Positions 1 through 64,000 of a stretch of 64,000 nucleotides of DNA are shown here, piece by piece. The DNA lies in IMG/VR virus record IMGVR_UViG_3300036045_000002, positions 16,086 to 80,085 of that record; one strand, written 5' to 3'. The position numbers were made by a program, and so were the translations under genes. A model generated the notes under the pieces. The model did not search any database and had not been told where the DNA came from. It saw only the letters and a list, made by a program, of their open reading frames with translations. Every line of letters starts with the position of its first letter. The stretch's first letter is position 1. Source of the DNA: a virus.

Positions 1-338
1 GCGTCGTCCACCTCCGGGTACTCGTCCTCGTCCTCCCCACGGGCGGCCGCCCCCTGTTTGGACGTGCTGGACTTGCCGGCCTTCGGGACGTCCGGGAGGC
101 GGGTCTTGACGGCCTTCTTGACCTTCAGGTGTTCGGCGTCGTCCATGACCCGGCCGGACTGGTCGAGCGAGTCGTCGTGGTCGCGGCCCTTCTTGGTCCG
201 ACCTTCCAGGCGCTCGAATTTGCCGGGGAAGGCGACGTCCAACTCGTTATCGGAGTCGAACTCGTCCCCGGCGCGGTAGGTCTCGCCGTCCCCCTCCTGG
301 TGGGGGGCCGCGTTCGGGAGTAAACGGAAGCGAGGCAT
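1..338 (-). CDS. Partial hypothetical protein, C-terminus beyond left edge
   Basis: This gene is cut by the window edge. It begins at an ATG whose complement lies at 336-338, with GGAG about six bases upstream. The visible 112 residues start MPRFRLLPNAAPHQEGDGE and are highly charged. A Lys/Arg-rich stretch is followed by an acidic EDEDEYPEVDD run at the edge. No domain is recognised. It lies directly downstream of the major capsid gene in the leftward operon, so a small virion or head-completion role is possible by position only. Confidence 0.7.
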   Translation of the reverse strand, partial: MPRFRLLPNAAPHQEGDGETYRAGDEFDSDNELDVAFPGKFERLEGRTKKGRDHDDSLDQSGRVMDDAEHLKVKKAVKTRLPDVPKAGKSSTSKQGAAARGEDEDEYPEVDD

Positions 339-390
339 ATGATCTCCTTCGTGAGGAATCCGGAAGCGGGCGACCTGGTCTGGTTGAACG

Positions 391-1455
391 TTACGGGGCC
401 ACGCCGTCCACGATCCCGGTGTTCCCGTCGCTGTTCGACCGGAGGCGGGGGACCATGATGCCCATGACCTTGAAGTTCTTCTGCATCCCGCCGTGGGAGT
501 CCCACTGGAGGGTCCGGAGCCGCATGCCGGTGACGGCTTGGATCACGTCCGAGGTCATCTGGACGAGGAGGATCCGGTAGCCCGACAGGTAGTCGGCCTT
601 CCGCCAGATCCGAACGTCGTCGTTCCGCCGGAGCCGGTCCATCGTCGTCACGCCGGGGTAGGCGGCCGAGTAGTCGGCGTACAGGTATTTCGTCCAGGCC
701 GGGCTGTACCAGACCATGTACGGCCCGTTGAAGTACACGTCCTGGGCGGCCTGGATCATGTCCAGGACCTCGTTGTTCAGCGTCTCCGGCGTCCAGCCCA
801 CCGCCGTCGGGTTGGTCAGGGTCTTCGTCAGCCTGGCCGGGAAGTTCGTCAGCCCGTACACCGTCCCGCCGCCGTAGGTGTACGAACTGGTCGTGCCGAG
901 GGTCAGCTTTTCGATCTGCTCCACGCACTTCCTGGTCGTTTGCTCGACCATCGTCGTGTCGAGCGGCATCCCCTGACCCTGGCTGACCGCGATCTCCCGC
1001 AAGGAGAAGTGGAAGTCACCATGGACGATTGGTAGCGGCAGGTTGCCGATGTCGAACTGCGGCCGGTCGCGTTCGGCCTGCCGGAGGCCGTCCATGCTGA
1101 GCGTGGCGTTGCCGGCGTCGGTCATCGTCTGGTGCTGGAGGACGGTGACACTCATCCCGTTCGGGATGTTGTACGTCAGCCCGGCCCCCACGATGTCCCC
1201 CCACACCCGGAGCATCGGCCGGGCGGCCCGGAGGACGGCCTCGTCCATCTGCATCCACTGGTCCTTCCGGAGGGTCGCCGGGGCGTTGGTGTACTGCACC
1301 TCCTCCTTCCCCATCGCCCGGTTGAAGACCTTGACGCAGTTCCGCCCCCGACCGTCCACGAACGGCCGGAGGACTCCGGTGTCCATGCCGGACGCCAACA
1401 GCCGGTCGGCCACGTCGCCCGACCCCTGCTGCTTGTAGATGAATTCGACTGCCAT
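391..1455 (-). CDS. Major capsid protein, HK97 fold, encapsulin-like
   Basis: This 354-residue protein follows the prohead protease and decoration genes, the classic position of a major capsid protein. Its middle and end resemble the encapsulin (Linocin M18) branch of the HK97 fold. Residues about 138-190 read LPLPIVHGDFHFSLREI, then a PLDTT helix start and an invariant-looking LTLGT turn, like the E-loop to spine-helix region of encapsulins. Residues about 245-262 (NGPYMVWYSPAWTKYL) match the GPY strand and helix of the A-domain. GAGAGG precedes the ATG. The assembled shell would package the genome. The capsid call is firm from context and motifs; the encapsulin affinity is from memory of the family and is less certain. 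Confidence 0.85.
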   Translation of the reverse strand: MAVEFIYKQQGSGDVADRLLASGMDTGVLRPFVDGRGRNCVKVFNRAMGKEEVQYTNAPATLRKDQWMQMDEAVLRAARPMLRVWGDIVGAGLTYNIPNGMSVTVLQHQTMTDAGNATLSMDGLRQAERDRPQFDIGNLPLPIVHGDFHFSLREIAVSQGQGMPLDTTMVEQTTRKCVEQIEKLTLGTTSSYTYGGGTVYGLTNFPARLTKTLTNPTAVGWTPETLNNEVLDMIQAAQDVYFNGPYMVWYSPAWTKYLYADYSAAYPGVTTMDRLRRNDDVRIWRKADYLSGYRILLVQMTSDVIQAVTGMRLRTLQWDSHGGMQKNFKVMGIMVPRLRSNSDGNTGIVDGVAP

Positions 1456-1519
1456 TTTGCCCTCTCAGGTGCGTTTGGTGAGTTTCTTGTTGGCGGGACG
1501 GGACGGCGATCAAGATTGG

Positions 1520-1945
1520 TCACTTGATCCTGATCTTGACCCACCCGGTCGAACCGGACGTGGTCACGGCCTCCTCGGCGAACCCGAAGATGTCGTCGGA
1601 CGTCGCCGTGACCACCTTCTTCAAGTACCCGTCGCCGTTGGAGACCAGTTGGTCGTTGATGACGATGGTCTGGGAGGCGGCCAGGCGCATGTACAGGACC
1701 TCGCCCGGCGTGGCCTGGTGATACCGGACCAGGTCGCCGGAGGCGTAGGCGTCTACCGTGGTCTTGCCGATCAGGGCGTCCTCGATGGCCACCCCCCGGT
1801 TCCAGTTCCCGACCGCGGTGCCGTGCGGGATCAGCAACCCGCTGGTGTTCTTCGCCAGCGCCATCCCGGGCAGGATCGACGCGGCGGCCCGTCCCTCCTC
1901 GTAGAAGGAACCCATGTCGCCCTTGAGCAGAATCGTGTTCGGCAT
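1520..1945 (-). CDS. Capsid decoration / head stabilisation protein
   Basis: This 141-residue protein is encoded between the prohead protease and the major capsid protein, the usual place for a head decoration protein. It is rich in Gly, Ala and small beta-strand residues, has no hydrophobic segment, and has the run of short strands and turns (ASGDLVRYHQATPGEVLYMRL) typical of DUF2190-like or lambda gpD-like decoration proteins. AGGAG precedes the ATG. The role is inferred mainly from gene order and size. Confidence 0.65.
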   Translation of the reverse strand: MPNTILLKGDMGSFYEEGRAAASILPGMALAKNTSGLLIPHGTAVGNWNRGVAIEDALIGKTTVDAYASGDLVRYHQATPGEVLYMRLAASQTIVINDQLVSNGDGYLKKVVTATSDDIFGFAEEAVTTSGSTGWVKIRIK

Positions 1946-1997
1946 CAGCCGTCTCCTGGAAGGTTAGTAATTTCTGGTAGCGGCGCTCGGTCCGGCG

Positions 1998-3476
1998 TCA
2001 CTTCAGCGGGTTGTCGAACGTCATCTCCGGCACGTCCGGGAAGTCCTCGGGGGGCTCGGCGTAGGCGTTGGTCGTGAACCCGCCGGGGGCTCCGGCGAAG
2101 ACGTTGGCCGCGAACCCGTTCAGGAACCGGGGGTCCTCGGCCGGCGTCACCACCTGGCCGCGGGCCAGTTCCGCCATGGCCGCCAGGGTCACCAGGTCGA
2201 ACCCGGCAAGCGCCGCGTCGGTGAACTTGTTCTGCGGGCTCGCCTTGATCTGGTTGACGTACTGCGTCCGCTGGGCGTTCAGGGCCATCTGGCCCTGGTT
2301 GACGACGGCCACGACCTCAGGCGGGGCCTGGGTCTTGGTCAGCCACTCGGTCAGGTTGGCCGGCGGGGCGACGACCGGGACAGGAGCGGGCTGAGGCACG
2401 ACCGTGGCCGTGTTAGCCAGCACCGTCTTCTGGACGACCTTCATGGCCTGGAGCGTGGCGTCCGGCAGGGCCTCGAACGCAGCCCGCTGACTCTCCTCGA
2501 TCTGTCCGTTGGCGATGAGGGCGTCGATGTGGACCTTTTTGTCGAACATCTTCTGGACCTCGTTGGTAATGACCGGAGAAACCTTTTCGGTCGTGCTGTT
2601 CGACACGGCCTTGTACTCGACGGTACGCACGACCTGGACCGCCGACCCGACGAGCTTCACCTCGTCGGCCGCGGAGTAGTCAATCCGGTAGTGGTCGCCT
2701 TTCTCGTCCACGAAGATCGCGTAGTCCTGGTAAACCTCCGAGACGTACCCGTTCCAGTACTTGCCCTTGGTCCCGTACCTCGACGACACCAGGTCGGACA
2801 GTGTCCGGATTACCTGGCCGAACGACAACTCGTTGGCGACCAGTTCGACCCCGACGGCCTTCAACGCCGTCCGGACGGAGCGGTCAAGGAGGAGTTGGGT
2901 GGACTCCGGTTCCTTGACCGCGTTCGCGTACAGCCCGGCCCCCATCGCGACGGAACACGCCCCGACCTTGTCCGGGAGCATGGCCAGGTGATCGGGCCGG
3001 AAGTTCCGGACGGTGCCGACGTATTTCTTGCCGTTGAACTCGCCGGGGGTCGGATCAAGGTCGGCGTCGAGCCCGGTGGACAGTTCCATCGGCTGGCCGT
3101 TCAGGACGGCGGAGTACACCCGCTCGTCCAGTTCCCGCGTCCGGTCCTCGTCGAACCAGAGTTCCGGCTTGAGCTTCCTGTCCTGGTGTTCCGTGTTGAA
3201 CACGGTGCCAATCTTCCTGGTGTCGAAAAAGGTCGGCCGCTTGGCCGACACGAAGACCCCTCCCTCCTCCGGATGGTACAGGACGATCGGCTGGCCGTTC
3301 CAGGCGTGCGGGTTCCGGCCGAGCTCCTCGTCCGGGTACATGACCGGGCCGCCTGACCCCTCGATGACGCCTTCGATCAGCATCACGGCCGGGGCCACCA
3401 GGTGAGGCCGCCCTTCCAACGTTTCCCGCCTCGGCCTCTGTCCGGCCGTGTTGAACACGACCCGTTGTAGGACCAT
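1998..3476 (-). CDS. Prohead serine protease, DUF2213-like, with long C-terminal scaffold-like region
   Basis: This 492-residue protein is likely the capsid maturation protease. The N-terminal part has WNGQPIVLYHPEEGG (candidate catalytic His), then QPMELSTG (candidate Ser) and FRPDHLAMLPDKVGACS, the pattern of DUF2213 phage proteases. A second region (GYVSEVYQDYAIFV and following) also resembles the tail of that family. The C-terminal 200 residues are Gln/Ala/Pro-rich and helical, as in proteases fused to a scaffold segment. The start chosen is the ATG at 3476, preceded by GAGGG; a longer in-frame reading to 3578 would overlap the upstream gene and has Arg-rich, non-protein-like sequence. 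Confidence 0.75.
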   Translation of the reverse strand: MVLQRVVFNTAGQRPRRETLEGRPHLVAPAVMLIEGVIEGSGGPVMYPDEELGRNPHAWNGQPIVLYHPEEGGVFVSAKRPTFFDTRKIGTVFNTEHQDRKLKPELWFDEDRTRELDERVYSAVLNGQPMELSTGLDADLDPTPGEFNGKKYVGTVRNFRPDHLAMLPDKVGACSVAMGAGLYANAVKEPESTQLLLDRSVRTALKAVGVELVANELSFGQVIRTLSDLVSSRYGTKGKYWNGYVSEVYQDYAIFVDEKGDHYRIDYSAADEVKLVGSAVQVVRTVEYKAVSNSTTEKVSPVITNEVQKMFDKKVHIDALIANGQIEESQRAAFEALPDATLQAMKVVQKTVLANTATVVPQPAPVPVVAPPANLTEWLTKTQAPPEVVAVVNQGQMALNAQRTQYVNQIKASPQNKFTDAALAGFDLVTLAAMAELARGQVVTPAEDPRFLNGFAANVFAGAPGGFTTNAYAEPPEDFPDVPEMTFDNPLK

Positions 3477-3574
3477 TGTTCCCTCGCGTGAGCGGTCGTG
3501 GGGGCCGGCTTTGCCTGCCGCGCCGGAGAAGCAGGCCCGGAACCGGCACCGGACCGGCCCCCACACCCGGTTTG

Positions 3575-3961
3575 TCAATCAGCCTCCTCGCCCTCCGAGA
3601 CCGACTCGACCCGGTCGTGGACTTCGTCCATGCACGACGCCAGGCAGGCCGCGAGGGCCTTCTGGAGGGCGGCCGGCATGGCGTCGTCCCCGCCTTGCTT
3701 GGCGAGTTCCCGCGCCGGCTTGGCGGCGAACGCCCGGACCTCGTCCCGGAGGGACTCGAAGGCCGCGGCCGCCTTCGCGTCCTCCGGGCCGGCCTGGAAG
3801 GTGCCGTTACCCAGATTCCGGAGCCACTCGGCCCCCTCCCGGACGCCTTCTTCCAGCTTGTGCAGGAAGTCGGCCGCCTTGTCGAGGGCGTCCGGGGCCT
3901 TGTCGGTGATGATCGCCCACGCGGCCTGGAACTTCGGGAGTAGTGAGGCAAGACCCAACAT
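3575..3961 (-). CDS. Small helical protein of unknown function
   Basis: This 128-residue protein is predicted almost entirely helical (KFQAAWAIITDKAPDALDKAADF and Ala/Glu/Lys-rich stretches) and ends in an acidic tail, SVSEGEEAD. The start at 3961 is set by GAGGAC seven bases upstream. A longer reading to 4075 would pass straight through the strong terminator-like stem-loop at 3995-4069 and is rejected. It sits between a membrane protein and the prohead protease. No family is recognised; scaffold or chaperone roles are possible but unsupported. Confidence 0.6.
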   Translation of the reverse strand: MLGLASLLPKFQAAWAIITDKAPDALDKAADFLHKLEEGVREGAEWLRNLGNGTFQAGPEDAKAAAAFESLRDEVRAFAAKPARELAKQGGDDAMPAALQKALAACLASCMDEVHDRVESVSEGEEAD

Positions 3962-3989
3962 GCTTTGTCCTCGGCTGGGAAGGCTCTGT

Positions 3990-4069
3990 AAAAACGACCC
4001 GCCTGGGAAGAGTCGGTTTTCCCGAACCGACTCTTTTACCAGGTCGCCCACGCTGAACCAGGCGGGTCG
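3990..4069 (-). terminator. Nested stem-loop terminator in the structural operon
   Basis: Read on the minus strand, a perfect 12-bp stem (4058-4069 with 3995-4006, CGACCCGCCTGG and its complement) encloses a second perfect 11-bp stem (4025-4035 with 4008-4018, loop of six). The outer stem is followed by TTTTTAC (3994 downward). This is the layout of an intrinsic terminator. It lies just before the 3575-3961, protease and capsid genes, so it may attenuate or divide the operon. The inner stem followed by TTTTA could also act on the plus strand. Confidence 0.75.
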
Positions 4070-4076
4070 CGTCACG

Positions 4077-4646
4077 TCAATCCTCGGTGCGCTTCTTCCG
4101 ACCCTTGGCCAGTTGAGGCCGGGCGTCCTCCTGGGCCGGTTCTTCGGGCGCGGGTGCTTCCTCGACCGGCGGCCCCTCGGTCGAGACTTCGGTCTCGACC
4201 GGCTCCTCGTCCTCCACCAGGGAAACCTGGGCCATGACCGGACCGGCGAACATGGCCAGGATGGAGATGATCGCCAGGACGACCTGAAGGATCTGGTCCT
4301 TGTTGTCCCGCAGCCATTGCAGGAAGGACCCGTCCCCGAGCCCGGCCATCTTGAGCCTTTTCTTCTTGGCCAAGGCGTCGATCTCGGTCTCGGTCACCGT
4401 GTCCGCCAGGTCGCGGGCCGCCTCCCACGAGTAGCCGTGGGACTGGACCAGGCCCTCGGCCACCCGGTTGCGGATGAAGTTGTACTTGATCCGGTCGCGG
4501 ACCGGCCCGGTCGCCAGTTGCGAGGCCCGCGACTCGACCTCCGTGTCGCCCGCGTCTTCGGACTGCTTGGTGATCGGCCTCAGACCGACCTTCCCGCCAC
4601 CGTCGGAGGCCAGACCACCTCCCCGGAACCTCGAATCGTTGCTCAT
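4077..4646 (-). CDS. Single-pass membrane protein, unknown function
   Basis: This 189-residue protein has one clear transmembrane helix near residues 118-140 (QILQVVLAIISILAMFAGPV), flanked by a charged N-terminal half and an acidic, Pro/Glu-rich tail that ends in the basic GRKKRTED. An alternative reading of the same DNA in another frame (to 4653) is Arg/Gly-rich and looks like a shadow. GAGGTG precedes the ATG. It belongs to a run of exported or membrane proteins placed between the portal and prohead protease genes, so a holin, spanin or superinfection role is possible; none is proven. Confidence 0.6.
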   Translation of the reverse strand: MSNDSRFRGGGLASDGGGKVGLRPITKQSEDAGDTEVESRASQLATGPVRDRIKYNFIRNRVAEGLVQSHGYSWEAARDLADTVTETEIDALAKKKRLKMAGLGDGSFLQWLRDNKDQILQVVLAIISILAMFAGPVMAQVSLVEDEEPVETEVSTEGPPVEEAPAPEEPAQEDARPQLAKGRKKRTED

Positions 4647-4686
4647 CCGGCACCTCTGAGGTTAGTGGGCGAACTTCATGGCCTTA

Positions 4687-5172
4687 CTACCGACCGTTCA
4701 GCCACCTCCGGACCGGGCCTGACCTGGCCTGGTATCCGGCGGTCTGGCAGTTACCGCCGACACACCCGCCGCCGGCGTTAATGCCTCCAGACAGTCCCGC
4801 AGGAGGAGCACCGGTGAGAGTGCGTACCGTCCCCGTTGAACCCGAGGATACGGTACTGACTCCGGCCGCAGGCAGGACAGTCGTGCCCGGGATGGTGCGG
4901 CACCCCGCCGAGTCGCACACCGTATACCCCGGGCTGGACGCGAAAGGGTTGGCCGGCACCACCGTGGCCGGTTGGGGGGTTGGCCAGACCAGCCGGTCCG
5001 GGGCGTAGGTCAGGGAGTTGACCTTCTTCTCCAAGGCGTCCACCTTGGTCTCCAGGTCGGACAGACGCTTCTCGAAATTCCAGTCCACCTTCACGTCCTG
5101 GGCGACGCAAATCGCAGGCGTCGCGAGAAAGACGAACAGGAGCGGTGTGACCGCCGTTAGAACGCGAAGCAC
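4687..5172 (-). CDS. Exported coiled-coil protein, possible frame disturbance near C-terminus
   Basis: The start is the GTG at 5172, with GGAGGA five bases upstream. The first 25 residues (LTAVTPLLFVFLATPAICVA then Q) are a classic signal peptide. A short coiled coil follows (FEKRLSDLETKVDALEKKV), then a Pro/Thr/Gly-rich region and a C-terminal GGGCVGGNCQ segment. Between 4778 and 4885 this frame has unusually A/T-rich third positions, while another frame of the same strand encodes a zinc-ribbon-like segment with normal codon bias. The gene may therefore be frameshifted or overprinted. Function is unknown; location between papain-like and membrane protein genes suggests action at the host envelope. 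Confidence 0.6.
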   Translation of the reverse strand: MLRVLTAVTPLLFVFLATPAICVAQDVKVDWNFEKRLSDLETKVDALEKKVNSLTYAPDRLVWPTPQPATVVPANPFASSPGYTVCDSAGCRTIPGTTVLPAAGVSTVSSGSTGTVRTLTGAPPAGLSGGINAGGGCVGGNCQTAGYQARSGPVRRWLNGR

Positions 5173-5198
5173 AGGAGTCCTCCGGGCGAAAGGTGTCG

Positions 5199-6197
5199 TC
5201 AGAAGTTCCAGGTCACGTTGATCTTGTCCTCCTCGATCTCGAAAGGCGGGAAGCCGAACACGGCGGCGTACTCCCCACTCCGGATGGTCTGGTCTTGGAC
5301 GTTCCAGTCCACACCGAACACGTTGCCCGGGTAACCGGGCAGGCGAGGGCCGGAGGGGGTCGTCCGGCCCCAGGACTGGTAGTAGGCGAACACCTTCCGG
5401 CCGGAAGGCAGGACCTCGACACCGCACCGGACATGGTAGTGGTGCCACGTCCCGCGAGGCGAGCAGCACCCTTCCGCGTCCCGGGACATGGTAAACCCGC
5501 GGGAGTCGGAGCCGACGATGATTCCTCCGGAAGCGATGGCGTCGGCGGCCTCGGCGGCGGAGGTCACCGGGGTCCACTCGGTGACGATGTTGTCCTTGGC
5601 CAGGTCGTCGATTTTCCTGGCCAGGTCGGTCATCTGCCCGGCCCCCAGCTTGCAGGCCAGATCGTCCGAACCCTCGCCGTAGTACCTGGTGTCGCCGACC
5701 TCCTCCCGGTGGACCAGGCCCATCTTGGCCATCGCCTCGGGGATCGACCCGGAGGCCACGCCGTCGTTGTTGTCGTTCGTCCACGACCCGTTCAGCATGT
5801 TGTACAACTTCCGGGCGTGGTAGTAGAGGCCGGCGTGGCTGACCCGCTTGAACTCGACCCGCTTCCCGGCAGCGATCAGGATGCACTGGACGAGGTCGCA
5901 GGTGGCCGAGCCGGACCGGCCACCACAGGTCCCGCGAGGCTGGTACTGGATCAGGTCCTCGGCCTTGGCCCCCAACACCTTCTCGACCGCCTTCCAGTGG
6001 TTGACGCTCGTCTTGCCGTCCCACTTCCCCTGCATCTTGGGAAACCGCTGGTGGAACGTCGGCTTGGCCTGGATCATCTGGTCCACGTCGGCCGTCTTCG
6101 GGACGATGCCGAAGTTCCAGGCGACGGCGGCCGGGTCGTTCGGGTCGGCCCCGAAGTTGACCACCTTCCTGCCGCCGACCGCGGTGAAGTCGTCCAT
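5199..6197 (-). CDS. Papain-like cysteine peptidase fold protein
   Basis: This 332-residue protein carries the landmarks of a C1/papain-like fold. QPRGTCGGRSGS (residues 86-97) resembles the oxyanion Gln plus nucleophilic Cys, with C91 as the nucleophile. WHHYHV (251-256) supplies the His. YYQSWGR (272-278) resembles the NSWG motif, but with Gln in place of the catalytic Asn. No signal peptide is visible. It is flanked by two exported proteins and lies between portal and protease genes. It could be an endolysin-like hydrolase, a virion-associated protease or an inactive relative. CGGAGG precedes the ATG. Confidence 0.6.
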   Translation of the reverse strand: MDDFTAVGGRKVVNFGADPNDPAAVAWNFGIVPKTADVDQMIQAKPTFHQRFPKMQGKWDGKTSVNHWKAVEKVLGAKAEDLIQYQPRGTCGGRSGSATCDLVQCILIAAGKRVEFKRVSHAGLYYHARKLYNMLNGSWTNDNNDGVASGSIPEAMAKMGLVHREEVGDTRYYGEGSDDLACKLGAGQMTDLARKIDDLAKDNIVTEWTPVTSAAEAADAIASGGIIVGSDSRGFTMSRDAEGCCSPRGTWHHYHVRCGVEVLPSGRKVFAYYQSWGRTTPSGPRLPGYPGNVFGVDWNVQDQTIRSGEYAAVFGFPPFEIEEDKINVTWNF

Positions 6198-6219
6198 CTC
6201 GAACCTCCGTTTGGCGCTT

Positions 6220-7017
6220 TTACTTCAACTTGGACAAGGCTTCCATCACCGTCTTGAAGGTCGCCTTGACCTTCACCTTCTCGGCCGCCGTCAGGGCGAG
6301 GGTCGGGCTGATCTGGCCGGTCGGGAAGGTCTTGGACAGTTCGGCCCCGATGGTCGCCTGCACCTTCGGATACTTACCACCGGTCCCCAAGTCCTGGGCG
6401 TGCCTGGTCATGGACGTGAACAGGCCGACCCACGTGTCCGTCCCGTCCACCGACGCCAGGGACTTTTCGTAGAATTTGGTCAGGCCGGCGACCAGGTTGG
6501 CCTTGTCCGTCTCCTTGTCGTAGGCGACCTGCAGGTCCTTCTGGAACTGGGTCAGGACGTCCGGCGGCGGGACCGGAGGGTCAGGCGGGGACGGATTGCC
6601 TCCCATGACCTCCAGCCTTTTGCGCTGGACGGAGAAGTCCTTCTTGCTGACGACCAGGATCTCGACCGACCCTTTCTCGACCGGCATGACGACGAAGACG
6701 TTCTTCTCCTTGAAGTCGCGGAACTCGAACCGGCCGCTCCCGTCCACGAACTTGCCGGCGATGCTGAGAGGCCCGGCCTTGTGGACGATCTTGACCTTCC
6801 CTTCCGGACTGTCCAACACGACCAGGTCTTCGTCCGAGGCGACGTAGTACAACTGGTCGGCCGGGAGGGTGTTGACCGGCAACACCGGGACCGGCATCGG
6901 CTGCGGGACGGCCACCTCCGGCCATCTGACAGCCGACTTGTCGGTCGCGGCAGGTTGGATCCCGGCCGAGACGCCCCCGACGAGGAGCAGGAACAACGCT
7001 GGGAGGGCGTGACGCAT
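6220..7017 (-). CDS. Exported protein of unknown function
   Basis: This 265-residue protein begins MRHALPALFLLLVGGVSAG, a textbook signal peptide. The start at 7017 is supported by AAGGAG six bases upstream; a longer in-frame reading to 7053 is less likely. The mature part has beta-rich sequence with DEDLVVLDSPEGKVKIVHKAGP and a Ser/Pro linker, then a helical C-terminal half. No family is recognised. Secretion by a phage gene inside the structural operon suggests a lysis or envelope-modifying role, or a host-derived gene. Confidence 0.6.
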   Translation of the reverse strand: MRHALPALFLLLVGGVSAGIQPAATDKSAVRWPEVAVPQPMPVPVLPVNTLPADQLYYVASDEDLVVLDSPEGKVKIVHKAGPLSIAGKFVDGSGRFEFRDFKEKNVFVVMPVEKGSVEILVVSKKDFSVQRKRLEVMGGNPSPPDPPVPPPDVLTQFQKDLQVAYDKETDKANLVAGLTKFYEKSLASVDGTDTWVGLFTSMTRHAQDLGTGGKYPKVQATIGAELSKTFPTGQISPTLALTAAEKVKVKATFKTVMEALSKLK

Positions 7018-7049
7018 CCGATCTCCTTCTTGGTTAGGGTTAGGAGTCC

Positions 7050-8603
7050 TCACTTCGCCTTACCCAGACCATTCCTTCGGCCCAGGGCACCGGTCCTCGA
7101 ACCAGGCTTGGTGTCGGCCCGCATCTTGGCGATGGCGACCGGCTGGTCCGCCTTCTCCTTCAACGCGGCGACGATGGCGTCCTCGCCGCCCGACCCCTCC
7201 ACGATGGCTTCCGCCTCCGCGATGGAGAAGTTCAGGACGTGAACCAGGAAGGTCTTCGGCCGCATGACCGCGTAGGACCCGCTGGTGACGTACTGGAGCA
7301 ACGCCTGGGCCTTCTGGAGCGAGACCTTCGCCTTGTCCGTGTCGGTCAGGTTGTTCAGGTCCGGCCAGTAGCAGATGAACCTCGGGACGTCCGGGATCAC
7401 CCCGAACCACTGGAGTCGCTTGACGAACGGCCGGATGACCCGCGGGAACACGAACCTGTCCTGCCGGCCCTTCAGCCGCCTGTTCCAGGTGATCTGGTCC
7501 ATCTGGCTGGCCAGGTACCCGGCCTCCGTGCCCATGAATACCCGCAACGGCACCTTAATGGCCGCGCAGATGAGTTGGAGCAAGGACAGGACGTGGGCCG
7601 TCGGGTCGGCGACCTGGGGGGCCAGGCTCTTGGCCGTCATTCCGACCAGCCGCATGTACCTCTGAAGGCCGAGGGAGTACGCCTCGATCTCCGCCTTGAG
7701 CGAGTCGGTGTTCAACTCCCCCGTGGCCGCGATCTCCGGGAACGCCTCGAAGCTGATGCCCGGGAACGCCCCCTTGTAGAACATTTCCGGGGCCGAGTAG
7801 CTGACCTTCCGGATGCCCAGGATGTCGTTCAACACCGGCCGCAACCGGGGGGTGCCGAACACGTCGCTGGACTTGCAGTTGTCGGCCAGGTGCAGGACCC
7901 GCGTCCAGTGGACCTTCAACTCGTCGGCCTCGGACTTACTGTCCAGGACGAAGTCAGTCCCGTCGTCCGGCCCGGCCACCCGGAACGTGTACTCGGACGG
8001 CTGCCCGTACCTCCGGCTCCTCTGGTTGGTGTTGACCCTCGTGACGGTGAACTGGTCCTCCGAGAACGGCCGCATGTACAGGAACTCTCGCGGCTTCTCC
8101 GGCTGCTTGCCGTCCCAGATGCCCTCCTCGCTCAACCCCTCGATTGACTGGTTGAGCGGCTTGCCGTCGTCGTGGACCATCAGCATGGCCCCGCACCGGC
8201 CGATCCCGGCGGCCTCGTCGAACCGGTGCAGGTAGTGGAACGGGTCGTGGTTGAACACGAACTCGTCCCACACCCGCTCGAACCTGGTCCGCTTCGGCTC
8301 CTCCGTTTCGTAAACTTCTGGTTGGATCGACCACGACTCCTCCGGGTAGACCTGGACGACCCGCGTGGCCACCCCGATCCGTTCGTACATGTGCCGGTAC
8401 AACTCGATGGTCGGCTCGGTCTCGGGGTACCCGCACTCCTTCTCGATGTTCCGCTTCGCCTGGTCGAGTTGGCCGCCGAGCAGCGCCGACGACCTGGACA
8501 GGAGCAGGTTGCAGATGTAATCCGCCCGCCCCTCCTGGTTGGCGATCAACTCCAGCCGGCCGCGGGCCTGGTTGGCGGTCATCCTGGGGGCCCGGCCACT
8601 CAT
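7050..8603 (-). CDS. Portal protein, DUF1073 / HI1409-like
   Basis: This 517-residue protein is the probable dodecameric portal at the unique capsid vertex. It has the expected size and lies upstream of the protease, decoration and capsid genes. Its N-terminal ELYRHMYERIGVATRVVQVYPEESW resembles the start of DUF1073-type portals, where a helix precedes a Trp-containing strand. A central GTEAGYLASQMDQITWNRRLKGRQ is like the portal wing/stem motif, and the C-terminal domain is helical. The start is the ATG at 8603, overlapping the stop of the upstream gene as ATGA; a longer frame to 8816 is rejected. Sequence relatives of this family include Acb1-type proteins, but nothing specific points to anti-CBASS activity here. 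Confidence 0.8.
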   Translation of the reverse strand: MSGRAPRMTANQARGRLELIANQEGRADYICNLLLSRSSALLGGQLDQAKRNIEKECGYPETEPTIELYRHMYERIGVATRVVQVYPEESWSIQPEVYETEEPKRTRFERVWDEFVFNHDPFHYLHRFDEAAGIGRCGAMLMVHDDGKPLNQSIEGLSEEGIWDGKQPEKPREFLYMRPFSEDQFTVTRVNTNQRSRRYGQPSEYTFRVAGPDDGTDFVLDSKSEADELKVHWTRVLHLADNCKSSDVFGTPRLRPVLNDILGIRKVSYSAPEMFYKGAFPGISFEAFPEIAATGELNTDSLKAEIEAYSLGLQRYMRLVGMTAKSLAPQVADPTAHVLSLLQLICAAIKVPLRVFMGTEAGYLASQMDQITWNRRLKGRQDRFVFPRVIRPFVKRLQWFGVIPDVPRFICYWPDLNNLTDTDKAKVSLQKAQALLQYVTSGSYAVMRPKTFLVHVLNFSIAEAEAIVEGSGGEDAIVAALKEKADQPVAIAKMRADTKPGSRTGALGRRNGLGKAK

Positions 8604-8911
8604 CGCCTCACCGCCTTCAGTTCGATAGTCTGGTCGTCGTCCCAGCCGTTGCAGGAGAAGACGACCCTCAGGAAGTAAAAGGCGTTCTCGACCAGTGTTG
8701 CCGTTACGGTCCGGTCGATGGTCTGCTTGTAGTTCCCGGCCGACCCGGTGATGTAGGGGACGGTCCCGGAGGTGACCACCGTCCCCCCGTCCTGTGCCGT
8801 CAGCGTGAAGTTGCACGTCCCGTTGTTCAACGGTGCGCCTTCCTCGTCCTTGGCCTTCAAGTACCGGATTCTATGGTCACAGTTGATGTAAATCAACCCT
8901 TTCGCGGGCAT
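8600..8911 (-). CDS. Small beta-rich virion-type protein
   Basis: This 103-residue protein has alternating beta-strand sequence (GTCNFTLTAQDGGTVVTSGTV) with the look of an Ig-like or baseplate/adaptor domain. It is encoded between the giant appendage protein and the portal and overlaps the portal start by four bases. GAGGTG precedes the ATG. Function is unknown, but position supports a structural role. Confidence 0.6.
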   Translation of the reverse strand: MPAKGLIYINCDHRIRYLKAKDEEGAPLNNGTCNFTLTAQDGGTVVTSGTVPYITGSAGNYKQTIDRTVTATLVENAFYFLRVVFSCNGWDDDQTIELKAVRR

Positions 8912-8920
8912 GCCAACACC

Positions 8921-11900
8921 TCACACCAGCGAGGAGGTTCCCGGGACGATGGAGAGCGACGCCTGGACGGCCGGGACGAAGGAGAACGACACCGAGACCG
9001 GCCCGCCGCTGTACCCGAACCCGCCTGACGCGGCCACGTTGACCGACAACACCGTCACGACCCCGACTCCGGGGACCGCCATGGCACCTCCAGTCGTCCA
9101 GGTCGGAGCGGAGGCCGAGACGCCGACGCCTGCCGACCCGGGGACCGCCACGTAGGTGACGTTCGCGGCCGGGTTTACCCCCGCCGCGACGACGAGGCAC
9201 GTTCCCGGCGTGACGGTAACACCCCCCTGGACGGTGGCCGGGTTCGCCCCCGAAACGGTCACGACGGCGACGGAGGGGGTGCCTACCGCCGCACCGACAC
9301 CTGCCGTCGGGTTGACCCCCGAAACCGTTACCAGACCGGTTCCTGGCGTGGAAAATACCGGCCCCTGGACGGTAGCAGGATTAACCCCCAGCACGGACAC
9401 GCTACCGAGGCCTGGGACGGCCGTAACCGGCCCCTGCAAGGTAACCGGATTAACCCCGGTGACCGTGACCAGTCCGACGGACGGTGCGCCGACGACCCCG
9501 CCTTGAATCGTGGCCGGGTTCACCCCGGAGACTGTGACCAAGGCTACGCCCGACGCGGTCGTGAAAGTCCCCGCCGTCGCCGGGTTGACGCCCGAAACCG
9601 CCACCACCGCCGTCCCAGGCGTCGAATACCCGGTCACGGAGGCCAACGGGTCGATCCCGGACACCACCACGGTGGCCAACCCGGGGGTGGAGACAACACC
9701 CCCTTGGATCGTGACCGGGTTGACGCCGGCAACCTGGACCAGGCCGGTGCCTGGAGTCACCGTGATACCGCCTTGCAGCGTCGCGGGGTTGACTCCGGTC
9801 ACGCTGACTAAGCCGACCGACGGGACGGAAGTAATCCCTCCTTGGATGGTAACCGGATCGACTCCGGTTATGGCGACCGACCCTATCCCCGCGACCGCCA
9901 CCGTCCCAGACCCGGACGACGGGTTCACCCCGGTGACCGTGACCAGTCCGACGGACGGTGCGCCGACGACCCCGCCTTGAATCGTGGCCGGGTTCACCCC
10001 GGAGACCGAGACGGTCGCGACCGTCGGCGTCCCGGTCTGGCTCGGAGGCGGGACGTCGTTTGTGGCCGAGAACCCGCTGAAGTCCAGGACCGGGACCAGG
10101 ACGTCGATCGGAGCGCCGGACAGCTCCGTCACGTGGAGCGTCGCGTCCCCGCCGGAGTAGTCGAGCGTCAGGACGTCGCCGAACGCAACCGGTCCACCGC
10201 TGACCGAAAACTCCCAGATGTTCGTCCCGCTGCCGGACGAGTAGCTGATGCTGACCCCGGCCCCGGACGAGTTCAGCGAAAACCCGGACCCGGACCCCTC
10301 GACCCCGGACGTAGACCCGCCGGGCAGGTTCCACTGGACGGTCAGCGTGTCGCCGGCCGCGTTCACCGTCGCACTCGCCACGTCGGCCCTGGTCAGATTG
10401 CTGGGATTGTCCATCCCAACGTTCTGCGAGCCCATCGTGGTGCCCCAGACGTTCCTGACGGAACCTGGGGTGTACTGCAAATTGACCGTCTCGCCCGACA
10501 GGACCCACTTGGACGAGTCGTACCAGTCGAACGCGACCGACAGCAGGCCTGACCTGACCACAGAGTCGGGCGAGAAACTCCCGTGGTCGGTGACAATCGT
10601 CCAGGCGGACGTCGTGGACAGCCCGGTCGTCGCAATCTCGGTCGTCGGCGTCATCAGGATGCCGGTCGCCGACACGTCCACCACGCCGCTCGAAACGTCG
10701 ATCCCGGGGGCACCCTGGGTGCTATTGTTGGTGACGGTAAAGTTGGAGATCGCGGCCACGTCGTACCCGGACGCGACCGACTCGACGGTCCCGGGGGTGT
10801 AACTGGCCCGGTAAACGTCCGCCGAGTAGACCTTCGGCGTCCCGGTGGACGGCCGGGACAGGTTGTACACCAGCGTACTCGTCCCGCTGCCGGACGAGTA
10901 CGACAAGGACGCCGCACTCGCCCCGATCTGGCTGGACAGTTGGCCGAACCCGCTCGTCCCGGTCACCGCCTCGTCGAAGGTGAACGAGACCTGCGTCCCG
11001 GCCGAGTTGATCGTGACCGAGGTCAGTGTCGGGGATTTGACCCGGGCCGGGTCAACGCCGGACACTGTGACCGACCCGACCCCGGCCGTCGCGGTGACAC
11101 CTCCCTGGACTGTAACCGGATTAACCCCGGTGACCGTGACCAGACCGACGGACGGGGTAGCGGTGACCCCGCCTTGAATCGTGGCCGGGTTGACGCCCGT
11201 AACGCCGACGGAGGCAACGGAAGGAGTCGCGGTCTGAGGACTGCCTCCGGTCGTGGCCCCGAACAACCACGTCTTTCTCGACCACCTCCTAATGAGGTCC
11301 GGGTGCCCGCGGAAGAAGCTGTCATTCAGGAACGAGATTTCGTCAAACTGCAAAGCCCGGTCGAAGACCCTGATGCCGCCGACGGTGATCGACCAGTATT
11401 GGTTCTGGCCGGGGTAGTCGTTGTAGGCGACCCGGCCGATAACCCCCGACGTGTCCCACACCTGAGGTGCGGCGATCAGCCCGTCAACGAACCTCCCGCC
11501 TAGACAGAGACTGGTGGCACTTCCGTTCCACGAGACCGAGACGGTCGTCCACTTCCCCGTGGTCAGGCCGTAGGGAACCGGGCTCCCGCTCGCGCCTCCG
11601 ACCCGGGTGTCGGTCGAATTATTGTACCAGCCCACATACCAGTACGCGACGGTACTGGTACTGACCGAGATGTCGAACAGTTGCAGCGGCGAACTGTTCC
11701 GGAATCCAAAAATCTGACCACCGTTGACCGCGCTCGTCGCGTCCTCGTCCGGCCGGAACTCGACGACCACCGTCCCGGCCGCCGTCGGCATCGAAAAACC
11801 GGACAGGTCGGCCCGCTGACTACTCCCGCGGTCGTAGACCGCCGCCGCCAGCCCGCCGGGCGTGGCGGTCAGCGTCGGCCCGTTCGCCCGGGAAAGCTGC

Positions 11901-12037
11901 TTCCCTTTCCGGCCGACCAGGTCGAAGATGGTGACTCCGGTGCCCTGTCCTTGCACCGGGCACCAAGCGGCCACCAGTCCACGGTTCAACGGATGGTCGG
12001 TCAGCGGATTCGCGAGGTCGATCTGCTGACCGATCAC
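8921..12037 (-). CDS. Large LamG / Ig-like repeat appendage (fibre) protein
   Basis: This 1038-residue protein is likely a surface appendage or receptor-binding fibre. Residues about 20-250 look like a LamG/concanavalin A-type jelly roll (AAWCPVQGQGTGVTIFDLVGR, later GGIRVFDRALQFDEISFLND). Then come three copies of a roughly 22-residue repeat based on VSGVNPATIQGGVTATPSVG, two Ig-like domains of the SwmB/Big type (residues about 340-690), and about 13 more copies of the short repeat to near the C-terminus. The repeat may form a beta-solenoid or a stalk of collagen-like regularity. The start is a GTG with AAGGAG eight bases upstream. Internal DNA repeats include an exact 80-bp duplication. Confidence 0.75.
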   Translation of the reverse strand: MIGQQIDLANPLTDHPLNRGLVAAWCPVQGQGTGVTIFDLVGRKGKQLSRANGPTLTATPGGLAAAVYDRGSSQRADLSGFSMPTAAGTVVVEFRPDEDATSAVNGGQIFGFRNSSPLQLFDISVSTSTVAYWYVGWYNNSTDTRVGGASGSPVPYGLTTGKWTTVSVSWNGSATSLCLGGRFVDGLIAAPQVWDTSGVIGRVAYNDYPGQNQYWSITVGGIRVFDRALQFDEISFLNDSFFRGHPDLIRRWSRKTWLFGATTGGSPQTATPSVASVGVTGVNPATIQGGVTATPSVGLVTVTGVNPVTVQGGVTATAGVGSVTVSGVDPARVKSPTLTSVTINSAGTQVSFTFDEAVTGTSGFGQLSSQIGASAASLSYSSGSGTSTLVYNLSRPSTGTPKVYSADVYRASYTPGTVESVASGYDVAAISNFTVTNNSTQGAPGIDVSSGVVDVSATGILMTPTTEIATTGLSTTSAWTIVTDHGSFSPDSVVRSGLLSVAFDWYDSSKWVLSGETVNLQYTPGSVRNVWGTTMGSQNVGMDNPSNLTRADVASATVNAAGDTLTVQWNLPGGSTSGVEGSGSGFSLNSSGAGVSISYSSGSGTNIWEFSVSGGPVAFGDVLTLDYSGGDATLHVTELSGAPIDVLVPVLDFSGFSATNDVPPPSQTGTPTVATVSVSGVNPATIQGGVVGAPSVGLVTVTGVNPSSGSGTVAVAGIGSVAITGVDPVTIQGGITSVPSVGLVSVTGVNPATLQGGITVTPGTGLVQVAGVNPVTIQGGVVSTPGLATVVVSGIDPLASVTGYSTPGTAVVAVSGVNPATAGTFTTASGVALVTVSGVNPATIQGGVVGAPSVGLVTVTGVNPVTLQGPVTAVPGLGSVSVLGVNPATVQGPVFSTPGTGLVTVSGVNPTAGVGAAVGTPSVAVVTVSGANPATVQGGVTVTPGTCLVVAAGVNPAANVTYVAVPGSAGVGVSASAPTWTTGGAMAVPGVGVVTVLSVNVAASGGFGYSGGPVSVSFSFVPAVQASLSIVPGTSSLV
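9453..9532. repeat. 80-bp direct repeat, copy 1, inside appendage gene
   Basis: This stretch is identical base for base to 9927-10006 in the same gene. It encodes almost four GVNP repeat half-units. Synonymous sites are also identical, so the duplication is recent or maintained by recombination. Confidence 0.9.
9927..10006. repeat. 80-bp direct repeat, copy 2, inside appendage gene
   Basis: Identical to 9453-9532, 474 bp apart and in the same reading frame, so unequal recombination between them would delete or add whole repeat units (158 residues) without breaking the frame. Confidence 0.9.
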
Positions 12038-12049
12038 GGCGACTCCTTC

Positions 12050-12550
12050 TCACGCACTGGTCGCGTAGACCGGTTGGTCGGCGTAGGTGTGGTTGCCGCC
12101 GGTCGCGTTCAGGTTGACGCCGGTGTTGTGGGCGACGAAGATCGCGACCTTTTTCGGGACGACCCCGCCGAACACCTGGGCCAGGCTGAAGAAGAACGGG
12201 TAGACGCGGTTGCTGGTCGTGGCGTCCACCCGCATCACGGCGGCCAACTTGGCGAACCCGTCCCGGACGCCTTCACTCGTGACCGTCTCGGCCGAGGCCG
12301 TCCCGTCGAACACGTCCGGCCAGGTCGAGCCGTCGTAACTAGCGACGGCATAAATCCGGATTTCCGTAGCAGCCGTCGGGGACGTGCCGACCGTCACGTT
12401 ACCCTGGATCTCCCGATCCAGGCTCTTGTCCGTCGTGTTGTCCACGATGAACCACTCGTACCCGGCCGTCCAGGTGGACGAAGACCCGAGGGACGTGATT
12501 CCCCCAGAGCCGGTTACCGCCGTCCCGTATTCCGTCTTGATACTGGCCAC
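12050..12550 (-). CDS. Virion-type protein of unknown function
   Basis: This 166-residue protein is rich in Thr, Ser, Gly and beta-strand sequence (GYEWFIVDNTTDKSLDREIQG, EIRIYAVASYDGSTW). It begins at a GTG at 12550 preceded by GAGGTGG. It sits just upstream of the appendage gene, where tail or fibre-attachment proteins are expected. No known family is recognised. Confidence 0.6.
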   Translation of the reverse strand: MASIKTEYGTAVTGSGGITSLGSSSTWTAGYEWFIVDNTTDKSLDREIQGNVTVGTSPTAATEIRIYAVASYDGSTWPDVFDGTASAETVTSEGVRDGFAKLAAVMRVDATTSNRVYPFFFSLAQVFGGVVPKKVAIFVAHNTGVNLNATGGNHTYADQPVYATSA

Positions 12551-12568
12551 TGGCCACCTCGGTCAAGG

Positions 12569-13129
12569 TCAGGCGGCCTTGGCGGCCCGGAAGTCCTCGA
12601 CGGTCACCGTCCACCCGAGTTCGTCCAGCCTTGACGCCGGCCTGGTGCAGAACGCGGCGAAGGCGTCGGCGTCGGCCCTGGTAAACACCCCGCCGGCGAC
12701 GAGGGCGTTCACCATCCCGGCCGTCGCCGGGTCCGACGGGTCTACGGCCCGATCGGACGCACCCTGGATGAGTAGGACGACGCCCCAGCACACCGACGCC
12801 ACCTGCGGGTCGGCATGACCCTGCCCGTCGATGAGCGCCTTCAGCAGCCCGCGGGCCATCAGGAAGTTGGTGAACACCGGCAGGCCCACCGCCACCGTCC
12901 TGGTCCGTCTGGCCGGGTCGCGGAGTACGCCCAGGCACCCGGCGGCCCCGTCCGAGGTCAGCGTCCCGAACCTGGACTTGATCCGGTCCCAGCGGGCGTG
13001 ACCGGCCTCGTCGTCCTCGGCCGGCTCGTCCTCGGACTGGAACACGTCCGACCAGAACGGCAGCAGGGCGGCCGACAGCGGCCCGGACTCGACCTCGGCC
13101 TTGAGTTCGGCCGGCGTTGGGGTCTTCAC
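12569..13129 (-). CDS. Helical protein of unknown function
   Basis: This 186-residue protein is mostly helical and acidic at its N-terminus (DVFQSEDEPAEDDEAGHARW). It starts at a GTG at 13129 with TGAGGTGA upstream. It is encoded among virion-type genes and could be an adaptor or connector, but no motif supports a specific call. Confidence 0.55.
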   Translation of the reverse strand: MKTPTPAELKAEVESGPLSAALLPFWSDVFQSEDEPAEDDEAGHARWDRIKSRFGTLTSDGAAGCLGVLRDPARRTRTVAVGLPVFTNFLMARGLLKALIDGQGHADPQVASVCWGVVLLIQGASDRAVDPSDPATAGMVNALVAGGVFTRADADAFAAFCTRPASRLDELGWTVTVEDFRAAKAA

Positions 13130-13137
13130 CAGTCACC

Positions 13138-13725
13138 TCACGGCAGGTTGCGGGCGGCGTCCACGTCGGCCGCGGTCACGGCCCCCTCGAACCCGAGGTT
13201 GTCCGGGTTGAGTGCCGACCCGCGGGCCTGGGCGATGGTGTTCCCGGTGTCCACCGTCGGCAGGATCCCGCCTGTGGCGACCACGACCACGGCGAACAAC
13301 TTCTCGGCCCGTGTCGCCTTCCGCCGCGACACGTTCAGGATGTGGACCCGTTGCTTCCCGCTGGCCGTCCCGACGCCGCCGTTAAAAATGTTGAAGATCC
13401 CGTCCCGCAGGTTCAGTTTGCCGACCGGGGCCGTGTCGCCCATGAACATCTGCGTCCAGGAATTCTGCTCCGGGACCGTCTGGGCCTTGAAGGTGGCCCA
13501 GTCCCAGACCGACTGGGTGACGCCGTCCGTGCCGAGCCCGGTCTGATGGTACACCTCCGACCTGGTCACCGACGACCGCCAGACCCAGTAGTCCGGGACG
13601 GCGGTCAGGTTGAACGCCGCGGCGATGAACAGGTTCGAGTCGGCCGTCTGCGGGAGGGCGTTCAGGACCGCGTCCGCGACGACGGCCGCCTTAAGCTGGG
13701 TCAGTTGCGTTCCGGTCAACGGCAT
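13138..13725 (-). CDS. Virion-type protein of unknown function
   Basis: This 195-residue protein starts at the ATG at 13725 (MPLTGTQLTQLKAAVVADA), with AGGAGG six bases upstream; the reading to 13755 is rejected. It has Trp-rich central sequence (AVPDYWVWRSSVTRSEVYHQ) and a beta-rich second half. Similar N-terminal helices (TQLxxLKAAI) occur in short phage proteins of unknown role found near head genes, but this is from memory only. It overlaps the end of the HNH gene by 35 bases. Confidence 0.6.
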   Translation of the reverse strand: MPLTGTQLTQLKAAVVADAVLNALPQTADSNLFIAAAFNLTAVPDYWVWRSSVTRSEVYHQTGLGTDGVTQSVWDWATFKAQTVPEQNSWTQMFMGDTAPVGKLNLRDGIFNIFNGGVGTASGKQRVHILNVSRRKATRAEKLFAVVVVATGGILPTVDTGNTIAQARGSALNPDNLGFEGAVTAADVDAARNLP

Positions 13726-14122
13726 CGGAGTCCTCCTGAGGCGGGTGCGGGTCAACGGCCTTGGTCATCTGGGCCTTGGCCAGGAAGTTCCTGGCGTCGA
13801 TCCTCACGCCGGCGTTGCTCTTGCACCAGTCCCACAGGTGGCCGAACGTGAAGTGACACCTGTTACTGGTCTCGTCACACAGGACGATCAGGTTGTCCGG
13901 GTCCAGCTCCAACCCGGGGGCCAGATGGTACGGCTCGACGTGGTGGACTTCCAGGCCCTTGACCGACCCGCAGGCCGAGCACAGCGGGTGTCTCTTGATC
14001 GCCTCGGCCCGGACCTTCGCCCACTTCGGGCTCCTGGGCCGGCCGCCGAAAACCCGGAAGACGTACCCGTCCTGGATCACGGTCGTGAACAGTTGCGAGG
14101 CGTCCGGGCTCACGACGGTCAC
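13691..14122 (-). CDS. HNH endonuclease
   Basis: This 143-residue protein carries an HNH nuclease core. LCSACG (C48, C51) and a CDE...CHFTFGH segment (around residues 82-95) look like the zinc-binding pairs, and LEVHHVEPYHL (58-68) with DPDNLIVLC (74-82) are the metal-binding HH and N. HNH proteins next to terminase/portal genes often assist genome packaging in cos-type phages, but here the terminase is 6 kb away on a separate unit. The start is a GTG overlapping the previous stop as GTGA, with AAGGAG upstream. Confidence 0.85.
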   Translation of the reverse strand: MTVVSPDASQLFTTVIQDGYVFRVFGGRPRSPKWAKVRAEAIKRHPLCSACGSVKGLEVHHVEPYHLAPGLELDPDNLIVLCDETSNRCHFTFGHLWDWCKSNAGVRIDARNFLAKAQMTKAVDPHPPQEDSDAVDRNATDPA

Positions 14123-14577
14123 TCCTTCCTGGCCTTCACCCCCACGACGACCGGCTTGACCTCGGCCTTCTGGTCCGGCCCGGCCTTGGCGGCCTGCCTC
14201 GCCGCCCGGACGGCCTGGACCTTGGCCAGGAGTCCCGCGTCCTCGACCCCCATCGCCTGCAGGTCCTTCTCCTTCATCCCGGCCAGCCGATGGACGAGGG
14301 CCTCCTGCCGGAGGAGGTTTTCCCGGTGCCCCTGGAGGACCTGCGCCCGGGCCTTCGCCTCCAGGCGTTCCCGGTCGAGGGCCTCCAGTTCGGCCTCGAC
14401 CTCCTCCAGCGTCATCCTGGCGACGTCCTGGCCTTCCTTCTTCACCTGCTCGGCCGTCATCCGCCGGCAGTTCCGGACGATGTCGTCCTGGGCCGTCTTT
14501 CGGGGCCGGCGGGAGGCGACCTCGGTCTTCGCCCCTTCCTTCTTCCCGGACTCGTGGGCGGGTGTTTTCTCGGGCAT
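14119..14577 (-). CDS. Coiled-coil protein of unknown function
   Basis: This 152-residue protein has a basic N-terminus (KKEGAKTEVASRRPRK) and a long coiled coil at about residues 40-100 (MTLEEVEAELEALDRERLEAK). It is encoded immediately before the HNH gene, overlapping it by four bases, so the two are probably translationally coupled. No ribosome site stronger than GGGG is seen. Function is unknown. Confidence 0.55.
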   Translation of the reverse strand: MPEKTPAHESGKKEGAKTEVASRRPRKTAQDDIVRNCRRMTAEQVKKEGQDVARMTLEEVEAELEALDRERLEAKARAQVLQGHRENLLRQEALVHRLAGMKEKDLQAMGVEDAGLLAKVQAVRAARQAAKAGPDQKAEVKPVVVGVKARKE

Positions 14578-14624
14578 GACGTTTTACCCCGGTTGGACGC
14601 GATTGTAGAGCGAAATTCCGCCGG

Positions 14625-15080
14625 TCAGACGGCGAACTGCAGGTTGCCCCCGTTGGCCCCGGCGTTGGCCATGTCCACGCTGAAGTCGCCGCCGTTGGTC
14701 GTGACGTCCGTGAAGTCCAGGTAGACGATGGGGATCGACCCGGCGTCGTTCGTGATCTCCCGGATGAGGACGATCGCGCCGATGGTCGCGTTCGTGGCCC
14801 CGCCGAGGGCCGTCCAGGTGGCCGGGTCGGTGAAGGTGACGATGACCTTGTTGTTCGTGTTGTCCACGGCCAGGGCCACCGACGCCGACTTCCGGCCCGA
14901 CCCGTTGAACCCGCCGGTGTAGTTGGTGGCGGTGATCTCGGTCAGGTCGTCCACTCCGTCGTGGTCGGGGTTGTAGGTGTAGGAGGAGGCCGCCAGGAAC
15001 CACTTCAGGGCCGTCGTGTCCAGGTCGATGGTTCCGTCCAGGACTTTCATGATCCCGTACTGGTACGCCCCGCTGGCCAT
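14625..15080 (-). CDS. Virion-type beta-rich protein
   Basis: This 151-residue protein begins MASGAYQYGIMKVLDGTIDLDT. Its strand-rich sequence, with LKWFLAASSYTYNPDHDGVDDL and TATNYTGGF, resembles small phage tail-tip or fibre proteins that begin by describing a value over a region. GGAGGG precedes the ATG at 15080. It lies in the structural operon; the role is inferred from that. Confidence 0.6.
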   Translation of the reverse strand: MASGAYQYGIMKVLDGTIDLDTTALKWFLAASSYTYNPDHDGVDDLTEITATNYTGGFNGSGRKSASVALAVDNTNNKVIVTFTDPATWTALGGATNATIGAIVLIREITNDAGSIPIVYLDFTDVTTNGGDFSVDMANAGANGGNLQFAV

Positions 15081-15108
15081 GTGTCAGGCCCTCCAGTCTA
15101 CACGTTGG

Positions 15109-15648
15109 TTATTTGGTCGGCTTACCTTCGTCCGCCGCCTGGGCCACCGGGACCGGGTCGGACGGCCGGTTGACCACGACGACCGGGACCGGTTGGCTGT
15201 CCCCGAGCGTCCGGATGGTCCCCTCGCCGGGCGTGGTCTGCGACCCGGCGGCCGGCATGGCGGTCAGGACCTGCTGGACGGCCTCGGCCACCTTGGGGAC
15301 GGCGTGCTGGAGTTCGACCAGGACGGCCTCGGTCTTCTCCTGGGCCCGCTCGGCCCGGGCCTTCTGGGCGTCGGTCACGGCCCCCTCGGCCTGGACGACG
15401 CGGAGGAGGACTTCCAACTTGTCGTTCTGGGCCTGGGCCGTCCGGTTGAGGGCCTTCGTCTCGGCCGCGGCCTTGAGGAGGGCCGCGGTGGCCGCGTCCT
15501 GCCTCCTGGTCGCCCGGTAGACGATCCAGCAGACCAGGGCCATGAGGGTCAGCTTCAGGCAGGAGACGACCATCAGGCCGTACAGGACCCGGTGCGTCCA
15601 TCCCTGGTTGGCGAGGATCCGCGGGACGAGGGTGTAGGGGTCGTCCAT
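15109..15648 (-). CDS. Membrane-anchored coiled-coil protein, spanin- or holin-like candidate
   Basis: This 179-residue protein has one transmembrane helix near residues 22-44 (VLYGLMVVSCLKLTLMALVCWIV), then a long Ala/Glu/Gln coiled coil, and a Pro/Val-rich tail. It follows a second membrane/coiled-coil gene with an ATGA overlap, so the two are co-translated. A pair of this type resembles an inner-membrane spanin and partner, or a holin and accessory, but no lipobox or holin motif is visible. Confidence 0.55.
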   Translation of the reverse strand: MDDPYTLVPRILANQGWTHRVLYGLMVVSCLKLTLMALVCWIVYRATRRQDAATAALLKAAAETKALNRTAQAQNDKLEVLLRVVQAEGAVTDAQKARAERAQEKTEAVLVELQHAVPKVAEAVQQVLTAMPAAGSQTTPGEGTIRTLGDSQPVPVVVVNRPSDPVPVAQAADEGKPTK

Positions 15649-16223
15649 CAGTCGGCCTCCCGCGCAGGCGAGGGGGGTTGGGGGTCCGGAGGCAGGGCCA
15701 GATGGTGGTCGGTGTCCAGGCCCAGGTCGTCGGCGAACGGGACGACGACGACCTTCTTCTGGGACAGGACCGACTCCAGGTACTTTATGTGGTTGATGGC
15801 CCGCTGGAGCCTGGCGGCCAGGGCGGTCGTCCGGGCCTCCTGGAGCCGGCCCCGGTAGGTCGCGTCGGCCGCCTGGTCACGGACGGCGTGGACCTCCTTC
15901 CGGTCCTCCTCCCGGATCTTGGCCCACTCGGCCCGCTCCCGCTCCCGCTCCTTCTCGACCCGGTCCAGGCTCTCCTTGATGGCGGCGTAGGCCGAGGCCT
16001 CCTTCCTCTCCTCCGCGGCCAGCTTGGCCGCCTCCCGCCTCTCCTCGGCCTTCAGCCGGACGTCCCGGTCCTCGACCGTCTCGGCCCGCTTCTTCTCGCG
16101 GTAGGCCCACCACTTGTTGTACAGCCAGGTGGCGGCCACCCCGACCCCGGTGAACAGGGTCGCGATGGCCCCGCCGACCCCGACGGTTTCGAGCGTGTCG
16201 GCCGCGAAGATTGGAAGGAACAC
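15648..16223 (-). CDS. Membrane-anchored coiled-coil protein, lysis candidate
   Basis: This 191-residue protein has an N-terminal hydrophobic segment at about residues 12-36 (ETVGVGGAIATLFTGVGVAA), then a very long charged coiled coil (about residues 40-155) and a Pro-rich tail. A GTG start at 16223 follows GGAGG. Topology N-in with a long soluble coil fits an i-spanin-like protein or a membrane organiser. It is coupled by overlap to another membrane/coiled-coil protein downstream. Confidence 0.55.
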   Translation of the reverse strand: MFLPIFAADTLETVGVGGAIATLFTGVGVAATWLYNKWWAYREKKRAETVEDRDVRLKAEERREAAKLAAEERKEASAYAAIKESLDRVEKERERERAEWAKIREEDRKEVHAVRDQAADATYRGRLQEARTTALAARLQRAINHIKYLESVLSQKKVVVVPFADDLGLDTDHHLALPPDPQPPSPAREAD

Positions 16224-16314
16224 ACGCCGGCCTCCGTCTGTCGTCCTGGTGTCGTCCGCCGGGAAAACGGGAAAAAGGCGAGTGCGGGAGGAGTCCCGGG
16301 ACTCCTCCCGGGCG

Positions 16315-16623
16315 TTACTTCCCGGCCTTGGAGAACTCGGCCTCCAGTTCCTCGACCGAGACCGCCCCGTCCTTGTCCTGGTCGAGGGCGTCCACCACGG
16401 CCTTGGCGTACACGCCCCTCGTGACGAACGTCCCGACCCCCGCGTCCTTGAGGAGGGACTTGACGCCGTCCTCGGTCAACTTGTCCTCCTGGCCGGCGTA
16501 GGCCGCGAAGGCCGCCTTCCAGTCCCCCGAGTACCGGGTGTCCACCAGGGCCTTGACCCGGTCGATCATCTCCTGGTACCTGGAGGCCTGGACGCGGTCG
16601 TCTTCCGGAATGTCGGTAGGCAC
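16315..16623 (-). CDS. EF-hand calcium-binding protein
   Basis: This 102-residue protein carries one canonical EF-hand loop at residues 81-92 (DQDKDGAVSVEE), with Asp at positions 1, 3 and 5, Gly at 6 and Glu at 12, flanked by helices. An upstream helix-loop-helix (AGQEDKLTEDGVKSLLKD) resembles a degenerate partner EF-hand. The start is a GTG at 16623 with GGAGGA upstream. Calcium binding is strongly supported; the role in the phage is unknown, though virion or receptor binding is possible from context. Confidence 0.75.
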   Translation of the reverse strand: MPTDIPEDDRVQASRYQEMIDRVKALVDTRYSGDWKAAFAAYAGQEDKLTEDGVKSLLKDAGVGTFVTRGVYAKAVVDALDQDKDGAVSVEELEAEFSKAGK

Positions 16624-16675
16624 AGGACGGTCCTCCGGTGGTCGGGATTCTCGGACTCGGTTAGGACTGGACGGA

Positions 16676-16921
16676 CTACCTGCGACGGCCCGGCGGGTCG
16701 ACCCACGGCGTCTCCGTCCACGGCCCCTTGAACGCCAGGTGGTACCATTGGTAGGCCACGGCCGGCGGCCAGAACACGGACGTGACCCCGAAGAAGGCCA
16801 GGCCGGCCGGGACCGGGATCAGGTCGGACGACGCGGCCGTCCAGTAGAGGGTGTAGGCGGCCGCGACGCCCAGGTAGGCGTACAGGGCCGTCCACCAGTC
16901 CAGGGGGATTTCGATGGTCAT
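16676..16921 (-). CDS. Small two-pass membrane protein
   Basis: This 81-residue protein starts MTIEIPLDWWTALYAYLGVA and has two hydrophobic stretches, about residues 8-30 and 36-60, separated by SSDLIPVP. That fits a small hairpin membrane protein such as a holin. The ATG at 16921 lacks a good ribosome site, and the gene may depend on translation from the gene ending at 16941. Upstream in-frame sequence to 17317 is Arg/Pro-rich and rejected. Holin is a guess from size and topology. Confidence 0.5.
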   Translation of the reverse strand: MTIEIPLDWWTALYAYLGVAAAYTLYWTAASSDLIPVPAGLAFFGVTSVFWPPAVAYQWYHLAFKGPWTETPWVDPPGRRR

Positions 16922-16940
16922 GGTGGTAGGCCGCGGCAGG

Positions 16941-17141
16941 TCATTCCGGCGGGGGGACGAGGACGACCCGGGTCGTCGCGAAGTCGTAGTACCTTCGGTC
17001 GAGGGCCTGGTCGGTGTACGCCTCGGCCTCCTCCTCCGTCCTGAACAGGAGGGGCCGGTTGTTGTAGCTGACGACAGGCGACCACCGGTCGGGGCCCCCG
17101 TACCCCCTGGACCGGTGCCAGACGACGTACCTCGTGTCCAC
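16941..17141 (-). CDS. Small hypothetical protein
   Basis: This 66-residue protein runs from a GTG at 17141, with GGAGGAG six bases upstream. The sequence (TRYVVWHRSRGYGGPDRWSP, then RTEEEAEAYTDQALDRRYYD) has good codon bias and looks like a compact alpha/beta domain. A much longer open frame continues upstream but becomes Arg/Gly-rich. No family is recognised. Confidence 0.55.
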   Translation of the reverse strand: MDTRYVVWHRSRGYGGPDRWSPVVSYNNRPLLFRTEEEAEAYTDQALDRRYYDFATTRVVLVPPPE

Positions 17142-17320
17142 GTGGCCCTCCTCCGTGGGAAGGGCGACCTGGACGAAACAAGCCCGTGGCCACCTGTCCG
17201 CCCCCTCGCGGCCCCGGGCCTTTCCGGCCACCCCGGAGGCCGGACCCCGTCCCCGTCCGAACGGAATCCGCCCGCCGGCCCGGGAGGTCGCCTTTCGGCG
17301 GGGCCTGGCCTCACCATTGG

Positions 17321-17737
17321 TCAGGTGAACGCGAGGGCCCCGGACGCCTTCAACGACCCGTCCGGGAGCATGACGACCAGGTAGACCGTCTTGGCCCCGG
17401 CCGCGTGGGTGACGGCGATGTCGATGTCCCCGTCGGCCTCGGACACGGACTCCCCCCGCTTCCCGGTGACCGTCTGGGACGTCCAGCCGTCCGTCCCGCC
17501 GGCGACACCGCCGTCCGGGGCCGTCGCCACCAGCGAGTCCCCGTTGGCGTCGTCGGACAGGAACCACCGGACGTGGCCCCGCACGGCCAGGTCCTTGCCG
17601 CCGCCGTCCTTCAACTGGACGGCCACGGTGATGACGTTCGAGACCTCGGCCCCGATGGTGAAACCGGCGTCGCCCACGGCGGCCGAGGCGTACGGACTCT
17701 TGTTGACGGGGATCTTCGGTCGCACGAACGCTGGCAT
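17321..17737 (-). CDS. Beta-rich virion-type protein, first gene of the leftward structural operon
   Basis: This 138-residue protein has an Ig-like look, with alternating strands (VITVAVQLKDGGGKDLAVRG, KTVYLVVMLPDGSLK) and no hydrophobic helix. It is the first gene after the promoter at 17774-17803, about 35 bases downstream, with GGGAG before the ATG. Being first and short, it may be an abundant virion protein. No family is recognised. Confidence 0.6.
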   Translation of the reverse strand: MPAFVRPKIPVNKSPYASAAVGDAGFTIGAEVSNVITVAVQLKDGGGKDLAVRGHVRWFLSDDANGDSLVATAPDGGVAGGTDGWTSQTVTGKRGESVSEADGDIDIAVTHAAGAKTVYLVVMLPDGSLKASGALAFT

Positions 17738-17773
17738 GGCAGGCTCCCGGGTTCGGGCAGGCGTGACGCCTCG

Positions 17774-17803
17774 AATCTAGCACCAGGTTGACCTTGAGGT
17801 CAA
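17774..17803 (-). promoter_or_regulatory. Sigma70-like promoter for the structural operon
   Basis: On the minus strand TTGACC (17803-17798), an 18-bp spacer and TAGATT (17779-17774) precede the 17737 start by about 35 bases. The -35 lies inside the palindrome at 17782-17809. Confidence 0.6.
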
Positions 17804-17809
17804 CCTGGT
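17782..17809. promoter_or_regulatory. 28-bp perfect palindrome, operator candidate
   Basis: Two perfect 13-bp arms (ACCAGGTTGACCT and its complement) around a central TG cover the -35 and spacer of the structural promoter. The position is ideal for a repressor or activator dimer. No second copy was noticed in the window. Confidence 0.7.
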
Positions 17810-18270
17810 AGGCCGGTCTGGCGGGGCCGGCGAAGGCCGGTCCTTGCCGGCGGACGAGGCGGGATTTCCGCCGGTAGGAAAATTTCCACAAATTTCCTGT
17901 TTTCGGGTGGTTTTGACCGGTTTTTCGGGCCAATCTCCGGAAAATTTTGGCGTGTCGGCTTGTAGGCTGCGAGAATTCGGCAAGGCCGGCAAAATTTTGG
18001 TAGCCTGGCTGGAACTTGCGATCACTTCGACGGCCACACGCACGTCGTTTCATTGGTTGACACGCACACTTTATATTGCGCACGTACACGCACGCGATCA
18101 AACGACAGCGCTGCCAAGCACTCGCTAGACAATGCGTGCGTGTACAGACGTAATCAAACAACACTAAGCGCGTACGTCTGCGTGCGCAACGTAAGCAGTA
18201 ATGACCGGTCGAGTCGGCGCTCGCACGACCGGCACACGTCAGTGCGAGCGTGCTACACTGCGTACACATA

Positions 18271-18288
18271 CATGCGCTGTCTCTAGAC
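18271..18288 (+). repeat. TGCGCTGT...CTAGAC repeat, copy 1
   Basis: CATGCGCTGTCTCTAGAC. Related copies lie at 18303-18318 (CATGCGCTGTCTAGAC) and 18537-18554 (CGTGCGCTGTGTCTAGAC). All are in the same orientation in the control region. Confidence 0.6.
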
Positions 18289-18302
18289 GTTACGAACATG
18301 TG

Positions 18303-18318
18303 CATGCGCTGTCTAGAC
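18303..18318 (+). repeat. TGCGCTGT...CTAGAC repeat, copy 2
   Basis: CATGCGCTGTCTAGAC, same orientation as the copies at 18271 and 18537. Confidence 0.6.
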
Positions 18319-18536
18319 ACAACACGCTCTGACATCAGTGCTGAGAAACTGCGTGCGCATGCGTGCGCAACGAACTACGCAATGACATCGCTTCGCGTAA
18401 TTGCGTGCGCACAAATGCGCAGTGAACTGCGCAGTGTCGCACTACGTTATACGCACTCGCTGCGCCCCCTCGCAGCGCCCCCACACACTACGTTTGCTCA
18501 CAGACGCGATTAGCTCGCATCTGCTGCGTTTCTGTG

Positions 18537-18554
18537 CGTGCGCTGTGTCTAGAC
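18537..18554 (+). repeat. TGCGCTGT...CTAGAC repeat, copy 3
   Basis: CGTGCGCTGTGTCTAGAC, same orientation as the copies at 18271 and 18303. Confidence 0.6.
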
Positions 18555-18635
18555 TCGTCTGCGCCCCGCGCCCCGCAGACGCGAGCTAATGCGAAATTCG
18601 CGACTTCGCGGAATTTCGTGGCCGCGCGGCCGCGA

Positions 18636-18721
18636 TTGGCGCGGCCCTTGCATTACATATGTGCGTCGGGGGCAGACAGCACAAGCGGGCACTTCGCTCG
18701 CACGCGAGGGCCCCCGACGCA
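18636..18721 (+). promoter_or_regulatory. Weak promoter candidate and 5' leader hairpin before 18737
   Basis: TTGGCG (18636) and TATGTG (18658) are 16 bp apart, a weak match. A perfect 12-bp inverted repeat (TGCGTCGGGGGC at 18662-18673 with 18710-18721) then encloses CTCGCACGCGAG. The hairpin is clear; the promoter call is weak and rests partly on similarity of layout to the stronger plus-strand leaders. Confidence 0.45.
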
Positions 18722-18736
18722 GGTCAGGAGTTCGTC

Positions 18737-19168
18737 ATGGGTAGCGCGAAGAAGGCGGCGGTCGCGAGCAAGAAGACCCCCAAGGTGGTGGCCGCGCCGG
18801 TTCAGGCCGAGCCGCAGAAGGTCGAGGTCGCGGAGGTCAAGGTCACGACGACGAAGGCCCAGGTCGGGGCGGACGCGCTGCGGGGGCGGGTCAGCTGCCG
18901 CACGCACGCGATGCACGAGGTGCTGGTCGAGGCGTTCAAGAAGGGGTCGCTGGTGAGCACGAAGGACATCGTCGCGGGGGCCCGGGCGCTCCTGGGCGAG
19001 GGGCACGCGAGCTTCGCGAAGCTGGACAAGACGGCCCCCTCGCACCTGAACACGATGAAGGGCCGGGGGTACGTGGAGCGGGTCACGCTCGCGGGGGGCG
19101 ACGGGGTCAGCAGCACAGGGTGGCGGCTGACGGCCGCGGGCGCGAAGCTGGTCGGGCTCGGCGGCTAA
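18737..19168 (+). CDS. Winged-helix-like DNA-binding protein with basic tail
   Basis: This 143-residue protein has a low-complexity Ala/Lys/Val N-terminus (residues 1-45) and a C-terminal winged-helix-like region. There, SHLNTMKGRGYVERV looks like the recognition helix and first wing strand, followed by TGWRLTAAGAKLV. The same kind of domain ends the proteins at 40438 and 41750. It is likely an abundant nucleoid-type or regulatory protein. CAGGAG sits seven bases before the ATG at 18737; an upstream in-frame start at 18659 would read through the leader hairpin. GCG and CGG codons are more common here than in the structural genes. Confidence 0.65.
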   Translation: MGSAKKAAVASKKTPKVVAAPVQAEPQKVEVAEVKVTTTKAQVGADALRGRVSCRTHAMHEVLVEAFKKGSLVSTKDIVAGARALLGEGHASFAKLDKTAPSHLNTMKGRGYVERVTLAGGDGVSSTGWRLTAAGAKLVGLGG

Positions 19169-19180
19169 GACGCACGAGGA

Positions 19181-19200
19181 GCGCCCCCCACGGGGGGCGC
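19181..19200 (+). terminator. GC-rich intercistronic hairpin
   Basis: An 8-bp perfect stem (GCGCCCCC with GGGGGCGC, loop CACG) between two small genes. No T-run follows, so it may protect the upstream mRNA or only weaken transcription. Confidence 0.5.
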
Positions 19201-19243
19201 TCGCTCTCACCCTCAACCTCACACTCTCTCAGGAGACAAGGTC

Positions 19244-19396
19244 ATGGTCTGGGTGCTCTACGCGACGCGGTGCTTCACGCACGAGGCGGGCCGGTTCGCC
19301 ACGCTAGTCGAGGCCTGGCGGCACATGGAACGGCTGGAGCGGACGAACAACAAGGACGGGTACTTCAAGTTCCACATCGCGCCGGCGGCGGCCTGA
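19244..19396 (+). CDS. Small protein, 50 residues
   Basis: The protein begins MVWVLYATRCFTHEAGRF and continues through a helical WRHMERLERTNN to a short strand and AAA end. AGGAGA lies eight bases upstream, and a strong terminator follows at 19421. The frame has phage-like codon bias. No family is recognised. Confidence 0.6.
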   Translation: MVWVLYATRCFTHEAGRFATLVEAWRHMERLERTNNKDGYFKFHIAPAAA

Positions 19397-19420
19397 GCCG
19401 CTCGCGCCGGGCTAGGTCGT

Positions 19421-19456
19421 CCCTCGGACGTACGGAAGCGCGTCCGAGGGCTTTTT
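19421..19456 (+). terminator. Strong intrinsic terminator
   Basis: A perfect 10-bp stem (CCCTCGGACG with CGTCCGAGGG), 10-base loop and five Ts. It ends the short rightward unit begun near 18660. Confidence 0.9.
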
Positions 19457-19551
19457 CACCTACGGCCGAGCGGTCGAAAGGACGTGCGACCGCGAACCGG
19501 CCACGCCAGGCGAACGGCCGCACGAAACCTACGCCTCGCACGACCTAAGGT

Positions 19552-19711
19552 GCGCTCGACCCAAGGTCACCAGTCGAGGTCAGGTGCTCGACCAAAGGTC
19601 GGCGTTGACCAGTCGACCTGAGGTGGAAACCTGCGGAGCGCCCGACCCAAGGTCCTGGTACCGGTAATTCGCGGTCGGGACCGGTTTCTGCCGGGTGCTC
19701 GACCAAAGGTC
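19552..19711 (+). repeat. Four 17-bp iterons
   Basis: GCGCTCGACCCAAGGTC (19552-19568), GTGCTCGACCAAAGGTC (19584-19600), GCGCCCGACCCAAGGTC (19638-19654) and GTGCTCGACCAAAGGTC (19695-19711). The types alternate and all face the same way, spaced 32, 54 and 57 bp start to start. Each includes GACCNAAGGTC, a near-palindrome. Confidence 0.8.
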
Positions 19712-20148
19712 TGGTTTCGCCGGTTTTTAGCGGAAGTGAGTGGTGCGTACCGCAGTGACGGAAATGACCGGTTTTTACCGGCGTGGTCAGGTTGGTCTGG
19801 TCAGGTGACTAAAAATGCGCCTGCCCCGAGAGGGGGCGCTCCGGACGAAAGTCACGGTCAGGCTACACCTGTCATACCCACACGACCAGCGTACCTGGTC
19901 TGCACACGGCCTAAGGCGTACACGCACGCCTCCTCAGGCGTGGAGCCACGCACGAGACTAGGTGGGAGATCCGGTACAGGGTGTTGACGCCGTTTCGACC
20001 TCCCACGACCTCACTTTTCCTCGATCCTTCTAGGCGGATTTGATTTCCAATTGACCGAATTGCGGTTTCGACTTCCTGCCATGCTTTTCCAGGCGTCCGA
20101 ATCACGGTTGCGCTTCCAATTTACCAACTGACCACAACCACGACCGGG

Positions 20149-21888
20149 TTAGACGAGAGGCGTCAGACACCCGATGCCTCCTATCTGGACTTTCCGTTTG
20201 CCACACACCGAGAAGGCGAGGGCGGCGGAGTCCACCTGGTCCTTGTACCTCCCGAACGGGAAATACTTGTGCTCCTCGACCCAGTTCTCCGCCCAGTCCT
20301 TCCAGGAGTTGGAAATCACGTCCCACTGGTGCTCCGGGAGGTAGACGTTGCCGGCGTTCACCTGGACGCTCCAGGGGTCCGCCCGCTCCTCCTTGCCGCC
20401 CGTCGTCTTGTCCACCTTGATGATGGTCACCCGGTAGCCTCTCAGCGTCCTGGTCGCCGTGTTCTCCGCGCTCTCCTTGCCGCCACTCCCAGGTTCTTGT
20501 TCCACGACCACGCGGACCTTGTACCCGTCCAGTTCGGCCGTCCTCCGGATGAGTTGCTCCCGCTCGAAGCTGTCGTGCCGGAACCTGGTCACGTCCAACA
20601 CCCAGAACCGGCCGTCCGTATCGAGTCCTAGAAGAGTCCCGACCGTGAAAGCGCCCCCGGCCGCCGTGCCGGCCTTGTCCCACGACCTCACAAGATTCTG
20701 CCACTTGTCCGGAGGGCTGCCGTGTTTCAGGCGGTTGACCTTGAACCGTTCGCCTTCCGCCGGGACCGGGTCCTGGAGGAACTGCGAGGCGTAGTATTGC
20801 CCCCCCTTCTGCTTCTCCTCCTTGAGGACTTCCGAGTCCAGGCGGTCGGCGTCCAGGAGGCCGGACTTGTACATCGCCCGGACTTCCGACGGCCGGACGT
20901 TCGGGCCGTCCTCCGCAGGAAGGCAGACGTGACGGACTTTACGCCTCTTGAGGAAGAGGGTCGTCGGGTCGTCCTGGTGGAGGCGTTGCATGACCAGGAT
21001 CATCACCGACACCTTCTTGTCCACCTTCCGGTTGGAGAGCTGCCGGTCGATCCAGTAGTTCACCGTCTTCAGGTCGGCGTCCGACCGTGACTTCAGCGGG
21101 TCGAGGGGGTCGTCTATCGCGATGACGTGGGCGTGCATCCCGGTGACCGTGCCGTTCACCCCGACCGCGTACCGGTACCCGCCGTGGGTGTTCTTGAAGT
21201 ACGTCTTGGTGTTCTGGTCTTCCCGGAGTTTGATCTCCGGGAAGAGCTCCTGGAACCTCTCGGACTGGACGATGTCCCGGGACTTGAGCGACAGGTCGAG
21301 GGCCAGGGTCTCCGAGTAGGAAGCGCCGATGTACCGGCAACTCGGCATGTTCACCCAGCACCAGACCGGGAGCATGACCGAGATGATCGTGGACTTGGTC
21401 GTCCCGGGGGGGATGTTGACGACCAGGTCGTAGAGCTTACCTTTCCCCTCGAAAATCCTCTCGGCCACCAGCTGGAGTTGCTCGCACAGGTACCGGATGT
21501 GCCAGTTCCACACCGGTTTCTCCGCGATGACCACGTCCCAGAAGATCCGGACGAAGTCGTAGAACGAGTCCCGGGCCAGCGACCGTTCCAACTCCTGGCG
21601 GGTGAAGGAAGGCCCCCGGTGTTGGTTCGGTTCCGGTTTCTTCCCGAATAATCTAGACCGGATCTGGCCGGCCTTCCTGGCGCGGACGCGCTTGCGGACG
21701 AGGTGGAGGAGGCGACGCACCTGGCGGATGTCGTGCTTCCGGCGTGTTTCCAACGCCTCAGGCAGTGCCTGTCCGATTCCTTTCAGGCGAGGCGGGATTT
21801 CTGTCAGGCGAGACTCGGAGTCGGACAGGAGCGATTTGTGACGCTTCCTGAGACTGGTGTACGGCAGGACCGACTTCATGGTGGTCAC
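20149..21888 (-). CDS. terL: Terminase large subunit
   Basis: This 579-residue protein is the DNA-packaging motor. Residues about 158-168 carry the Walker A-type VNIPPGTTKST, and about 254-260 HVIAIDDPLDP the Walker B plus adjacent acidic residue. The C-terminal nuclease has Asp in RSWDKAG (about 404), Glu in VVVEQEPGSGG (about 463) and Asp in KDQVDSAALAF (about 548), the RNase H-fold triad. The arrangement resembles the phage terminase family with TIGR01630-type C-terminal domains. It starts at GTG 21888, close behind the small subunit stop, with GGAGGAG upstream; ATG at 21879 is an alternative. Confidence 0.95.
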   Translation of the reverse strand: MTTMKSVLPYTSLRKRHKSLLSDSESRLTEIPPRLKGIGQALPEALETRRKHDIRQVRRLLHLVRKRVRARKAGQIRSRLFGKKPEPNQHRGPSFTRQELERSLARDSFYDFVRIFWDVVIAEKPVWNWHIRYLCEQLQLVAERIFEGKGKLYDLVVNIPPGTTKSTIISVMLPVWCWVNMPSCRYIGASYSETLALDLSLKSRDIVQSERFQELFPEIKLREDQNTKTYFKNTHGGYRYAVGVNGTVTGMHAHVIAIDDPLDPLKSRSDADLKTVNYWIDRQLSNRKVDKKVSVMILVMQRLHQDDPTTLFLKRRKVRHVCLPAEDGPNVRPSEVRAMYKSGLLDADRLDSEVLKEEKQKGGQYYASQFLQDPVPAEGERFKVNRLKHGSPPDKWQNLVRSWDKAGTAAGGAFTVGTLLGLDTDGRFWVLDVTRFRHDSFEREQLIRRTAELDGYKVRVVVEQEPGSGGKESAENTATRTLRGYRVTIIKVDKTTGGKEERADPWSVQVNAGNVYLPEHQWDVISNSWKDWAENWVEEHKYFPFGRYKDQVDSAALAFSVCGKRKVQIGGIGCLTPLV

Positions 21889-21889
21889 G

Positions 21890-22654
21890 TCACTCCTCCT
21901 TCGCGGGCAGTACCCGGTCGCCGTCCCGGTCCCGGATCTTCTGGAGGAGCTTGCGCCGCTCCTCCACCGGGAGGTCGAGGTCGTCCAACGTAACGACCGC
22001 GTGCCCGACTTGCCCCCGGACGTTCACGTCCACAGACTTCCGCACTTCCTTCTTCGTCCCGTACCCGCGGTCGGCGTTGTACGTCTGGTTGACGAACTTG
22101 ACGAGGGCCGGGTCGCCGGCCTTGACCAGGGAGATGAGTTGGGCCTCGAAGAAGTTCTTCTTGTGCCAGTCCATCTCCCGGACGAGTTCCCCGAACCCCG
22201 GGTCGTCCGTGACCCACCGGTCGAAGGTGATCTTCCGGATGTTGACGGCCCGGCAGGCCTCGGTCGCGTTCCAGTTGTAATGCACGAGGGCGTGGAGGAA
22301 GAGGTGTTGGCGGCCCCGCTTCCCGCAGTCCTTGAGCATCCGTTCCACGTAGGTAATCGGGTTGTTGGTCGGGTCCAGGATGGCCTCCCACACTGGCTTC
22401 AGGTGCTCCGGGAGTTGGTCGTAGACGTACTCCATGTACGTCTGCGCCCCGGCGTCGGCCCTGCGGGCCTCGTCTAAGGCGTACTTGACGGAGTCCCGCT
22501 CCCGCTTCCACTTCCTGAAGGTCGTTTCCGGCACCCCGAGAGCCTTAGCGACGTCCCGGTCGGACATCCCGGTCTTGGCCAGGCGGTAGACGATGAGGGG
22601 GGTCTTGTCCGTGAAGATCCGGTCAGGATGGTCTTTCTTGGTCTTGGCTTTCAC
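21890..22654 (-). CDS. terS: Terminase small subunit
   Basis: This 254-residue protein has two helix-turn-helix candidates. GMSDRDVAKALGVPETTFRKW (about residues 29-49) is very clear, and TEACRAVNIRKITFDRW is a second, similar unit. Its position directly before terL fits a DNA-recognition small terminase subunit. The acidic-basic C-terminal end may contact TerL. The start is a GTG at 22654 with GGAG eight bases upstream. The unit is transcribed from its own promoter at 22693-22721, separately from the structural operon. Confidence 0.8.
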   Translation of the reverse strand: MKAKTKKDHPDRIFTDKTPLIVYRLAKTGMSDRDVAKALGVPETTFRKWKRERDSVKYALDEARRADAGAQTYMEYVYDQLPEHLKPVWEAILDPTNNPITYVERMLKDCGKRGRQHLFLHALVHYNWNATEACRAVNIRKITFDRWVTDDPGFGELVREMDWHKKNFFEAQLISLVKAGDPALVKFVNQTYNADRGYGTKKEVRKSVDVNVRGQVGHAVVTLDDLDLPVEERRKLLQKIRDRDGDRVLPAKEE

Positions 22655-22692
22655 CGGTTTTCTCCGGAGGGTGTGGTGGGACGCCGGAAGTG

Positions 22693-22721
22693 AGTCTAAC
22701 CCGCGAGGCCGAAAGTGTCAA
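22693..22721 (-). promoter_or_regulatory. Consensus-like sigma70 promoter for terminase operon
   Basis: On the minus strand TTGACA (22721-22716), a 17-bp spacer and TAGACT (22698-22693). This is the best sigma70 match in the window and lies about 40 bases before the terS start. Confidence 0.8.
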
Positions 22722-22788
22722 CGTGGGGTCAGTAAGCCTGCCGGTCATTTCCCGTCAATTCCCAGCGAATTTAGCCTGAAGATTCCCG

Positions 22789-22817
22789 TTGTAGTGGTTC
22801 GCGTAATTGCGTATGCT
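22789..22817 (+). promoter_or_regulatory. Sigma70-like promoter, plus strand
   Basis: TTGTAG, a 17-bp spacer and TATGCT. It fires away from the terminase promoter and begins the main early/middle gene block. A leader hairpin starts at 22826, near the expected +1. Confidence 0.65.
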
Positions 22818-22825
22818 CACGCACG

Positions 22826-22866
22826 CTGGGCGCACGGCGCGCCCAGACAAGGGCGCGAGACGCGCC
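22826..22866 (+). promoter_or_regulatory. 5' leader hairpins with ACGGC loop
   Basis: CTGGGCGC-ACGGC-GCGCCCAG (22826-22846) is a perfect 8-bp stem, followed by GGCGCG-AGA-CGCGCC (22852-22866). The loop ACGGC recurs at 28118 and 35420. Confidence 0.75.
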
Positions 22867-22887
22867 AATCTAACCACAGAGTCCGTC

Positions 22888-23157
22888 GTGATTACGACCA
22901 TGTCCGAACACGAAATCTACCAGAACATCCTGGGGCCCGTGTACGAGCGCACCAAGAGCATGGCGGTCGCGCCCGACGAGGTGGACGAGATGGAGTGGTT
23001 CTGCAAGTGCGCCGACACGCCGGTCCAGCACGAGATGCACACGAGAGAGGCCGGGGGTCTCGTGGACGAGGTGATGTACGTCCTGGAGCACGGCTACCAG
23101 GCGTTGCTCGACATGGAGATGGAAGCCGCCTACGACCGATACTACAACTACAACTGA
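22888..23157 (+). CDS. Hypothetical protein, first early gene
   Basis: This 89-residue acidic protein (EHEIYQNILGPVYERTKSMA, later DMEMEAAYDRYYNYN) is the first gene after the 22789 promoter. The GTG at 22888 is chosen because the leader GAGTCCGTCGTG is repeated before several other genes here; ATG at 22900 is also possible. No family is recognised. Its place and acidity fit an early host-takeover protein, which is speculation. Confidence 0.55.
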   Translation: MITTMSEHEIYQNILGPVYERTKSMAVAPDEVDEMEWFCKCADTPVQHEMHTREAGGLVDEVMYVLEHGYQALLDMEMEAAYDRYYNYN

Positions 23158-23167
23158 GGAGAAGGTC

Positions 23168-23365
23168 ATGGAAGACTGCCAGCGATGCGAAGCCCTCAAG
23201 AGCGCAGGCAAGGTCCTGAGGTGCCGGAAGTGCCTGTTCGACCCGTTCTTCGAGGACGCGCCCCGAGCGCCCCGCGACGACATCGCAAACCCCGCGCCAG
23301 ATCGCGTAGCGTCGCGTCTGGCGCGTTTCCGCGACGCAGACGAGACGAGTCACACGTTCGCGTAG
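23168..23365 (+). CDS. Small zinc-finger protein
   Basis: This 65-residue protein has CQRCEALKSAGKVLRCRKC (residues 4-22), two CxxC pairs likely to bind one zinc ion. GGAGAAGG precedes the ATG. The last 30 codons run over an inverted repeat (23293-23325) of the same kind as those in intergenic regions at 29391 and 47006, so the functional protein may have ended earlier in ancestors. Confidence 0.55.
   Translation: MEDCQRCEALKSAGKVLRCRKCLFDPFFEDAPRAPRDDIANPAPDRVASRLARFRDADETSHTFA
23293..23325 (+). promoter_or_regulatory. Inverted repeat CGCGCCAGA...TCTGGCGCG
   Basis: A perfect 9-bp stem upstream of the 29-bp element at 23365. The same GCGCCAGA arm recurs at 29391, 36555 and 47007, ahead of the same element. 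Confidence 0.55.
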
Positions 23366-23393
23366 GTCGTCGATTCTACGCGATTCTAGAGCG
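23365..23393 (+). promoter_or_regulatory. 29-bp conserved upstream element, copy 1
   Basis: A 29-bp sequence beginning GGTCGTCGATTCTACG and ending CGATTCTAGAGCG. Copies of the same length lie at 29462-29490 and 36607-36635, and the last 16 bases recur at 47014-47029. It may be a promoter for a phage or host sigma factor, or an operator. Confidence 0.55.
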
Positions 23394-23460
23394 TTCAGGA
23401 ATGAAACCGGTCGTCCTCTACTACCGTGGCCAGAAACTCACCATCAAAAGGAGTGACCTC

Positions 23461-24417
23461 GTGTCCAGGCGCAAGCAGACCACCCACCAGCAGGCCGTCG
23501 TCAAGACCATCAAGGCCATGTCCGGCGGGACGACCTTCGACAAGGTGCCGAAGGAGATGAAGCGCAACAACCTGCCAGGCCTCAGGTCCGAGGACAGCTT
23601 CTTCGGCGTGGTCAGGTCGTACTTCAAGTACCGCGACTACTCCGACCATACCGACCCGATGCCAGCACCGGAGGACACAAACGTCAGGTACACAGAGCCC
23701 GCACTCGACCAACCGGACGCGAAACCGATCACCCTGGCCCACCGCGAGTACCTGGACGAGAAGGACGACACCATCGTCCGGTGCACTGCGAACAAAATCG
23801 TGTCCAACTATGACGAACTGCCTCAGGACGTCCGCACACGGCTCAGGAACACCAAGGACGCGACGGCGATCAGACCTGAATTCCTAGACGGTGTGGTCGG
23901 GCCGTTATTCTACCGAACAATGGAACTCACCGCCGAGCACCTCTGGTCCGTCCGCCTCAACCCCAGCATCCCGCTGGGTATCGTCCTCGACTGGCTGGAG
24001 ACCAAGGAACTGCACTACGACCTGGAAGGGCACTTCGGGGCGACGGCAATGAGGGGCAAGAACGAGCAGGTAGTAAGGATTCACCTACTCCTGACCGTCC
24101 AGGTCCCGCCAGGAGGCGGCGGGAACGCACACCGGTTCCCGCCGAGGCTCACGGTGCAGGACGAGCAGGAACTCCTCGGCCTGATGAGGCACGTCTACCA
24201 CGAGATTTACAACGACGCGACCGAAATCAGCGAGGACGAAGAGTCCATTAAGTTCATGGTCCCGGACTACCTGGAAACGTACCACACCATCTACAACCAT
24301 CACCGGTATGCCAAACCCCAGGACAGGAAGGAGGCGTTCGACCGGAACCGCGAATTGACCGCGCTGTTCTTCAAACTTCCGCGTGACGTCCAAGACCGAC
24401 TCCTCAGGAGCATCTGA
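23461..24417 (+). CDS. Hypothetical protein
   Basis: This 318-residue protein has no recognised domain. It has a basic N-terminus (RRKQTTHQQAVVKTIKAM) and several charged helices, and ends RDVQDRLLRSI. The GTG at 23461 is chosen for its strong AAAGGAG; an in-frame ATG at 23401 follows the 29-bp element at once but has no spaced ribosome site. The middle region includes a Gly-rich VPPGGGGNAH loop. The stop overlaps the next start (TGATG), so the two are co-translated. Confidence 0.6.
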   Translation: MSRRKQTTHQQAVVKTIKAMSGGTTFDKVPKEMKRNNLPGLRSEDSFFGVVRSYFKYRDYSDHTDPMPAPEDTNVRYTEPALDQPDAKPITLAHREYLDEKDDTIVRCTANKIVSNYDELPQDVRTRLRNTKDATAIRPEFLDGVVGPLFYRTMELTAEHLWSVRLNPSIPLGIVLDWLETKELHYDLEGHFGATAMRGKNEQVVRIHLLLTVQVPPGGGGNAHRFPPRLTVQDEQELLGLMRHVYHEIYNDATEISEDEESIKFMVPDYLETYHTIYNHHRYAKPQDRKEAFDRNRELTALFFKLPRDVQDRLLRSI

Positions 24418-24614
24418 TGACCTGCGTCAACTGCAACCAGACCATTCTGAACCTGAAGACGCTGTACTGGCAACCAGGGATTTGCGGCCACTGGTTCATG
24501 GTCTGTCCGCACTGCCCGTTGACCGTACCGTGCCCGGTCTGCGCCGGAAAGCCTCTGGTGCAACTCGACCAGCCGACCGACGCCGACACCCCCACCATCG
24601 TCCAGGAGACCTGA
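24417..24614 (+). CDS. Small zinc-ribbon protein
   Basis: This 65-residue protein has five cysteines in CVNC, ICGHW, CPHC and CPVC arrangements, enough for one or two zinc sites. It overlaps the previous stop by one base (TGATG). It is one of several small Cys-rich proteins in this stretch; protein or nucleic acid binding is likely, but a partner is unknown. Confidence 0.65.
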   Translation: MTCVNCNQTILNLKTLYWQPGICGHWFMVCPHCPLTVPCPVCAGKPLVQLDQPTDADTPTIVQET

Positions 24615-24616
24615 CC

Positions 24617-24886
24617 GTGTACAACGCGAAAAGACCGGCCGACATCGTCCACTGCCAGCTGTGCGGGAAGGTCGTGGAGACCGGAAACTGGACGGCAGTC
24701 CGATTCCACGAGTGCAAGCACCGGTTCTACTGCTGCTGGCAGTGCGCCGAGTCGCCGGACGGCGTGTGCCCGAAGTGCGTGCCGAAGGGCGAGCTGGACT
24801 CGGACGCGGACACGGTCGCCGAACCGACCCCGTTAGCGAAAGATTCCGCCGGGAACGCCTTGGGAAGCTCCGAGTCTGCCGAGTAG
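24617..24886 (+). CDS. Small Cys/His zinc-binding protein
   Basis: This 89-residue protein starts at GTG 24617 (AGGAGACC upstream). It carries CQLCG, then HECKHRFYCCWQC and CPKC within 50 residues, a RING- or B-box-like spacing of metal ligands. The rest is an acidic, disordered tail. It could be a protein-binding adaptor. A true RING E3 is not implied in a phage of bacteria. Confidence 0.6.
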   Translation: MYNAKRPADIVHCQLCGKVVETGNWTAVRFHECKHRFYCCWQCAESPDGVCPKCVPKGELDSDADTVAEPTPLAKDSAGNALGSSESAE

Positions 24887-24911
24887 CGTCAACGTCGGGC
24901 GCTGTGCGCCC
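24860..24911 (+). promoter_or_regulatory. Weak promoter and leader hairpin before 24940
   Basis: TTGGGA (24860) and TAGCGT (24884) are 18 bp apart and overlap the upstream gene end. GGGCGC-TGT-GCGCCC (24897-24911) follows at the expected +1. The layout matches the stronger units, the sequence match is weak. Confidence 0.4.
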
Positions 24912-24939
24912 CGAGAGTCACACCGACCAGGAGTCCGTG

Positions 24940-25167
24940 ATGCCGAGAACGTCCGCCAGCCGCTACTGCCGCGTCTGCCGTAAGCCGATCCCCAAGGAGC
25001 GGATCGCGGCCCTCCCGCAAACCACGACGTGCGTGTTCTGCTCCGACGAGGAGCCGACGCAAGGGCTGATAGAGTTCGGCCACAAGACCGCGCCGAGCCT
25101 GGTGATCCTCCCGAACGACCCGGAACAGCGACGCCGCGCCCGGAGGAGTTTCCGGCGGGCCCGCTGA
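24940..25167 (+). CDS. DksA/TraR-type zinc finger protein
   Basis: This 75-residue protein carries C10 and C13 in YCRVCRKPIP, then KERIAALPQTTTCVFC with C31 and C34. The CxxC...IPxxRxxALPxTxxCxxC pattern is the hallmark of the DksA/TraR zinc finger, which docks at the secondary channel of RNA polymerase. The usual N-terminal coiled coil is missing; instead there is a C-terminal basic tail (EQRRRARRSFRRAR). It may bind RNA polymerase or nucleic acid. The leader GGAGTCCGTG before the ATG matches other genes of this block. Confidence 0.7.
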   Translation: MPRTSASRYCRVCRKPIPKERIAALPQTTTCVFCSDEEPTQGLIEFGHKTAPSLVILPNDPEQRRRARRSFRRAR

Positions 25168-25186
25168 TTCGCAGCCGAGACCAACC

Positions 25187-25450
25187 GTGCCGAAGACCAG
25201 GAACAACGACGTTGAAGTCCTCGCCACCTGGCTGTGCGGGGCGAGCCTCCAGAAGCCGGACGGGTTCGACACCCTCCGGCAGATCGTCCGCCAGGCCGCG
25301 GTTGACGCGGCCGAGATGTACGCGGACGAAGGCGAACTGAAAGGGGACGAGGACGAGCCGGCCGACCCGCTCGGGGTGCGGGACATCGTCGCGAGGTTCG
25401 CGACGGCCCTGGACGAGGACAAACGGCTCCGGGACGAGGAGGAGGAGTGA
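25187..25450 (+). CDS. Small acidic hypothetical protein
   Basis: This 87-residue acidic, helical protein (TLRQIVRQAAVDAAEMYADEG, ending DEEEE) begins with a GTG at 25187. It ends one base before the AAA+ gene starts, so they are probably co-translated. No family is recognised; it could be a partner or regulator of the ATPase. Confidence 0.55.
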   Translation: MPKTRNNDVEVLATWLCGASLQKPDGFDTLRQIVRQAAVDAAEMYADEGELKGDEDEPADPLGVRDIVARFATALDEDKRLRDEEEE

Positions 25451-26881
25451 GTGGGCTACTTCTCACCGCAAGACGTGGCGAACGTCGCGCTCGACCATCT
25501 CAAGGAGAACAAGTACACCGACGACCAAAGGTACGGGCTGAACACCGGGCAACTCCACCGGGCCGTCGTCAACAAGGACCGGGACAAGTACCAGAACCTC
25601 GACCACGCCGAGTTCCGGGCCATAATGAACCGGCTGCACTCGGCGGGGGTCGTCAAGCGGAGTGGGACCGGGAAGTTCGTCTGGCAGATTAGGAAGGAGG
25701 CCCTCGACTGGAACCGGACGTGGCCGTTCAAGAAGCTACCGACCGCGCCGGGGAACGAGCCTCCGGCCTACACCAACCCGAAGACCCACACCCACGACCA
25801 TCACGGACACCCGAACTTCCAGGAGAATTTCGAGGACGAGAAGCCTCAGTCCCAGCCGCCTCCCGACCTGAGTCACGTCCACGACCTGCTCGGCAAGCTG
25901 GCCCTCAAGCTCGCGGAGCACGAGGCCGTCCTCCAGGGGATCGCGCCCGTCCTGGCGACGATCATGGCCGAGGTTCAGGGGTTGAAGGACAGGAAGGACT
26001 CCCACGTCAAGGTACTCAAGGTCGAACTGCCCAACGGGAAGACGGTCAAGCTCAAGGACGTCGTCCTCCCGCGGGTGTTCGACCGGGTGTTCTCGCTCGC
26101 TAGGTGCCGGCGGAACATCATGCTGTTCGGCCCGGCCGGGTGCGGGAAGACGTACCTGGCGAAACTGGTCGCGGACTCGCTCGGCCTGGACTTCGGGTCG
26201 GTGAGTTGCACGGCCGGGATGTCCGAGTCACACCTGCTCGGCCGCACCGTGCCAGACCTGACGAAGGGGGAGAACGTGTTCCAGGGGGCCGCGTTCCTGG
26301 ACTGCTACGAAAAAGGAGGGGTCTACCTGTTCGACGAACTGGACGCGGCCGACCCGAACCTGCTCCTGTGCGTCAACACGGCCCTGGCGAACGGGTACTG
26401 TAACGTCCCGAACCGGCGGAAGAAGCCGCGGGCCGACCGGCACGAGGACTTCGTGTGCGTCGGCACGGCGAACACCGTCGGGCGGGGGGCGACCCGCATG
26501 TACCAGGGCCGGAACCAGCTGGACGAGGCGACGCTCGACAGGTTCCGGATCGGCATGGTCGAGTGCGACTACGACCCGAGCGTAGAACTGGCCGTGTGTC
26601 CGGACATCGGCGGCGAGGAGGGCCGCGCCTGGAACCCGCCCCTCAGGCAGAACGGCCACGACAACACCGTAGGCAAGCTCGTGTCACTCGGGTACAACCT
26701 CCGGCAGACGTGCCAGTTCGTCCGGCACAAAATCGAGCAGACCGGGATGCGGCGGATCATGAGCACCCGGTTCCTGGAGGACGCCTACGTCATGATGTCG
26801 GCCGGAGGGTGGGACCTGAAGACGGTGTTGGAGGCGTATTTCGAGGGCTGGACACCTGAAGAGAAGGCGAAGGTGACGTGA
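25451..26881 (+). CDS. MoxR-like AAA+ ATPase with N-terminal winged helix
   Basis: This 476-residue protein has an N-terminal winged-helix-like region (residues 1-80, with LHRAVVNKDRDKYQNLDHAEF and a GTGKFVWQI wing), a His/Pro-rich linker, a helix region, and an AAA_5/MoxR ATPase from about residue 195. Walker A is GPAGCGKT (227-234), Walker B VYLFDELDAAD (about 290-300), and sensor 1 VGTANT follows. It then has a helical lid. MoxR ATPases usually act as chaperones with VWA-domain partners, and the gene two positions downstream may be one. Confidence 0.8.
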   Translation: MGYFSPQDVANVALDHLKENKYTDDQRYGLNTGQLHRAVVNKDRDKYQNLDHAEFRAIMNRLHSAGVVKRSGTGKFVWQIRKEALDWNRTWPFKKLPTAPGNEPPAYTNPKTHTHDHHGHPNFQENFEDEKPQSQPPPDLSHVHDLLGKLALKLAEHEAVLQGIAPVLATIMAEVQGLKDRKDSHVKVLKVELPNGKTVKLKDVVLPRVFDRVFSLARCRRNIMLFGPAGCGKTYLAKLVADSLGLDFGSVSCTAGMSESHLLGRTVPDLTKGENVFQGAAFLDCYEKGGVYLFDELDAADPNLLLCVNTALANGYCNVPNRRKKPRADRHEDFVCVGTANTVGRGATRMYQGRNQLDEATLDRFRIGMVECDYDPSVELAVCPDIGGEEGRAWNPPLRQNGHDNTVGKLVSLGYNLRQTCQFVRHKIEQTGMRRIMSTRFLEDAYVMMSAGGWDLKTVLEAYFEGWTPEEKAKVT

Positions 26882-27159
26882 TGCAAGGGCCGATCACCAT
26901 GCACGAGATCAACCTGGACCCGCTTCCGACGCGGGAGGAAGTTCGCGCCTTCGTCAGGTCGCTGACCGACCAGGACCGGGACGACCTGAAGATGCGGGTC
27001 GAGTTCATGACGTACCAGGAGGTCGAGGACTGGCGGGCGAAGGCGGCGCGCGAGAAGGACAGGCCGGCCTACCTGAAGTCGCTGTACGTTTGCACGGCGA
27101 AGATGATGAAGGACGGCGTCGTGGTCGCGGTCATCGGCCTGGTCGAGGGCGACAGGTGA
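26881..27159 (+). CDS. Hypothetical protein between AAA+ and VWA-like genes
   Basis: This 92-residue protein begins at ATG 26881, overlapping the AAA+ stop by one base. It is helical and charged (LPTREEVRAFVRSLTDQDRD). Tight spacing on both sides suggests it works with the ATPase and the downstream protein. No family is recognised. Confidence 0.55.
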   Translation: MQGPITMHEINLDPLPTREEVRAFVRSLTDQDRDDLKMRVEFMTYQEVEDWRAKAAREKDRPAYLKSLYVCTAKMMKDGVVVAVIGLVEGDR

Positions 27160-28055
27160 GGCACTTCATCGACCAGGAACTGAGGGGCCACGGGCTGATA
27201 TTCGACGGCCCCCTCGACCTCGTTACCAACGCGAAGGCGGCCTACCACCGGAAGCCGCTCGTGAAGAACCTGTCGGTCAACTGGCCCGGCCGGCGGGGCG
27301 ACGGGTGGGCGGACATGGAACGGTTCCTGCACAGTCCGTGGCCGGAAGGCGTCAAGATGGTCGAGTACGTGGTCGAAAGGATCAAGAAGACCGACCTGCC
27401 GATGCCGAAGGACGTCCGGAGGAAGCCTCGCTGGAGCGAGGACGACGGCGACGTGGACGTTGACCGGGTGCTCCGGGGCGAGGCGGACTACATGCGGGAC
27501 GTCCGGAGGCAGCGGGTGTCAGGCAGCTTCCAGGTCAGCCTGATATCGAACCTGGACTGCGGGCGAGGTCACCGGTGTAACCCGAGCGGCGTGTTCTTCC
27601 GGAGTGCCTGCTGCATCGCCCTCGCCGACGTCCTGGAGTCGATCGGCTACTCGGTCGAAATCTGGACGTGGACGCGAGGCACGCACGTCTTCCCGAAACC
27701 CAACCATCACCAGTTCGTCGCGTGCCGGCCGAAGCGGATGGGCGACCCGGTGGACTACGACGCCTTGTGCGACACCATGAGTTCCTGGTTCACGTCCAAG
27801 GCGACGTTCGGGGCGTTCGCGGCGAACCCGGTCGCCGCGCCCCTCGACTTGGGGTACCTGTGCGAGGCCGACTCCGGCACACTCCTGCTGTCCGAGTGCG
27901 GCATGGGCGGGTGGGAGAAACACCTAGACCTGGAGCAAGGCACGCTCCCGGTGTGTATTCCGCTCATCACCGGCTGGAGCCGGGAGGACGGCCTGGAGTC
28001 GGCGACGGAGAAGGCCCGCCTGGTACTCGACCACATCGTCCGGTCGCAGTCCTAG
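27156..28055 (+). CDS. Possible degenerate VWA-domain protein
   Basis: This 299-residue protein starts at a GTG that overlaps the previous stop as GTGA. From about residue 120, VSGSFQVSLISNLDCGRGH, then FFRSACCIALADVLESIGYS and VEIWTWTRGTHVFP, read like strand 1, helix 1 and strand 2 of a VWA domain of the CobT type. The MIDAS DxSxS motif is replaced by an NLDCGRGHRC loop. Pairing with a MoxR-like ATPase supports the idea. The call is tentative and rests on reading, not a search. Confidence 0.5.
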   Translation: MRHFIDQELRGHGLIFDGPLDLVTNAKAAYHRKPLVKNLSVNWPGRRGDGWADMERFLHSPWPEGVKMVEYVVERIKKTDLPMPKDVRRKPRWSEDDGDVDVDRVLRGEADYMRDVRRQRVSGSFQVSLISNLDCGRGHRCNPSGVFFRSACCIALADVLESIGYSVEIWTWTRGTHVFPKPNHHQFVACRPKRMGDPVDYDALCDTMSSWFTSKATFGAFAANPVAAPLDLGYLCEADSGTLLLSECGMGGWEKHLDLEQGTLPVCIPLITGWSREDGLESATEKARLVLDHIVRSQS

Positions 28056-28073
28056 GAAAAGATCGGTCGTCGC

Positions 28074-28102
28074 TTGCTCAGGTCTAACTGCGTCTCTATA
28101 CT
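28074..28102 (+). promoter_or_regulatory. Sigma70-like promoter before the NusG-like gene
   Basis: TTGCTC, a 17-bp spacer and TATACT, followed at once by the leader hairpin at 28106. Confidence 0.7.
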
Positions 28103-28105
28103 GAC

Positions 28106-28134
28106 GTTGTGGGGCGCACGGCGCGCCCCACAAC
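28106..28134 (+). promoter_or_regulatory. 12-bp stem leader hairpin with ACGGC loop
   Basis: GTTGTGGGGCGC (28106-28117), loop ACGGC and the perfect complement (28123-28134). It starts near +1, so the RNA would begin inside or just at the stem. Same loop as at 22834 and 35420. Confidence 0.85.
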
Positions 28135-28160
28135 TCCGTCACCCGAACCGAGAGTCCGTC

Positions 28161-29357
28161 ATGCCCGCGACCGAGACGACCCCCGTCGAGCGCTGCGAGT
28201 CTTGCCTGCAGCCGAACGCGACCTACCTGATGAAGTCGTTCCTGTCCGAGCGCCTCTGCCCGTTCTGCTTCAACCGCAAGAAGAACGGCGGCCCGCAGCC
28301 GCAGGTCGTCTACGTCCCGAGCAGCGAGGCGAACAAGGCCAGGTGCGAGGGGTGCCTGCTCGTCAAGCTCGTCCAGAACATGACGCTAGTGGACGGCCAG
28401 CACGTCTGCGCCGGCTGCGCCAAGGGGCTGTCGAAGAAGTGGTTCGCGGTCGCCGTCTCCGGCAGCGACAACAAGGTCAAGGCGAACATCCGCAAGCGGT
28501 TCCAGGCCCCCCACCTGGTCGGCAAGCTCGGCCGGGTCGTCATCCCGAAGCACAAGCAGGCCCGGACGACGAAGGACAGGTGGGAGGTGTACGCGGACGA
28601 GAGGCTGCTCGGCGTCGTGTCCGCGGCCGACCACGACCAGGCGATGTACGAGGCCCGGCTGAAATTCGAGCGGCCGAGGAAGAAGTCCGTGTACAAGCCC
28701 GAGGACGCGCAGGCCGGGGCCATGAGCGAGGTCAGGAAGGAGAAGCACGGCCGGCGGGTGTACTACGCGGCCTACGACGCCGACGGCAAGATGCTCGGCC
28801 GCGTCACGGGCCACAAGAACCAGGAGGTCGCGACCGTCGCCCTCACCGCGATGTACGGGCCGAAGGAGAAGGTCAACAAGAACCCGCGGGAGTCCGTGAC
28901 CGAGTACCACGTCGTCACCGACGTGAAGCTGGCCGTACACGGGGGGAGGACCGTCGTCCAGAATCAGCGGGCCATGCCCGGGTACCTGCTGGTCGAGTGC
29001 GAGGCCGACGACTGCGTGTTCAAGGAGATCAAGGACGTGTCGGGCGTGTACTCGCTGCTCCCGTTCTGGGAGGACATGAAGTACGACGACCTGGAAGAAG
29101 GCGAAGTCGTCCAGGGGGCCACGTCCCTGTCGAAGGCCGAGGTGGACGGGTGGGTCAAGCGGCCGGAGGACAAGCCCGTGGCGCTGGCCTACGCCGTGGG
29201 CGACGAGGTCACGCTCGGGGACGGGCCGATGAAGGGGACGAAGGTCAAGGTCGTCGCGATCACCGGGCACGTCATGGCCCCCGAGGTCAAGGTCTCGGCC
29301 ACGATCCTGGGCCGGGAGGTCGAGATCAAGGTCAAGCACACCGAGGTCCGCAAGTGA
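28161..29357 (+). CDS. NusG-like transcription factor with zinc-finger N-terminus and large NGN insertion
   Basis: This 398-residue protein is a strong candidate for a phage NusG/RfaH/LoaP-type factor. Residues 12-86 contain four CxxC pairs. KKWFAVAVSGSDNKVKANIRKR (from 92) is the first strand and helix of an NGN domain, with GRVVIPK nearby. After an insertion of about 135 residues (131-265), NQRAMPGYLLVECEADDCVF (268-287) supplies the PGYLL strand, followed by SGVYSLL. A KOW-like end (345-398: AVGDEVTLGDGPMKGTKVKV, then ILGREVEIKV) completes the fold. Such proteins bind RNA polymerase across the clamp and can antiterminate. It lies under a promoter with a special leader hairpin. GAGTCCGTC precedes the ATG. 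Confidence 0.8.
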   Translation: MPATETTPVERCESCLQPNATYLMKSFLSERLCPFCFNRKKNGGPQPQVVYVPSSEANKARCEGCLLVKLVQNMTLVDGQHVCAGCAKGLSKKWFAVAVSGSDNKVKANIRKRFQAPHLVGKLGRVVIPKHKQARTTKDRWEVYADERLLGVVSAADHDQAMYEARLKFERPRKKSVYKPEDAQAGAMSEVRKEKHGRRVYYAAYDADGKMLGRVTGHKNQEVATVALTAMYGPKEKVNKNPRESVTEYHVVTDVKLAVHGGRTVVQNQRAMPGYLLVECEADDCVFKEIKDVSGVYSLLPFWEDMKYDDLEEGEVVQGATSLSKAEVDGWVKRPEDKPVALAYAVGDEVTLGDGPMKGTKVKVVAITGHVMAPEVKVSATILGREVEIKVKHTEVRK

Positions 29358-29390
29358 CGCGGGGCGCTTCGTCGCGCCGTCTGTGACCCA

Positions 29391-29421
29391 GCGCCAGATC
29401 GCACAGAATCGCGTCTGGCGC
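29391..29421 (+). promoter_or_regulatory. Inverted repeat GCGCCAGA...TCTGGCGC
   Basis: An 8-bp stem with 15-base loop in the gap after the NusG-like gene. A second stem (TCGAAAGTG...CACTTTCGA, about 29431-29458) follows before the 29-bp element. Either could act as a weak terminator or regulatory fold. Confidence 0.5.
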
Positions 29422-29461
29422 GAGGTCGTGTCGAAAGTGAAGTGCGTCACACTTTCGATAC

Positions 29462-29490
29462 GGTCGTTGAACTGACGCGACTCTAGAGCG
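29462..29490 (+). promoter_or_regulatory. 29-bp conserved upstream element, copy 2
   Basis: GGTCGTTGAACTGACGCG then ACTCTAGAGCG, the same length as copies at 23365 and 36607. It ends 12 bases before the GTG at 29503, in front of AAAGGG. Confidence 0.6.
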
Positions 29491-29502
29491 AAAGGGACTG
29501 CC

Positions 29503-30240
29503 GTGATTACCCTGTTCCAGTGCGACGCGCCGACCAGCGTCGCAGACCTCGCCGGCGTCGAAATCCCGGTCCCCCCGCACGCCGACCCGAACGAGTGGAC
29601 TGCCGGACTGCCTCACGCCGACGCGGGCAGGCACATGAACAAGGCGTTCAAGGCCCGCGGCTGGCGGGTCCTGGCCAGGAACTACGCCGTCAGCCCGAAC
29701 CAGGCCAACCTGGCCGCGTCCTTCACCGTCGTAGGTCCCGACCTCAGGTGTGCGCCCGGGTACCACGTCTCCGTCGGGTTCATGACCAACAACGAGCAAC
29801 GCCGGGCCCTGACCTTCTTCTACGGACTGACCGAGGCGACGCCGGACGGCCACGGCCTCGTACTAGGTCGGGTGAAGGCGGACGACAAGGCGTACTTCCA
29901 GGTCGCCGATTTCGGTCAGATGACCGACCAGACCTTGAACGACCTCCAACAACTGGTGGACGGTGGCTGGCAAAGACTGAAGGCCGCCCGAACCGTCGTC
30001 CTGACCGAGCCCGAGAGGTGCGACCTGACGATGCGGCCCTGCCGGCTACACCCGTACCACGGAAGGTTCCCGTGGGGCAAACTCGGGTACGTGGACAAGG
30101 TCTGGACCGAGATGCGGGAAGGCGGGGCCAAGGCGACGGCGTGGACGCTGTACCGGGCGTTCGCGGCCGTCGTCGCCACGAACCCGCCGTACTCCCAGAT
30201 GCTCCAGCTGGACGGCATCCGGACGGCGTTGACGGTTTGA
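29503..30240 (+). CDS. Hypothetical protein
   Basis: This 245-residue protein starts at GTG 29503 after AAAGGGACTGCC, a leader shared with the radical SAM gene at 47042. It has a mixed alpha/beta sequence (RHMNKAFKARGWRVLARNYA, YFQVADFGQMTDQ) and no known motif. It stands alone between the NusG-like gene and the sigma-like gene, in its own unit. Confidence 0.6.
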   Translation: MITLFQCDAPTSVADLAGVEIPVPPHADPNEWTAGLPHADAGRHMNKAFKARGWRVLARNYAVSPNQANLAASFTVVGPDLRCAPGYHVSVGFMTNNEQRRALTFFYGLTEATPDGHGLVLGRVKADDKAYFQVADFGQMTDQTLNDLQQLVDGGWQRLKAARTVVLTEPERCDLTMRPCRLHPYHGRFPWGKLGYVDKVWTEMREGGAKATAWTLYRAFAAVVATNPPYSQMLQLDGIRTALTV

Positions 30241-30250
30241 GGAAATCAGG

Positions 30251-30278
30251 TTGACGCGCGGGGGGCGTCCAGTATGAT
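30251..30278 (+). promoter_or_regulatory. Sigma70-like promoter before the sigma-like gene
   Basis: TTGACG, a 16-bp spacer and TATGAT, about 45 bases before the GTG at 30322. No leader hairpin is seen here. Confidence 0.75.
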
Positions 30279-30321
30279 GCGACACTCCCCACTAACCCAA
30301 CGGACCCCAGGAGCCCGCGTC

Positions 30322-30897
30322 GTGACCAGGCGACAGCACACCCCCGCCGACCAGACGTTCGAGGAGACGAGGAACTTCGTCCACAAACTCCTGAACTCGT
30401 TCGCCCGGGCGTACCCGTACCTCGACCGGGACGACCTCACGTCGGCCGCCTACTACGGGTGGACGCAGGCGTACCAGACCTTCCGGCACGAACTCGGGTA
30501 CGCCTTCCTGACGTGGGTCGGGGAGAAGGTGGACAAGAGGCTCAAGGACGTGCTCCGGCGGACCCTCCACGAGAGACGGAAGAACGCCCGGACCGTGAGG
30601 ATCGAGACCGGGGAGGACTGGACGGGCGGTCACGACGGGAACACGGTCAACGTACCTGACCGGGAGCCGACGCCGCAGTTCCCCCGGGTCGAGTGGTTCG
30701 ACTCCCTGTCCCCCGACGCCCAGGTCGTCGCGACACTGGCCCTGGACAGCCCGATCGACGTCCGGCTCATCCTGTCCCAGTTCGGGGTCGAGGACGGCGG
30801 GGCCTGGCGGCAGGCCATCCGGGAGCACCTGGGCGAGGCCGGGTGGGGTGCCCGCCGGCTGAAAAGAACGTTCCTGGAAATAAGAGGTGCGTTGTGA
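30322..30897 (+). CDS. Sigma-factor-like protein, region 2
   Basis: This 191-residue protein has the signature of sigma70 region 2 at about residues 15-78. FVHKLLNSFARAYPYLDRDDL followed by AAYYGWTQAYQTF and GYAFLTWVGEKVDKRLKDVLR corresponds to regions 2.1-2.4, where the DDLxxxxxxG and FLTW(V) pattern melts and reads the -10 element. The C-terminal half has a short helix-turn-helix-like stretch but no clear region 4. It could direct transcription from unusual phage promoters, or be an anti-sigma-like competitor. GTG start with CAGGAG upstream; the reading from 30274 is rejected. Confidence 0.7.
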   Translation: MTRRQHTPADQTFEETRNFVHKLLNSFARAYPYLDRDDLTSAAYYGWTQAYQTFRHELGYAFLTWVGEKVDKRLKDVLRRTLHERRKNARTVRIETGEDWTGGHDGNTVNVPDREPTPQFPRVEWFDSLSPDAQVVATLALDSPIDVRLILSQFGVEDGGAWRQAIREHLGEAGWGARRLKRTFLEIRGAL

Positions 30898-31139
30898 AGG
30901 ACGGCAAGCCGAAGACCAGGCGCGACGCGGCCATCGACCACGTCGTCGCCAGGAGGTACCGGGGCCAGGTGTTGTCCGCCGCCGAGTGGGCGGAGGTCAG
31001 GCGGGTGCTGGGGGAGGTGTACGACCTGTACTTCGACCCGGTGCAGGTCGAACTCGTCATGAACGACCCCGGGCCGGACGCCCGCGAGACGAAGGAAGTC
31101 CTGGTGGAGATCCATAACTGGCTGGCAAGGTACAAGTAA
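30894..31139 (+). CDS. Small hypothetical protein coupled to sigma-like gene
   Basis: This 81-residue protein starts at a GTG overlapping the sigma-like stop as GTGA. It is charged and helical (RYRGQVLSAAEWAEVRRVLG, then TKEVLVEIHNWLARY). Because it is translationally coupled, it may modulate the sigma-like protein. No family is recognised. Confidence 0.6.
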   Translation: MKDGKPKTRRDAAIDHVVARRYRGQVLSAAEWAEVRRVLGEVYDLYFDPVQVELVMNDPGPDARETKEVLVEIHNWLARYK

Positions 31140-31186
31140 CCGTCATCCCGGGACCCTCCCGGAAACGGAGATAAGGAGAACGACCA

Positions 31187-31891
31187 ATGTCCAAGTTCAC
31201 GCCCAGGCTGGAGGCGCTCGACGGCAGGCAGGTCCCCGGGTCGCTGATCGTCAACGCCCTGACGGCCGGCCTGGAGAACCTGTTCGTGTACGTCGGCGAC
31301 GGGCCGAAGCTGATGCTCCCGGGAGGCGTCGATCCGGCCATGCTGAACCAGCAACCGGCCGGGGCCGCCCCCGCGCCGGTGACCCCGCTGCCGCTGGCGA
31401 CCTGGAACGTCAACGTGACGCCGGCCGCCCTCAACAGCGACGGCATCGGGACCTCGGACATCGCCTCGACGGCCGGGGTCGCCGACTCCGGGCTCTGGAA
31501 CGTCCAGGTGACGTTCACCATCTACCAGTGTACGGCCAACCAGCCGGGGGCCATCACCTACAGCCCGACGACCGGCCTCCCGACGAACGGGACGTTCGAG
31601 TACACGGTCAACATCAACGGCGTGGCCGGTCCCACCGGTATCGACGTGAACTCCCTCGCGACCGACTTCGCCGCGGGCCTGACCACGGCCGGGTTCCCGT
31701 CGGGGGCCAGCGGGGCGATCGTCCACGTCAACGGCCCGTCGGCCGTGCCGGTGGTGATCGACGGCGTGACGCACACGGCCCACGGGATCGTGAAGTCCGT
31801 GTCCATCGTGTGCGTCAAGGCCACGGACTTCAACGGCAACAACCTGCCGGGCCTGGGTAACTACGCCCCGACCGTCCAGCAATCGCCGTGA
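31187..31891 (+). CDS. Secreted-type beta protein with planctomycete N-terminal motif
   Basis: This 234-residue protein begins MSKFTPRLEALDGRQVPGS, strongly recalling the RLExLEDRxVP motif found at the start of many exported Gemmata-group proteins. A Pro/Ala linker (residues 55-70) and a beta-rich C-terminal domain (about 70-230, Ser/Thr/Gly/Asn-rich) follow. It may be a late-acquired host gene or a virion protein using a host sorting signal. It stands alone between a coupled regulator pair and nucleotide genes, with AAGGAG before the ATG. Confidence 0.65.
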   Translation: MSKFTPRLEALDGRQVPGSLIVNALTAGLENLFVYVGDGPKLMLPGGVDPAMLNQQPAGAAPAPVTPLPLATWNVNVTPAALNSDGIGTSDIASTAGVADSGLWNVQVTFTIYQCTANQPGAITYSPTTGLPTNGTFEYTVNINGVAGPTGIDVNSLATDFAAGLTTAGFPSGASGAIVHVNGPSAVPVVIDGVTHTAHGIVKSVSIVCVKATDFNGNNLPGLGNYAPTVQQSP

Positions 31892-31908
31892 CCTCGCGTT
31901 AAGACTAG

Positions 31909-31936
31909 GGAACGGCCGGACACCAACGGCCGTTCC
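31909..31936 (+). terminator. Hairpin after 31891, possible terminator
   Basis: A perfect 10-bp stem (GGAACGGCCG with CGGCCGTTCC, loop of eight) followed by AGCCTTTC. The T-run is short. Confidence 0.55.
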
Positions 31937-31955
31937 AGCCTTTCAAGGTACCGAC

Positions 31956-32096
31956 ATGATCGCGTTCATCCGGCAGTTCTGGCGATTCTGGACGTGCTGT
32001 TACTGGTCGGAGCACTCGACCATCTACCACTGGAAGACCGGCGAGCACTGCTGGCGGTGTAAGCGGTGTAACACCATCTGGATGAAACTACCTTAA
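31956..32096 (+). CDS. Tiny Trp/Cys-rich protein, 46 residues
   Basis: The sequence starts MIAFIRQFWRFWTCCYW, then HCWRCKRCNTIWMKLP. The HCxxCxxC end could bind zinc or iron. CAAGG lies seven bases before the ATG, and the stop is fused to the ribosome site of dcd (TAAGGAGG), which supports real translation. Function is unknown. Confidence 0.55.
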   Translation: MIAFIRQFWRFWTCCYWSEHSTIYHWKTGEHCWRCKRCNTIWMKLP

Positions 32097-32106
32097 GGAG
32101 GCCATC

Positions 32107-32874
32107 GTGGGAGTCTTGTCAGATTGGCAGATCGCTCGGGACGTGAAGATCACGGACGCCCAGCCGAACCAGAAGCGGCACGGAAAGATCAGCTACGGAT
32201 ACACGTCGTACGGCTACGACGCACGGGTCGGGTATAAGTTCAAGGTGTTCTCGCCGATCATGTGCCGGGAGGTCGATCCGAAGCAGTTCGACCAGAACGC
32301 CCTCGTGGACGTGGACCTCACACCTTACGACCACGACCTGACTTACCAACCGGCCGAGAACATGCGGCAGGCCGGAGGCACCTGGTACTGCCGTCGGTGC
32401 TTCGACGCCTTCAAGGAGCGGGAGGCGGCCGGCCCCCGGTGCAAGGTCCAGCCGCCGGACCACATCCTCATCCCGCCGCACTCGTTCGTCCTGGGGGAGA
32501 CGGTCGAGGAGTTCACAATCCCGCGGGACTGCCTGTGCATCGTGGTCGGAAAATCCACCTACGCCAGGTGCGGACTCGTGGTCAACGTCACGCCCGGCGA
32601 GCCGGAGTGGACCGGAAAGTGGACGGTGGAGATCAGCAACACCACGCCACTCCCGGCCCGGGTGTACTGCGGCGAAGGGATAATGCAGTGCGTCTTCCTC
32701 CGGACGGACGGATACGGCGAATTGGTCGTGAGAAAGGCCCTGGAGTCGATGACGGACGGTGAGGCCGACTCCTTCATCAAGATGGCGACCTGCAACGTGT
32801 CCTACGCCGACAAGAGAGGCCGATACCAAGGCCAAGAAGGAGTCACCACCCCGACGGTCGATAAAAAGGAGTGA
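32107..32874 (+). CDS. dcd: dCTP deaminase with extra zinc-finger-like insertion
   Basis: This 255-residue enzyme would convert dCTP to dUTP, feeding dUMP to ThyX. It has the family pattern in order: LSDWQI, ISYGYTSYGYDAR (about 28-40), IPPHSFVLGETVEEF, and VGKSTYARCGLVVNVTPGEP (about 147-166, active-site region), then NTTPLPARVYCGEGIMQ. Length is about 60 above usual, partly owing to an insertion YCRRCFDAFKEREAAGPRC near residues 96-117 that looks like a metal-binding finger. GTG start with TAAGGAGG upstream. Confidence 0.9.
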   Translation: MGVLSDWQIARDVKITDAQPNQKRHGKISYGYTSYGYDARVGYKFKVFSPIMCREVDPKQFDQNALVDVDLTPYDHDLTYQPAENMRQAGGTWYCRRCFDAFKEREAAGPRCKVQPPDHILIPPHSFVLGETVEEFTIPRDCLCIVVGKSTYARCGLVVNVTPGEPEWTGKWTVEISNTTPLPARVYCGEGIMQCVFLRTDGYGELVVRKALESMTDGEADSFIKMATCNVSYADKRGRYQGQEGVTTPTVDKKE

Positions 32875-32881
32875 CCGGCCG

Positions 32882-34306
32882 ATGCCCCCCAGAAAGAAAG
32901 CCTACCCGTACCAGAAGCGCGGGATCTGGAAGATCCATGCGTTCAAAGGCCGGGCCCTCCTGGCCGACGACATGGGACTCGGGAAGACCTTCCAGGCCCT
33001 CCAGTACGCGAAGGTCTTCCTCGACTCCGGCCCCGTCGTCGTCGTCTGCCCGGCCAGCGTCAAGTGGAACTGGCAGCGGGAGGCCGAGCAGGTCGGGTTC
33101 CTGACGCACGTCCTCGAACGCCGCCGGCCGCCGACGATGACCGGCAACCTGCTCCGACACCAGTCCAACACCGTCTACGTGGTTAACTATGACATCCTGG
33201 GTGACGGGGCCGAAGGTTCCCGTCACCCGACCTGGAATCACTTCCTGAAGGCCCTCAGGCCGAAACTCGTCCTCCTGGACGAGTGCCACTACCTCAAGTC
33301 CAGGGGGGCCAAGCGGACGAGGTGGGTCCGGCAACTCGTCCAGGACGTCGGGCAGGTCGTCGGCATGTCCGGCACGCCGATGACGAGCCGGCCTGCCGAA
33401 CTCTGGTCGGTGCTGAACATCCTGAGGCCGGACGAGTTCCCGGAGTTCGGCAAGTTCGCCAGGAGGTACTGCGCCCAGGAGTGGACGCCGTGGGGGATGA
33501 AGTACGGCGGGGCGAAGCGGCTGCCCGAACTCCACCGGCGGCTCAAAGGCGAACTGATGGTCAGACGCCGGAAGGCCGACGTCCTGGACGAGTTGCCGGC
33601 GAAGACCCGGGTCGTCGTCCCGGTAGACCTGCCGGACATGAGGCAGTATTTGGAGGCCGAGCGAGACCTGGTCCGGTGGCTCAGGAAGACGCACCCGGAC
33701 AAGCGGAAGGGATTCCGGAACTCGCAACGGATGGTCAGGTTCGGATACCTGAAACGGCTGATCGGGGAACTCAAACTCCCGGCCGTGAAGCAGTGGGTCG
33801 AGGACTTCCTAGGCGGGTCGGACGGCAAGCTCATCGCGTTTGCCGTCCACAAGAAGGTCGTGGGGCCGCTGGTCGAGACGTTCAAGAGGTGCGCCGTCAA
33901 GGTGGACGGGTCCGTCACCGGGCGGGCCAGGCAGGCCACGTTCGACCGGTTCACGGCGAACGACGCCGTCCGGCTGCTCGTCGGCAATGTCCAGGCGGCC
34001 GGGGTCGGCTGGAACGGCCAGGTGGCCAACTCGGTCGTGTTCGCCGAGTTCGGCCTGACGCCGGGGGAGCACACCCAGGCCGAGGACCGGGCCCACCGGA
34101 TGGGCCAGAAGAAGCCGGTGACCATCTACTACCTGGTGGCCAGAGGCACCATCGAGGAAGACCTGGTCAGAAAGGTCCAGCGGAAGCAGCAAGTCCTGGA
34201 CGAGGCCCTGGACGGCGACAAGGCCGTGGACGGATTCGACATCCTGGACGACCTGGAGGCGAAACTACTCAAGCGAGGAGGGAGACGTGGCCGTAAGAAA
34301 CCCTGA
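32882..34306 (+). CDS. SNF2-family DNA helicase/translocase
   Basis: This 474-residue ATPase has the SNF2 motifs. LLADDMGLGKTFQALQ (Walker A, about residues 27-42), VVVCPASVKWNWQ (Ia), LVLLDECHYLKS (DEAH box as DECH, about 132), GMSGTPMTSRPAELW (III), and a RecA-like second lobe with QAAGVGWNGQ and DRAHRMGQKKPVTIYYLVA (V-VI) are clear. The short form resembles phage SNF2 enzymes and SMARCAL1-type annealing helicases that act at replication forks. It is just upstream of the primase. Confidence 0.9.
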   Translation: MPPRKKAYPYQKRGIWKIHAFKGRALLADDMGLGKTFQALQYAKVFLDSGPVVVVCPASVKWNWQREAEQVGFLTHVLERRRPPTMTGNLLRHQSNTVYVVNYDILGDGAEGSRHPTWNHFLKALRPKLVLLDECHYLKSRGAKRTRWVRQLVQDVGQVVGMSGTPMTSRPAELWSVLNILRPDEFPEFGKFARRYCAQEWTPWGMKYGGAKRLPELHRRLKGELMVRRRKADVLDELPAKTRVVVPVDLPDMRQYLEAERDLVRWLRKTHPDKRKGFRNSQRMVRFGYLKRLIGELKLPAVKQWVEDFLGGSDGKLIAFAVHKKVVGPLVETFKRCAVKVDGSVTGRARQATFDRFTANDAVRLLVGNVQAAGVGWNGQVANSVVFAEFGLTPGEHTQAEDRAHRMGQKKPVTIYYLVARGTIEEDLVRKVQRKQQVLDEALDGDKAVDGFDILDDLEAKLLKRGGRRGRKKP

Positions 34307-34502
34307 CCAGCAACACACCCGCACGTTCGTCGGCGGGACGGGCACCCTGTACGTCAGGGGGCTCTCGAAACTCATCCGGGACAAGTTCCACGCGGCCTGC
34401 CTGATGCGGGGCCGGACGATGAAAGGCGTCCTGGAGGAGTTCATGCGGGACTACGCCCGCCAGGCCGAGACCGTCCAACGGCACAAGAGGAAGAAGAAAT
34501 GA
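34287..34502 (+). CDS. Small ribbon-helix-helix-like protein
   Basis: This 71-residue protein has TLYVRGLSKLIRDKFHAACL followed by GRTMKGVLEEFMRDYARQ, the strand-helix-helix pattern of an Arc/CopG-type DNA-binding domain. It starts at GTG 34287 inside the SNF2 end (20-base overlap) and overlaps the primase start, so it is translated between them. It could regulate this operon. A basic tail ends the protein. Confidence 0.6.
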   Translation: MAVRNPDQQHTRTFVGGTGTLYVRGLSKLIRDKFHAACLMRGRTMKGVLEEFMRDYARQAETVQRHKRKKK

Positions 34503-35377
34503 CGTTCGACCAGCTGATGCGCGACCTCGGCGTGGAGGTCAGGCGGCACGGCGAGCACCACCACACCACGTCCGGGTGGGTCAACATCGACTGCCCGTTC
34601 TGCTCGCCGAAGGAGAGGCGGTTCCGACTGGGGTACAACCCGCGGGGCGGGTACTGCTCGTGCTGGACGTGCGGGCCGAAGAACGTCCACGCCGTCGTCA
34701 TGGAACTGACCGGCAAGCCTTACGGCCAAGTCCGGCTCGTGGTCGGCGACCTGGAGAGGACGGTCGTCAAGGACGACATCAGGCCGGAAGGCAAGCTCGT
34801 CGAGCCGAAAGGCGTCGGCCGGCTGCTCACCCCCCACCGGGAGTACCTGAGGCACCGGGGGTTCGACCCGGAGTCGGTGGAAAGGCTGTGGGACGTCCGG
34901 GGGACCGGGATGTTCTGCGACCTGCCGTGGCGGCTGTACATTCCGGTCAAGTACCAGGACGAGACGGTCTCGTGGACGACGCGGGCCTGCTCGGACAGCG
35001 CCAAGACGCGGTACCTGTCGGCCGCGCCAGACCAGGAGAAGGTGCCGTTGAAGTCCATGCTGTACGGCGAGGACTACGTGGTCAACGCGGTCGTCGTGGT
35101 CGAGGGTCCTCTGGACGTGTGGCGGATCGGCCCGGGGGCGGTCGCGACGTGCGGGACGGCGTTCTCCAAGGCCCAGGTTCTCCGGCTGTCGAGATTCCCC
35201 GTCCGGGCCGTCTGTTTCGACTCCGACCGGGCCGCCCAGGCGCGGGCGAAGAAGCTGGCCGATCAACTGGACGTGTTCGACGGTAAGACGTGCGTCGTCC
35301 GCCTCCAGACCGGCAAGGACGCGGCCGAAGCGTCCTCGAAAGAAATCGCCAAACTTCGCCGTCGTTTTCTCGATTGA
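34499..35377 (+). CDS. DnaG-type primase
   Basis: This 292-residue protein lays RNA primers for replication. Its N-terminal zinc finger is CPFC (C32, C35) with CSCWTC (C53-C58). The TOPRIM domain has VVVVEGPLDVWRIG (about residues 194-210, the conserved Glu) and VCFDSDRAAQ (about 240-250, DxD). It lacks the helicase-binding tail of bacterial DnaG, as in short phage primases. An ATGA overlap couples it to the preceding small regulator. The DnaB-like helicase is 2.7 kb downstream. Confidence 0.85.
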   Translation: MTFDQLMRDLGVEVRRHGEHHHTTSGWVNIDCPFCSPKERRFRLGYNPRGGYCSCWTCGPKNVHAVVMELTGKPYGQVRLVVGDLERTVVKDDIRPEGKLVEPKGVGRLLTPHREYLRHRGFDPESVERLWDVRGTGMFCDLPWRLYIPVKYQDETVSWTTRACSDSAKTRYLSAAPDQEKVPLKSMLYGEDYVVNAVVVVEGPLDVWRIGPGAVATCGTAFSKAQVLRLSRFPVRAVCFDSDRAAQARAKKLADQLDVFDGKTCVVRLQTGKDAAEASSKEIAKLRRRFLD

Positions 35378-35403
35378 ACAGGACGACATCGCGCCTGTAT
35401 GCT
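35374..35403 (+). promoter_or_regulatory. Sigma70-like promoter
   Basis: TTGAAC, an 18-bp spacer and TATGCT. The sequence TTGAACAGGACG recurs at the promoter at 39522. The -35 overlaps the primase stop codon. Confidence 0.65.
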
Positions 35404-35412
35404 GACGCGATG

Positions 35413-35431
35413 TCGTCGCACGGCGCGACGA
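35413..35431 (+). promoter_or_regulatory. Leader hairpin with ACGGC loop
   Basis: TCGTCGC-ACGGC-GCGACGA, perfect 7-bp stem at +3 or so. It matches the leader hairpins at 22826 and 28106. Confidence 0.75.
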
Positions 35432-35455
35432 CGCACACACACGAGAGATCGCGAC

Positions 35456-35950
35456 GTGAGCAGCACAGACACAGTACGCGCAAGCACAACGGACCCCAAT
35501 CGTGACGCACTCGGCGCAGGACTCCGGACGAGACAGCATTTCGTCCACTGCGCCGTCAAATCACTCGGTCACGCAGCGCTCCAGGAGATTGCGAAGCGGG
35601 CGCAGGAGATCGCGACGCAAGCCGGCTACGAATTCAACGACAAGACGTTCTCGCCTCAATCGACCAGGACAGCACTGGTCGAGATGCGAGGTAAGGAGTT
35701 CGTCCGGCAGTCTGACGACGGGACCTGGACGTTGACTGATCTGGCGCAGGAAGTGATCGACTCGCCGGAGAAAGACGGACGACAATCGCTATCCAGTTAC
35801 AGGAAGCCGGAGATCGGGTCGAAGCGGCTCATGACCATCGACGACAAGGGACGCGTCCTCATCTCCGGCTTCAACGGCGCATTGGTCGAGGTCGAGTACG
35901 TCTCGGAGAACGAAGTCCGGATCCGGAAGGTCAGAATCGTCCCGATCTGA
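35456..35950 (+). CDS. Hypothetical protein
   Basis: This 164-residue protein starts at GTG 35456 with GAGAGATC upstream. Residues 25-110 (AVKSLGHAALQEIAKRAQEI, then FVRQSDDGTWTLTDLAQEVI) have the shape of a winged helix: a helical bundle followed by a wing with DGTWTL. A beta-rich C-terminal part follows (RVLISGFNGALVEVEYV). It may bind DNA. The codon use is slightly more A/T-rich at third positions than that of neighbours. No family is recognised. Confidence 0.6.
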   Translation: MSSTDTVRASTTDPNRDALGAGLRTRQHFVHCAVKSLGHAALQEIAKRAQEIATQAGYEFNDKTFSPQSTRTALVEMRGKEFVRQSDDGTWTLTDLAQEVIDSPEKDGRQSLSSYRKPEIGSKRLMTIDDKGRVLISGFNGALVEVEYVSENEVRIRKVRIVPI

Positions 35951-35974
35951 CACTCACTACCAAAGGAGTCCGTC

Positions 35975-36499
35975 GTGGCCAAAAGAGTCGTCACCACCCG
36001 GTCGAACTACCAGAAGTGGGTCCTGAAACAGTTCGACCTGCACTTCGGCCGGACGCCGGAGCAGAACGACTTCTGGCGAACGGTATACGACAAGTACGTC
36101 CCTCCGCACGACGTCCTCCGGCTGTCCAGGACGTCGGCCGCCTGCGACAAGAACACGAAAGGCGTTCTAGTCCTGCACTGGCACGCATTCTCGGTGATGT
36201 TCGACCCGAAACTGGAACTCGAATTACAGGTCTCCGGCGAGTATTTCCGGGAGGACGTTCGTGCCGTCGCGATAGTGGACAGAGGAGTCACGGTCGGTTA
36301 CTACCGCGAGCCGGTCCTTGTCGCGAGCCGGGCCTACCATCCAGACTACCGACTGAAACACGTCAAGTTCGGCGTCATGCTGGACTGGTTTCAGGACCTG
36401 GATTGCGAAGTCCGGTTCGAGGAATACAAGGACGACAACTTCCACTTCGAGGCGACCGGCAACCATCACTTCTACGTCGAAGTACCTCGGAAAGACTGA
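35975..36499 (+). CDS. Hypothetical protein
   Basis: This 174-residue protein begins at GTG 35975 behind AAAGGAGTCCGTC, the leader motif used several times in this half. The sequence is mixed (YQKWVLKQFDLHFGRTPEQN, HWHAFSVMFDPKLELELQV) with many aromatic residues and no known motif. Third positions are richer in A/T than in the structural genes. Confidence 0.6.
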   Translation: MAKRVVTTRSNYQKWVLKQFDLHFGRTPEQNDFWRTVYDKYVPPHDVLRLSRTSAACDKNTKGVLVLHWHAFSVMFDPKLELELQVSGEYFREDVRAVAIVDRGVTVGYYREPVLVASRAYHPDYRLKHVKFGVMLDWFQDLDCEVRFEEYKDDNFHFEATGNHHFYVEVPRKD

Positions 36500-36561
36500 C
36501 TCGCATTCGCGGCGCTCGACGCGCCCCACACCTGTCTTCCTTTCGCACAGAATTGCGCCAG

Positions 36562-36616
36562 ATCGACGACCGCCGTCAGAGACGAGACTTTTCTCAGACT
36601 GAGTACGGTCGTCGAT
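36562..36616 (+). promoter_or_regulatory. Inverted repeat ATCGACGACCG...CGGTCGTCGAT
   Basis: A perfect 11-bp stem whose right arm is the first part of the 29-bp element at 36607. The stem would hide that element in RNA. Confidence 0.6.
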
Positions 36617-36635
36617 TGTACGCGATTCTAGAGCG
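36607..36635 (+). promoter_or_regulatory. 29-bp conserved upstream element, copy 3
   Basis: GGTCGTCGATTGTACG then CGATTCTAGAGCG. It differs from copy 1 at one base. The next gene starts 164 bases on at 36799, and nothing else recognisable lies between except GAAACGGACC and the Arg/Cys-coding-like spacer. Confidence 0.6.
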
Positions 36636-36798
36636 AAACGGACCTGCGTCCGACAAAACTTCCGGCGATAATCACGTCCGGCGCGCGTGGGATAGGCGGG
36701 GGTCATGTCCCGCCGACAAGCGACTTTCACCAGGGTCGCTTCCCACGCACCTTTTTCCTTCCTGCCTCTGGTGACCACCGCGCCGGTGGAGTTTTACC

Positions 36799-38076
36799 AT
36801 GCCTGACGCTCGCTCGTCCGATCAATCCGTTCCGTCCTCCACCTCGATCCTCGACGCCTTCAACTGGCGTGGAGTCTGGACGCCTGGAGAGGTCATCGCC
36901 CTCCTCATCGACGGCGTCCTCAATCCTACCGAGGTCATGCTCCTCAGCCTGATCGAGTCGGCCGTCAAAGTCCGGGGGGAAGGGTGCTGGATCAGCAACA
37001 ACACGTTCGCGAAGGCACTCGGCCTCGCCAACAAGGCGAACGTGAACCGGATGATCCGGAAACTGAAGAAGCTCGACCTCGTCTACGAAGTCGGCTACGT
37101 CATGAAGAACAACTTGCGGCTGCGGGTCCTCCGAACCCGCCTGCCGGAGTGTCGAGAAATCGGTAAGGGGGACAGCTTTAAAGCTCACCCCCGGACAGCT
37201 TTAAAGCTGGCCGACTCTTCACTACGTTCAGAGATTAAAAAATACGTGGCTCCCTCCGGAGAGCCACGGATCGGGGAGAAACCTGCCTTGTCTGGTCAAT
37301 TCATACCTGAACTGGAAAACACCGGTAAAGGTAAGGGGCCATCGGAAAAGTGGGACAACTGGTGTGCCATGAGGTTGCGCGACTGCGCCGCGAACGCGAC
37401 CAAGATTTCGAGGAAATACGTCCTTTCGGCCGAAGGGAAGCACTTCCGGATGTTGCGCAAGGACCTCGGTGACGACCGAAACCGGATCGAGCGCGTCCTC
37501 GACTTCTATTGCGTCCAGATAGGACGGCCTTTCGTCCCCGACGTCCAGAACGCGAAAACGTTCCGGAGGAAGTGGACCCAACTCGAAGCCGCGTACCAAA
37601 GGTACCTCAAGAACAACCCCGACGTCCAGATTACCGACGAAGCGCACTCCGTTGTCAAGCACTACCTGTTCGGCCTGAACTGGCCGAAGGGAAGCGCGAC
37701 CAAACTTCTGCCGGCCGTCCAGGTGATGCTGGACAGGTATCGTGACTTCCGGGCCAAGCTCCGGGCCTACAAGGAGACCCGCCCCGAGTGGATCAAGGTC
37801 GGCAAGAACACCGTCCAAAACGCCCCCAAGCACCACGCCCTCGCCCACTTCCTGAGCAAGGCGCTGTCGTCTGTTGACTTCTTCGTCGGTCGCTGGTTCG
37901 CCGACCTGTACCAGCGGGTCGTTAACTGGCCGAAGTGGCACGGCAACCTGATGTCGGACGTGTGGAACGGCGACCCCAAGGACCAGAAGTTCGGCAAGGC
38001 TGTTTTGTCCCACTGCCAGACTTGGGGCGACCGGGTGTCCGAGGCGTGGGGCGTCCTGTCCCAGGAGTTGTCATGA
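36799..38076 (+). CDS. Replication initiator-like protein with winged helix
   Basis: This 425-residue protein is probably the origin-binding or helicase-loading protein. Residues about 50-110 form a winged helix (NPTEVMLLSLIESAVKVRGE, GCWISNNTFAKALGLANKAN, then LDLVYEVGYV). The remainder is helical and basic. Its gene ends with an ATGA overlap with the DnaB-like helicase, the O-P or initiator-helicase order of many phages. Codons 124-137 contain two identical iterons and then an AT-rich stretch, as in lambda O. There is no clear ribosome site before ATG 36799. Confidence 0.7.
   Translation: MPDARSSDQSVPSSTSILDAFNWRGVWTPGEVIALLIDGVLNPTEVMLLSLIESAVKVRGEGCWISNNTFAKALGLANKANVNRMIRKLKKLDLVYEVGYVMKNNLRLRVLRTRLPECREIGKGDSFKAHPRTALKLADSSLRSEIKKYVAPSGEPRIGEKPALSGQFIPELENTGKGKGPSEKWDNWCAMRLRDCAANATKISRKYVLSAEGKHFRMLRKDLGDDRNRIERVLDFYCVQIGRPFVPDVQNAKTFRRKWTQLEAAYQRYLKNNPDVQITDEAHSVVKHYLFGLNWPKGSATKLLPAVQVMLDRYRDFRAKLRAYKETRPEWIKVGKNTVQNAPKHHALAHFLSKALSSVDFFVGRWFADLYQRVVNWPKWHGNLMSDVWNGDPKDQKFGKAVLSHCQTWGDRVSEAWGVLSQELS
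37170..37208 (+). repeat. Two 16-bp origin iterons inside the initiator gene
   Basis: GGACAGCTTTAAAGCT at 37170-37185 and 37193-37208, each containing the palindrome AGCTTTAAAGCT, 23 bp apart. An AT-rich stretch (GATTAAAAAATACG, about 37232) and an 8-bp hairpin CGTGGCTC/GAGCCACG (about 37245-37268) follow. The arrangement suits a replication origin. Confidence 0.7.
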
Positions 38077-39482
38077 TCGTCCAGACCCGCGACAGCGTGA
38101 CCGAGCGAACGGTACTGACCGGCATGATCGTTAACACCGAGGTGCTCGGCAGGTTGAGCCCCAAGTGGACCAAGGACGGGCTGTTCTCGTCCGACTGGTC
38201 GAACGTCGTCGCCGGCTGGTGCGTCCGGTACTACGGGAAGTACGGCAAGGCCCCGGAGAAGGCGGTCGAGACCCTGTTCGCCAGTTGGGCCGACGGCCGG
38301 AACGACCGGGAAACGGTGAAACTGGTCGAACGGTACCTGTCGTCCTTGTCCGGCCAGTACCAGAGGACCAAGAAGAAGATCAACCCGGCCTACGTCCTCG
38401 ACCTGGCCGGCGACCATTTCAACGCCGTCCGGTTGAAAAGGCTCGCGGACGCACTCGCCGGGGACATCGACGCCGGGAAAGTCCAGGACGGCTGGAAGCG
38501 GATCGACAAGCTCGGCCGGGTCGAAGTCGGCGTCGGGGCGAGGATCGACGTCCTCCAGAACAAGGCCGCCATGAGGGCCGCGTTCGAGGACGCGAAGTCC
38601 GACGTCCTGGTGAAATACCCCGGGGCCCTCGGCCGGTTCTTCGGCGGGGCGCTTGAGCGGGAAGGATTCGTGGCCTTCATGGGGCCGGAGAAGCGCGGGA
38701 AGACCTGGTGGCTCCTCGACCTGGCCTGGCGGGCCATGCTCCAGAGGAAGCGGGTGGCGTTCTTCGAGGTCGGCGACCTGTCGGAACGGCAGATCCTCAG
38801 GCGATTCGGCGTCCGGGCGGCCGGGAGGCCGATGAAGCCTACGCCCGCCGGGCGGGTGGTCAACTATCCGACCAAACTAGTCCGGAAGGACGACGCCGCG
38901 TTCGACGTGGTCCACGACCCGCGGACGTACAAGGACTGGCTGACCTGGCCAGTCCTCGACAAGGCCATGAAGAAGGTCATGCTCGACCGGGTCAAGTCGA
39001 AGGAGTCCTATTTGGGTCTTTCCGTCCATGCCAACTCCAGTATTTCCGTAGGAGGCATCCGGACGACACTGCGGGAGTGGGAGACGACCGGATGGCGTCC
39101 CGAGGTCGTGGTCATCGACTACGCGGACATCCTCGCCCCACCCGCGGGGTTTCAGGGGGAGTCGCGGGACGCGGTCAATGAAACGTGGAAGGCCCTCCGG
39201 CGGATGTCCCAGGAACTCCACTGCCTGGTGGTCACGGCCACACAGGCGAACGCCATGAGCTACACGGCCGATTCCTTGTCCATGCAGAACTTCAGCGAAG
39301 ACAAGCGGAAGTTCTCCCACGTCACCGGAATGGTCGGCATCAACCAGAGCAACCCGGAGAAGGAGAAGGGGGTACAGCGGTTGAACTGGCTCGTCCTGCG
39401 GGAGGACGAATTCCTGGTTCAAGATCACGTCCTGGTCGCCGGGTGCCTCGCGGTCGCCAACCCGGCGGTGTGCAGTGCCTGA
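38073..39482 (+). CDS. Replicative DNA helicase, DnaB/RecA-fold
   Basis: This 469-residue protein would unwind the fork. Walker A is MGPEKRGKTWW (about residues 203-212), and Walker B is EVVVIDYADIL (about 347-357). SQELHCLVVTATQANA (about 380) resembles DnaB motif H3/sensor Gln, and DLSERQIL after Walker A resembles the conserved E-M-S-x-x-Q/L motif. The N-terminal domain is helical. It follows the initiator with an ATGA overlap and would pair with the primase at 34499. Confidence 0.85.
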   Translation: MIVQTRDSVTERTVLTGMIVNTEVLGRLSPKWTKDGLFSSDWSNVVAGWCVRYYGKYGKAPEKAVETLFASWADGRNDRETVKLVERYLSSLSGQYQRTKKKINPAYVLDLAGDHFNAVRLKRLADALAGDIDAGKVQDGWKRIDKLGRVEVGVGARIDVLQNKAAMRAAFEDAKSDVLVKYPGALGRFFGGALEREGFVAFMGPEKRGKTWWLLDLAWRAMLQRKRVAFFEVGDLSERQILRRFGVRAAGRPMKPTPAGRVVNYPTKLVRKDDAAFDVVHDPRTYKDWLTWPVLDKAMKKVMLDRVKSKESYLGLSVHANSSISVGGIRTTLREWETTGWRPEVVVIDYADILAPPAGFQGESRDAVNETWKALRRMSQELHCLVVTATQANAMSYTADSLSMQNFSEDKRKFSHVTGMVGINQSNPEKEKGVQRLNWLVLREDEFLVQDHVLVAGCLAVANPAVCSA

Positions 39483-39521
39483 GTTCACCTGCCAATGCCT
39501 GTGAATTCCTGCCAACCTAGA

Positions 39522-39551
39522 TTGAACAGGACGTCGCGGATCGCGTAGTCT
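39522..39551 (+). promoter_or_regulatory. Sigma70-like promoter
   Basis: TTGAAC, an 18-bp spacer and TAGTCT. It shares TTGAACAGGACG with the promoter at 35374. Confidence 0.6.
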
Positions 39552-39554
39552 GAC

Positions 39555-39589
39555 GCTGCGATCTCTCGCACGTCGCGAGACGACGCAGC
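39555..39589 (+). promoter_or_regulatory. Two-tier leader hairpin
   Basis: GCTGCG...CGCAGC encloses TCTCGC-ACGTC-GCGAGA. It lies just after the promoter at 39522, like the ACGGC-loop leaders, with loop ACGTC. Confidence 0.65.
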
Positions 39590-39610
39590 AGACGACGAAA
39601 GGGGTCCGAG

Positions 39611-39949
39611 ATGTCCCGCAAGAAGACCCGCAAGCAGATCCTGACCGAGAGCATCCAGGTCGAACTCGACCACACGTTCTCGACCGGGATCAAGACCCGG
39701 CTGAGCAAGGGGATGACGGCCGACAACCTGAGCGAACTGCTGAACGCGATCCGGGCGATGAAGGAGAAGGTCCAGGAGGAGGTCATGGACCAGCTGGCCG
39801 AGAAGGAGCCCGTCAAGGTGTCGCAGGACCTCGAGGACGAGGACGCCGAGGAGGCCCGCCGGATGGCCGAGGCCGAGGAGCGGCACGACGCCGACTACTG
39901 GAAGGGTGACGAGCGCCCCGACCCGCGGCTCGCCCGCGTCGCCGACTGA
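39611..39949 (+). CDS. Helical acidic protein of unknown function
   Basis: This 112-residue protein is helical with an acidic tail (MTADNLSELLNAIRAMKEKV, DLEDEDAEEARRMAEAEE). AAAGGGG precedes the ATG. It is the first gene after the 39522 promoter, has no known motif, and may be produced in large amounts. Confidence 0.6.
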   Translation: MSRKKTRKQILTESIQVELDHTFSTGIKTRLSKGMTADNLSELLNAIRAMKEKVQEEVMDQLAEKEPVKVSQDLEDEDAEEARRMAEAEERHDADYWKGDERPDPRLARVAD

Positions 39950-39961
39950 CCGTGTTCACCC

Positions 39962-39977
39962 GGGGCCTTCGGGCCCC
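39962..39977 (+). terminator. UUCG-loop hairpin between genes
   Basis: GGGGCC-TTCG-GGCCCC followed by TCTTTCC. The tetraloop is very stable; it may be a partial terminator or mRNA end guard. Confidence 0.6.
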
Positions 39978-39999
39978 TCTTTCCCCACAGGAGTCCGAC

Positions 40000-40179
40000 A
40001 TGCACTACCTCGTGAAGCACCCGAAGGACGACAGCTACCTGTACTGCCATCAGACCCCCGGCCGGCACGTCCTGTGGGTCACGGACAAGAGGCTGACCAG
40101 GAAGTTCGACACGGCGGCCGCCGCCAAACGGTTCGCCGTCCTGAACGAGGTCAAACACCGCATTGTCAAGGTCGTCTGA
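40000..40179 (+). CDS. Small hypothetical protein
   Basis: This 59-residue protein (MHYLVKHPKDDSYLYCHQTP, ending KHRIVKVV) starts at ATG 40000 behind CAGGAGTCCGAC. It looks like a small beta-hairpin and helix domain. An upstream start at 39952 would read through the hairpin and is rejected. No family is recognised. Confidence 0.55.
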   Translation: MHYLVKHPKDDSYLYCHQTPGRHVLWVTDKRLTRKFDTAAAAKRFAVLNEVKHRIVKVV

Positions 40180-40207
40180 ACCATACCTACTTACCAAGGA
40201 GTCCGTC

Positions 40208-40435
40208 GTGCCTGACAGCAAACCCAAAACGAAGCCGCCCAACGTCCCCCGGGAACTGTACGACCTCGCGAAGCGGATCATCGCCCAGACGATCATCCGC
40301 AACGCCAAGCATTCCGCCCAGGCCAAGGAACTCAAGGACACCACCGCGAACGTCCGGCTGGTGGCCAAGACCCTCAACGACTTCGTTGAGGTACTCCGGG
40401 CCGAGATCGACCGCCAACTCGGGTGGGAGGAGTGA
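40208..40435 (+). CDS. Small helical hypothetical protein
   Basis: This 75-residue helical protein (ELYDLAKRIIAQTIIRNAKH, TLNDFVEVLRAEIDRQL) starts at GTG 40208 after AAGGAGTCCGTC. It ends two bases before the next gene's start. No family is recognised. Confidence 0.55.
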   Translation: MPDSKPKTKPPNVPRELYDLAKRIIAQTIIRNAKHSAQAKELKDTTANVRLVAKTLNDFVEVLRAEIDRQLGWEE

Positions 40436-40437
40436 CC

Positions 40438-41637
40438 GTGCTGACCTGGAAGAAGCGCAAGGACGGGTCGCTAATCGCGAGGGCCGGCAAGGAGGTCTAT
40501 ACCGTCCACCGGCTCCCGCCGAAAGGCGTCCGGGTCTACCCGATCTTCCGGCTCGGGAAGGACAACAAGCGGCTGTACGACGCGAAAGGCGACTCCGGCA
40601 AGGAGGTCTGCAAGCGGGTCGCCGGCAGGCTGCACTCCGGGGTCAAGTCGGCCTACGACACCGTCCGGACGAAGCTGTCGAAGGACCTGGTGGACGCCTT
40701 CGAGTACCACGTCGAGGTCTTTTACACCAAGTACGTCCCGCGGACTGGGAAAGACTACTGCCCGGACAAGGGGATGTTCCTGGCGGCCGCGAAGGCCGGG
40801 AAGAGTCCTTGGTTGTTGGTCAACACGACCGACGGCCTGTACGACAACTACAGGCCGGACTTCCTCGACGCCTTGTCACTGGAACTATTCCCGGTCTGGT
40901 ACCGCGAAGAGGTCGAGTTGGCGAAGGCGAAGGCGGCCGCGAAGGCGAAGCAAGACGAGGAGGATAAGAAGGCGAACGCCGGTTACTTCGCCCAGACGGC
41001 TTCCGCCGCTAAAAGTCCTGTCAAAGTGGGAAAATACTCGGGCCCCGAACCCGAGTCGCGGGAGAGCAAAAGGCGGCCCCTTTCCGTGCCCACGGTCTAC
41101 GCACCAGTCCCGTTCAAGCCCGAGGACGCGAAGTTCGCCACGCTCTACAAGTGGGCCGAGCGGGTCCGGGACTGGTGGGAGGTCAGGGGCCGGTTCGCGA
41201 CGTATGAGTACCTGTCCTACGCGGCCCGGTATTGTTGCTTCCAGTCTTTCGACCGAGGGACGCTCGCCGCGGACAGGATGGCCCTCATCTACCGCCAGGA
41301 GGCCGGAAGGCGTCAGGCGGCAAACCAGGCCAGGATGGCCGTCGCCGGGCGGAAGGAGGCCCCAGGCGAGACGCCGGCGAAGAAGGCCCCGGGTAAGCTA
41401 GCACCCGAACGGAAGAAGGTCGAAAAGGACGGGTGGGGGTTCAAGAAGACGACCCGGGCCGCCGCCGTCAACGCCGTCTTGACCAAGGAGCCGAAAACGT
41501 TAAAACGGATCGAGCGGGAGTCCAAGGCGACGTCCGTGTCGAGCCACCTGGCCCGGCTCGTCCGGGACAAGAAACTCAAGCGGGTCGGGAAAGACCAGTA
41601 CCGACTCCGCAAGGGCGTGAAGCCTGCCAATTCCTGA
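40438..41637 (+). CDS. Protein with C-terminal winged-helix domain
   Basis: This 399-residue protein has a globular N-terminal part (KRKDGSLIARAGKEVYTVHR), a Lys/Ala-rich linker (about residues 160-205), and a C-terminal DNA-binding domain (about 335-395: GWGFKKTTRAAAVNAVLTKE, then SSHLARLVRDKKLKRVG). The same C-terminal domain ends the next gene, and a related one is at 18737. The first part is unknown. The GTG at 40438 follows GGGAGGAGTGACC. Confidence 0.65.
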   Translation: MLTWKKRKDGSLIARAGKEVYTVHRLPPKGVRVYPIFRLGKDNKRLYDAKGDSGKEVCKRVAGRLHSGVKSAYDTVRTKLSKDLVDAFEYHVEVFYTKYVPRTGKDYCPDKGMFLAAAKAGKSPWLLVNTTDGLYDNYRPDFLDALSLELFPVWYREEVELAKAKAAAKAKQDEEDKKANAGYFAQTASAAKSPVKVGKYSGPEPESRESKRRPLSVPTVYAPVPFKPEDAKFATLYKWAERVRDWWEVRGRFATYEYLSYAARYCCFQSFDRGTLAADRMALIYRQEAGRRQAANQARMAVAGRKEAPGETPAKKAPGKLAPERKKVEKDGWGFKKTTRAAAVNAVLTKEPKTLKRIERESKATSVSSHLARLVRDKKLKRVGKDQYRLRKGVKPANS

Positions 41638-41697
41638 AAATACGCGCGGCCAACCAAAGTTCGGCCGCGAGTCTGAGAGCGAGAAGTCGAGTTGCGG

Positions 41698-41714
41698 GGC
41701 CCGACGTTCGGGCC
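41698..41714 (+). promoter_or_regulatory. Hairpin before 41750
   Basis: GGCCCGA-CGT-TCGGGCC, perfect 7-bp stem about 35 bases before the ATG. A second hairpin (CGCGGCC...GGCCGCG, 41645-41669) precedes it. No clear promoter is seen. Confidence 0.5.
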
Positions 41715-41749
41715 TGCGATCCCAAGCGCCGTAGGTCGAGGAGACCGTC

Positions 41750-42667
41750 ATGCAGGTCAAGAAGTCCGACGCCCTCCAGGTGTTCCAGGCCCTCAAGTTC
41801 CAGAACTGCGCGGCCTGGAACGCCGAGAAGATGACCGAGAAGCTGAACGCCCTCGGCGAGGTCGTGGACGACGCGATGGTCAAGAAGCTCAAGGACCCGG
41901 TCGTGGTGAAGACCCTCAAGAACGTCCTCAAGGCCCTGGCCAAGGACGAGGAGGTCACCATCACGGATGACGCAAAGGCCAAGCCGGCCCCCGCCGCCAA
42001 GGCCACGCCGCCGAAGAAGGGCAGGACGCCGGAGCCGGAGGACGCGGACGAGGAGGAAGAAACGGACGACGAAGAGGACGAGGAAGAGCCCGAAGAAGAA
42101 GACGACCAGGACGACGAACCCGAGGACGAATCAGACGACGAAGACGAGGACGAGGAGGAAGAGCCCTCCGAGGACGAGGAGGGCGACGACGACTCGGACG
42201 AGGAGGACTCGGACGAGGAGGACGACACCGACGAGTCGGACGACGACGAGGACAAGGAGTCGGACGACGAAGCCGAAGACGAGGAGGACGAGGAGATGGA
42301 AGCGCCGGCGAAGAAGAAGAAGACCGCGGCGGCCCCCGCCAAGAAGCAGGCCGCCAAGGCCCCCGAGAAGGGCAAGGTGGCGGCCGCGAAGAAGGGCATC
42401 CCGAAGGCCGGGCCCGGCGGGTCGCTGGAGAAGGACAAGTGGGGCTTCCGGACGCCGAGCCGGACGGCCCGCATCAACGCCGCCCTGTCGGACAAGCCGC
42501 AGTCGGTCAAGGAGTTGGAGCAGAAGGCCAAGGCCACCAGCATCCACTCGCACCTGGGCAAGCTGAAGCTGATGGGCCTCGTGGTCAAGGACGCCGAGGG
42601 TCGGTTCATGCTGTCCAAGAAGGGGGGCGGCAAGGGGCCGGCCCCGAAGGCCGCCGCGAAGAAGTGA
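41750..42667 (+). CDS. Histone-like protein with acidic block and winged-helix end
   Basis: This 305-residue protein has three zones. Residues 1-75 are a helical domain (KSDALQVFQALKFQNCAAWN). Residues 95-185 are an extreme Asp/Glu run. A Lys/Ala/Pro segment (186-225) like histone H1 tails follows. The C-terminal 75 residues are a winged helix (GFRTPSRTARINAALSDKP, then HSHLGKLKLMGLVVKDAEGR) closely related to the end of the previous gene. This layout suits a nucleoid or DNA-packing protein, or a histone-mimic chaperone. GAGGAGACC precedes the ATG. Confidence 0.65.
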   Translation: MQVKKSDALQVFQALKFQNCAAWNAEKMTEKLNALGEVVDDAMVKKLKDPVVVKTLKNVLKALAKDEEVTITDDAKAKPAPAAKATPPKKGRTPEPEDADEEEETDDEEDEEEPEEEDDQDDEPEDESDDEDEDEEEEPSEDEEGDDDSDEEDSDEEDDTDESDDDEDKESDDEAEDEEDEEMEAPAKKKKTAAAPAKKQAAKAPEKGKVAAAKKGIPKAGPGGSLEKDKWGFRTPSRTARINAALSDKPQSVKELEQKAKATSIHSHLGKLKLMGLVVKDAEGRFMLSKKGGGKGPAPKAAAKK

Positions 42668-42679
42668 CCGAGGCCGACC

Positions 42680-42708
42680 AGGAGGGGGCTTGACGGTCCC
42701 CTCCTTTC
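42680..42708 (+). terminator. Terminator-like hairpin before queD
   Basis: An 8-bp perfect stem (AGGAGGGG with CCCCTCCT) followed by TTCCC. It may separate the histone-like gene from the queD operon. Confidence 0.6.
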
Positions 42709-42722
42709 CCAAGGAGTCTTCC

Positions 42723-43178
42723 ATGCACGCGATCACGGTCACAATCCCGTTCTGCGCCGGCCATCGGGTCCTCGGGCACCAAGGCAAGTGCCAGTACCTG
42801 CACGGCCACAACTACCGGGCGGTCGTAACCTTCGAGTCGGACGGACTCGACCATATGGGGTTCGTGGCCGACTTCGGCGTGGTCAAGGACCGACTCAAGA
42901 CGTGGATCGACTCGGCCTGGGACCACAACTTCATCGCCCACCCCCACGACCCGCTCGTCCAATTGTGGGGGCAAGTAGATGTGGTCGGGGGCCTCTTTGG
43001 CAACCCGGGCCACGCCAGGAAGCCTTACGTCATGAGGTGCCACGGAAACCCGACCGCCGAGAACATGGCGAAGGAATTGGCGACCTTTGCGGCCGAGGTC
43101 GCCAAGGAGAACGAGTGCGACCTGGCTGAGGTCGTGATTTACGAAACCGACACGTCGATGGGTCGGTATGTGCCGTAG
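42723..43178 (+). CDS. queD: QueD, 6-carboxy-tetrahydropterin synthase
   Basis: This 151-residue T-fold enzyme makes 6-carboxytetrahydropterin from dihydroneopterin triphosphate, the second step towards 7-deazaguanines. Zinc ligands appear in FCAGHRV and YLHGHNYRAVV, and the catalytic Cys is in GKCQYLHGHNY. FVADFGVVK and NPTAENMAKELA are further family motifs. It is followed by queE and folE. The ATG at 42723 has AAGGAGTCTTCC upstream. Confidence 0.92.
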   Translation: MHAITVTIPFCAGHRVLGHQGKCQYLHGHNYRAVVTFESDGLDHMGFVADFGVVKDRLKTWIDSAWDHNFIAHPHDPLVQLWGQVDVVGGLFGNPGHARKPYVMRCHGNPTAENMAKELATFAAEVAKENECDLAEVVIYETDTSMGRYVP

Positions 43179-43227
43179 CCGATTGGCCCGCCCGCAAACC
43201 TCAACCGAGACCTAACGGAGACCTCCG

Positions 43228-43476
43228 GTGCCGCACGTCGCTAACCCCCCGGCCTACCTGGCCCGCTCGTCCGTCAGCAAGTACGTCCACGAAGGCCGGG
43301 TCGCCAGGTTCGTCGGCGACGGCGCTCCTCTCCCGCCCAGGCCGGCGACCTGCTTCTCACTGGAGCAGGCCCTGACCAACATGAACTGGTCGCTCTCGTC
43401 CATCGACGAAGGCGTCCGGCGAGGCGTCCTGGAGTTCTTCCGCAAGGCCGGCAAGGCCTTCATCCGCATCCTGTGA
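43228..43476 (+). CDS. Small hypothetical protein in the que cluster
   Basis: This 82-residue protein (SSVSKYVHEGRVARFVGDGA, ending RKAGKAFIRIL) starts at GTG 43228 with CGGAG upstream. Its stop overlaps the queE start as GTGA. No family is recognised; coupling suggests a role or regulation linked to the deazaguanine pathway. Confidence 0.55.
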   Translation: MPHVANPPAYLARSSVSKYVHEGRVARFVGDGAPLPPRPATCFSLEQALTNMNWSLSSIDEGVRRGVLEFFRKAGKAFIRIL

Positions 43477-44225
43477 GGCCGACAGTGAGTGACTCACCGA
43501 TTAAATCGAAACTGGTCGAGCCGGGCCGTCAGAACCTCCAGACGGTCGAGAAGCAAGACCTCGACCCGGGCCGCCCATACGAGGTCTTCAAAGTCTGGAA
43601 GACGATCCAGGGCGAAGGCCCGTTCGCCGGCCGGCCGGCCGTGTTCGTCAGGCTGGCCGGGTGTAACCTCCAGTGCCCGGCGTGTGACACGGACTACACG
43701 TCCCGCCGGGACTTGATGTCCACCCACACGCTGTTCGCGGAGGTCGTCAAACTGGCCACCCGCGGCCTGGTCGTCTTCACCGGGGGCGAGCCTTTCCGCC
43801 AGCGACTCGGGCCGATCGTCCGGGAGTTGATTCACACGGGGGACTACTCCGTGCAGATCGAGACCAACGGCACCCTGTGGGACGAGGACATGCCGTGGTT
43901 CGGCGACCTGACCGTCGTGTGCTCGCCGAAGACGCCGAAGATCCACCCGCTCACGGAGGAGCGGGTCAACTACTACAAGTACGTGGTCGAAGACGGTCAC
44001 ATCGACCCGGTGGACGGCCTGCCGACCCGCGTCCTGGGGGCCCCGTGCGCGGCCCACAAGCCGAGGCCGCACTTCCCCCGGCACAAGGTGTACATCCAGC
44101 CGATGGACAACGGGCCGTGGCTGGGAGGCATGACCGGGAACAACGTCCACGCCGCGGCCGAGGTGTGCATGCGGCACGGGTACACGCTGAGCCTCCAAAT
44201 CCACAAGATACTCGGACTCGAATAG
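43473..44225 (+). CDS. queE: QueE, 7-carboxy-7-deazaguanine synthase
   Basis: This 250-residue radical SAM enzyme rearranges carboxytetrahydropterin to 7-carboxy-7-deazaguanine (CDG). KTIQGEGPFAGRPAVFVRLA is the typical start, then GCNLQCPACDTDYT with the CxxxCxxC iron-sulphur site, VFTGGEPF for SAM contact, and IETNGT. GTG at 43473 overlaps the previous stop; GTG at 43485 is an alternative. Confidence 0.92.
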   Translation: MRPTVSDSPIKSKLVEPGRQNLQTVEKQDLDPGRPYEVFKVWKTIQGEGPFAGRPAVFVRLAGCNLQCPACDTDYTSRRDLMSTHTLFAEVVKLATRGLVVFTGGEPFRQRLGPIVRELIHTGDYSVQIETNGTLWDEDMPWFGDLTVVCSPKTPKIHPLTEERVNYYKYVVEDGHIDPVDGLPTRVLGAPCAAHKPRPHFPRHKVYIQPMDNGPWLGGMTGNNVHAAAEVCMRHGYTLSLQIHKILGLE

Positions 44226-44259
44226 CCTGCGCCCGCGACAGGCGAGACTGAAAACGCTG

Positions 44260-44300
44260 GCGACCCGGGCCTCCGGCGGTCGAGGCCCGGGTCGCTTTTT
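44260..44300 (+). terminator. Strong intrinsic terminator after queE
   Basis: A perfect 14-bp stem (44260-44273 with 44282-44295, GCGACCCGGGCCTC and its complement), 8-base loop and five Ts. Confidence 0.92.
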
Positions 44301-44328
44301 CCTAGACCGACAGCCGGAGTTTTCCGCC

Positions 44329-44907
44329 ATGCTGGTGACACGCCCGCCTCGACCGACCCACCACGAGGCCGTCCAGGCCGTCAAGACGCTCCTCCGGTAC
44401 GTCGGCGAGGACCCCGACCGGGAAGGACTGCTGGACACACCGGAGCGGGTGCTCCGGGCGTACTCCGAACTCCTGGCCGGGTACGACCGGCAGGCCGGGT
44501 TCCAACTCAAGACGTTCGCCGACGGCGTGTGCGACGAAATGGTCGTGGTCAAAGGGATCGAGTTCACCAGCTTCTGCGAACACCATTGGCTGCCGTTCTC
44601 CGGCGTCGCCCACGTCGGGTACCTGCCGGACACACGGATCGTGGGCCTGTCGAAGATCCCGCGACTCGTGGACGTGTTCGCCAAGCGGCTCCAGGTGCAG
44701 GAGAGGATGACCCAGCAGGTTGTGGACGCCTTGCAGGAGTACCTGGCCCCCAAGGGGTGCGGGTGCGTGGTCGTCGCGTCCCACTCGTGCATGTCGTGCC
44801 GGGGCGTCAGGAAGCAGAACGCCACCATGACCACGTCCGCCTTGCGGGGGGCGTTTAAAGCGGACGCTTCGACCCGGGCCGAATTCCTGTCCATCGTGAG
44901 AGGGTGA
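44329..44907 (+). CDS. folE: FolE, GTP cyclohydrolase I
   Basis: This 192-residue enzyme makes dihydroneopterin triphosphate from GTP, the entry step for the que pathway. Family marks are DTPERVLRAYSELLAGY, EFTSFCEHHWLPFSGVAHVG (zinc Cys and His pair), LVDVFAKRLQVQERM and SCMSCRGVRKQNATMTT (second zinc Cys). It stands behind a terminator, so it may start a new unit, although no clear promoter is seen. The ATG at 44329 has CGGAG about nine bases upstream. Confidence 0.95.
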   Translation: MLVTRPPRPTHHEAVQAVKTLLRYVGEDPDREGLLDTPERVLRAYSELLAGYDRQAGFQLKTFADGVCDEMVVVKGIEFTSFCEHHWLPFSGVAHVGYLPDTRIVGLSKIPRLVDVFAKRLQVQERMTQQVVDALQEYLAPKGCGCVVVASHSCMSCRGVRKQNATMTTSALRGAFKADASTRAEFLSIVRG

Positions 44908-44910
44908 GTC

Positions 44911-45252
44911 GTGCCTAACCGAAAGGCCGTCAAGAACCGGTACGCCGGAAGAAAATCAACGGCCGGCCCGACCAGGCCGAACACCTGGAGGTACGGTCGG
45001 GTGGAGCCTACGGCCAAGGCCGGCCTGTACCTGCTGAAACTCCGGAGCAGGGTAGACGTTTGCCAGGTCGTCTACCTGCCTCGGGAGGACAACCCGGACG
45101 CGACGTACCTGGCCGTGGTCTGCCGGGGCCTGACGCGGGAGTTCAAACACTGGTCGGACCTGCACGACCTGGTGCGGGACGAGGTCGTGATGTACTACGG
45201 CCCCGTCCAACCGTACAACGACAACACCAACCCGAACCTCCCAGGAGGGTGA
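44911..45252 (+). CDS. Hypothetical protein in deazaguanine cluster
   Basis: This 113-residue protein starts at GTG 44911, three bases after folE. It is basic at the N-terminus (RKAVKNRYAGRKS) and has strand-rich sequence (AGLYLLKLRSRVDVCQVVYL). It ends one base before the next gene. No family is recognised. Confidence 0.55.
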   Translation: MPNRKAVKNRYAGRKSTAGPTRPNTWRYGRVEPTAKAGLYLLKLRSRVDVCQVVYLPREDNPDATYLAVVCRGLTREFKHWSDLHDLVRDEVVMYYGPVQPYNDNTNPNLPGG

Positions 45253-45253
45253 C

Positions 45254-45643
45254 GTGCTCAGCTTCAACACCGCGGTGTGGGTCAAGGCGCGGTTCACCGC
45301 GTTGCACCGGTGGAAGGACGCCCCCGACGAGGCCGCCTTCCTGCGGGACTACCACCGGCACGAGTTCCACGTGGAACTCGGCGTCAAAGTCAACCACGAC
45401 GACCGGGACGTGGAATTCTTGAAACTCAAGAACGACCTGCAGTGCCTGCTCCTGGCCGTCTACCACAACGAGACCTTCGACCACTCCTGCGAGCAGGTCG
45501 CCTCGCAGATCCTGACCAGGTACCACGACGCCGGGTGGGACGTGGCCTACTGCAAGGTGAGCGAGGACGGCGAGAACGGGGCGACCGTCTACGCCGTCAA
45601 GCCCCTCCAAGTCGTCGTCCCCTTCCGGCCGGAGGAGAACTGA
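45254..45643 (+). CDS. T-fold protein, divergent QueD/PTPS relative
   Basis: This 129-residue protein has FTALHRWKDAPDE, then YHRHEFHVELGVKVN, EFLKLKNDL and SCEQVASQIL, the order of QueD/pterin synthase motifs (AxHR, HRHEF in place of HGHNY, DF/EF helix, xxENxA). The catalytic Cys before the HxH motif is missing. It may bind a pterin or deazaguanine, or serve as a structural subunit. GTG start with GGAGGGTGAC; its stop overlaps the glycosyltransferase start (TGATG). Confidence 0.55.
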   Translation: MLSFNTAVWVKARFTALHRWKDAPDEAAFLRDYHRHEFHVELGVKVNHDDRDVEFLKLKNDLQCLLLAVYHNETFDHSCEQVASQILTRYHDAGWDVAYCKVSEDGENGATVYAVKPLQVVVPFRPEEN

Positions 45644-46911
45644 TGCTCTACTACCTGCCACTCGAACCGTACAAGGAACGGTACACGATGCAACTCTCGG
45701 CGGCCGAGACCGGCTGGTTCGAGAGGAACTGGTTGGCGGCCAACGTCAACTACAAACGGATCCAGCCTCCGTTCTCGACGCCTACGACCCCGCCAAGGTC
45801 GATCAAGACCGGGCGGGTGCTGGACGCGGTGGGGAGGTCGCGGTGGGCGATGGGGCAGATCGACCAACTCCTGTCGCTGGCCGACCGGGACTACATCTCC
45901 AGCACCGACGTGATCTACCTGGACGACTTCTGGCACCCCGGCGTCCAGGCCCTCCCGTACCTGTTCCAGCAGAAGGGCATCAAGCCCCGGATGTACGCCT
46001 TCTGCTGGGCGCAGTCCGTTGACCAGTACGACTTCACCTACGCGATGCGGGACTGGATTCGGCACTTCGAGCGCGGCACGGCCGCGCTCCTGGACGGGGT
46101 GTTCGTCGCGTCCACGGAACTCAAGACCCTGCTCGCCCGGGAGTGGGTTGCGCACGAAGGCAAGGTCGAGGTCGTCGGCCTGCCGTTCGACTCGGGTGAG
46201 GTCAAATCGAGAATGCCTGAGGACTACCAGGTGTACACGGACCGGGACCGGCTGTCCAAGCTGATCGACGTGTCCGGTTACCCGACCGAAATGCCCCGAA
46301 AGAACCAGGTCGTGTTCTCGTCCAGGTGGGACCGGGAGAAGGACCCGCAGTTCTTCTGCCGGGTGGCGGAAATCGTCCTCCGGGAGACCCAGGACGTCAA
46401 GTTCGTCGTCTGCTCCTCGGCCGACGTGATCCGGTCTAACTACCCCGGCCTGGTGAACAGCCTGGACGACATGGCGATCCGGCACCCGCACAACTTCCAG
46501 GTCGCGACCGGGCTGACGAAGGAGGCCTACTACCGGATTCTGACCGAGTCCAAGGTCCAGTTCAACTGCGCCGACCAGGACTGGGTGTCGTTCACCCTCC
46601 TGGAGGCCGTCACGGCCGGCTGCTACCCGCTGTACCCGTACTTCCGGAGTTTTCCCGAGACGTTCGACCGGGACATGCGGTTCATGTACCCGAAGGACAA
46701 CGAGCAGGAGGCCGCGAAGAAGCTCCTGGCCGTCCTCCGGACGCCGGACGACCTCTGGGCCGCCGACCAGATCGCCGAAAGGCAGCAGATCGTCCGGCGG
46801 CACGACATGACCTGGATGCGAATTCTTGACAGGATGCAAGTCCACTTCGACTGTGACCCGGAGACCCGCAAGAAGGTGCGAAAGGAAGCGTACGCGCCGG
46901 GCGCTGTCTAG
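45643..46911 (+). CDS. Glycosyltransferase, GT-B type (GT4-like)
   Basis: This 422-residue protein reads as a GT-B glycosyltransferase. The N-terminal half has STDVIYLDDFWHPGVQALPY and later VFVASTELKTLL and VEVVGLPFDSG, typical of the donor-domain entry. Residues about 225-310 (NQVVFSSRWDREKDPQFFCR) and VSFTLLEAVTAGCYPLYPYF (the E-x7-E-like GT4 motif with Glu and Gly) complete the fold. In this cluster it may add sugar to a modified base, but capsid or host targets are also possible. It starts one base into the previous stop. Confidence 0.7.
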   Translation: MLYYLPLEPYKERYTMQLSAAETGWFERNWLAANVNYKRIQPPFSTPTTPPRSIKTGRVLDAVGRSRWAMGQIDQLLSLADRDYISSTDVIYLDDFWHPGVQALPYLFQQKGIKPRMYAFCWAQSVDQYDFTYAMRDWIRHFERGTAALLDGVFVASTELKTLLAREWVAHEGKVEVVGLPFDSGEVKSRMPEDYQVYTDRDRLSKLIDVSGYPTEMPRKNQVVFSSRWDREKDPQFFCRVAEIVLRETQDVKFVVCSSADVIRSNYPGLVNSLDDMAIRHPHNFQVATGLTKEAYYRILTESKVQFNCADQDWVSFTLLEAVTAGCYPLYPYFRSFPETFDRDMRFMYPKDNEQEAAKKLLAVLRTPDDLWAADQIAERQQIVRRHDMTWMRILDRMQVHFDCDPETRKKVRKEAYAPGAV

Positions 46912-46937
46912 CGAAAACTCGCAGACCCCGCGCCATT

Positions 46938-47029
46938 CGCTCTAGAATCGCGTCTGGCGCGTTTTCAACTCGAAAGTGACTCTCTTCTCAGTTTCGTCGG
47001 GACCTCGCGCCAGACGCGATTCTAGAGCG
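46938..47029. repeat. 24-bp perfect inverted repeat around the TCTAGAGCG element
   Basis: The left arm 46938-46961 is the exact complement of 47006-47029, with a 44-base spacer that contains CTCGAAAGTGACTC. The right arm ends in the same 16-base core (ACGCGATTCTAGAGCG, 47014-47029) that closes the 29-bp element elsewhere. It precedes AAAGGGACTGCC and the GTG at 47042. Confidence 0.8.
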
Positions 47030-47041
47030 AAAGGGACTGCC

Positions 47042-47779
47042 GTGACCGACAAGTACGACAACCGCAACCACCCTTTGTTTGAAGGACAGAACAACCAGAA
47101 CTCGCTCAACCTGGGACTCACGACGTTCTGCACCATGCGGTGCCCGAACTGCTCCATTTCCGTCCCGAAGCACAAGGCCGAGAAGACGGCTAAGGACGCG
47201 AGCGTGTCGGACATCATCCGGGACTCCCGCTGGATGCGGGGCCTGCGTCGCGTCCATCTGACCGGAGGAGAGCCTCTTCTCCACCCCGACTTCAGGTACG
47301 TCGCCGAGCACGCCCGCGACTGGTTCCACTGCTCTTACCTGACCGTCGAGACGAACGGCCACCTGTACCACAAGTACAAGGACGTGTTCCGGACGTTTGA
47401 CCTGGTGTTCGTGACCCATTACGAACAAGACACGATCTACCCGGGCAACCCGGGCAACGGTCACATCGTGGACCTAGTCCAACAAGACCTAGGAGACCGG
47501 ATGATCCGGGAGCCTCCGGTCAGGCACGAACACGGCCACGGAATCCGGGAACAACTCGTCCAGCTGAACGCGTCCAAAGGACAACTCCCGGAGGACGTGG
47601 CCTGCTCCAAGTACCGGAACCCGGGCCTCCCGGCCGGCTGGTACGACGGCAAGGTCTACGCCTGCTGCGTGTCGTTCGGCATCAGCTCGGAGCTGGGAAT
47701 TCCGGTGACCGAGGACTGGCGACAGCGAATTCAGAATCTGGCGAAAGGCTGCATCAAGTGCTGCTACCACGGGACGTGA
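47042..47779 (+). CDS. Radical SAM protein in modification cluster
   Basis: This 245-residue protein has CTMRCPNCS, the CxxxCxxC site for a 4Fe-4S cluster, VHLTGGEPLLHPDF (GGE SAM motif), and a Cys-rich end (CCVSF, later CIKCC) that may hold an auxiliary cluster, as in SPASM or twitch proteins. It differs from QueE. Lying directly before the DpdA-like gene with a 1-base gap, it may act on the deazaguanine base or nucleotide. GTG start after AAAGGGACTGCC. Confidence 0.75.
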   Translation: MTDKYDNRNHPLFEGQNNQNSLNLGLTTFCTMRCPNCSISVPKHKAEKTAKDASVSDIIRDSRWMRGLRRVHLTGGEPLLHPDFRYVAEHARDWFHCSYLTVETNGHLYHKYKDVFRTFDLVFVTHYEQDTIYPGNPGNGHIVDLVQQDLGDRMIREPPVRHEHGHGIREQLVQLNASKGQLPEDVACSKYRNPGLPAGWYDGKVYACCVSFGISSELGIPVTEDWRQRIQNLAKGCIKCCYHGT

Positions 47780-47780
47780 C

Positions 47781-48845
47781 ATGGGTACCTCTGGACAAGG
47801 GCTGAAACGGCTGAAGCGGAACAAGTCGGTCGTGTCCCTCCAAGGCATGGACAGGCAGTGCCGGAGCCTCTGGCTGGACTCCGGAGCCCACAGCCTCTAT
47901 CACCAACACTGCTTCAAAACCGCTACCGTACCAATCAAGAGAAAGGTGGTCGTAGACGGAAAGGAAAAGATTGTCTCGTTCTTCCGGCGGGTCCCGATCA
48001 AGGGTCAGAAAAGGTTCGACTGGTTCGGTAAACCTGACAACCTGTCCAAGGCCTTTATCGCCTACCTGAAGGCCTACGCCGACTTCGTCCGGAAAAACGA
48101 GTCCGGTATCGACTACTACGCAAACGTGGACGTAATTTACAGCCCGGCCTTGTCCTGGGCCGCTCTCAAACACCTGGAGAAGGATGAGGGACTGCGCCCC
48201 GTTCCGATCATTCACCACGGCACCGACTTGGACTGGGTCGAACGCCATCTGAACGCCGGCTACAAATACATCGGGCTAGGTGGCCTGGGCCAGGAATCGA
48301 ACGTCGAGACTTACCACAGAGACACGGACAAGGTCTACAACCTTCTGTGCGATAACAAGGACCGGTTACCGTGTGTGAGGACACACGGGTTTGCGATGAC
48401 CAGCTACAAACTGCTGATCCGGTACCCGTGGTGGTCGGTCGATTCGACCAGCGCCTACCGGGTCGCCGGATTCGGCAGTATATTCCTCCCACACCGCCGG
48501 GCCGGGAAGTGGGACTTCTCTATCGCCCCGTACATCGTCGCCTTCAGCAGCCGGAGTTCGGCCAAAAAAGGGAAAAGGAAGCACATCGCCTACTTTCAGA
48601 ACTCCGACATGAAACTGCACCGGCAGATATTACTAGACTGGCTCGCCGAGATCGACATGCCGCTAGGCGAGATGGGCGAAGATGACGAGGTAATTACCTA
48701 CGGCGTCGCGTCCGAATACAACGCCCGTGCCGTCGCCAACCTGAAGTTCTTCCAGAAACTGTGTGACTGGCTGCCGAAATGGCCGTGGCCGTTCAAGATC
48801 GACACGGACGTGGGCAAGTTCGTTCCGGACCGGAGACTGAAGTGA
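47781..48845 (+). CDS. DpdA/TGT-like deazaguanine transglycosylase
   Basis: This 354-residue protein resembles the TIM barrel of tRNA-guanine transglycosylase and phage DpdA. LWLDSGAHSLY (about residues 30-40) is the strand with catalytic-type Asp. YYANVDVIYSP follows. VPIIHHGTDLDWVERHLNAG and YIGLGGLGQ match the QGG and GGL segments. THGFAMTSYKLLIRYPWWSV then DSTSAYRVAG resembles the strand with the second Asp (DMFDCV-like). The enzyme would swap guanine in DNA for a 7-deazaguanine. The first strand and helix of the barrel are absent from the N-terminus. It is coupled to the next gene, which seems to encode them. Confidence 0.65.
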   Translation: MGTSGQGLKRLKRNKSVVSLQGMDRQCRSLWLDSGAHSLYHQHCFKTATVPIKRKVVVDGKEKIVSFFRRVPIKGQKRFDWFGKPDNLSKAFIAYLKAYADFVRKNESGIDYYANVDVIYSPALSWAALKHLEKDEGLRPVPIIHHGTDLDWVERHLNAGYKYIGLGGLGQESNVETYHRDTDKVYNLLCDNKDRLPCVRTHGFAMTSYKLLIRYPWWSVDSTSAYRVAGFGSIFLPHRRAGKWDFSIAPYIVAFSSRSSAKKGKRKHIAYFQNSDMKLHRQILLDWLAEIDMPLGEMGEDDEVITYGVASEYNARAVANLKFFQKLCDWLPKWPWPFKIDTDVGKFVPDRRLK

Positions 48846-49072
48846 GAATCTACTTCTCAGGCGGGAGTCCCATTCCGGAGGCCAACCTCCGTGACCCGCC
48901 TCCGGACATCATGCTGTCGATGTTCGTGGACGCGAGCAACGGCGAGCCGAGGTCGAGGCTCCGGAAGATCCTGGACATCCGGACGAAGGCCAAGGCCCTG
49001 AAGCTGAAGAAAGGAAAGCCCGATGCGACCAGAAAAGCCAAGCCGCCCGTCGAGCGTAAGACGCCTCGCTGA
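48842..49072 (+). CDS. Small protein resembling the missing N-terminus of the DpdA-like barrel
   Basis: This 76-residue protein starts at a GTG that overlaps the DpdA-like stop as GTGA. RIYFSGGSPIPEANLRDPPP followed by DIMLSMFVDASNG reads like the first beta-alpha-beta of DpdA/TGT-type enzymes (YFSGG, P-E helix, iMLSyF strand), normally placed before the LDSGAH strand. A basic end (KAKALKLKKGKPD) follows. It could complete the barrel in trans. It overlaps the clamp gene by 50 bases. Confidence 0.6.
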   Translation: MRIYFSGGSPIPEANLRDPPPDIMLSMFVDASNGEPRSRLRKILDIRTKAKALKLKKGKPDATRKAKPPVERKTPR

Positions 49073-50105
49073 CGGGAGCGTCGAAGTTGACCGGCTGGAG
49101 TTCCAGACCCGCCTGGAGGAGGTCAAGCACGGCCTGGCCGTCAAGGAGATGCTTGACCAGTCCTCCTGCTTCGTGTTCAAGAACGGCGAGGTCGTAACCT
49201 TCAACGAGGAGGTGGCCTGCGCCACCAGGTCGATGCTCCCGGACGAGGCCAAGGGAGCCGTCCAGGCGAAGAAGTTCCTGGAGATCGTCCGGAGTCTGCC
49301 GGACGCCCGGGTGACCGTCCGGGTCGAGGAGAGCACCTTCCGGATCGAGGGGAAGAACAAACGGTTCACCTGCCCGATGCAGCGGAAGATCCTGATCCCG
49401 ACGGACGTGGTGGAACGGCCCGGCACCTGGCGGGGGCTGGACAAGGAGTTCAACCAGGCGGTGGACTTGGTCAAGGAGTGCGCCACGACCGACCACTCGG
49501 CCTTCACCTTGACGTGCGTCCACATCCATCCCAGGTGGATCGAGGCCTTCGACAACACCCAGCTGGCCCGGTACGATTTCAAGGGCGGCACGGGGGTGAC
49601 GAAGGCCTTCCTGGTGAAGCGGGACGCGATCAAGTCGGTGCTGTACATCGACCCGGTCGAGATGTGCGAGACCGGGAACTGGCTGCACTTCCGGTCGGCC
49701 TCTAAGGCCGTCATGTCGATCCACCGGTACGTGGCGGAGGCGGCCGACTACCAGAATCTCGACCAGTTCCTCAAGATCCGGGGGCAGGAGATCCAACTCC
49801 CGGACGGCCTCAAGGAGGCGGCCGAGCGGGCCAACATCATCTCGTCCACGAACGCCGAGGGTAACCTGGTCACGGTCGAGTTGACCGGCAAGGTCCTGAG
49901 GATCGTCGGAGACAGCGACGCCGGCCGGTACGAGGAGGTCAAGCGGGTCACGGACTACAAGGGGCCGGCCATGAGGTTCCGGATCGCCCCCGGCCTCCTG
50001 GTCGGGATTACCAACAAGAAGCAACGGTGTGAGATCAGCGAGTCCAACCGGCTCCGGATGAAGACCAAGAACTTCACCTACGTCGCGTGCCTGAGGAAGG
50101 TGTGA
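49023..50105 (+). CDS. Sliding clamp-like protein (DnaN-like)
   Basis: This 360-residue protein has the length and repeated alpha-beta layout of a DNA polymerase III beta clamp. CFVFKNGEVVTFNEEVACAT, then AVQAKKFLEIVRSLPDARVT and RVEESTFRIEGKNKRFTCPM correspond to the first domain. The last domain ends with LLVGITNKKQRCEISESNRL and FTYVACLRKV. It would tether the polymerase encoded at 55467. It begins inside the previous gene at ATG 49023 with AAAGGA upstream. Confidence 0.7.
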   Translation: MRPEKPSRPSSVRRLADGSVEVDRLEFQTRLEEVKHGLAVKEMLDQSSCFVFKNGEVVTFNEEVACATRSMLPDEAKGAVQAKKFLEIVRSLPDARVTVRVEESTFRIEGKNKRFTCPMQRKILIPTDVVERPGTWRGLDKEFNQAVDLVKECATTDHSAFTLTCVHIHPRWIEAFDNTQLARYDFKGGTGVTKAFLVKRDAIKSVLYIDPVEMCETGNWLHFRSASKAVMSIHRYVAEAADYQNLDQFLKIRGQEIQLPDGLKEAAERANIISSTNAEGNLVTVELTGKVLRIVGDSDAGRYEEVKRVTDYKGPAMRFRIAPGLLVGITNKKQRCEISESNRLRMKTKNFTYVACLRKV

Positions 50106-50106
50106 C

Positions 50107-50352
50107 ATGAAATGGACTGTTATATTCAGTCACGACCGGGACGACTACGGGTTTGAGACCTTCGACGACGAAGCCGAGGCCTGGAAGTTTTACCTGGAGG
50201 CGATGCGGAGGTACAAAGGCAGTCCTAACGCCCCGCAGTTCGGCAGCTACGTCGTGGTAATCAAAGGCGAAGTGGTGGTCGAACACGATGGACACATTCT
50301 TCCCGACGGGCACGGTCAGGCAAGTCCGAAAACCCCTCCCGCTTCTCCCTAA
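50107..50352 (+). CDS. Small hypothetical protein
   Basis: This 81-residue protein (WTVIFSHDRDDYGFETFDDE, then AWKFYLEAMRRYKGS) starts just after the clamp stop and overlaps the UDG fusion gene by 65 bases. The overlapped end is Pro/Ala/Ser-rich and probably shaped by the other gene. No family is recognised. Confidence 0.5.
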   Translation: MKWTVIFSHDRDDYGFETFDDEAEAWKFYLEAMRRYKGSPNAPQFGSYVVVIKGEVVVEHDGHILPDGHGQASPKTPPASP

Positions 50353-51490
50353 GTGCGGGGCCTGCGGGCTCGACAAGTCCGGGTGCCTGAACCCGAAGAT
50401 GCCGGTCGCCGGGAAAGGCCGCCGCAAGATCCTGGTCGTCGGCGAGGCCCCGGGCGAGACGGAGGACCGGACGAACCGGCCGTTCGTCGGCAAGGCCGGC
50501 AGGTACCTGCGGAGGGCGCTGGACCAGGTCGGCGTTGACCTGGACGAGGACTGCTGGACGACTAACGCACTGATCTGTAGGCCGCCGGACAACAAGATCA
50601 AGGACGAGAACGCCGTCGAATACTGCCGGCCCAACCTGCTCCGGGAGATCGACAGGTTGAAGCCACAAACGGTCGTCCTACTCGGGGCGACTCCTGTCAA
50701 GAGTCTGATCGGGTTCCTGTGGAAGGAGTCCGTCGGCACGATCTCCAGGTGGGTGGGTTGGAACGTGCCGTGCCAAAGGTTCAACTGCTGGGTGTGCCCG
50801 GCCAACCATCCGTCGTACCTGATCCGGCTGGACAACCCGCTCGCCGACAGGCTGTTCCTCGGCACCCTCAGGAAGGCGTTCGCGCACGACAGGCGGCCGT
50901 GGGACACGGTCCCGGACTACCGGGACAAGGTCGAGGTCGAGTTCGACACGGACAAGGCCGCCGGGGCCGTGCTAGGCATGGTCGGGAAGCGTCCGGTGGC
51001 GTTCGATTTCGAGACCAACATGCTCAAGCCGGACTCGGACGCGGCCCGGATCGTGTGCTGCTCGGTCAGCGACGGCAGGAGGACGGTCGCGTACCCCTGG
51101 TACGGGGCCGCCGTGCGGGCCACGAAGGCCCTGGTCGAATCCGGTACGCCGCTGATCGCGTCGAACATGAAGTTCGAGGACCGGTGGACGCGAAAGGTGC
51201 TAAAGGCGAAGGTCAGGAACTGGAACTGGGATACGATGCTCGCCGCCCACGTCATCGACAACCGGCCCGACATCACCAGCATCAAATTCCAGGCGTTCGC
51301 GCTACTCGGCCAGGAGAGCTACGACGACCACGTGAAGCCGTACCTGGAGTCCAGGCAGCCTGGGGGGTACTCCAAGAACCGGGTCACCCAGGTGGACATG
51401 AGGGACCTCATGCTCTACTGCGGCCTGGACTCTCTCCTGGAATGGAAGGTCGCCCACATCCAGAAACGGAGGCTGGGGTTCGATGCCTGA
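50288..51490 (+). CDS. Uracil-DNA glycosylase (family 4/5) fused to a 3'-5' exonuclease domain
   Basis: This 400-residue protein joins two enzymes. Residues about 15-200 are an iron-sulphur UDG: cysteines in KCGACGLDKSGC, then VVGEAPGETEDRTNRPFVGK (water-activating and uracil pocket motif), ALICRPPDN, and CPANHPSYLIR (HPS motif 3). Residues about 220-400 are a DnaQ/PolA-type exonuclease: PVAFDFETNMLKP (ExoI DxE), ASNMKFEDRW and NWDTMLAAHVID (ExoII), and MLYCGLDSLLEWKV (ExoIII). The UDG may remove dU arising from the phage's own deaminase, coupled to proofreading for the separate polymerase. The polymerase part is missing. Confidence 0.85.
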   Translation: MDTFFPTGTVRQVRKPLPLLPKCGACGLDKSGCLNPKMPVAGKGRRKILVVGEAPGETEDRTNRPFVGKAGRYLRRALDQVGVDLDEDCWTTNALICRPPDNKIKDENAVEYCRPNLLREIDRLKPQTVVLLGATPVKSLIGFLWKESVGTISRWVGWNVPCQRFNCWVCPANHPSYLIRLDNPLADRLFLGTLRKAFAHDRRPWDTVPDYRDKVEVEFDTDKAAGAVLGMVGKRPVAFDFETNMLKPDSDAARIVCCSVSDGRRTVAYPWYGAAVRATKALVESGTPLIASNMKFEDRWTRKVLKAKVRNWNWDTMLAAHVIDNRPDITSIKFQAFALLGQESYDDHVKPYLESRQPGGYSKNRVTQVDMRDLMLYCGLDSLLEWKVAHIQKRRLGFDA

Positions 51491-51581
51491 CCTGAACACC
51501 GTGGAAGGCGTGTCGCTAGTCTGCTTCGCCTTCCTGCTGATGTGCCTGGTCGTCTACGCCTGGTCCAGGAGGAGGGAATGA
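51483..51581 (+). CDS. Tiny single-pass membrane peptide, 32 residues
   Basis: The sequence runs MPDLNTVEGVSLVCFAFLLM then a short hydrophobic and WSRRRE end, one transmembrane helix with positive-inside tail. It lies between overlapping genes (8-base overlap before, 4 after), with GGAGG upstream. Small size lowers confidence. Role unknown. Confidence 0.45.
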   Translation: MPDLNTVEGVSLVCFAFLLMCLVVYAWSRRRE

Positions 51582-51832
51582 TAGTCGTCAAGATCGAACT
51601 GCTGCCGAAAGGCCGGACTAAGGGCAAGCGACTCCTCGGCGTCATCTGCGTCGCGAACGACGGCACCGGAACATCGAAAGTCGGGAGTTACGTCTACGCC
51701 CTGTCCCACGCCGGCAGGTACATCGCCACCAGGAAGAGGACCTACAAGAAAGGCAAGGTCGTCAACTTCCCGCGACACCTGAGCCCGTACCGACTGATCG
51801 CCCGCATCCTCAAAGACGCCAAGGAGACGTGA
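51578..51832 (+). CDS. Small hypothetical protein before ribonucleotide reductase
   Basis: This 84-residue basic protein (IVVKIELLPKGRTKGKRLLG, TRKRTYKKGKVVNFPRHL) has strand-rich sequence. Its stop overlaps the ribonucleotide reductase start as ATGA. No family is recognised. Confidence 0.55.
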   Translation: MIVVKIELLPKGRTKGKRLLGVICVANDGTGTSKVGSYVYALSHAGRYIATRKRTYKKGKVVNFPRHLSPYRLIARILKDAKET

Positions 51833-54021
51833 TGACCGAGACCGACGTGCCGATGAAGGGTGAGGTTTCCGACGTGGCCATGAAGGTCCTGTCGGCTAGG
51901 TACTTCGCCCAGGAGAAAAAGGAGACGAAACCCGAGGACCTGTTCCGGCGGGTATCGGGCGGGAAGGACGAATACTTCCACCTGATGAACGACCTGGTCT
52001 TCCTGCCGAACAGCCCGACCCTGTTCAACATGGGCCTGGAGAACGGCTGTACTTTGTCCGCATGTTTCGTGTTCGACGTGGACGACACCCTCCTGGACGG
52101 CCCCCGGTCGATCATGGCCACCCAGGCCAAGGCCGCGGCCGTGGCCAAGGCCGGCGGGGGCGTCGGGTACTACTTCGGGAATCTGCGGCCGAAGGGGGCA
52201 CCGATCCGGAGCGTCCACCGGGAGGCGTGCGGGCCGGTGGCCGCCCTCCGGCACTACCATTCCATCCGGAACCTCATCAAGCAGGGTGCCCGGCGGGACC
52301 TGGCCCAGATGGGCGTCCTGAACGCCGACCACCCGGACATCCGGGAATGGATCCACTGCAAGGACGAAGACCCCAAGGCCCTGGAGTCGTTCAACATCTC
52401 GGTCTCGTGGCGGGACGCAATGTTGAAGAAGGTAGACCCGCCCTTCCAGGGCAGCCCGAAATCCGCCACGGCCGAGACCGACTTGTGGCACGAGCAGTGC
52501 CAGTCCGCCTGGAAGACCGGCGACCCGGGGATGCTGTTCTGGGACGCGATCAACCGGGCCAACGCGACCCCACACCTGGGGAACATCAACGCGACCAATC
52601 CGTGCGGCGAAACGCCCAACCTGTGCGACGAGCCGTGCAACCTGGGGTCGCTCGCCGTCTGCAGGTTCTTGAAGAAGGCGGGGAATCGTTGGGACGTCAT
52701 GTGGGACTTGCTCCGCGACTACGCCCGCCTGGCTACCCGATTCTTGGACGACATCCTCGACTGGAACCAATTTCCCCACGCGGATATCGACCAGGCGGCC
52801 AAGGCGACCCGCAAACTCGGGCTCGGTGTCATGGGGTGGGCCGACATGCTCGCGATTCTGGGTGTCCCCTACGCCTCGTCGGCCGCAATCGACCTCGCCC
52901 ACGAGGTCATGGGGACGATCAATCAGGCGGCAATGGACGAGTCGATGGAGTTGGCCGGCCTGAAGGGACCTTACCCGGCGTGGGAATCCGGTGATCCCCG
53001 CCTCGGGTGGAAGAAAGCCAGAAACTCGACCCGGACTAGCATCGCCCCGACCGGCACCATCAGCCTGATCGCCAACGTGTTCTCGTCCATCGAGCCGTAC
53101 TTCGCGTTCGACGCCGAGCGGACGACGAACGAAGGGATGAAGCTCAAGGACGGCGTCCCGGAGTGGGTCAAGAAGCACATCCCGAACGGCCACACGCCGG
53201 AACTCGCCAACCAGATCCCGTACCAGTGGCACGTCCGGCACCAGGCGGCCTTCCAGAGGCACACCGACCTGGGGGTGTCCAAGACCATCAACATGCCGAA
53301 TAACGCAACCGTGGCCGACATCTCGAAGGCATACCATATGATGTGGAAGGAAGGGTGCAAAGGCGGGACGATTTACCGGGACGGGTGCCGGACGGAGCAG
53401 GTCCTGGTGTCGAAGGACAAGAAGTCCGTCTACACCACGTCGGAAACGCGGGACACGGCCCCCGCCCGACGCAAACTCCCCGCCGAGCGTAAGTCGCTCA
53501 CCAAGAAGTTCAGGATCGGCGGAACGAAAGGCTACGCGACGGTCGGGCTGTACGAGGACGGGACGCCGGGGGAGGTGTTCATCACCGTGGACAACATGGG
53601 GAGCACCCTCGACGGGTTCCTCGACTCCTGGGCCAAGACCTTCTCCAACGCCATCCAGTACGGAACGCCTCTCGCGGCGCTCGTCCGGCTGCACCGGAAT
53701 TCCAGGTTCGACCCGGCCGGGTTCACCGGCGACCCGGACGTCCCGAGTTGCACGTCCATCCCGGACTTCATCGTCCGGTGGATGGAAATCCGGTTCCTCA
53801 ACCAGAAGACGGTCACGGTCGAGACGTTCGTGGTCAAGGACGGGAAGACGGAGGCGACGTTCGCCTCGACCGACCAGGTCGTCAAAAACCTGGTCGTGAT
53901 TCGGACTACCGAAGAGCCCAAGTCCGGGGCGCTGTGCCCGGACTGCGGGACGGAGATGATCTACCAGGCGTCGTGTCTCACCTGCGTCAAGCCGGGATGC
54001 GGGTTCACCAAGTGCGGGTGA
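51832..54021 (+). CDS. nrdJ: Class II (B12-dependent) ribonucleotide reductase
   Basis: This 729-residue enzyme makes deoxyribonucleotides with adenosylcobalamin. LMNDLVFLPNSPTLFNMG, GGGVGYYFGNLRPKGAPI, then NATNPCGETPNL (active-site Cys with N and E), and STRTSIAPTGTISLIANVFS and VSKTINMPNNAT are NrdJ family marks. The C-terminal CPDCG...CLTC...CGFTKCG supplies the redox and zinc cysteines. No NrdB subunit is needed, and it works with or without oxygen. ATG 51832 overlaps the previous stop; GTG at 51829 is possible. Confidence 0.93.
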   Translation: MTETDVPMKGEVSDVAMKVLSARYFAQEKKETKPEDLFRRVSGGKDEYFHLMNDLVFLPNSPTLFNMGLENGCTLSACFVFDVDDTLLDGPRSIMATQAKAAAVAKAGGGVGYYFGNLRPKGAPIRSVHREACGPVAALRHYHSIRNLIKQGARRDLAQMGVLNADHPDIREWIHCKDEDPKALESFNISVSWRDAMLKKVDPPFQGSPKSATAETDLWHEQCQSAWKTGDPGMLFWDAINRANATPHLGNINATNPCGETPNLCDEPCNLGSLAVCRFLKKAGNRWDVMWDLLRDYARLATRFLDDILDWNQFPHADIDQAAKATRKLGLGVMGWADMLAILGVPYASSAAIDLAHEVMGTINQAAMDESMELAGLKGPYPAWESGDPRLGWKKARNSTRTSIAPTGTISLIANVFSSIEPYFAFDAERTTNEGMKLKDGVPEWVKKHIPNGHTPELANQIPYQWHVRHQAAFQRHTDLGVSKTINMPNNATVADISKAYHMMWKEGCKGGTIYRDGCRTEQVLVSKDKKSVYTTSETRDTAPARRKLPAERKSLTKKFRIGGTKGYATVGLYEDGTPGEVFITVDNMGSTLDGFLDSWAKTFSNAIQYGTPLAALVRLHRNSRFDPAGFTGDPDVPSCTSIPDFIVRWMEIRFLNQKTVTVETFVVKDGKTEATFASTDQVVKNLVVIRTTEEPKSGALCPDCGTEMIYQASCLTCVKPGCGFTKCG

Positions 54022-54025
54022 CAAC

Positions 54026-54319
54026 ATGCCGAAGGTCGGGAACAACCGGGACCGGGACGAAAAGCCGAAGTGCCCGTTCAAAGTCGGGGACGTCGTCCAG
54101 ATTAACAGCGGCGGGCCGCTGTCCACCGTCATAGGCGTGAACGCCTACGCCAGGACCATCGACATCTGCTGGTACACATACATCACCGACCACGGGTACT
54201 CGACCTGCGGGTCGGCGTCCGGCTTACCCGCCGACTGCTTCCAGATCGCCCGCGAGGTCATCACCCACAGGAGTTCGGAAGATGAGGACGATACTCAACC
54301 CGACTGTGTACCTGCTTAA
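54026..54319 (+). CDS. DUF2158-like small protein
   Basis: This 97-residue protein has CPFKVGDVVQINSGGPLSTV, close to the FKVGDVVxLKSGGPxMTV start of YodC/DUF2158 proteins, and later ICWYTYITDHGYSTCG and DCFQ. It has a disordered acidic end. These are small SH3-like proteins of unknown job. It overlaps the thyX gene by 38 bases. The ATG at 54026 lies five bases after the nrdJ stop. Confidence 0.6.
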   Translation: MPKVGNNRDRDEKPKCPFKVGDVVQINSGGPLSTVIGVNAYARTIDICWYTYITDHGYSTCGSASGLPADCFQIAREVITHRSSEDEDDTQPDCVPA

Positions 54320-55235
54320 CGCCCAGGCCATCAACGACCATGAACTCGACCGGTTCCTCGGTGACCACGACGTCCACGGGTGGGAGACGGACACGGAGGT
54401 CGGGGCCGAGAAGACGGTCGAAGTCGGCGGCCGGCTGTGCTACATGAGTTTTGCGAAGCCTCGACCCGGTGGGAACGAGGGGTACATCAAACACCTCCTA
54501 GAGGTCGGTCACGGCTCCGTCCTGGAACACGCCGTCTTCACGGTCGTCATCACCGGGGTGTCCAGGTCGTTCACCCACGAACTCGTCCGGCACCGGGCCG
54601 GGTTCAGCTACTCCCAACTCAGCCAACGGTACGTGGACGAGTCGGTGTGCGAGGTCGTCGTCCCCCACCATCTCAAGGCCGAGATCCTGGCCGCCCAGGC
54701 GTTCGTCGCCATCAGGCAGGCCGGGGACACCTACGAGAAGGTCTTAACCGTAGACCTGATCGACTACTGGTTGACGGCCGACGCCGAGGACTGGAAGGTG
54801 AGCCTGACGGTCCAGGTCCGGATCGGCCTGATGTGGTTACGGAATATGCTCCGCAACAACGAGGACTACAGGATTCTAACCGAGTATCTGGTCGGCAGGC
54901 AGACCGCCGCCGTCCTCAAGGAGTACGGCCTCCAGGCCTCGACCGACCTTCACCAGGAGCAGAGGACCGCCATCCGTAAGGACGCCCGTGGGACGGCCCG
55001 GTCCGTACTCCCCAACGCCACCGAGACGAAGATTCAAGTGACGGCGAACGCCCGGGCCTGGCGGGGGTTTCTCGACCAGCGGGCGACGAAGGCGGCCGAG
55101 GTCGAGGCCCGCAAGGTCGCCCACGAGGTGTGGCACGCCCTGTACCGGGCCGCTCCCCACCTGTTCCAGGACTACGCCGTCCACCGGCTGCCGGACGGGA
55201 CCTTGGCCCTGGAGACGCCGTACAAGAAGGTGTGA
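54282..55235 (+). CDS. thyX: ThyX, flavin-dependent thymidylate synthase
   Basis: This 317-residue enzyme methylates dUMP to dTMP with FAD and methylene-tetrahydrofolate. VRHRAGFSYSQLSQRY carries the RHRxxSxxxxSxRY signature (about residues 102-116), after GHGSVLEHAVFTVVITGVSR (the other substrate loop). It closes the pyrimidine route started by the dCTP deaminase. The C-terminal region is longer than usual. ATG 54282 starts within the previous gene. Confidence 0.95.
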   Translation: MRTILNPTVYLLNAQAINDHELDRFLGDHDVHGWETDTEVGAEKTVEVGGRLCYMSFAKPRPGGNEGYIKHLLEVGHGSVLEHAVFTVVITGVSRSFTHELVRHRAGFSYSQLSQRYVDESVCEVVVPHHLKAEILAAQAFVAIRQAGDTYEKVLTVDLIDYWLTADAEDWKVSLTVQVRIGLMWLRNMLRNNEDYRILTEYLVGRQTAAVLKEYGLQASTDLHQEQRTAIRKDARGTARSVLPNATETKIQVTANARAWRGFLDQRATKAAEVEARKVAHEVWHALYRAAPHLFQDYAVHRLPDGTLALETPYKKV

Positions 55236-55236
55236 C

Positions 55237-55467
55237 ATGCTCCTGGAAGTGGTCAACGCGATGACGAAACGGATGGCGCAGGTCACGGACTTCCTGGAGG
55301 GCCTGCCTAACTCCGACCTGGTGAACTTCCGGGCCCTCCACGAGATGATGCCTCTCCGGAAGCTCCAGCTGATGCGGGCCGGCCAGCGAGGCAAGCCGGA
55401 CACCTTGAAGTTCATGAACCACGTCGTCGTCATGAAGTCCTTGTTCGTCCTGTCCGGGAAGGTGTGA
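55237..55467 (+). CDS. Small helical hypothetical protein
   Basis: This 76-residue protein (VVNAMTKRMAQVTDFLEGLP, then HEMMPLRKLQLMRAGQ) is helical and basic. It lies directly between thyX and the polymerase and overlaps the polymerase start by one base. No family is recognised; it may be a polymerase accessory, by position only. Confidence 0.55.
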   Translation: MLLEVVNAMTKRMAQVTDFLEGLPNSDLVNFRALHEMMPLRKLQLMRAGQRGKPDTLKFMNHVVVMKSLFVLSGKV

Positions 55468-56942
55468 TGCGCCCAACGACCAGGCAAGCCTACAAGTTCT
55501 TCCACGAAGGCACGAAAGTCCTGTCCAGGATCGAAGGCAACGGCGTCCAGATCGACGTTGGCTACCTGGACAGGACGATCAAGCGGGTCTCGGACGAGAT
55601 CGACCGGAAGACCGAGGCCCTCCGGGAGTCGAAGGTCTACGCCAAGTGGAAGAAGCGGTTCGGCCGGAAGGCCAACCTGGACAGCACCCCGCAACTCGCG
55701 GACGTCCTGTTCAAGGACATGGGGTTCGAGCCGACCGAGTTCACCGAGAAGACGAAGGACCTGGACGAGCACCAGCGCCGGCACAAGACCGACGAATACT
55801 CCCTCCGGAACATCGACCATCCCTTCATCAAGGACTTCTTCTCCGTCCGGAAGCTCAAGAAGGTCCTCGGCACCTACCTCAAAGGCGTCCGCCGGGAGGT
55901 CACGCCGACAGGCCTCCTGCACCCGTCGTACAACCTGGCCGGCGGCCAGACCGACGACCAGAAAGGCGGGGCCGCGTCCTACCGGGGGAGTTCGTCCAAC
56001 CCTAACTTCCAGAACATCCCCATCCGCAACAAGGTCATGGGCGGGCTCATCCGGCCGTGCTTCGTCGCCAGGAAAGGCCGGAGACTGGTCGAGCGGGACT
56101 TCTCCGGCATCGAGGTCCGGGTCAGCGCCTGCTACAACAAGGACCCGAACCTCATCCGGTACATCAACGACAAGTCCACGGACATGCACCGGGACGAGGC
56201 GTGCGAACTGTTCATCCTCAAGCCGGACCAAGTGGTCAAGGGGACGACGCGGGACGCCTCTAAGAACATGTGGGTCTTCCCACAATTCTACGGCAGCGTC
56301 TGGTTCCAGTGCGCCCCGCCGATCTGGGAGGCGATGGACCGGCGGGACTTCCGGGTCGGCGAGTCCGGGATCACGATCCGGGAGCACCTCAGGAGGCACG
56401 GCATTACCGAACTCGGGGAGTGCGACCCGGAGAAGGGCGAGCCGGGAAAGGGGACGTTCGCCCGCCACCTGATGCAGGCCGAGAAGAAGCTCTGGAACGA
56501 CCGGTTCCCGGTCTACACGAAGTGGAAGAAGGACTTCTACAACCGGTACCTGGAGCGCGGGTACTTCGACCTGTACACCGGGTTCAGGTGCGCCGGCCTG
56601 TTCCGCCGCAACCAGGTCATCAACTTCCCGGTCCAGGGGGCCGCGTTCCACTGCCTGCTCTGGACGCTCATCGAGATCCAGAAGGAGATCGACCGACGCC
56701 GGATGCGGACTCTCCTGGTCGGCGAAATCCACGACTCGTTCTTCGGCGACTGCCCGGAGGACGAGGTCCAGGAGTACCTGGACCTGACGGGCGAGATCGC
56801 GGAGGAGAGGCTGCCCAAGGCGTGGGACTGGATCAACGTGCCGATCGAGACCGAGGTGGACGTCGTCCCGGCCGGGAAGTCGTGGTACGACAAGGAGCAG
56901 TGGGTCAGGAACGCCAAGGGCGTGTGGGAGGCCAAGGCGTGA
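55467..56942 (+). CDS. Family A DNA polymerase, polymerase domain only
   Basis: This 491-residue protein holds the Pol I palm, fingers and thumb without exonuclease domains. SSNPNFQNIPIRN is the usual pre-motif A sequence; motif A is ERDFSGIEVRV; motif B is RDASKNMWVFPQFYGSVW (Lys and YG); motif C is GEIHDSFFGD, with Ser where most have Glu. An insertion of about 80 residues lies between motif B and C. Proofreading seems to come from the UDG-exonuclease protein, and 5' nuclease from the gene at 63149. ATG 55467 overlaps the previous stop. Confidence 0.92.
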   Translation: MRPTTRQAYKFFHEGTKVLSRIEGNGVQIDVGYLDRTIKRVSDEIDRKTEALRESKVYAKWKKRFGRKANLDSTPQLADVLFKDMGFEPTEFTEKTKDLDEHQRRHKTDEYSLRNIDHPFIKDFFSVRKLKKVLGTYLKGVRREVTPTGLLHPSYNLAGGQTDDQKGGAASYRGSSSNPNFQNIPIRNKVMGGLIRPCFVARKGRRLVERDFSGIEVRVSACYNKDPNLIRYINDKSTDMHRDEACELFILKPDQVVKGTTRDASKNMWVFPQFYGSVWFQCAPPIWEAMDRRDFRVGESGITIREHLRRHGITELGECDPEKGEPGKGTFARHLMQAEKKLWNDRFPVYTKWKKDFYNRYLERGYFDLYTGFRCAGLFRRNQVINFPVQGAAFHCLLWTLIEIQKEIDRRRMRTLLVGEIHDSFFGDCPEDEVQEYLDLTGEIAEERLPKAWDWINVPIETEVDVVPAGKSWYDKEQWVRNAKGVWEAKA

Positions 56943-57679
56943 GGAAGTTCAAATTCGACAAAGGCGTGTTGGTCAACGCCGACTGCCTGGACGTCCTCCG
57001 TCACGTCCGCGAGAACTCGGTGGACCTCATATTCGCCGACCCGCCGTTCAACGTCGGCTACAAGTACGACCGGTACGACGACAGGCGGGACCCCGACGAA
57101 TACCTGTCCTGGTGCGAGAAGTGGATCGCGGCCTGCTGGCAGTGCCTGAGGCCGTCCGGGTCGATCTTCGTCGCCATCGGGGACGAGTTCGCCGGGCACT
57201 TCAAGGTAATCCTGGACACGTTCTTCGACCCGCGGAACTGGATCGTCTGGCACTACACGTTCGGGGTATACTGCGACACCAAGTTCGGGCGTGGCCACGC
57301 CCACGTCTTCTACCACACCAAGGGCAAGAAGGGGTTCACCTGGAATCCGGACGAGATCCGGGAGCCGTCGGCCAGGCAACTCAAGTACAACGACAAGCGG
57401 GCCAACCCCAAGGGCCGAGTCCCGTGCGACGTTTGGAACTTCCCGCGGGTGTGCGGGACGTTCAAGGAGCGGACAGGACACCCGTGCCAGATGCCGGAAT
57501 CGCTCCTCGAACGGATCGTCAAGGTCTCGTCCAACCCGAACGACGTGGTCCTAGACCCGTTCGCCGGCAGCGGGACGACCCTGGCCGTCGCGAACAAACT
57601 CGGCCGACGGTTTATCGGGTGCGAGATTTCCGACGCCTACGCCCGCTCCGCAGCGATCCGAATTCGACGGGGGCGATGA
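56939..57679 (+). CDS. DNA methyltransferase, beta-class (N6-adenine or N4-cytosine)
   Basis: This 246-residue protein has DLIFADPPFNVGYKYDRYDD (motif IV DPPF, about residues 29-48) before DVVLDPFAGSGTTLAVANKL (motif I FxGxGT, near residue 205), the order of beta-class enzymes. No target-recognition insertion of note is visible, so it is a solitary MTase. It could protect phage DNA from host restriction. The GTG at 56939 overlaps the polymerase stop as GTGA. Confidence 0.9.
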   Translation: MRKFKFDKGVLVNADCLDVLRHVRENSVDLIFADPPFNVGYKYDRYDDRRDPDEYLSWCEKWIAACWQCLRPSGSIFVAIGDEFAGHFKVILDTFFDPRNWIVWHYTFGVYCDTKFGRGHAHVFYHTKGKKGFTWNPDEIREPSARQLKYNDKRANPKGRVPCDVWNFPRVCGTFKERTGHPCQMPESLLERIVKVSSNPNDVVLDPFAGSGTTLAVANKLGRRFIGCEISDAYARSAAIRIRRGR

Positions 57680-57738
57680 TGCGTCTGCCGTCCGGGAGTC
57701 GCGTCTCGGGCGAAAGGCGACTCGTTTCCGGACTCGTC

Positions 57739-58143
57739 ATGCGAATCATCATCGTCGGGCCCCTGGAGTTTGATGACTGGCCGTGCGTCCGAGACAACCT
57801 GGACAGGCTGACCAAGAGGCTGAAGACTGTCGAACTGGTGACGGACGCCCGGCCCGGACTCGAATACCACGTCAACCCGTCCAGCTTTCCGGTCGCCGAG
57901 CAGTGGTTGACTTACCGGTGGCGCAGGTCGGCGGCTGCTGGCTTCCCCGAGAGGTTCTGCAAGACCAACAGGCACTTCGCGGACGAGGTCACCTGGGACG
58001 TCAAGGGGCAACGGCTGGAGATGGTGAGCAACGCCGACGCCCTGATCGCGTTCTGGGACTCAGGAAACGTGGACGAACACGTCGCGGAACTGGCCAAGCT
58101 GGCCGCATTCTACGACCTGAAGGTCAGGAAGGTGCTGGTGTGA
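57739..58143 (+). CDS. SLOG/DUF2493-like protein
   Basis: This 134-residue protein starts MRIIIVGPLEFDDWPCVRDN and has NADALIAFWDSGNVDEHVAE near the C-terminus, the pattern of YspA/DUF2493 proteins of the SLOG superfamily, which bind nucleotides or nucleotide-derived ligands. The middle substrate segment is atypical (the GGARGAD motif is not clear). Upstream in-frame ATGs at 57676/57679 overlap the methyltransferase stop and would add about 20 residues; ATG 57739 is chosen because the fold starts there. Confidence 0.6.
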   Translation: MRIIIVGPLEFDDWPCVRDNLDRLTKRLKTVELVTDARPGLEYHVNPSSFPVAEQWLTYRWRRSAAAGFPERFCKTNRHFADEVTWDVKGQRLEMVSNADALIAFWDSGNVDEHVAELAKLAAFYDLKVRKVLV

Positions 58144-58448
58144 TCTACGAATCTATGACCAGGTTGTACGTCGGCCCGTGGGTCGTCCGGGTCTGGCGGA
58201 CGGAGACCGAACTGCAGGTCTTTTACCGAAATGACGACCTGGTCAAGGCCGGCCGGCTGTTGAACCTCCAGTACACCATGTACAGCAACGGCTGGCCGGA
58301 TTACGACTGGAAACCCGGCAAACCGATCATAGACTGGTCGATGAAGTTCGTCGCCGAGGAGTTTGCCAAATTCGACCGGGTGAGCGCCCTAGAGGTGACT
58401 GAGAAAACGTCCGGGTGCGGGGTCGTCATCTACGTGGAGTGGCCGTGA
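58140..58448 (+). CDS. Hypothetical protein
   Basis: This 102-residue protein (RLYVGPWVVRVWRTETELQV, later KFVAEEFAKFDRVSALEV) starts at GTG 58140 overlapping the previous stop and ends overlapping the clamp-loader start. It is strand-rich, with GCGVVIYVEWP at the end. No family is recognised. Confidence 0.55.
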   Translation: MIYESMTRLYVGPWVVRVWRTETELQVFYRNDDLVKAGRLLNLQYTMYSNGWPDYDWKPGKPIIDWSMKFVAEEFAKFDRVSALEVTEKTSGCGVVIYVEWP

Positions 58449-59389
58449 CCATGGAACTTTATCGCAAGTATAGGCCGAAGAAGTTCGCCGACGTCCTGGG
58501 GCAGGACGAGTCCGTCAAGGCCCTCAAGGAGATGATAGCCGCCAAGGACGTCCCCCACGCCCTCCTGTTCACCGGCCCGAGCGGGACCGGGAAGACGACG
58601 CTGGCCCGCATCCTGGCCAGGACGTTGGGGGCCGACAACCCGTTCGACCTGAAGGAGTTCAACGCCGCCAACGAGAACGGGGTCGCCGTCGTCCGCCGGA
58701 TCGACACGATGACCAACAGCGCCCCGATGATGGGCCGGTGCCGGGCGTTCATCATGGACGAGGCCCACGAACTGACCAGGAACGCCCAGGAGGCCTTCCT
58801 GAAGACCCTGGAGGAGTGCCCGGCCCACGCATACGTCATGCTCTGCACGACCGACCCGAAGGGCCTGATCCCGACCGTCCAGACCAGGTGTACGCAGTTC
58901 CGGTTGGCCGCCATCGACAAGGGCGAGATGTGCAAGATCCTGGCCCGCGTGGTCGAGAAGGAGACGACCTCGGACAGGTACCCGGCGGAGGAGGTCCTGG
59001 AGGCCATCGCCGACGTGTCCGACGGGTCGGCCCGGCACGCCATCAACGTCTTGGGCAAGGTGCTGAAGCTGGAAACGGTCGAGGAGATGCTGGAGGCGGT
59101 CGAGAAGTCCTCGACCAGGACGCAGGCGTTCGACCTGGTCAAGCTCCTGATGGGGTGGGGCGGGCCGCAGAAGCCGAAGTGGCCGCAGGTGAAGAAGGTC
59201 CTGGAGGGTCTGGAGGGCGAGGAGGCCGAGGGAATCCGGCGGCTCGTCCTGAAGTGCCTGGTCAAGGAGGCCTTGAAAGGCGGGAAGTCCACGACCCGGG
59301 CGGCCCACGTCTACGACGCCTTCCGGGACATGTTCGTGTCCGGCTACGCCGACCTGGTGTTCGCCTGCGCCGCCGTCTGCCAGCAGTAG
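58445..59389 (+). CDS. Clamp-loader AAA+ ATPase (DnaX/RFC-like)
   Basis: This 314-residue protein loads the sliding clamp. ELYRKYRPKKFADVLGQDES is the RFC/DnaX opening; Walker A is FTGPSGTGKTTLA (about 42-53); Walker B is AFIMDEAHEL; sensor 1 is LCTTDPKGLIPTVQTRC with the SRC-like TRC. A helical lid and collar domain follow. Together with the clamp at 49023 it forms a phage clamp system. The GTG at 58445 overlaps the previous stop; ATG 58451 is an alternative. Confidence 0.9.
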   Translation: MTMELYRKYRPKKFADVLGQDESVKALKEMIAAKDVPHALLFTGPSGTGKTTLARILARTLGADNPFDLKEFNAANENGVAVVRRIDTMTNSAPMMGRCRAFIMDEAHELTRNAQEAFLKTLEECPAHAYVMLCTTDPKGLIPTVQTRCTQFRLAAIDKGEMCKILARVVEKETTSDRYPAEEVLEAIADVSDGSARHAINVLGKVLKLETVEEMLEAVEKSSTRTQAFDLVKLLMGWGGPQKPKWPQVKKVLEGLEGEEAEGIRRLVLKCLVKEALKGGKSTTRAAHVYDAFRDMFVSGYADLVFACAAVCQQ

Positions 59390-59429
59390 CGGACCCCGAC
59401 AATGCGTGTGAGAAAGGAGGGCCGTCCAA

Positions 59430-59903
59430 GTGCCCGCGTTCGAGGAAATCGACCTGGCCAGGCTGGAGGAGCACTGGGTCGAACACCCGAAGCTCTACCA
59501 GCAGTACGCCGACATGCTCGCCCAGGCCAAGAAGAAGCAGGACGAGGCCAACCGGCTGTTTGAACTCGCGGAGGCGGACGCGAAGATGACCGTCCGCAAG
59601 AACCCGGCCAAGTACGGGGTGACGAAGCTGACGGACGGGGCCGTCAAGGAGGTGTACGTCAAGGTCCGGGCGTACCAGGACGCCTTGCTGGCCGTGAACA
59701 AGGCCAAGCACCGGGTGGACGTCCTGGTCGCCGCCATCAACTCACTGGAGCACCGGAAGCGGGCCCTGGAGAACCTGGTCACCCTGTTCGGCCAGAACTA
59801 CTTCTCCAGGCCCCAGGTGTCGAAAGCGGCCAACTCCAAGTTCCTGGAGGACGCCGACCACCGGAAGGACAAGGCGTCCGTGACCCGCAAGCGGAAGATT
59901 TGA
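59430..59903 (+). CDS. Conserved coiled-coil phage protein, recombination context
   Basis: This 157-residue protein (DLARLEEHWVEHPKLYQQYA, then ALLAVNKAKHRVDVLVAAIN and EHRKRALENLVTLFGQNYFS) resembles a coiled-coil protein that many phages carry next to ssDNA-binding and RecA-like genes. Its role is unknown, though recombination mediator activity has been suspected from context. GTG 59430 has AAAGGAGG upstream. Confidence 0.65.
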   Translation: MPAFEEIDLARLEEHWVEHPKLYQQYADMLAQAKKKQDEANRLFELAEADAKMTVRKNPAKYGVTKLTDGAVKEVYVKVRAYQDALLAVNKAKHRVDVLVAAINSLEHRKRALENLVTLFGQNYFSRPQVSKAANSKFLEDADHRKDKASVTRKRKI

Positions 59904-59936
59904 CCCTCAACCACGACAGCGCCGAGGAGACGAGAC

Positions 59937-61367
59937 ATGGCCAAGACCAAGCGGCAGCGCGAGAAGACGAAGATCGCCTACACCAGGACGAAGGACTGGG
60001 TCGAGAACCAGGACAGCGGGTACGAGACGACCAGCTTCACCGCCCCCGAGGGCATGACCGTCTACCGCTGGAAGAAGGGCCGGAACGTCCTCGACTTCAT
60101 GCCGTTCCGCGTCGGGAGCAACAACCCGAACGCCGACGAGGGCAGCGTCCACTGGGAGCGGACGTACTTCACCCACAGCATCCCGACCCCCGACGGCGAC
60201 CGGAAGTACGCCTGCCTGGCGAAAAACTTCGGGAAGAAGTGCCCGGTGTGCGTCGAGGTCGCCAAGATGCGTCGCCGGCCGGGCGCGGACGACGAGTCGC
60301 TGAAGAAGATGGAGCCGAAGAAGCGGCGGCTGTTCTTCGTCATCGACCGGTTCGACAAGGAGAAGGGCATCCAGGTCCTGGAGACGGCCCACTTCAAGTC
60401 CTTCGGCGAGATGTTCCAGGACTACCTGGACGCGGCGGCCGACGACAGCCCGTTCCTCGACTTCTTCCACCTCGAGGACGGCATGACGGTGGACGTGAAC
60501 TGCAAGGAGGACAGCTACAACGGTCGGAAGTTCAACAAGCCGACCGTCATCCAGTTCGTCCCCCGGAAGACGCAGTACGAGGACGACATGCTGGACGAGA
60601 TCCCGTCGCTGGACGACGTCCCGCGGGAGCTGACCTACGAGGAGCTCCGGAACATCTTCCTCCAGGAGGAGCCCGAGGAGGAGAAGCCGAAGGTCAGGCC
60701 GAAGAAGAAGTCTCAGGACGCCGTGGACTCGTTCGGGGACGAGGAGGACGAAGATGAAGAGGACGATGACGGAGATTCGGAAGGCGACGGCGAGGAAGAT
60801 GATGAGGACGCCGAGGACGACGGCGACTCCGGCACCGAAGACGACGAAGAGGAGTCCGAAGACGAAGATGGTGAGTCCGACGAAATCGCCGTCGGCGACA
60901 CCGTGACCTTCGTCAAGAAGAAGAAGGAGCGGACCGGCGAGGTCGTCAAGCTCAACAAGAAGACCGGCGTGGCCCTGGTCAAGGTTGACTACCAGGACCG
61001 GCCGGACGCCATCGACATCGACGACCTGACCAAGGTCGAGGCGGACGAGATCATCATCCAGGACGACGAGGAAGAGCCCGAGCCGAAGAAGAAGGGCAAG
61101 AAGAAGGCGAAGCCGGTCGAGGAGGACGACGAGGACGAGGTCCTGGACGAGGAGGACACGGAAGACGAGGACGAAGAACCGGCCCCCAAGAAGGCCAAGA
61201 AGAAGATGGACAAGCCCAAGGTCGAGGACGACGAGGACGACGAGGACGACGAGGACGACGAGGACGACGAGGACGACCTGCCGTTCGACGACGAGGACGA
61301 CGAGGACGACGATGAGCCCGAGCCGCCGAAGAAGAAGCCGAAGCTCCGCAAGCGGACCGACGACTGA
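59937..61367 (+). CDS. ssDNA-binding protein with long acidic tail (gp32-like)
   Basis: This 476-residue protein is a likely T4 gp32-type ssDNA-binding protein. Residues 40-220 have VYRWKKGRNVLDFMPFRVGS, YACLAKNFGKKCPVCVEVAK (zinc-binding type), then RLFFVIDRFDKEKGIQVLET and FFHLEDGMTVDVN, the OB-fold layout. After residue 250 comes an extremely acidic tail with a small KOW-like basic insert (AVGDTVTFVKKKKERTGEVV). The tail includes a six-fold tandem 9-bp repeat at 61224-61277. The tail is far longer than in T4 gp32. AGGAGACG precedes the ATG. Confidence 0.7.
   Translation: MAKTKRQREKTKIAYTRTKDWVENQDSGYETTSFTAPEGMTVYRWKKGRNVLDFMPFRVGSNNPNADEGSVHWERTYFTHSIPTPDGDRKYACLAKNFGKKCPVCVEVAKMRRRPGADDESLKKMEPKKRRLFFVIDRFDKEKGIQVLETAHFKSFGEMFQDYLDAAADDSPFLDFFHLEDGMTVDVNCKEDSYNGRKFNKPTVIQFVPRKTQYEDDMLDEIPSLDDVPRELTYEELRNIFLQEEPEEEKPKVRPKKKSQDAVDSFGDEEDEDEEDDDGDSEGDGEEDDEDAEDDGDSGTEDDEEESEDEDGESDEIAVGDTVTFVKKKKERTGEVVKLNKKTGVALVKVDYQDRPDAIDIDDLTKVEADEIIIQDDEEEPEPKKKGKKKAKPVEEDDEDEVLDEEDTEDEDEEPAPKKAKKKMDKPKVEDDEDDEDDEDDEDDEDDLPFDDEDDEDDDEPEPPKKKPKLRKRTDD
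61224..61277 (+). repeat. Tandem repeat (GAGGACGAC)x6 in the acidic tail
   Basis: Six exact copies of a 9-bp unit coding Glu-Asp-Asp. Copy number could vary by slippage without shifting frame. Confidence 0.9.
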
Positions 61368-61377
61368 CCCCCTCGCC

Positions 61378-61409
61378 TGACGCCAGGCCTCGGAAAGGGC
61401 CTGGCGTCA
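61378..61409 (+). terminator. Hairpin between the SSB-like and recombinase genes
   Basis: A 12-bp perfect stem (TGACGCCAGGCC and its complement) with 8-base loop, followed by CTCCTTTC. T-run is short, so readthrough is likely. Confidence 0.65.
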
Positions 61410-61424
61410 CTCCTTTCGAGCGCC

Positions 61425-62531
61425 ATGAAAACGAACGACATCAAGGTTGCCATGGGCAAGAAGCCGGACAGGATCGTCGCCATCGCACCGCAGGACTGGT
61501 GCAACTCCGGGTTGACGAACTTGAACCTGGCGTGCTCCGGACACCCCGAACGGGGCCTGGCCAAAGGCATCTACTACAACTACGTCGGCGACAGTTCGGC
61601 CGGCAAGACCTGGCTGCTCATGACGAACATGGCCGAGATGGCCAAGGACCCCAAGTTCGACAGGTACGACCTGGTGTTCGACAACGCCGAGAACGGGGCG
61701 TTGATGGACGTCAGGAAGCAGTTCGGCAGGAAGCTCGCCGGGCGACTACGCCCGCTCGGAGGAACCCGTGAGAACCCCAAGCCGTCGCGCTGCCTGGAGG
61801 AGTTTTACGACCGACTGGACGATCTCCACGCCTCTGGCCGTCCGTACTTCGTGGGGCTCGACAGCATGGACGTACTGGTGCCTCGTGCCGACCTGAAGCA
61901 CCTGAGGAAGACGCGGGCCGCGTCCGAGTCCGGGAAGGAGGCCGGCGGGAGTTACGGCACGGACAAGGCCAAGATCAACTCGGCCCGGCTGCGGGTCGCG
62001 TCGGCCAGGTTGAAGGAGACCGGGTCCATCCTGGTCGTCATTTCCCAGACCCGCCACAACATCGGGTTCGGGGCGCAGTTCAACCCGAAGACGATGGCCG
62101 GCGGCGACGCCCTGAAGTTCTACGCCAGACTCCAACTCTGGCTGTCGGTCGTCGGGAGCGAGACCGAGAAGTTCGGGTCGGAGAAGGTGAAGGTCGGCCA
62201 GTTCGTCCGGGCGAAGATCACCAAGAACCACCTGAGCGGGTGGGAGGGGACGCTGACCTTCCCGCTGTTCAAGGGCGTGGGGATTGACGACGTTGGGGCG
62301 TGCGTGGACTACCTGGTCAGTCACGGTCACTGGTTGAAGGACGGCAAGTCCTTCAACCCACTGGTCGGCAAGATCACCGTCCCGGAGTGGGACGTGAAAA
62401 AGCGGCGGGAAGACCTGGTCAGGTACGTCGAAGCCATGGACAAGGAGGACGAACTCAGGTCGCTGGTGACGACGGTGTGGCAAGAAATCGAGACCAAGAC
62501 CACACTCAAGAGGAAGAGCCGCTATGAGTAA
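61425..62531 (+). CDS. RecA/UvsX-like recombinase
   Basis: This 368-residue ATPase has Walker A VGDSSAGKTWLLM (about residues 54-66), Walker B YFVGLDSMDVLVP, and SILVVISQTRHNIGF, the RecA L1/L2 border-like signature ending in Gln. SGWEGTLTFPLFKGVGID resembles the C-terminal strand of RecA. It would drive strand exchange with the upstream ssDNA-binding protein. The gene overlaps the next by eight bases. Confidence 0.85.
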   Translation: MKTNDIKVAMGKKPDRIVAIAPQDWCNSGLTNLNLACSGHPERGLAKGIYYNYVGDSSAGKTWLLMTNMAEMAKDPKFDRYDLVFDNAENGALMDVRKQFGRKLAGRLRPLGGTRENPKPSRCLEEFYDRLDDLHASGRPYFVGLDSMDVLVPRADLKHLRKTRAASESGKEAGGSYGTDKAKINSARLRVASARLKETGSILVVISQTRHNIGFGAQFNPKTMAGGDALKFYARLQLWLSVVGSETEKFGSEKVKVGQFVRAKITKNHLSGWEGTLTFPLFKGVGIDDVGACVDYLVSHGHWLKDGKSFNPLVGKITVPEWDVKKRREDLVRYVEAMDKEDELRSLVTTVWQEIETKTTLKRKSRYE

Positions 62532-63036
62532 ACCCAAATCGACGGACAAGAAGTACGATGTCTACCGAAAAGACTTCCACGTGAAACCGGGTAGCTCAGA
62601 CGGCGGGGAAAGGTGGGAGCCGAGACAGGTGGTGAGCGCCATTGCTCACCGGGTTCGTGGCCGGTCTGACGCTTGGATCGCGGAGGAGGTCGGTCGAGAA
62701 GTGGACTCGGTCCATCGCTTCCTCTGGGGAATCTTCGACAACCCCGGGTACGACGAGAACGGCAAAAGGTCGTCAGTTCTCAAGAATCTCCTCAAGGATA
62801 AACTCCCGCCGTCGCCTCTAGACCCGGACCGGATTCTTACCGAGGCCGAATCCAACCTGCTGATTAAGATGATCGACAGGAAGAAAAAGGGCCGGCAGTC
62901 TATGGTCCTGTGGAAGAGAGGTCACACTAAGAGGACACTGAGGCTTATCTTCAACCTCACCAACGAACGCCTGCGCGAACTGGAGATGCTGAAGGACGGA
63001 CGTTTTAGATCCATGTTCGACACCCTCCCGGATTGA
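62524..63036 (+). CDS. Hypothetical protein with helix-turn-helix-like region
   Basis: This 170-residue protein has WEPRQVVSAIAHRVRGRSDA and WIAEEVGREVDSVHRFLWG (about residues 30-70), a plausible HTH in a basic context, then a Lys-rich region (DRKKKGRQSMVLWKRGHTKR). The rest is helical. Codon choice is slightly relaxed compared with neighbours. It starts inside the recombinase end. Function unknown; DNA binding likely. Confidence 0.55.
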   Translation: MSKPKSTDKKYDVYRKDFHVKPGSSDGGERWEPRQVVSAIAHRVRGRSDAWIAEEVGREVDSVHRFLWGIFDNPGYDENGKRSSVLKNLLKDKLPPSPLDPDRILTEAESNLLIKMIDRKKKGRQSMVLWKRGHTKRTLRLIFNLTNERLRELEMLKDGRFRSMFDTLPD

Positions 63037-63148
63037 GTGACCCTGAAGAAGTCGGTACAAAAGTGCCCTTGAACACGTCAGAATTTCCAGATAAGCTCCT
63101 AAAGGCAGATTGGTAGCCCGAAGGTTCCTTCGCCCGGAGGGGCTTCCG

Positions 63149-64000
63149 ATGAGCAGGACCTGGCTGGCGCTGGACGTGAACTACCTGACCTGGCGGGCCT
63201 TCCACGTCTTCGGGGGCCTGTCCCACGGCGGGGTCGGCACAGGCGTCGTCTACGGCGTACTCAAGGACGTCGTGTCCCTGTGCGACACCCACGCCTCCAC
63301 CAACCTGGTGTTCTGCTTCGACCACGGCCGCGAACTGAAGCGGAAGGAGGTCTTCCCGGGGTACAAGGCCCGCCGGCACGGCAAGGTCATGACGGAGGAC
63401 GAGAAGCAGGTTTACCAGGACGTGCAACGGCAGATCAACCTGATGAAGACGGAGTACCTGCCGTACCTCGGGTTCGAGAACGTGTTCTACCAGGACGGGT
63501 ACGAGGCGGACGACATCATCGCGTCGGTGTGCGACAACACCCCGGCGAAGGACGAGGTGGTCGTCGTCTCGGGGGACAAGGATCTGCTCCAACTGCTGTC
63601 GGCCCGGGTGTTCGTCTGGCAGCCTACCCACCGGCAAGTGACGACCGTGAAGACGTTCCAGGACAAGTATTACGGCCTTCACCCGCAGCACTGGGCGCGG
63701 GTCAAGGCCATCGCCGGGTGTTCGACGGATGACGTTCCAGGCGTCAAGGGCGTCGGTGACGCGACGGCCGCCAAGTTCCTCATGGGCCTCAAGACCAACA
63801 AGGCGGACGAGATCGAGGCGTGGCTGGTGAGCAACCAGTATCGCAAAAACCTCGACCTCGTCCGACTCCCGTACACCGGAACGCCTGACTACCCGCCTGT
63901 CCAGGACATGGTGGACACCAAGTGCTGGCGGAAGCTGACCACCAGGCTCGGGATGAAGTCGCTGGCCGACCTGGCCCCGCGGCCGGTCGAAGGGTTCGGC
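63149..64000 (+). CDS. 5'-3' exonuclease (FEN/PolI N-terminal domain type), partial
   Basis: This gene is cut at the right edge after 284 codons. It begins MSRTWLALDVNYLTWRAFHV and has VFCFDHGRELKRKEVFPGYK and YQDGYEADDIIASVCDN, then VVVSGDKDLLQLLS and the helix-hairpin-helix VKAIAGCSTDDVPGVKGVGD, all standard for the Pol I 5' nuclease. It would remove primers. CGGAGGGG lies six bases before the ATG. As a free-standing enzyme it is the third separate piece of a Pol I activity set. Confidence 0.93.
   Translation, partial: MSRTWLALDVNYLTWRAFHVFGGLSHGGVGTGVVYGVLKDVVSLCDTHASTNLVFCFDHGRELKRKEVFPGYKARRHGKVMTEDEKQVYQDVQRQINLMKTEYLPYLGFENVFYQDGYEADDIIASVCDNTPAKDEVVVVSGDKDLLQLLSARVFVWQPTHRQVTTVKTFQDKYYGLHPQHWARVKAIAGCSTDDVPGVKGVGDATAAKFLMGLKTNKADEIEAWLVSNQYRKNLDLVRLPYTGTPDYPPVQDMVDTKCWRKLTTRLGMKSLADLAPRPVEGFG

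What the first reader, a model, noticed from the sequence alone, without database searches (positions are those of the whole stretch)
42723..49072. 7-deazaguanine DNA modification cassette with extra enzymes and no QueC
FolE, QueD, QueE and a DpdA-like protein are present, and QueC is not visible in the window. That predicts either CDG as the inserted base, a queC elsewhere, or use of host QueC. A glycosyltransferase, a separate radical SAM protein and a T-fold paralogue sit inside the cluster, so a further-modified (possibly glycosylated) deazaguanine is conceivable. Families are established; the final product is inference.
Basis: partly seen in the sequence, partly recalled or inferred. Interest (0 to 1): 0.8.

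Follow-up and report, generated by a model that had tools for sequence, protein, structure and literature searches.

The report
Phage cassette for sugar-coated deazaguanine DNA
This virus carries a guanine-swapping DNA-modification cassette in which the usual nitrile-making enzyme QueC is replaced by an unstudied QueD-like protein plus a sugar-transferring enzyme; the same swap recurs in many unrelated phages and predicts an undescribed, sugar-bearing DNA base that could shield phage DNA.

Summary
One + strand cassette (42723-48845) encodes QueD, QueE, FolE, a second PTPS-like T-fold protein, a GT4-type glycosyltransferase (GT), a radical SAM protein and a DpdA with its catalytic aspartates. 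QueC is absent from the whole 80,085-base record.

The surroundings give the meaning. The T-fold and GT families are widespread in viruses. In a sample of 80 loci fetched by DpdA alone, 35 carry T-fold plus GT and no QueC, 33 carry QueC and neither, 12 carry none of the three, and none carries both. The swap occurs in a second DpdA clade at the same genomic position (phage Moby versus ACP17). The T-fold is a QueD homologue that keeps the zinc histidines but has lost QueD's catalytic cysteine.

Best reading: FolE-QueD-QueE make CDG; the T-fold takes QueC's place, probably by decarboxylating CDG; DpdA inserts the base; the GT glycosylates it. Cassette, QueC absence and swap are shown by sequence. 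T-fold chemistry, glycosylation and product are inferred.

From memory, the 2023 literature proposes a CDG decarboxylase (DpdL); that paper was not available. If DpdL is this T-fold, only the GT branch is new.

The parts
42723..43178 (+). QueD (6-carboxytetrahydropterin synthase); keeps the Cys-x3-His-x-His and D-H motifs of active QueD (KCQYLHGHNY, WDHNF)
   Evidence: Pfam PTPS 1e-28, PHROG QueD-like 2.6e-34; motifs read from the translation
43228..43476 (+). 82-aa ORF of unknown function; codon bias is coding-like
   Evidence: no family match; GC3 0.90
43473..44225 (+). QueE (7-carboxy-7-deazaguanine synthase, radical SAM), motif CNLQCPAC
   Evidence: PHROG QueE-like 3.5e-49; NCBIfam QueE models below cut-off
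44329..44907 (+). FolE (GTP cyclohydrolase I) with the CEHH motif
   Evidence: Pfam 9.9e-71; NCBIfam folE above cut-off
44911..45252 (+). 113-aa ORF of unknown function; codon bias is coding-like
   Evidence: no family match; GC3 0.85
45254..45643 (+). T-fold (PTPS-like) paralogue that replaces QueC: keeps H18, H34, H36 (zinc triad of QueD), has invariant Leu30 where QueD has its catalytic Cys, plus family-specific H48, R51, E54, S78-C79-E80, E104-D105-E107
   Evidence: phrog_17812 1.6e-14; 50-sequence alignment A3; AlphaFold2 pLDDT 93; closest fold E. coli QueD, Z 14.6, rmsd 2.1 over 111 residues, 19% identity
45643..46911 (+). GT4-type (GT-B) glycosyltransferase, translationally coupled to the T-fold gene; donor-site residues R227 and K232 (SRWDREKDP) and D312-x7-E320 (numbering of alignment A4)
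   Evidence: alignment A4; AlphaFold2 pLDDT 87; best folds BshA and other GT4 enzymes, Z 27.6, rmsd about 3 over 320 residues; TGATG overlap
46976..47779 (+). second radical SAM protein (CTMRCPNC plus C-terminal cysteines as in SPASM/twitch proteins); the start is uncertain and conserved sequence begins near 47069
   Evidence: Pfam Radical_SAM 2.7e-09; 49% identical homologue at the same place in L183; not found in any other fetched locus
47781..48845 (+). DpdA-like DNA guanine transglycosylase (DpdA1 type) with the conserved DSG (D13), D97, H125, H182 and D201 of alignment A5
   Evidence: PHROG 1.2e-28; alignments A5 and A6; tblastn to Edwardsiella phage ZHS 34% and phage 9g

Best explanation
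The cassette makes and inserts a modified 7-deazaguanine by a route in which a two-gene module, T-fold plus GT, replaces QueC. FolE, QueD and QueE turn GTP into 7-carboxy-7-deazaguanine (CDG). The T-fold enzyme, a QueD relative with the zinc site but without QueD's catalytic cysteine, then acts on CDG. The most likely reaction is loss of the carboxylate to give 7-deazaguanine (DG), so no amide, nitrile, preQ1 or archaeosine is made. DpdA exchanges guanine in the phage DNA for the deazaguanine base. The GT4 enzyme adds a sugar, either to the free base or to the base in DNA, giving a glycosylated deazaguanine. The radical SAM protein may modify it further. The bulky base would block host nucleases. 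Shown by sequence: gene content, QueC absence, replacement pattern, folds and active-site residues. Inferred: T-fold reaction, sugar, acceptor position and order of steps.
For: Complete FolE-QueD-QueE-DpdA set and no QueC in the record. In 80 loci fetched by DpdA alone, T-fold and GT are together in 35 and QueC is in none of those; of the other 45, 26 have QueC by profile and 7 more by Pfam, and none has T-fold or GT. Dereplicated: 27 T-fold+GT, 28 QueC, 9 neither, 0 both; Fisher p 1.1e-10, not corrected for relatedness. On the DpdA1 tree the two states change place 5 times at the fewest, at least 2 forced by well-supported branches. Same swap in the DpdA2 clade at one position: Moby pol-recA-FolE-ino1-QueC-DpdA-QueE-helicase versus ACP17 pol-recA-QueD-FolE-DpdA-GT-Tfold-QueE-helicase; pf16 and KVP40 have QueC and no T-fold. 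T-fold also sits with a third DpdA type, without this GT. T-fold-positive isolates MA9V-3, X1, RHph_I1_18, ZZ01, phi19:2, ACP17, PA5oct, Phosso, Roos and Bakedbeans lack QueC above cut-off. GT donor-site residues are intact. Sugar-related genes occur with the module elsewhere: second GTs, an FkbM methyltransferase, a nucleotidyltransferase/mannose-6-phosphate isomerase-type protein.
Against: No nucleoside analysis exists for any T-fold+GT phage in the papers I could search. T-fold activity is unknown. A decarboxylated base has no obvious oxygen or nitrogen handle at C7 for O- or N-glycosylation, so either the GT acts at an unusual position or the T-fold does something else. Forced independent swaps are few (2 pairs), too few for a significant phylogenetic sign test. 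The DpdA2 loci were mostly fetched by T-fold or GT and are not an unbiased sample. One T-fold isolate, Vibrio phage D479, has a partial QueC-family match (33 bits) about 100 kb away.
Confidence: 0.6

Rival explanations
1. The phage inserts CDG itself (dCDG); T-fold and GT act elsewhere and only happen to be nearby.
For: QueC is absent and QueE present. From memory, dCDG has been reported in phage DNA (Cui et al. 2023, not held); Hutinet et al. 2019 suggested it for phage Bipper, which lacks queC (PMC6884629).
Against: T-fold accompanies QueC loss in three DpdA types, GT is in all 35 T-fold loci of the DpdA1 sample and in none of the 45 others, and T-fold and GT share a start-stop overlap.
Confidence: 0.12
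2. The product stops at 7-deazaguanine (dDG): the T-fold is the CDG decarboxylase and the GT serves another purpose such as cell-surface or protein glycosylation.
For: T-fold occurs without GT in DpdA3 loci and in nine diverged DpdA1 loci, and in Cellulophaga phages of the phiST group. dDG and a CDG decarboxylase named DpdL are known to me from memory of Cui et al. 2023 (not held).
Against: In DpdA1 loci GT is gained and lost together with the T-fold. The GT lies inside the cassette, next to T-fold or DpdA, in unrelated phages and in Magnetospirillum contigs.
Confidence: 0.18
3. The host supplies QueC (or preQ0), so the phage DNA carries dPreQ0 or dADG and the T-fold is a redundant QueD.
For: Host supply of 7-deazaguanine precursors to phages that encode DpdA alone is discussed in PMC6884629. 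The host of this virus is unknown.
Against: Does not predict T-fold/QueC exclusion. The T-fold lacks QueD's catalytic Cys and D-H dyad in all 50 aligned members, and the cassette already has a complete QueD.
Confidence: 0.06
4. FolE, T-fold and GT make a pterin glycoside, like the cyanobacterial tetrahydrobiopterin glucosides, while QueD/QueE/DpdA form a separate function.
For: The GT model aligns with tetrahydrobiopterin glucosyltransferases (Z about 23.6; other GT4 enzymes score higher), and FolE and PTPS-like enzymes are pterin enzymes.
Against: The module trades places with QueC, a deazaguanine enzyme, and travels with QueE and DpdA. FolE and QueD are also present when T-fold and GT are absent.
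Confidence: 0.04

Closest known systems
Phage DpdA systems with preQ0 pathway (Hutinet et al. 2019, PMC6884629: 9g, CAjan, Rosebush, nt-1)
   Same: FolE, QueD, QueE and a DpdA transglycosylase in one cassette, presumably for DNA protection
   Different: No QueC, no QueF; T-fold and GT in their place. That paper's main text does not mention glycosylation
dDG/dCDG phages and the proposed CDG decarboxylase DpdL (Cui et al. 2023, NAR; from memory, not held)
   Same: QueC-free branch from CDG; T-fold-only phages such as Cellulophaga phiST may be of this kind
   Different: The GT, the radical SAM proteins and the module swap with QueC are not part of that description as I recall it; whether DpdL is this T-fold could not be checked
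QueD / PTPS (E. coli QueD, 4ntk)
   Same: T-fold, zinc-binding three histidines, C-terminal Glu
   Different: Catalytic Cys replaced by invariant Leu, no D-H dyad, new conserved His48, Arg51, Glu54, Cys79
GT4 glycosyltransferases (BshA, MshA, SenB, TarM)
   Same: GT-B fold and donor-site residues
   Different: About 10% sequence identity; own N-terminal motif EPYxxRYT and QDWVSxTxxE; linked to DpdA
T4-type DNA glucosyltransferases on 5-hydroxymethylcytosine
   Same: Would work alike: sugar added to a modified phage base
   Different: Would act on a guanine analogue put in by base exchange; not among the top fold matches listed
tRNA queuosine glycosylation (mannosyl-/galactosyl-queuosine)
   Same: Sugar on a 7-deazaguanine nucleoside (from memory)
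   Different: tRNA, sugar on the cyclopentenediol side chain, for which this cassette shows no genes; no match to that enzyme family in Pfam

Membership tests
Phage DpdA-type 7-deazaguanine DNA-modification system | DpdA transglycosylase with catalytic aspartates | tested here: met
   PHROG 1.2e-28; D13, D97, D201 conserved
Phage DpdA-type 7-deazaguanine DNA-modification system | Base-synthesis genes FolE, QueD, QueE in the same cassette | tested here: met
Phage DpdA-type 7-deazaguanine DNA-modification system | 7-deazaguanine derivative present in virion DNA | not testable with these tools
   needs nucleoside mass spectrometry
preQ0/ADG/archaeosine branch | QueC in the genome | tested here: not met
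   no PF06508 match in the 80-kb record; 0 of 64 related records above cut-off
preQ1/archaeosine branch | QueF or QueF-like enzyme | tested here: not met
   only a sub-threshold match that is FolE; Gat and ArcS were not searched separately
QueD (for the T-fold paralogue) | PTPS T-fold with zinc His triad | tested here: met
QueD (for the T-fold paralogue) | catalytic Cys four residues before the HxH motif and Asp-His dyad | tested here: not met
   invariant Leu30 and no dyad in 50 sequences; the cassette's own QueD has both
DpdL (proposed CDG decarboxylase) | sequence membership and decarboxylase activity | not testable with these tools
   paper not held; no text on it found
GT4 glycosyltransferase | GT-B fold with R/K phosphate-binding pair and E(D)-x7-E motif | tested here: met
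   R227, K232, D312-x7-E320 conserved; Z 27.6 to BshA
GT4 glycosyltransferase | transfer of a sugar to deazaguanine or DNA | not testable with these tools
   needs enzyme assay

The most novel reading that the evidence does not exclude
A widespread, undescribed branch of DNA hypermodification: phages replace QueC by a T-fold/GT pair and build a glycosylated 7-deazaguanine in DNA, in some lineages further modified by radical SAM enzymes or a second sugar. If the T-fold leaves C7 bare, the sugar would sit at an unusual position, possibly C-linked.
Probability: 0.5. Interest if true: 0.88.

Novelty: new variant of a known kind. Interest (0 to 1): 0.76.

Why it matters
The 7-deazaguanine DNA bases known to me carry small groups at position 7. 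A glycosylated deazaguanine would add a bulky, T4-like shield to that family, made by base exchange rather than by a modified dNTP. The module (a protein family of unknown function, phrog_17812, plus an unnamed GT) occurs in hundreds of viral contigs and in cultured phages of Pseudomonas, Acidovorax, Xanthomonas, Synechococcus and Sinorhizobium, so the question can be tested at once by mass spectrometry on existing isolates. It also gives a checkable function to a QueD-like enzyme and makes QueC absence predictive rather than puzzling.

Tried and rejected
Search for DpdA and radical SAM relatives by single proteins gave nothing; alignments were needed. The first DpdA alignment was too diverse to search. 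No paper held covers DpdL or dDG, and no paper held reports nucleosides of a T-fold+GT phage. PDB sequence search found no relative of the GT. QueF as a substitute for QueC was rejected. The idea that the radical SAM protein is part of the core was rejected: it is in only one other genome, though unrelated radical SAM proteins hold similar places elsewhere. T4 alpha/beta-glucosyltransferases and the queuosine mannosyltransferase do not appear among the listed fold matches; this is not evidence against kinship. I first counted 19 DpdA1 loci as lacking both QueC and T-fold; the Pfam model then found QueC in 7 of those records.
Full report
What is there. The window is bases 16086-80085 of an 80,085-base viral record. 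DNA polymerase, clamp, clamp loader, ribonucleotide reductase, thymidylate synthase, helicase and UvsX-like genes mark it as a phage. On the + strand at 42723-48845 lie QueD, an 82-aa ORF, QueE, FolE, a 113-aa ORF, a small T-fold protein, a glycosyltransferase (GT), a radical SAM protein and a DpdA-like transglycosylase. Codon bias is coding-like in all nine, and the T-fold stop overlaps the GT start (TGATG) behind a strong ribosome-binding site. QueC and QueF are absent from the record.

The base-synthesis enzymes look active. QueD has Cys-x3-His-x-His and a D-H pair, QueE has CNLQCPAC, FolE has CEHH, and DpdA keeps the aspartates invariant in its family. These should make 7-carboxy-7-deazaguanine (CDG) from GTP and exchange a deazaguanine into DNA, as shown for other phages (PMC6884629).

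The T-fold protein is a QueD relative with a different active site. It matches Pfam PTPS only marginally and PHROG family 17812 of unknown function. With 50 relatives the model is confident (pLDDT 93) and closest to E. coli QueD (Z 14.6). The three zinc histidines are invariant. QueD's catalytic cysteine position is an invariant leucine and the D-H dyad is missing, while H48, R51, E54, S78-C79-E80 and E104-D105-E107 are invariant in this family. It should therefore hold a pterin or deazaguanine but do other chemistry.

The GT is a GT-B enzyme of the GT4 kind. The model (pLDDT 87) matches BshA and similar enzymes over about 320 residues (Z 27.6), and the donor-site residues R227, K232 and D312-x7-E320 are conserved in 16 relatives. 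By sequence no solved structure is found.

Related loci show a replacement. Nearly all loci have DpdA and parts of FolE/QueD/QueE; none has QueC. Because those loci were chosen by T-fold or GT, I drew a second sample by DpdA alone, with two QueC phages in the query. Of 80 loci, 35 have T-fold and GT and no QueC, 26 have QueC and neither T-fold nor GT, 19 have none of the three, and none has both QueC and T-fold. Whole-record searches with the Pfam model found QueC in 7 of the 19 and in none of 24 T-fold records tested, nor in 40 further T-fold/GT records. After dereplication: 27, 28, 9 and 0; Fisher p 1.1e-10 (L219 was counted by its near-identical longer copy L220). This p ignores relatedness. 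The DpdA tree needs at least 5 changes between QueC and T-fold, at least 2 of them forced by well-supported branches; a sign test on so few pairs has no power.

The same exchange is visible in another DpdA clade among isolates. Between the polymerase/recA genes and the replicative helicase, Stenotrophomonas phage Moby has FolE-ino1-QueC-DpdA-QueE, while Acidovorax phage ACP17 has QueD-FolE-DpdA-GT-Tfold-QueE, and Xanthomonas phage X1 has FolE ... GT-DpdA-Tfold-QueE. KVP40 and pf16 have QueC. T-fold is absent from Moby, KVP40, pf16, ZHS and M39. QueC is below cut-off or absent in MA9V-3, X1, RHph_I1_18, ZZ01, phi19:2, ACP17, PA5oct, Phosso, Roos and Bakedbeans; Vibrio phage D479 has a distant partial QueC-family match. 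A third DpdA type occurs with T-fold but without this GT.

Reading. T-fold takes the step that QueC would take, and GT is tied to T-fold in the DpdA1 and DpdA2 clades. The simplest chemistry for a zinc T-fold acting on CDG is decarboxylation to 7-deazaguanine. I recall that a CDG decarboxylase (DpdL) and the DNA nucleosides dDG and dCDG were proposed or reported in 2023 (Cui et al., NAR); the paper is not held, so I could not test whether DpdL is this family. The GT then predicts a sugar on the deazaguanine. Support comes from other lineages: second GTs, an FkbM methyltransferase and a sugar nucleotidyltransferase/mannose-6-phosphate isomerase-type protein. Radical SAM proteins of three unrelated types sit between T-fold, GT and DpdA in T-fold+GT loci, and the commonest of them (13 loci) was not seen in QueC loci. 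Where the sugar is attached is unresolved, because a bare C7 offers no usual acceptor.

What is shown and what is not. Shown: genes, absence of QueC in the record, exclusion pattern, folds, conserved residues. Inferred: T-fold reaction, GT acceptor and sugar, order of DpdA and GT, protection of DNA. No experiment on any T-fold+GT phage was found.

Limits. The record is linear and may be a fragment. Loci are the best 80 of larger sets. HMMs were built here from few seeds and trained on fetched loci. The DpdA type numbers used here for related loci (1, 2, 3) are my own labels by similarity to ZHS, ZZ01 and MA9V-3 and may not match published numbering exactly. The host is unknown.

Noticed in passing
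L017:10284-11687; also L012, L032, L039, L048, L218, L225, L231, L233, L244, L247, L250, L255: A radical SAM protein of about 450 aa (weakly like B12-type HpnJ/PhpK; some copies shorter) lies between T-fold and GT (L218: between GT and DpdA) in 13 DpdA1 loci and was not seen in QueC loci.
   Followed up: partly
L198:8041-8802 and L093:11068-11817: An FkbM-type methyltransferase between T-fold and GT, and a GT2-like second glycosyltransferase between GT and DpdA: possible decoration of the sugar.
   Followed up: partly
L099:7042-7824: RfaE-like nucleotidyltransferase joined to a mannose-6-phosphate-isomerase-type cupin, in 49 of 102 DpdA2 T-fold loci; may supply the sugar donor.
   Followed up: partly
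L004:5084-5545: Phosphoribosyltransferase (annotated xanthine-guanine PRTase) in many T-fold loci; could salvage the guanine that DpdA releases from DNA.
   Followed up: no
L001:9458-10339: In Chryseobacterium phage MA9V-3 the T-fold domain is in frame behind what looks like an HNH-type endonuclease domain.
   Followed up: no
L277:6841-10896; also L281, L282, L286: Magnetospirillum contigs carry GT, T-fold, DpdA and QueD together without FolE, QueE or QueC found within 8 kb, possibly a minimal bacterial version using host enzymes.
   Followed up: partly
L267:6293-10062 and L275: Amycolatopsis genomes hold T-fold, QueD, QueE, FolE and DpdA beside apparent phage structural genes, so probably prophages.
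   Followed up: no
L298:3505-4755: Stenotrophomonas phage Moby has a myo-inositol-1-phosphate synthase inside its QueC-type cassette.
   Followed up: no
window 40423-41637 and 41750-42667: Two upstream proteins with similar C-terminal ends (WGF...), the second with a very acidic middle part; acidic proteins with a comparable end lie near FolE in L206 and others.
   Followed up: no
window 56270-57679: An ORF matches phage DNA methyltransferases (PHROG 67, 2.8e-69), so the phage may carry a second DNA modification.
   Followed up: no
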